A stretch of 5,787 nucleotides of DNA from an uncultured Anaerolineaceae bacterium (lineage in GTDB: Bacteria; Chloroflexota; Anaerolineae; Promineifilales; Promineifilaceae). The DNA lies in contig CALBTC010000335.1 of NCBI GenBank assembly GCA_937967805.1, forward strand, positions 1 to 5,787, in the 5' to 3' direction. Shown piece after piece: positions 1-5,787 of this stretch (within the stretch, counting starts at the first letter, position 1; each line of letters starts with the position of its first letter). Below the pieces are notes generated by a model. It did no database searches. It saw only the letters and a list, made by a program, of their open reading frames with translations, and was not told where the DNA came from. The position numbers were made by a program, and so were the translations under genes.

Positions 1-2
1 TC

Positions 3-653
3 AGTGATGGCAATGTGGACATCCTGCGTGACAACGTGATATCCGCCGATCGCGGCGACGATGGCGGCCCTTCCCGCCCCAACCTGTACGTTCTTCCCGC
101 CAGTGATAAACTAAGTGAAGCGAAGGAAGATATTTTAACTGAGTTCGCTTTGCTGGCTGCCCGTTCGATGCGCAGCCGGCGCGGTGGGAATGAAGCGCAC
201 CTGGTGGATATTTTAGATGAGAAGCTGGGGCTGGCTAAACAGGCTTTCTCCTACATCATCGTGGATTGCCCGCCGACACTGGATTTGCTGCAGCAGGCTG
301 TGCATCAATATGCCGATTATGCCATCGTTCCGGTAAAGGTTGACTTTCATGGCGCCAGCGCCACCGGCCGGCATACGAGCAACATCTTGCAAGACCAGGC
401 GGAGGGCATCGACATCACCATCGCGGCCATTGTGCCCACCTTTGTCAATGCCCGGCACAACCTGACCAAGAGTATGATGCGCGAACTAACGCGCGTATAC
501 GGGAAGCAGGTTATCGCCATGCCTGTGCCCAACACAGTCAGGGTAGCGGAAGCTCCGGCCAGTGGTGGTCGCACTGTTTTGGAGTACATGCCGGACTCGC
601 CGGCAGCGATAGCGTATCAGGATTTGGTTGACCGCCTTTATGCCCAAGGATAA
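3..653 (+). CDS. parA: ParA/Soj-family partition ATPase, 5' partial
   Basis: This is the C-terminal 216 residues of a ParA/MinD-type P-loop ATPase. The frame is open to the left edge, so the true start and the deviant Walker A (KGGxGKT) lie outside the window; about 45-60 residues are missing if it has the usual ParA length. The visible part shows the ParA stretch NLYVLPAS (visible residues 27-34), a Walker B-like YIIVDCPPTLDLL with Asp about residue 88, the switch-like VPVKVDFHGASA segment near 109, and a typical C-terminus ending in DLVDRLYAQG. ParA proteins bind DNA non-specifically as ATP dimers and segregate replicons together with a centromere-binding partner. The next gene, 6 nt downstream, encodes a ribbon-helix-helix protein, which fits a partition cassette with a small non-ParB adaptor. 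A chromosomal orphan ParA is possible, but the phage-like neighbours favour a mobile replicon. The family call is secure; the role is inferred. Confidence 0.88.
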   Translation, partial: SDGNVDILRDNVISADRGDDGGPSRPNLYVLPASDKLSEAKEDILTEFALLAARSMRSRRGGNEAHLVDILDEKLGLAKQAFSYIIVDCPPTLDLLQQAVHQYADYAIVPVKVDFHGASATGRHTSNILQDQAEGIDITIAAIVPTFVNARHNLTKSMMRELTRVYGKQVIAMPVPNTVRVAEAPASGGRTVLEYMPDSPAAIAYQDLVDRLYAQG

Positions 654-659
654 TTGATC

Positions 660-1010
660 ATGTCATTTGACGATCCTTTTGCCAATGTAGAGCCACAAAA
701 GCCCAAAAAACCGGCCCGCAGTAGCCGCAAGAAAGATAAGTTCGATCAACCGCTGGATGTTTCGCGACGCGACGCTTACAAAGCGACCGGCACCGGCGGC
801 AGCGCCATGCACGGTGAATATTATCAGCTCACCACTCGCTTGCCGGTGGAGGTTGTCGAACAGGTGCGTGAGTGGGCGGCGGATCTGAAGATGACACAGC
901 AGGACTTACAGCGCTACTGCTTCTATCGCGGGCTGCAGGCGTTAGAGCAGGGGGAGCGACCTGAAGTTGAGGAAGTGGTCGTGCGCAAAAAACTGAAACC
1001 ACCGGAATAA
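660..1010 (+). CDS. Ribbon-helix-helix DNA-binding protein, probable ParA partner
   Basis: A 116-residue protein. ATG at 660 is preferred over the in-frame TTG at 654 because AAGGA (646-650) sits 9 nt before 660 but only 3 nt before 654. Residues 1-35 are basic and probably disordered (KPKKPARSSRKKDK). Residues 54-61 (YYQLTTRL) form a likely beta strand, followed by helices at about 62-76 and 79-97. That strand-helix-helix pattern is typical of MetJ/Arc/CopG-type DNA binders. The C-terminus is charged (EEVVVRKKLK). Small ribbon-helix-helix proteins with a flexible basic N-terminus, such as ParG and Omega, act as centromere binders and autorepressors and stimulate ParA ATPase through that tail. 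The position directly behind parA, probably in one transcript, supports the same role here. The fold is inferred from pattern only, and no specific family member is recognised. It could instead be a plain CopG-like repressor. Confidence 0.72.
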   Translation: MSFDDPFANVEPQKPKKPARSSRKKDKFDQPLDVSRRDAYKATGTGGSAMHGEYYQLTTRLPVEVVEQVREWAADLKMTQQDLQRYCFYRGLQALEQGERPEVEEVVVRKKLKPPE

Positions 1011-1017
1011 TTTGTGG

Positions 1018-1046
1018 TTGACAGGAATAACTTTCCAGAGAAATAA
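1018..1046 (+). promoter_or_regulatory. Possible promoter for the antirepressor gene
   Basis: A perfect -35 hexamer TTGACA (1018-1023) is followed after exactly 17 nt by AAATAA (1041-1046), a poor -10 match. The G8/C8 hairpin begins right after it, so the transcript would start in or next to the hairpin. The weak -10 keeps this tentative; the gene could instead be read through from parA. Confidence 0.3.
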
Positions 1047-1077
1047 GGGGGGGGTGCACGTTACGTGCACCCCCCCC
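1047..1077. repeat. Perfect 14-bp inverted repeat (G8/C8 hairpin)
   Basis: The left arm (1047-1060, eight G then TGCACG) is exactly complementary to the right arm (1064-1077, CGTGCA then eight C), separated by TTA. As RNA it would form an extremely stable 14-bp stem with a triloop. It lies between the ribbon-helix-helix gene and the antirepressor gene and ends 10 nt before the latter's ribosome binding site. No T-run follows on either strand, so it is not a standard intrinsic terminator. It could be an atypical terminator, a 5' mRNA stabiliser, or a protein-binding or partition site. Confidence 0.85.
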
Positions 1078-1101
1078 TCAAAGAAACGGGAGAAGTAGTC
1101 A

Positions 1102-1920
1102 ATGGCAGAAAAAGCACTGGTACCCACCATACAGAAAGAGGTCATTTTTTACGAAGATAGGTTAACGGCCGTACTCGTTGACGTAAATGGAGAGGAGCAT
1201 ATTTATGTGCCTCTCCGCCCAATATGCGACTATTTGGGCCTGCAATACACTGGCCAACGTGATCGAATCCGCCGCGATCCAGTGCTTTCCGAAAACATTC
1301 ACCGAGTAAAAATTTCCCGTGATGTCGCGGAAGGTAGCGACCAGGAAATGGTCTGTCTGGCACTGAAATTCCTGCCTGGCTGGCTGTTCGGTCTTTCTGT
1401 GAAGCGCATCAAAGAAGAGCTGCGCGAAAAGATTATTCGGTACCAGCGTGAGAGTTATGATGTTCTTTGGGATGCGTTTCAAGAAGGGCGGTTGACTACC
1501 GATGTCAGCTTTGATGACTTGCTCCAGCAGGCCAGCAGCGACGTGGTGGAAGCGTACCAGATTGCGCAGGCGATTATGAAGCTGGCCCGCAATCAAATCA
1601 TGCTGGATGCACGCCTGGACGATCATAGCCGTACACTGGAGGAGCATACGCGCCGCCTGGAGACAATTGAAGCCGATATGCACCAGGAAGACCGGTATAT
1701 CAGCGAAAGCCAGGCGACCCAAATCAGCCAGGCGGTCAAAGCCATTGCCATCGCCATGGGAAAGAAAACGGGTCGAAATGAATTTGGCGCTACCTGGGGC
1801 GAGTTCTATCGAAAGTTTGGCATCTCCAAATACCGGTATTTACCCATTTCCAAGTTTGATGAAGCCATGGCCTGGTTGAATGAGTTTTATCAAAGTTTAA
1901 CCGGTGAGACGCCATTCTAG
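1102..1920 (+). CDS. Phage-type antirepressor, P22_AR_N-like plus ORF6C-like domains
   Basis: A 272-residue protein starting at ATG 1102, with GGGAG (1088-1092) 9 nt upstream. Residues 12-130 match the P22 antirepressor N-terminal domain pattern: YVPLRPICDYLGLQ near 35-48, a QRDRIRRDP segment near 52-60, then LKFLPGWLFGL and LREKIIRYQRESYDVLW near 88-123. Residues 150-198 look like a helical, coiled-coil linker (heptad-like LEEHTRRLETIE). Residues 199-266 resemble the ORF6C domain found at the end of many phage antirepressors (ISESQATQISQAV, then FYRKFGISKYRYLP). Such proteins inactivate phage repressors or act as DNA-binding regulators in temperate phages and integrated elements. The gene is followed 33 nt later by the RQC-like gene and is probably cotranscribed with it. 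Both domain calls are confident. The target repressor is unknown; the HTH protein at 2434 is a candidate only because it is nearby. Confidence 0.87.
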   Translation: MAEKALVPTIQKEVIFYEDRLTAVLVDVNGEEHIYVPLRPICDYLGLQYTGQRDRIRRDPVLSENIHRVKISRDVAEGSDQEMVCLALKFLPGWLFGLSVKRIKEELREKIIRYQRESYDVLWDAFQEGRLTTDVSFDDLLQQASSDVVEAYQIAQAIMKLARNQIMLDARLDDHSRTLEEHTRRLETIEADMHQEDRYISESQATQISQAVKAIAIAMGKKTGRNEFGATWGEFYRKFGISKYRYLPISKFDEAMAWLNEFYQSLTGETPF

Positions 1921-1953
1921 GCGCATGTTGGACAGGGTAGGGGGCGTTTGCCT

Positions 1954-2214
1954 GTGATTCAGCTAACCCCTGTACAGCAAGCCATTCTCGATGTGGTGCG
2001 CAAGTATCCAGGCCGTTTCTCCCGCAGCGGCCTGGCGAAGATGCTGGTGGGGGCAAAGTCCTGGCAGGACACAAGCTTTCCGGAATACGGCCGTTTCTCG
2101 CAGCATCGCCGGAAGGATGTGGGCTACCAGGTGGAAGTTATGCTTCAGCAAGGGCAGCTTCAGTTGGATGGTCGAGATTGCCTGATTCCAGTCGTTTCCG
2201 CAGATGATGGGTAG
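1954..2214 (+). CDS. Small RQC-like winged-helix protein
   Basis: An 86-residue protein. GTG at 1954 is preferred because AGGGGG (1939-1944) lies 9 nt upstream; TTG at 1948 is an alternative in the same frame, using AGGG at 1934-1937. The sequence looks like an isolated winged-helix domain of the type found at the C-terminus of RecQ-like helicases (RQC). It shows LTPVQQAILDVVRKYPGRFS (residues 4-23), then SRSGLAKMLVGAKS (23-36), PEYGRF near 43-48, a helix SQHRRKDVGYQVEVMLQQGQL, and a closing beta-wing LQLDGRDCLIP. There is no helicase part, and the reading frame is closed by the preceding gene's stop 11 codons before the start, so it is not a truncated fusion in the same frame. NCBI uses names such as RQC-minor for comparable stand-alone domains; assignment to that family is my inference. 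The role is unknown, but DNA binding is likely. Confidence 0.65.
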   Translation: MIQLTPVQQAILDVVRKYPGRFSRSGLAKMLVGAKSWQDTSFPEYGRFSQHRRKDVGYQVEVMLQQGQLQLDGRDCLIPVVSADDG

Positions 2215-2260
2215 CATTTGCCCCGAAATCGCTTCGCATAGATGTTATTCCCTGATGAAA

Positions 2261-2289
2261 TTGACAATATGGTTACTTGTCGGTAACAT
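2261..2289 (+). promoter_or_regulatory. Sigma70-like promoter P1 with operator-like repeat
   Basis: A perfect TTGACA (2261-2266), a 17-nt spacer and TAACAT (2284-2289, 4 of 6 consensus) form a good promoter upstream of the HTH gene. An inverted repeat GTTAC (2272-2276) / GTAAC (2283-2287) occupies the spacer and overlaps the -10, the expected position for a repressor. Transcription would start near 2296 and give a leader of about 138 nt. Confidence 0.5.
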
Positions 2290-2338
2290 TTCACGCGCTC
2301 TTCTGACAGCCGTCTAGTACTTTAGTCCCCCCACAAAT

Positions 2339-2367
2339 TTGCATCCCCAAAGCCACAGCGATATACT
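2339..2367 (+). promoter_or_regulatory. Sigma70-like promoter P2 of the HTH operon
   Basis: TTGCAT (2339-2344), a 17-nt spacer and TATACT (2362-2367, 5 of 6 consensus) lie in an AT-rich dip just before the operon. The predicted start near 2374 falls inside the inverted repeat at 2371-2407, so a protein bound there would block transcription. The -35 is only half consensus, so an activator or P1 may also contribute. Confidence 0.5.
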
Positions 2368-2370
2368 ATA

Positions 2371-2407
2371 GGTTATGAAATTGGTTTATTTTGGTTTAAT
2401 CATAACC
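2371..2407. promoter_or_regulatory. Compound operator: 8-bp inverted repeat around two 10-bp tandem repeats
   Basis: The arms GGTTATGA (2371-2378) and TCATAACC (2400-2407) are exactly complementary. Between and partly overlapping them are two head-to-tail 10-mers, TTGGTTTATT (2381-2390) and TTGGTTTAAT (2391-2400), identical at 9 of 10 positions and offset by one helical turn. The element sits over the predicted P2 start and just before the HTH gene, the usual arrangement for autoregulation by the first gene product. The repeat structure is directly visible; the function is inferred. Confidence 0.6.
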
Positions 2408-2433
2408 TTTGGGCTATGAGTGGAGTAGTTTCG

Positions 2434-2847
2434 ATGACCACGTCTGAAGAAGCAGGCAAAGATTTCGCCCAACGGCTGGACTATTTGTTTAAGCGGTTCA
2501 CGCATCCTGACGGCCGCGAGTTCAGCTATGAGGAAGTGCAGAACGGCACGGACAAAGCGGTTACGGCCGCTTATATCTGGCGGCTGCGTACCGGCAAAGC
2601 CGCAAACCCCGGCTATTGGGTGATCAAAGCCCTGAGCGACTTTTTCGGCGTCGATCCCAACTACTTTTTCCAGGATGAAAAACAGGCCGTAGAGATGGCC
2701 GACAAACAAGCCCGAACCAACCTGGCAGATCGTTTGCAAAATGATTCCGTCAAAGACATCGCCTTACGCGCCAGTGAACTGGATGAAGCAGGGCGGCAGG
2801 CTATTTTGGGCATGATTGATTACATCCTGCACAAGAAAACAGAATAG
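2434..2847 (+). CDS. EspR-like helix-turn-helix transcriptional regulator
   Basis: A 137-residue protein from ATG 2434, chosen because GGAG (2422-2425) is 8 nt upstream; ATG 2416 in frame would add six residues but has no clear ribosome binding site. Residues 11-82 resemble the N-terminal XRE-type domain of mycobacterial EspR: FAQRLDYLF, an insertion, SYEEV, then AAYIWRLRTGKAANP (recognition-helix region, about 45-59), and ALSDFFGVDPNYFF. Residues 104-133 (DSVKDIALRASELDEAGRQ and following) also parallel EspR's C-terminal dimerisation helices. EspR-type proteins are nucleoid-associated regulators that bridge separated sites as dimers. Here it is the first gene of an operon with an ImmA/IrrE-type peptidase 16 nt downstream; in pairs such as ImmR/ImmA the peptidase cleaves the HTH repressor. 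Autoregulation through the element at 2371-2407 is likely. The family call is firm; the cleavage relation is inferred. Confidence 0.85.
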   Translation: MTTSEEAGKDFAQRLDYLFKRFTHPDGREFSYEEVQNGTDKAVTAAYIWRLRTGKAANPGYWVIKALSDFFGVDPNYFFQDEKQAVEMADKQARTNLADRLQNDSVKDIALRASELDEAGRQAILGMIDYILHKKTE

Positions 2848-2863
2848 AGGTATCGCTATCCCT

Positions 2864-3379
2864 ATGACCGTTGAAGCAAAAATGAAAGCCGTACTGGATG
2901 AACTGGACTTCGATTTTTCGCAGTTTACGATGGACAGCTTCGTGGACTGGATTGAGAGGAGCAGGGGGCGAAAGATTAGCTTTATCCACTGGGAAATGCC
3001 GCCAGGCATGTTTGGCGTTTGGATGTCAGATGCCGACGAGCCGATTGAGCATGTTTTTATTGACAACAGTGTTCCCCTCATGCACCAGGTTCATATTCAA
3101 CTGCATGAATTGAGCCACATTCTCTGTGCGCATCCCACCGCTCGCCTGTCCAGGCATGAGATGGGTGAGCTGCTGTTCAAAGCGGCCGAAGACCCTGGCG
3201 TGCTAAACGAAGTGCTGCTGCGAGCGCCGGCGAAGAAAGAGCTGGAAGAAGAGGCGGAAATCATGGCTGCGCTGATCCAGCATCAGGTGATCCGGCATGA
3301 ACGGCTGCAGCAGTTGGGCGTGGCCGCCTCGTCCAACGAAGGTGTTATTGATCACCTCCAGTCATTGGGATTGGTTTAA
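2864..3379 (+). CDS. ImmA/IrrE-type (DUF955) metallopeptidase
   Basis: A 171-residue protein from ATG 2864. AGAGG (2846-2850) lies 13 nt upstream, a rather long spacing, and a second ATG at 2882 has no ribosome binding site. The zinc motif HELSH is at residues 81-85 within HIQLHELSHILCAHP, and the third ligand is expected in the Glu cluster of ELEEEAEIMAALI (126-138), a close match to the ImmA/IrrE arrangement. The upstream FIDNSVPLMHQVHIQLHE also fits, with residues before the helix forming the family's usual strand. These proteases inactivate partner HTH repressors when triggered by DNA damage or cell signals. Residues 1-40 are acidic with no recognised domain. The reading frame ends 4 nt before the next gene. 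The HTH-peptidase order matches regulator pairs in integrative elements and in many actinobacterial operons. The substrate is most likely the HTH protein just upstream, which is inference. Confidence 0.88.
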   Translation: MTVEAKMKAVLDELDFDFSQFTMDSFVDWIERSRGRKISFIHWEMPPGMFGVWMSDADEPIEHVFIDNSVPLMHQVHIQLHELSHILCAHPTARLSRHEMGELLFKAAEDPGVLNEVLLRAPAKKELEEEAEIMAALIQHQVIRHERLQQLGVAASSNEGVIDHLQSLGLV

Positions 3380-3383
3380 GCGT

Positions 3384-4547
3384 ATGTGGGATAAAGTTGT
3401 TATTGCCACACTGGCCTGGTTTGTGACCATCTATAAGTTTGACGCGATGCGGCGCGATGGGCAGTGGCGCACTGGCTCGGTGACATTCTATTTCTGGGCG
3501 TTTTCCCTTTTCACATCAATTGGTCTGACCCTGATGATCTGGCCCGTCTATCTGGCCTTTGATCGTCTGGTGGGGCTGGCGAACCTGGGCTGGTTGGTGA
3601 TTTACGTGTCATTTGCGCTGGCGATTTATTTCATTTCCGCAGGCTGCTATATCGTGCTGGAGCAGCCCAAACCCCGGCTCATGTCGTGGAGTTTACTTCT
3701 GACCGTGGTCGTGCTGACTGTGGTCTATGCCGTCGGCATTGTCACGCTGCCTGAAAAGGCGGACCATACCGTGCCGGAAGTGTTAGCTGAAGTCATCTTC
3801 ATGCAAACCATTTACATCTACATAGCCGTTTTGTGCGCTATCCCCATGTTTACCTTCATCCGGCTGGCCCGGCACGAGCAGATTGTTTCAGCGCGACTGC
3901 GGTGGCTGGTGGGATTCTTTGCTTCCTTTTTCTCTTTCACCGTATTGCTTATCAAAATTGTCCTGACCGTGCTGGCTTTTCAGAACCCGGCCACGCCTGC
4001 ATTGACGATTCTGTATCCTTTGATCACGGTGGGGATTGTGGCTGTCAGCATCTTCATCACGCTTGCTTTCTTGCCCAACAAGCTCTACCAGGTAGCGGCA
4101 CGGCCGTTTGAGTTCCTCGACAAGCTGCTGGCTCTCTACGAGTTGAAATCGTTGCAGAACCGGCTGGATCCCCTCTGCCCGCCCGTTGTGACCGGGCGTC
4201 TCCGCCTAAAAGATGTGTTGGGCGACCTGGATTATCATCTCTACCGGGCACTGATTGCCATTTGGGATGCCAAGAAAACATTGTCCGGGTATGCCGGTCT
4301 TACCCATGACCTGACCCTGCTGCCGGTGACAGCCATTCACAGCCCCGGCAGAACCTTGCCCGAATGGGATGCGCAAAAATTGCAGCAGGCGCGGCTTTTA
4401 CACGACGCGCTGCAAACGGTGGATGACGAGCAGCCATTTACGGCGTTGGTGAAATCATACCAGCGTGTCAGCCGGACCGTGCGCCGGAAGATGGGGGTCA
4501 ATTTCTCTCTCGGAGGTACCGCTCTTGACGTCGCCTACCAAAACTGA
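3384..4547 (+). CDS. 7-TM protein with cytoplasmic domain, MAB_1171c/DUF6545-like
   Basis: A 387-residue integral membrane protein from ATG 3384, 4 nt after the peptidase stop. No good Shine-Dalgarno is visible, so translation is probably coupled. Hydrophobic segments are seen at about 4-17, 33-57, 66-92, 102-122, 136-159, 173-199 and 205-230, giving seven likely TM helices. The remaining 155 residues are soluble. They begin with ARPFEFLDKLLALYELKSL and contain DLDYHLYRALIAIWDAKKTL (281-300), which resembles the helix LYRRVIEIRDAI-type core of the DUF6545 domain in so-called MAB_1171c putative transporters. In Actinobacteria, proteins of this kind often sit beside an HTH regulator and an ImmA/IrrE-like protein, the same order as here. 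The transporter label is a database convention; a 7-TM bundle with a cytosolic helical domain could equally be a sensor. The topology is clear, the family likely, the function unknown. Confidence 0.72.
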   Translation: MWDKVVIATLAWFVTIYKFDAMRRDGQWRTGSVTFYFWAFSLFTSIGLTLMIWPVYLAFDRLVGLANLGWLVIYVSFALAIYFISAGCYIVLEQPKPRLMSWSLLLTVVVLTVVYAVGIVTLPEKADHTVPEVLAEVIFMQTIYIYIAVLCAIPMFTFIRLARHEQIVSARLRWLVGFFASFFSFTVLLIKIVLTVLAFQNPATPALTILYPLITVGIVAVSIFITLAFLPNKLYQVAARPFEFLDKLLALYELKSLQNRLDPLCPPVVTGRLRLKDVLGDLDYHLYRALIAIWDAKKTLSGYAGLTHDLTLLPVTAIHSPGRTLPEWDAQKLQQARLLHDALQTVDDEQPFTALVKSYQRVSRTVRRKMGVNFSLGGTALDVAYQN

Positions 4548-5133
4548 GGTCGGCCAGGACCGCTTGGCCCGGCTATTATCTAACGTTTTTCACCCCTTTC
4601 TGGTGTCCCTGATCACGCTGATTCTGGTTATTTACCTGGACGGTACGGCGTTTTTAGACGCCATCAAGTGGACGGTTATTGGCTTTGGCATCGTTATTTT
4701 GCCGTTGACTATCTACCTGATTATCAATGTCCGGCGCGGCCGTTACAGCGACTGGAGCATCTCGATCCGGGAGCAGCGCCACACTATCTATGTTCTGGCC
4801 GGCATTTGTTTCGTGATTTTAGTGCTTACCTTCATCTGGGCCGGCGCACCGTCAATTGCCCTGGCTTGCCTGTATGCGGCGCTGCCTACCGTGGCCATTG
4901 CGGCCGTCATCAACCGGCTGGTGACGAAGATAAGCCTTCATGCGGTGGCGATGGCCGGGTGCGCGGCGGCGCTGTACTGGGTATCGCCGTTGCTGGGTGT
5001 GCTGCTGGCGTTGGCGGGTATTGGCGTCAGCTGGGCGCGGATGCGCCTGAAACACCACACGCTGGCGCAAATCCTGTTAGGGTGGGGGGTAGCCGCTGGC
5101 AGTGTGTTTGTCGTCTTTGGACTGTATTTGTAA
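4525..5133 (+). CDS. PAP2-like membrane phosphatase, atypical motifs
   Basis: A 202-residue membrane protein. TTG at 4525 is chosen because a perfect GGAGGT (4512-4517) sits 7 nt before it. This makes the gene overlap the end of the previous one by 23 nt and implies translational coupling. Around five or six TM segments are visible: about 22-38, 46-68, 87-106, 109-130, 139-168 and 183-201. PAP2-like signatures are a DWSISIREQR loop (76-85) where motif 1 would be, SLH (137-139) in place of PSGH, and R172-x5-H178-x3-Q182, which keeps the Arg and His of motif 3 but has Gln for the usual Asp. The spacing from His139 to Arg172 fits the family. PAP2 enzymes dephosphorylate lipid phosphates or pyrophosphates such as undecaprenyl-PP and phosphatidate. 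The changed Asp may alter or reduce activity. The fold is fairly confident; substrate and activity are unknown. Confidence 0.72.
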   Translation: MTSPTKTEVGQDRLARLLSNVFHPFLVSLITLILVIYLDGTAFLDAIKWTVIGFGIVILPLTIYLIINVRRGRYSDWSISIREQRHTIYVLAGICFVILVLTFIWAGAPSIALACLYAALPTVAIAAVINRLVTKISLHAVAMAGCAAALYWVSPLLGVLLALAGIGVSWARMRLKHHTLAQILLGWGVAAGSVFVVFGLYL

Positions 5134-5138
5134 TGGCA

Positions 5139-5167
5139 AGGAAGGATAGCGCATGATGAGGCCATAA
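5139..5167 (+). other. Possible 4-codon leader ORF with strong ribosome binding site
   Basis: AGGAAGGA (5139-5146) is followed 6 nt later by ATG at 5153, reading Met-Met-Arg-Pro and stopping at TAA 5165-5167, directly ahead of a hairpin with alternative pairings. It could be a leader peptide, a remnant start of a lost gene, or chance. No conservation evidence is available. Confidence 0.25.
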
Positions 5168-5207
5168 AAGAAAAAGCCGTTGCCAGTATGGGGATACTTG
5201 CAGCGGC
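5167..5207 (-). terminator. Long hairpin; intrinsic-terminator shape on the minus strand
   Basis: GCCGTTGC (5176-5183) pairs with GCAGCGGC (5200-5207) with one G-U, and inside it AGTAT (5185-5189) pairs with ATACT (5194-5198), leaving a GGGG loop and one C/T mismatch. The stem is about 13 pairs. The + strand has an A-rich run (5167-5175) before the stem and no adjacent T-run after it, so a terminator works only for minus-strand transcription. No minus-strand gene is visible in the window that would need it. It may also mark the end of the four-gene operon in a less canonical way. Confidence 0.5.
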
Positions 5208-5213
5208 CTCTAA

Positions 5214-5232
5214 GCAACGTTTTTAGCGTTGC
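5214..5232 (+). repeat. Second hairpin, able to compete with the first
   Basis: GCAACG (5214-5219) and CGTTGC (5227-5232) form a 6-bp stem around a TTTTTAG loop. The same CGTTGC also occurs at 5178-5183 inside the left arm of the upstream hairpin, so GCAACG could pair with either copy, an attenuator-like switch. The pairing is visible; the function is not shown. Confidence 0.5.
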
Positions 5233-5233
5233 C

Positions 5234-5425
5234 CACCGGGGTTAGCGGTGTATCAAATTCAGGCAGTATTATAGACAGTTTTTCTCGTCTTACCAACTTC
5301 CCCGGTGTCGTCGTACAAAGCACGGGCGTACACGTTACGCAATGCATTGAACCGTTTGTTCAGGCGCAACGGCCGTTTGCGTGGCATATCCACGCGCCTG
5401 CAACATAGTCGCTGGAGGATAAAGT
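5234..5425 (+). promoter_or_regulatory. Structured leader region upstream of the response regulator
   Basis: This gene-free stretch holds several complementary pairs: CACCGGGG (5234-5241) with CCCCGGTG (5300-5307); GCGTA (5326-5330) with TACGC (5336-5340); palindrome CAATGCATTG (5340-5349); palindrome AACGGCCGTT (5368-5377); CAGGCGC (5361-5367) with GCGCCTG (5394-5400); and GCGTGG (5379-5384) with CCACGC (5390-5395) around CATAT. The last two pairings are mutually exclusive. A -10-like TATTAT is at 5267-5272, but no -35 at proper spacing is seen. A transcript from there would carry a folded 5' leader of about 150 nt. No known riboswitch class was recognised. Confidence 0.4.
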
Positions 5426-5430
5426 TGGTG

Positions 5431-5787
5431 ATGATAATGAGTCGAAAAATCCGGGTGGTGGTAATAGATGATCAGGAGGTGGTGCGCATCGGGGTGAGAG
5501 CGGCGCTGGAGCGTAACGGCCGTATCGAAATCGTGGCCGAAGGCGCAACAGAAGCCGACGCGATCCGGTTGGCTAATGCCCATCACCCGGATGTGCTGCT
5601 GCTGGGGTTAAACACAATCAATAAAGCCAAGCTGGCGCACAGGACCTTGTCTGCTTTTGACACCATTCGCCGCCTGGTGAAAGACTGCCATACAAAGGTT
5701 CTGCTACTCTCCCGGCATGGTCAAAAGGGCCTCATGCACACCATGTTGCATGCCGGCGCCAGCGGCTTCATGCTCAAGGATGAAGCC
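5431..5787 (+). CDS. Response regulator receiver domain lacking the phospho-acceptor Asp, 3' partial
   Basis: 119 codons are visible before the window ends. GGAGGA (5414-5419) lies 8 nt before GTG 5428 and 11 nt before ATG 5431, so the start could be either; ATG 5437 is less likely. The sequence is a NarL/FixJ-like receiver: VVVIDDQEVVRIGVRAALE (residues 9-27) with the acidic pair D13-D14, PDVLLLGLN (53-61), VLLLSRH (90-96) with Ser in the Thr/Ser position, and AGASGFMLKDEA with the conserved Lys116. The phosphorylated Asp is replaced by Gly59 (codon GGG at 5605-5607). The usual MPxxDG loop is gone, replaced by an extended NTINKAKLAHRTLSAF segment about eight residues longer than normal. The C-terminal helix-turn-helix expected for this family would lie beyond the edge. 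It probably acts without phosphorylation. No sensor kinase is seen in the window. Confidence 0.82.
   Translation, partial: MIMSRKIRVVVIDDQEVVRIGVRAALERNGRIEIVAEGATEADAIRLANAHHPDVLLLGLNTINKAKLAHRTLSAFDTIRRLVKDCHTKVLLLSRHGQKGLMHTMLHAGASGFMLKDEA

Follow-up and report, generated by a model that had tools for sequence, protein, structure and literature searches.

A putative receptor-gated proteolytic switch with exchangeable enzyme partners in Chloroflexota and on actinobacterial plasmids

Four tightly linked genes of an uncultured Anaerolineaceae bacterium (Chloroflexota) encode an EspR-like helix-turn-helix (HTH) regulator, an M78-type peptidase, a seven-helix membrane (7TM) protein and a PAP2-like membrane phosphatase. 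Architecture and linkage of this unit are conserved in two phyla together with its catalytic residues, the enzyme is exchanged for others from locus to locus, and 7TM protein and enzyme are sometimes fused. On balance, the unit would seem to be a proteolytic transcription switch that is gated by a receptor and has an exchangeable enzyme: the 7TM protein would gate the M78 protease, the EspR-like autorepressor would be removed and the enzyme would be released. The window, that is, the whole stretch of 5,787 nt that was analysed, contains the following features:

2338..2367, + strand: promoter-like site TTTGCA-18-TATACT (sigma-70-like consensus, weak)
2261-2289, + strand: second promoter-like site TTGACA-17-TAACAT (sigma-70-like consensus, weak)
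2370..2408, no strand assigned: candidate operator, arms AGGTTATGA / TCATAACCT of a perfect 9-bp inverted repeat, 21 nt apart (shuffle test)
2434..2847, + strand: EspR-like HTH regulator, 137 aa (PDB EspR match, profile comparison)
2864..3379, + strand: M78-type (ImmA/IrrE-like) metallopeptidase, 171 aa (motif, alignment, structure model)
3384..4547, + strand: receptor-like seven-helix membrane protein with a cytoplasmic DUF6545-like domain, 387 aa (profiles, model)
4525..5133, + strand: PAP2-like membrane phosphatase, 202 aa (sub-cut-off Pfam match, active-site residues in relatives)
5428..5787, + strand: response regulator (NarL/LuxR type), incomplete at the window end

The four genes and their products

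In the list of open reading frames, the four plus-strand frames end at the stops given in the original prediction, and each also has an earlier possible start. The starts adopted are ATG at 2434, 2864 and 3384 and TTG at 4525; the TTG is preceded by GGAGG at 4512-4516, and several PAP2-like relatives begin with MTSPT. HTH and peptidase genes are thus 16 nt apart, peptidase and 7TM genes 4 nt, and the 7TM and PAP2-like genes overlap by 23 nt (a gap of -23), which bears out the tight same-strand packing described earlier. The same arrangement recurs in relatives, so that the four genes are a conserved unit.

The genes had also been placed behind promoters of their own. Two sigma-70-like sites are indeed present, scoring 9 and 10 of 12 consensus matches, but they are rated weak, because five such sites are found on both strands of 2200-5450 against 2.4 expected by chance. 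The candidate operator lies directly 3′ of the -10-like TATACT and contains TTGGTTTA twice, 10 nt apart; arms of this length arose in 0/100 shuffles. An operator of this spacing common to the family was considered and then given less weight: the 21-nt spacing is found in the window, in G099 (two related copies) and in G173a, and compared with neighbouring spacings it shows no enrichment once mismatches are allowed. Rfam gave no match in the window.

The HTH protein has no Pfam match above cut-off, while it resembles EspR (PDB 3r1f) over its whole length (E 2.3e-9, residues 9-131 of 137), with the HTH and the C-terminal region of EspR within one small protein, and its earlier naming as EspR-like is upheld. 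As with EspR of Mycobacterium tuberculosis, a widely spaced inverted repeat lies at the predicted promoter of its gene. However, the spacing is 21 nt rather than the 16 nt of EspR, the motifs differ, and EspR is a nucleoid-associated protein whereas the window protein would be a local operon regulator encoded beside a peptidase.

For the peptidase, the label ImmA-type rests on residues and fold: H81, E82, H85 and E132 are invariant in 30/30 aligned proteins from two phyla, HExxH is kept in 44/44 peptidases, and the structure model has the M78 fold and matches IrrE/PprI/CapP. Pfam PF06114 (cut-off 22) does not hit the window protein, and three actinobacterial relatives gave 16.0 bits, 14.0 bits and no hit. 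Most of its relatives are close to 171 aa as well. The protein amounts to little more than the peptidase domain and lacks the sensor part that IrrE/CapP have. A 196-aa HTH-peptidase fusion (P0074) was set aside as a possible artefact, since it is missing one part's end and the other's start and has no contig.

The 7TM protein, whose relatives are mostly of the same length (about 387 aa), scores 18.0 bits against DUF6545 (PF20182; cut-off 24.4) and 48.1 bits over residues 6-353 against NF042915, the MAB_1171c subfamily (cut-off 100). Since both scores fall under the cut-offs, it is called a remote relative, and in this sense the earlier label of a 7-TM DUF6545-like protein stands: its family matches the actinobacterial 7TM profile at 98.0%, and the relatives L142, L144, L145 and L109 reach 98-132 bits against DUF6545. 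Its structure model is a bundle of GPCR-like appearance. Further 7TM genes match the family profile at 96.8% (L148, L149, L150 and L159-L161 as a group, all except L148 assigned by position) and at 92.2% (L151 and L153). A comparison of the family with HisKA_7TM gave 58.7% in hhalign, suggestive at most.

The fourth protein scores 16.0 bits against Pfam PAP2, below the cut-off of 27.2, which the partner protein of Amycolatopsis sp. AA4 passes (28.3). Nevertheless, S137 and H139 are found in 18/18 PAP2-like proteins of the module, and R172 and H178 in 17/18 (the exception is G283); these correspond to motifs C2 (Ser/His) and C3 (Arg-x5-His) of the PAP2 active site, and the earlier assignment holds. 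Canonical PAP2 enzymes also have a C1 motif K-x6-RP and an Asp in C3, and because the window protein has R82-x2-R85 and Q182 instead, the term "PAP2-like" is used.

Distribution and exchange of the enzyme

The peptidase core is found in 14 of the 298 genomes of the class (62/400 at a lax threshold). Of the 22 peptidase places, all but G249:C11 were inspected in a wider context. Among the 73 matches listed in the lax search, 3 were already known and the best 20 new ones were taken in, leaving 50 weaker ones outside. Of 41 Chloroflexota peptidase loci whose context was read, 16 have a PAP2-like partner gene and 9 a P450, while 7 have no enzyme partner. The 16 include G283, in which most catalytic residues are missing in the alignment, and G203, which keeps just some 45 C-terminal residues; among the P450s, that of L028 is called by likeness to L027, and that of L026 spans two overlapping frames, one of which was scanned. 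FAD monooxygenase, methyltransferase, amidase and CrtC-like proteins are also among the exchangeable partners.

PAP2 is therefore a real partner, one among several. Since PAP2-like relatives are present in 131/298 genomes of the class, the chance of adjacency to a given peptidase locus is put at about 1e-3 or less by a rough estimate, and the co-occurrence exceeds chance. Furthermore, 7TM and PAP2-like proteins are fused in three open frames of two genomes (L142, L143 and L145), showing that their linkage is genuine. Stand-alone PAP2 genes exist too: at 22 such loci (L052-L072 plus L074, of which some stop at a contig boundary; the high-scoring places G249:C82, which has a stop, and G204:C29 were left out of the context reading), no peptidase or 7TM match lies within about 1.5 kb. 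Because PAP2 is only one of the exchangeable partners, the core seems closer to a general sensing switch than to a system devoted to lipid remodelling, and the original prediction of a membrane or lipid response needs changing to that extent.

As had been noticed, the first three genes echo actinobacterial clusters: profiles built for each phylum agree at 98.0-99.7% (99.5% for the HTH proteins). A plasmid search with the more divergent peptidase of L027 hit 64 records, every one from an actinobacterial genus, and 23 regions from 64 + 39 records, hand-picked and not random, were read (the broken-up L110 is outside the count). Plasmids of Streptomyces, Rhodococcus and Amycolatopsis carry all three core parts as homologues, annotated as HTH, "toxin" and MAB_1171c/DUF6545. 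The fourth gene is PAP2-like, as in the window, on two Amycolatopsis plasmids (Amycolatopsis sp. AA4 and A. japonica), whereas on the others read it encodes a P450, FAD enzyme, methyltransferase or amidase, and 4 of 22 plasmid loci lack an enzyme. No match was obtained by tblastn of the 7TM proteins of the window and of L025 against plasmids or with that of L090 against phages; in genome and viral collections the 7TM profile found no relatives and the PAP2 profile found two loci.

The setting is non-actinobacterial as predicted, with Ardenticatenaceae, Anaerolineae and "Chloroflexi bacterium" as nearest named relatives. Patchy distribution and plasmid carriage agree with the proposed horizontal movement, but a recent transfer between the phyla is not seen among the sampled rows, because in the 7TM tree a well supported branch (100/99) separates one phylum from the other. 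On a single cross-phylum origin of the PAP2 partnership the trees disagree: the Amycolatopsis PAP2 proteins fall outside the Chloroflexota module clade in one tree and join it, with support 46/1, in another made without G283 and P0139. An AU test (p 0.001) is uninformative here, as the tested group omitted database rows lying inside it.

A putative switch and competing explanations

In the proposed switch, the EspR-like protein would repress its own operon from the candidate operator at 2370-2408. The 7TM protein, oriented with its N terminus outside and the DUF6545-like domain in the cytoplasm, may sense a ligand, most likely a hydrophobic one, and activate or release the small peptidase encoded beside it. 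The peptidase would then cleave and so inactivate the HTH protein, in the manner of ImmA acting on ImmR and of IrrE/PprI acting on DdrO, and loss of the HTH protein would induce the operon, so that the PAP2-like enzyme is made. The enzyme probably dephosphorylates a lipid or isoprenoid phosphate, which may be the ligand, its precursor or the target, and such an action would feed back on the receptor and complete a loop. More generally, the exchangeable enzymes may produce or alter a lipid or a hydrophobic ligand. The conjectural parts of this model are the signal, the repression, the cleavage and the PAP2 substrate.

Similar switches are known. In BlaR1/MecR1-BlaI, sensor and protease reside in one protein, whereas in the window they are separate and of other families. 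ImmA-ImmR, IrrE/PprI-DdrO and CapP-CapH share the M78 fold and an HExxH peptidase beside an HTH repressor gene, and their repression is relieved by cleavage (PMC10904395 and PMC2701414). However, PprI and CapP are larger and respond to ssDNA (PMC10904395), and the window adds a separate 7TM protein and an enzyme and has an HTH of the EspR type. Conservons are likewise conserved multi-gene signalling operons with an optional accessory gene, sometimes a P450, but their core is a histidine kinase and a GTPase; neither M78 peptidase nor DUF6545 protein is among the four core proteins named in PMC13343842.

A less probable but serious possibility is that the enzyme acts on the input side: by making or loading the 7TM ligand, PAP2, P450 or FAD enzyme would serve as an autoinducer synthase or as an accessory subunit of the sensor. 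The true targets would then lie elsewhere, e.g., in adjacent Tad-pilus-type genes. The 7TM-PAP2 fusion joins receptor and enzyme directly, and RcpC/CpaB-like genes adjoin the module in 8/41 Chloroflexota loci (divergently in 7). In actinobacterial conservons, P450 or GAF accessories go with receptors that have no sensory domain of their own, and in one case the GAF protein modulates the kinase (PMC13343842). Moreover, a mutant of MAB_1171c in M. abscessus, the namesake of the 7TM family, forms about 50% less biofilm (PMC8707978). Still, the enzyme gene stands last in the window operon, the enzyme is missing from the loci counted above, and the window has no pilus genes.

PAP2 enzymes often recycle polyprenyl phosphates, and the NCBIfam name of the 7TM family is "putative transporter"; a housekeeping operon, in which the 7TM protein moves a lipid dephosphorylated by PAP2 under ordinary local HTH-peptidase regulation, is nevertheless unlikely, as P450s, FAD enzymes and methyltransferases replace PAP2 and the 7TM model resembles a GPCR more than a transporter. 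The MAB_1171c mutant, which besides its biofilm loss has lowered MICs of cefoxitin and clarithromycin (PMC8707978), would fit it. A toxin-antitoxin or abortive defence unit, with a toxic peptidase or membrane protein and the HTH as antitoxin, is very unlikely: several plasmid records annotate the peptidase as "toxin", Xre-COG2856 pairs are among candidate toxin-antitoxin systems (PMC2701414), and the HTH matches capH weakly (PADLOC, E 3e-5), but the same paper links ImmA to repressor cleavage and sets aside Xre pairs with membrane proteins, and receptor-like and enzyme parts are conserved alongside the peptidase. The other PADLOC matches, RmrA for the HTH (8e-4) and PDC-M69B for the peptidase (0.02, marginal), are also weak, and the suggested defence role is not supported.

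The receptor-gated switch, if true, would extend the M78 protease-repressor switches by a kind controlled from a membrane receptor and would suggest a function for DUF6545/MAB_1171c proteins, whose module is currently named in ways ("toxin", "transporter") that may mislead. Literature searches aimed at an HTH-peptidase-7TM-enzyme system found no description, and those on the words DUF6545 or PF20182 no mention; MAB_1171c is named by one paper of the library searched. The 7TM-PAP2 fusion and the exchange of enzymes open the question of the ligand to direct tests, since the kinds of enzyme present suggest small molecules of hydrophobic nature. More speculatively, the module might be a GPCR-like prokaryotic receptor system for lipophilic signals, in which a 7TM protein, sometimes fused to a ligand-making or ligand-destroying enzyme, acts through a soluble M78 protease on an EspR-type repressor, enzyme swaps (PAP2, P450, FAD monooxygenase, CrtC-like, methyltransferase) retune it, and Tad pili or other surface structures are possibly controlled.

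About 290 nt downstream of the module, the response regulator gene (5428..5787) is probably a unit of its own; it is a conserved neighbour in two further loci, L001 and L002.

The four-gene unit and its operator candidate

The four genes of the original prediction were all found in the window as claimed, with the same spacing (16 nt, 4 nt, then a 23-nt overlap):

2362-2367: -10-like TATACT
2370-2408: inverted repeat AGGTTATGA-N21-TCATAACCT, between TATACT and the start codon
2434-2847, forward strand: EspR-like HTH gene
2864-3379, forward strand: M78 (ImmA/IrrE-type) peptidase gene
3384-4547, forward strand: 7TM (DUF6545-like) gene
4525-5133, forward strand: PAP2-like gene with a TTG start and GGAGG ahead at 4512-4516
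5428-5787: NarL-type response regulator, downstream of the PAP2-like gene

The labels needed other tests because Pfam and NCBIfam matches of the four proteins are all sub-threshold, and those to PHROGs and PADLOC are weak. The nearest named loci come from Ardenticatenaceae (L001) and Anaerolineae (L002), and IPM39_27860 (peptidase) and IPM39_27870 (PAP2-like), both of the same "Chloroflexi bacterium," are close protein relatives; the N terminus MTSPT of the window PAP2-like protein is common to several relatives.

The arm length of the repeat at 2370-2408 was equalled in none of 100 shuffles. The EspR promoter itself is described as having an inverted repeat, CAGCAAA-N16-TTTGCTC, inside the protected zone (PMC3315491). 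Unusual repeats are found in seven of the 29 modules tested and no common spacing emerges across them; the window repeat is therefore a candidate operator only. The left flank (3-2214) has the look of a mobile element: it encodes a cut ParA partition protein, a P22_AR_N/ORF6C antirepressor (1.8e-29) and two small proteins, one of which has a weak RQC match. Directly upstream of the antirepressor gene, a palindrome, GGGGGGGGTGCACGT-T-ACGTGCACCCCCCCC (1047-1077), could be a terminator, an operator or a replication feature.

A conserved core with several partner enzymes

The unit is real, and conserved beyond what the original prediction could see. Among 298 genomes of the class, 14 have matches to the peptidase profile, at 22 places in all; among 400 of the phylum, 62 match a broader profile, many of them weakly. 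In 41 Chloroflexota loci read in context (L001, 20 from the class search and 20 from the broader search of the phylum), a same-strand 7TM-type gene is present in 33, ten of these first assigned by position, and an upstream same-strand HTH gene also in 33, four by eye (L035, L041, L043, L044). The HTH gene lies on the opposite strand in L029 and L030, and was not found in L001 (cut), L026, L033, L040, L042 and L143. Six loci (L151-L154, L157, L158) carry a membrane-protein gene in the opposite direction, no 7TM-type gene is seen at L156, and the contig ends at L155.

Gene beside or within the core in the 41 Chloroflexota loci
PAP2-like, 16 loci: L001, L025, L029 (fragment), L030, L031, L033, L034, L036, L037, L038, L142-L145, L150, L159
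P450, 9 loci: after the 7TM gene, L042, L043, L149, L161; between peptidase and 7TM genes, L148, L160; between HTH and peptidase genes, L027, L028; ahead of the peptidase, L026
One locus each: FAD monooxygenase, L035; methyltransferase, L039; CrtC-like lipocalin, L147; unassigned, L044
Absent, 7 loci: L151-L154, L156-L158
Contig end, 5 loci: L032, L040, L041, L146, L155

PAP2 labels derive from profile A2 and the others from Pfam, except L028, labelled by its likeness to L027. The proposed PAP2 link holds in that the PAP2-like protein is a true partner, but as one among several types. Of the 16 PAP2 loci, 11 keep the full HTH-peptidase-7TM-PAP2 order on one strand (L025, L031, L034, L036, L037, L038, L144, L150, L159, and L142 and L145 with the last two genes fused). 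Genome G249 shows a paralogous expansion with six peptidase places, the five read having PAP2 (one), P450 (one), an unassigned gene (one) and contig ends (two).

The strongest evidence that the 7TM and PAP2-like proteins function jointly is their fusion in a single open frame without a stop in L142 (631 residues), L143 (658) and L145 (629), the former two being copies in genome G378 and the last in G371. Residues 2-399, 30-427 and 2-398, respectively, match the 7TM profile, and the last ~190 the PAP2 profile; Pfam DUF6545 scores 131.5 bits on L142 and 125.0 on L145, the fusions scanned. In a like context in G314 (L144), the two are separate overlapping genes.

Many genomes of the class (131 of 298) have PAP2 relatives. 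The six top-scoring places are all module ones, while module places of G254, G234, G203 and G283 rank lower, and 22 free-standing loci have no peptidase or 7TM neighbour. In trees, the module PAP2 proteins of Chloroflexota group on one side with database rows whose context is unknown, and the free-standing ones lie apart (support 100/99).

Relatives also occur on Actinomycetota plasmids, in 64 records for the peptidase and 39 for one Streptomyces 7TM protein. Twenty-three regions were read and 22 counted (L110 dropped; 19 Streptomyces, two Amycolatopsis, one Rhodococcus); 16 of the 22 have an assigned upstream HTH gene. Behind peptidase-7TM, with gene types mostly taken from annotation, are P450 (four), FAD monooxygenase (three), a weak FAD-type protein (one), FAD oxidoreductase after a second 7TM gene (two), a second 7TM (one), amidase (two), methyltransferase (one), polysaccharide deacetylase (one), none (four) and a record end (one). 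The fourth gene is PAP2-like in two, both Amycolatopsis (28.3 and 19.1 bits; cut-off 27.2). The 7TM tree splits the two phyla (100/99) and requires at least nine changes of partner type over 28 labelled rows with five states; it is therefore the enzyme that is exchanged, around a stable core. In L099 (2956-5306) and L104 (1805-4215), one peptidase gene is followed by two tandem 7TM genes, possibly encoding heterodimeric receptors, and then by an FAD-dependent oxidoreductase.

Possible mechanism

An M78 peptidase beside an HTH repressor is described as a proteolytic switch in ImmA-ImmR (PMC2701414), and in PprI-DdrO and CapP-CapH (PMC10904395). The module peptidase, by comparison, is almost a bare domain, and the adjoining gene in most loci encodes a receptor-like 7TM protein. 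The module could most simply be read as a split form of this switch: the 7TM protein would sense, the peptidase would cut so that the EspR-like repressor falls, and the operon including the enzyme would then be made. Given that most of the partner enzymes are suited to hydrophobic molecules, and that enzyme and receptor are joined in the fusion, the ligand may be something that the enzyme produces, removes or reports. Or the enzyme acts on the input side of the 7TM receptor, a reading kept alive by the conservons, actinobacterial G protein systems in which accessory proteins are described as acting at input (PMC13343842). In the open literature searched, no paper contains the terms DUF6545 or PF20182, its Pfam entry, and combined terms for the system gave no paper either; for the 20 listed of 54 matching papers, neither title nor abstract opening describes it. 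One paper names MAB_1171c, the Mycobacterium abscessus namesake of the 7TM family, and reports that a mutant makes about half the biofilm (PMC8707978).

Neighbouring genes and related proteins

In eight of the 41 Chloroflexota loci (L032, L033, L038, L142-L146) the module has Flp/Tad-pilus-type genes (RcpC/CpaB-like, SAF domain) nearby, in seven of them divergent from it, and CpaE/TadZ-like ParA ATPases are nearby in 15, plus two weak; the RcpC and CpaE profiles were built from some of the same counted loci. The loci with CpaE-like ATPases include L151-L154 and L156-L158. Two of the four RcpC-like proteins scanned are above the Pfam RcpC cut-off and two below, and 11 of the 12 module genomes searched have one to three RcpC matches, ten over the cut-off. 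The pilus genes may be under module control.

In L001 (2251-6290) and L002 (655-5234), PAP2 is followed in identical order by a NarL-type response regulator, a protein of 675-688 aa that is lipoprotein-like by eye (no Pfam match) and another secreted-looking protein. Response regulators are also found near L031 and, by eye, near L029, L030 and L035. In protein P0074 (196 aa), an EspR-like HTH runs, by eye, into the peptidase's second half, which is either a fusion or an artefact. In four Anaerolineae proteins of 637-686 aa (L082, L084, L086, L087), the N-terminal region resembles HisKA_7TM (E 3e-4 to 6e-8, above the cut-off in two) and the C terminus is HTH-like by eye, with a weak GAF match in L082; these proteins are therefore perhaps DNA-binding one-component membrane receptors.
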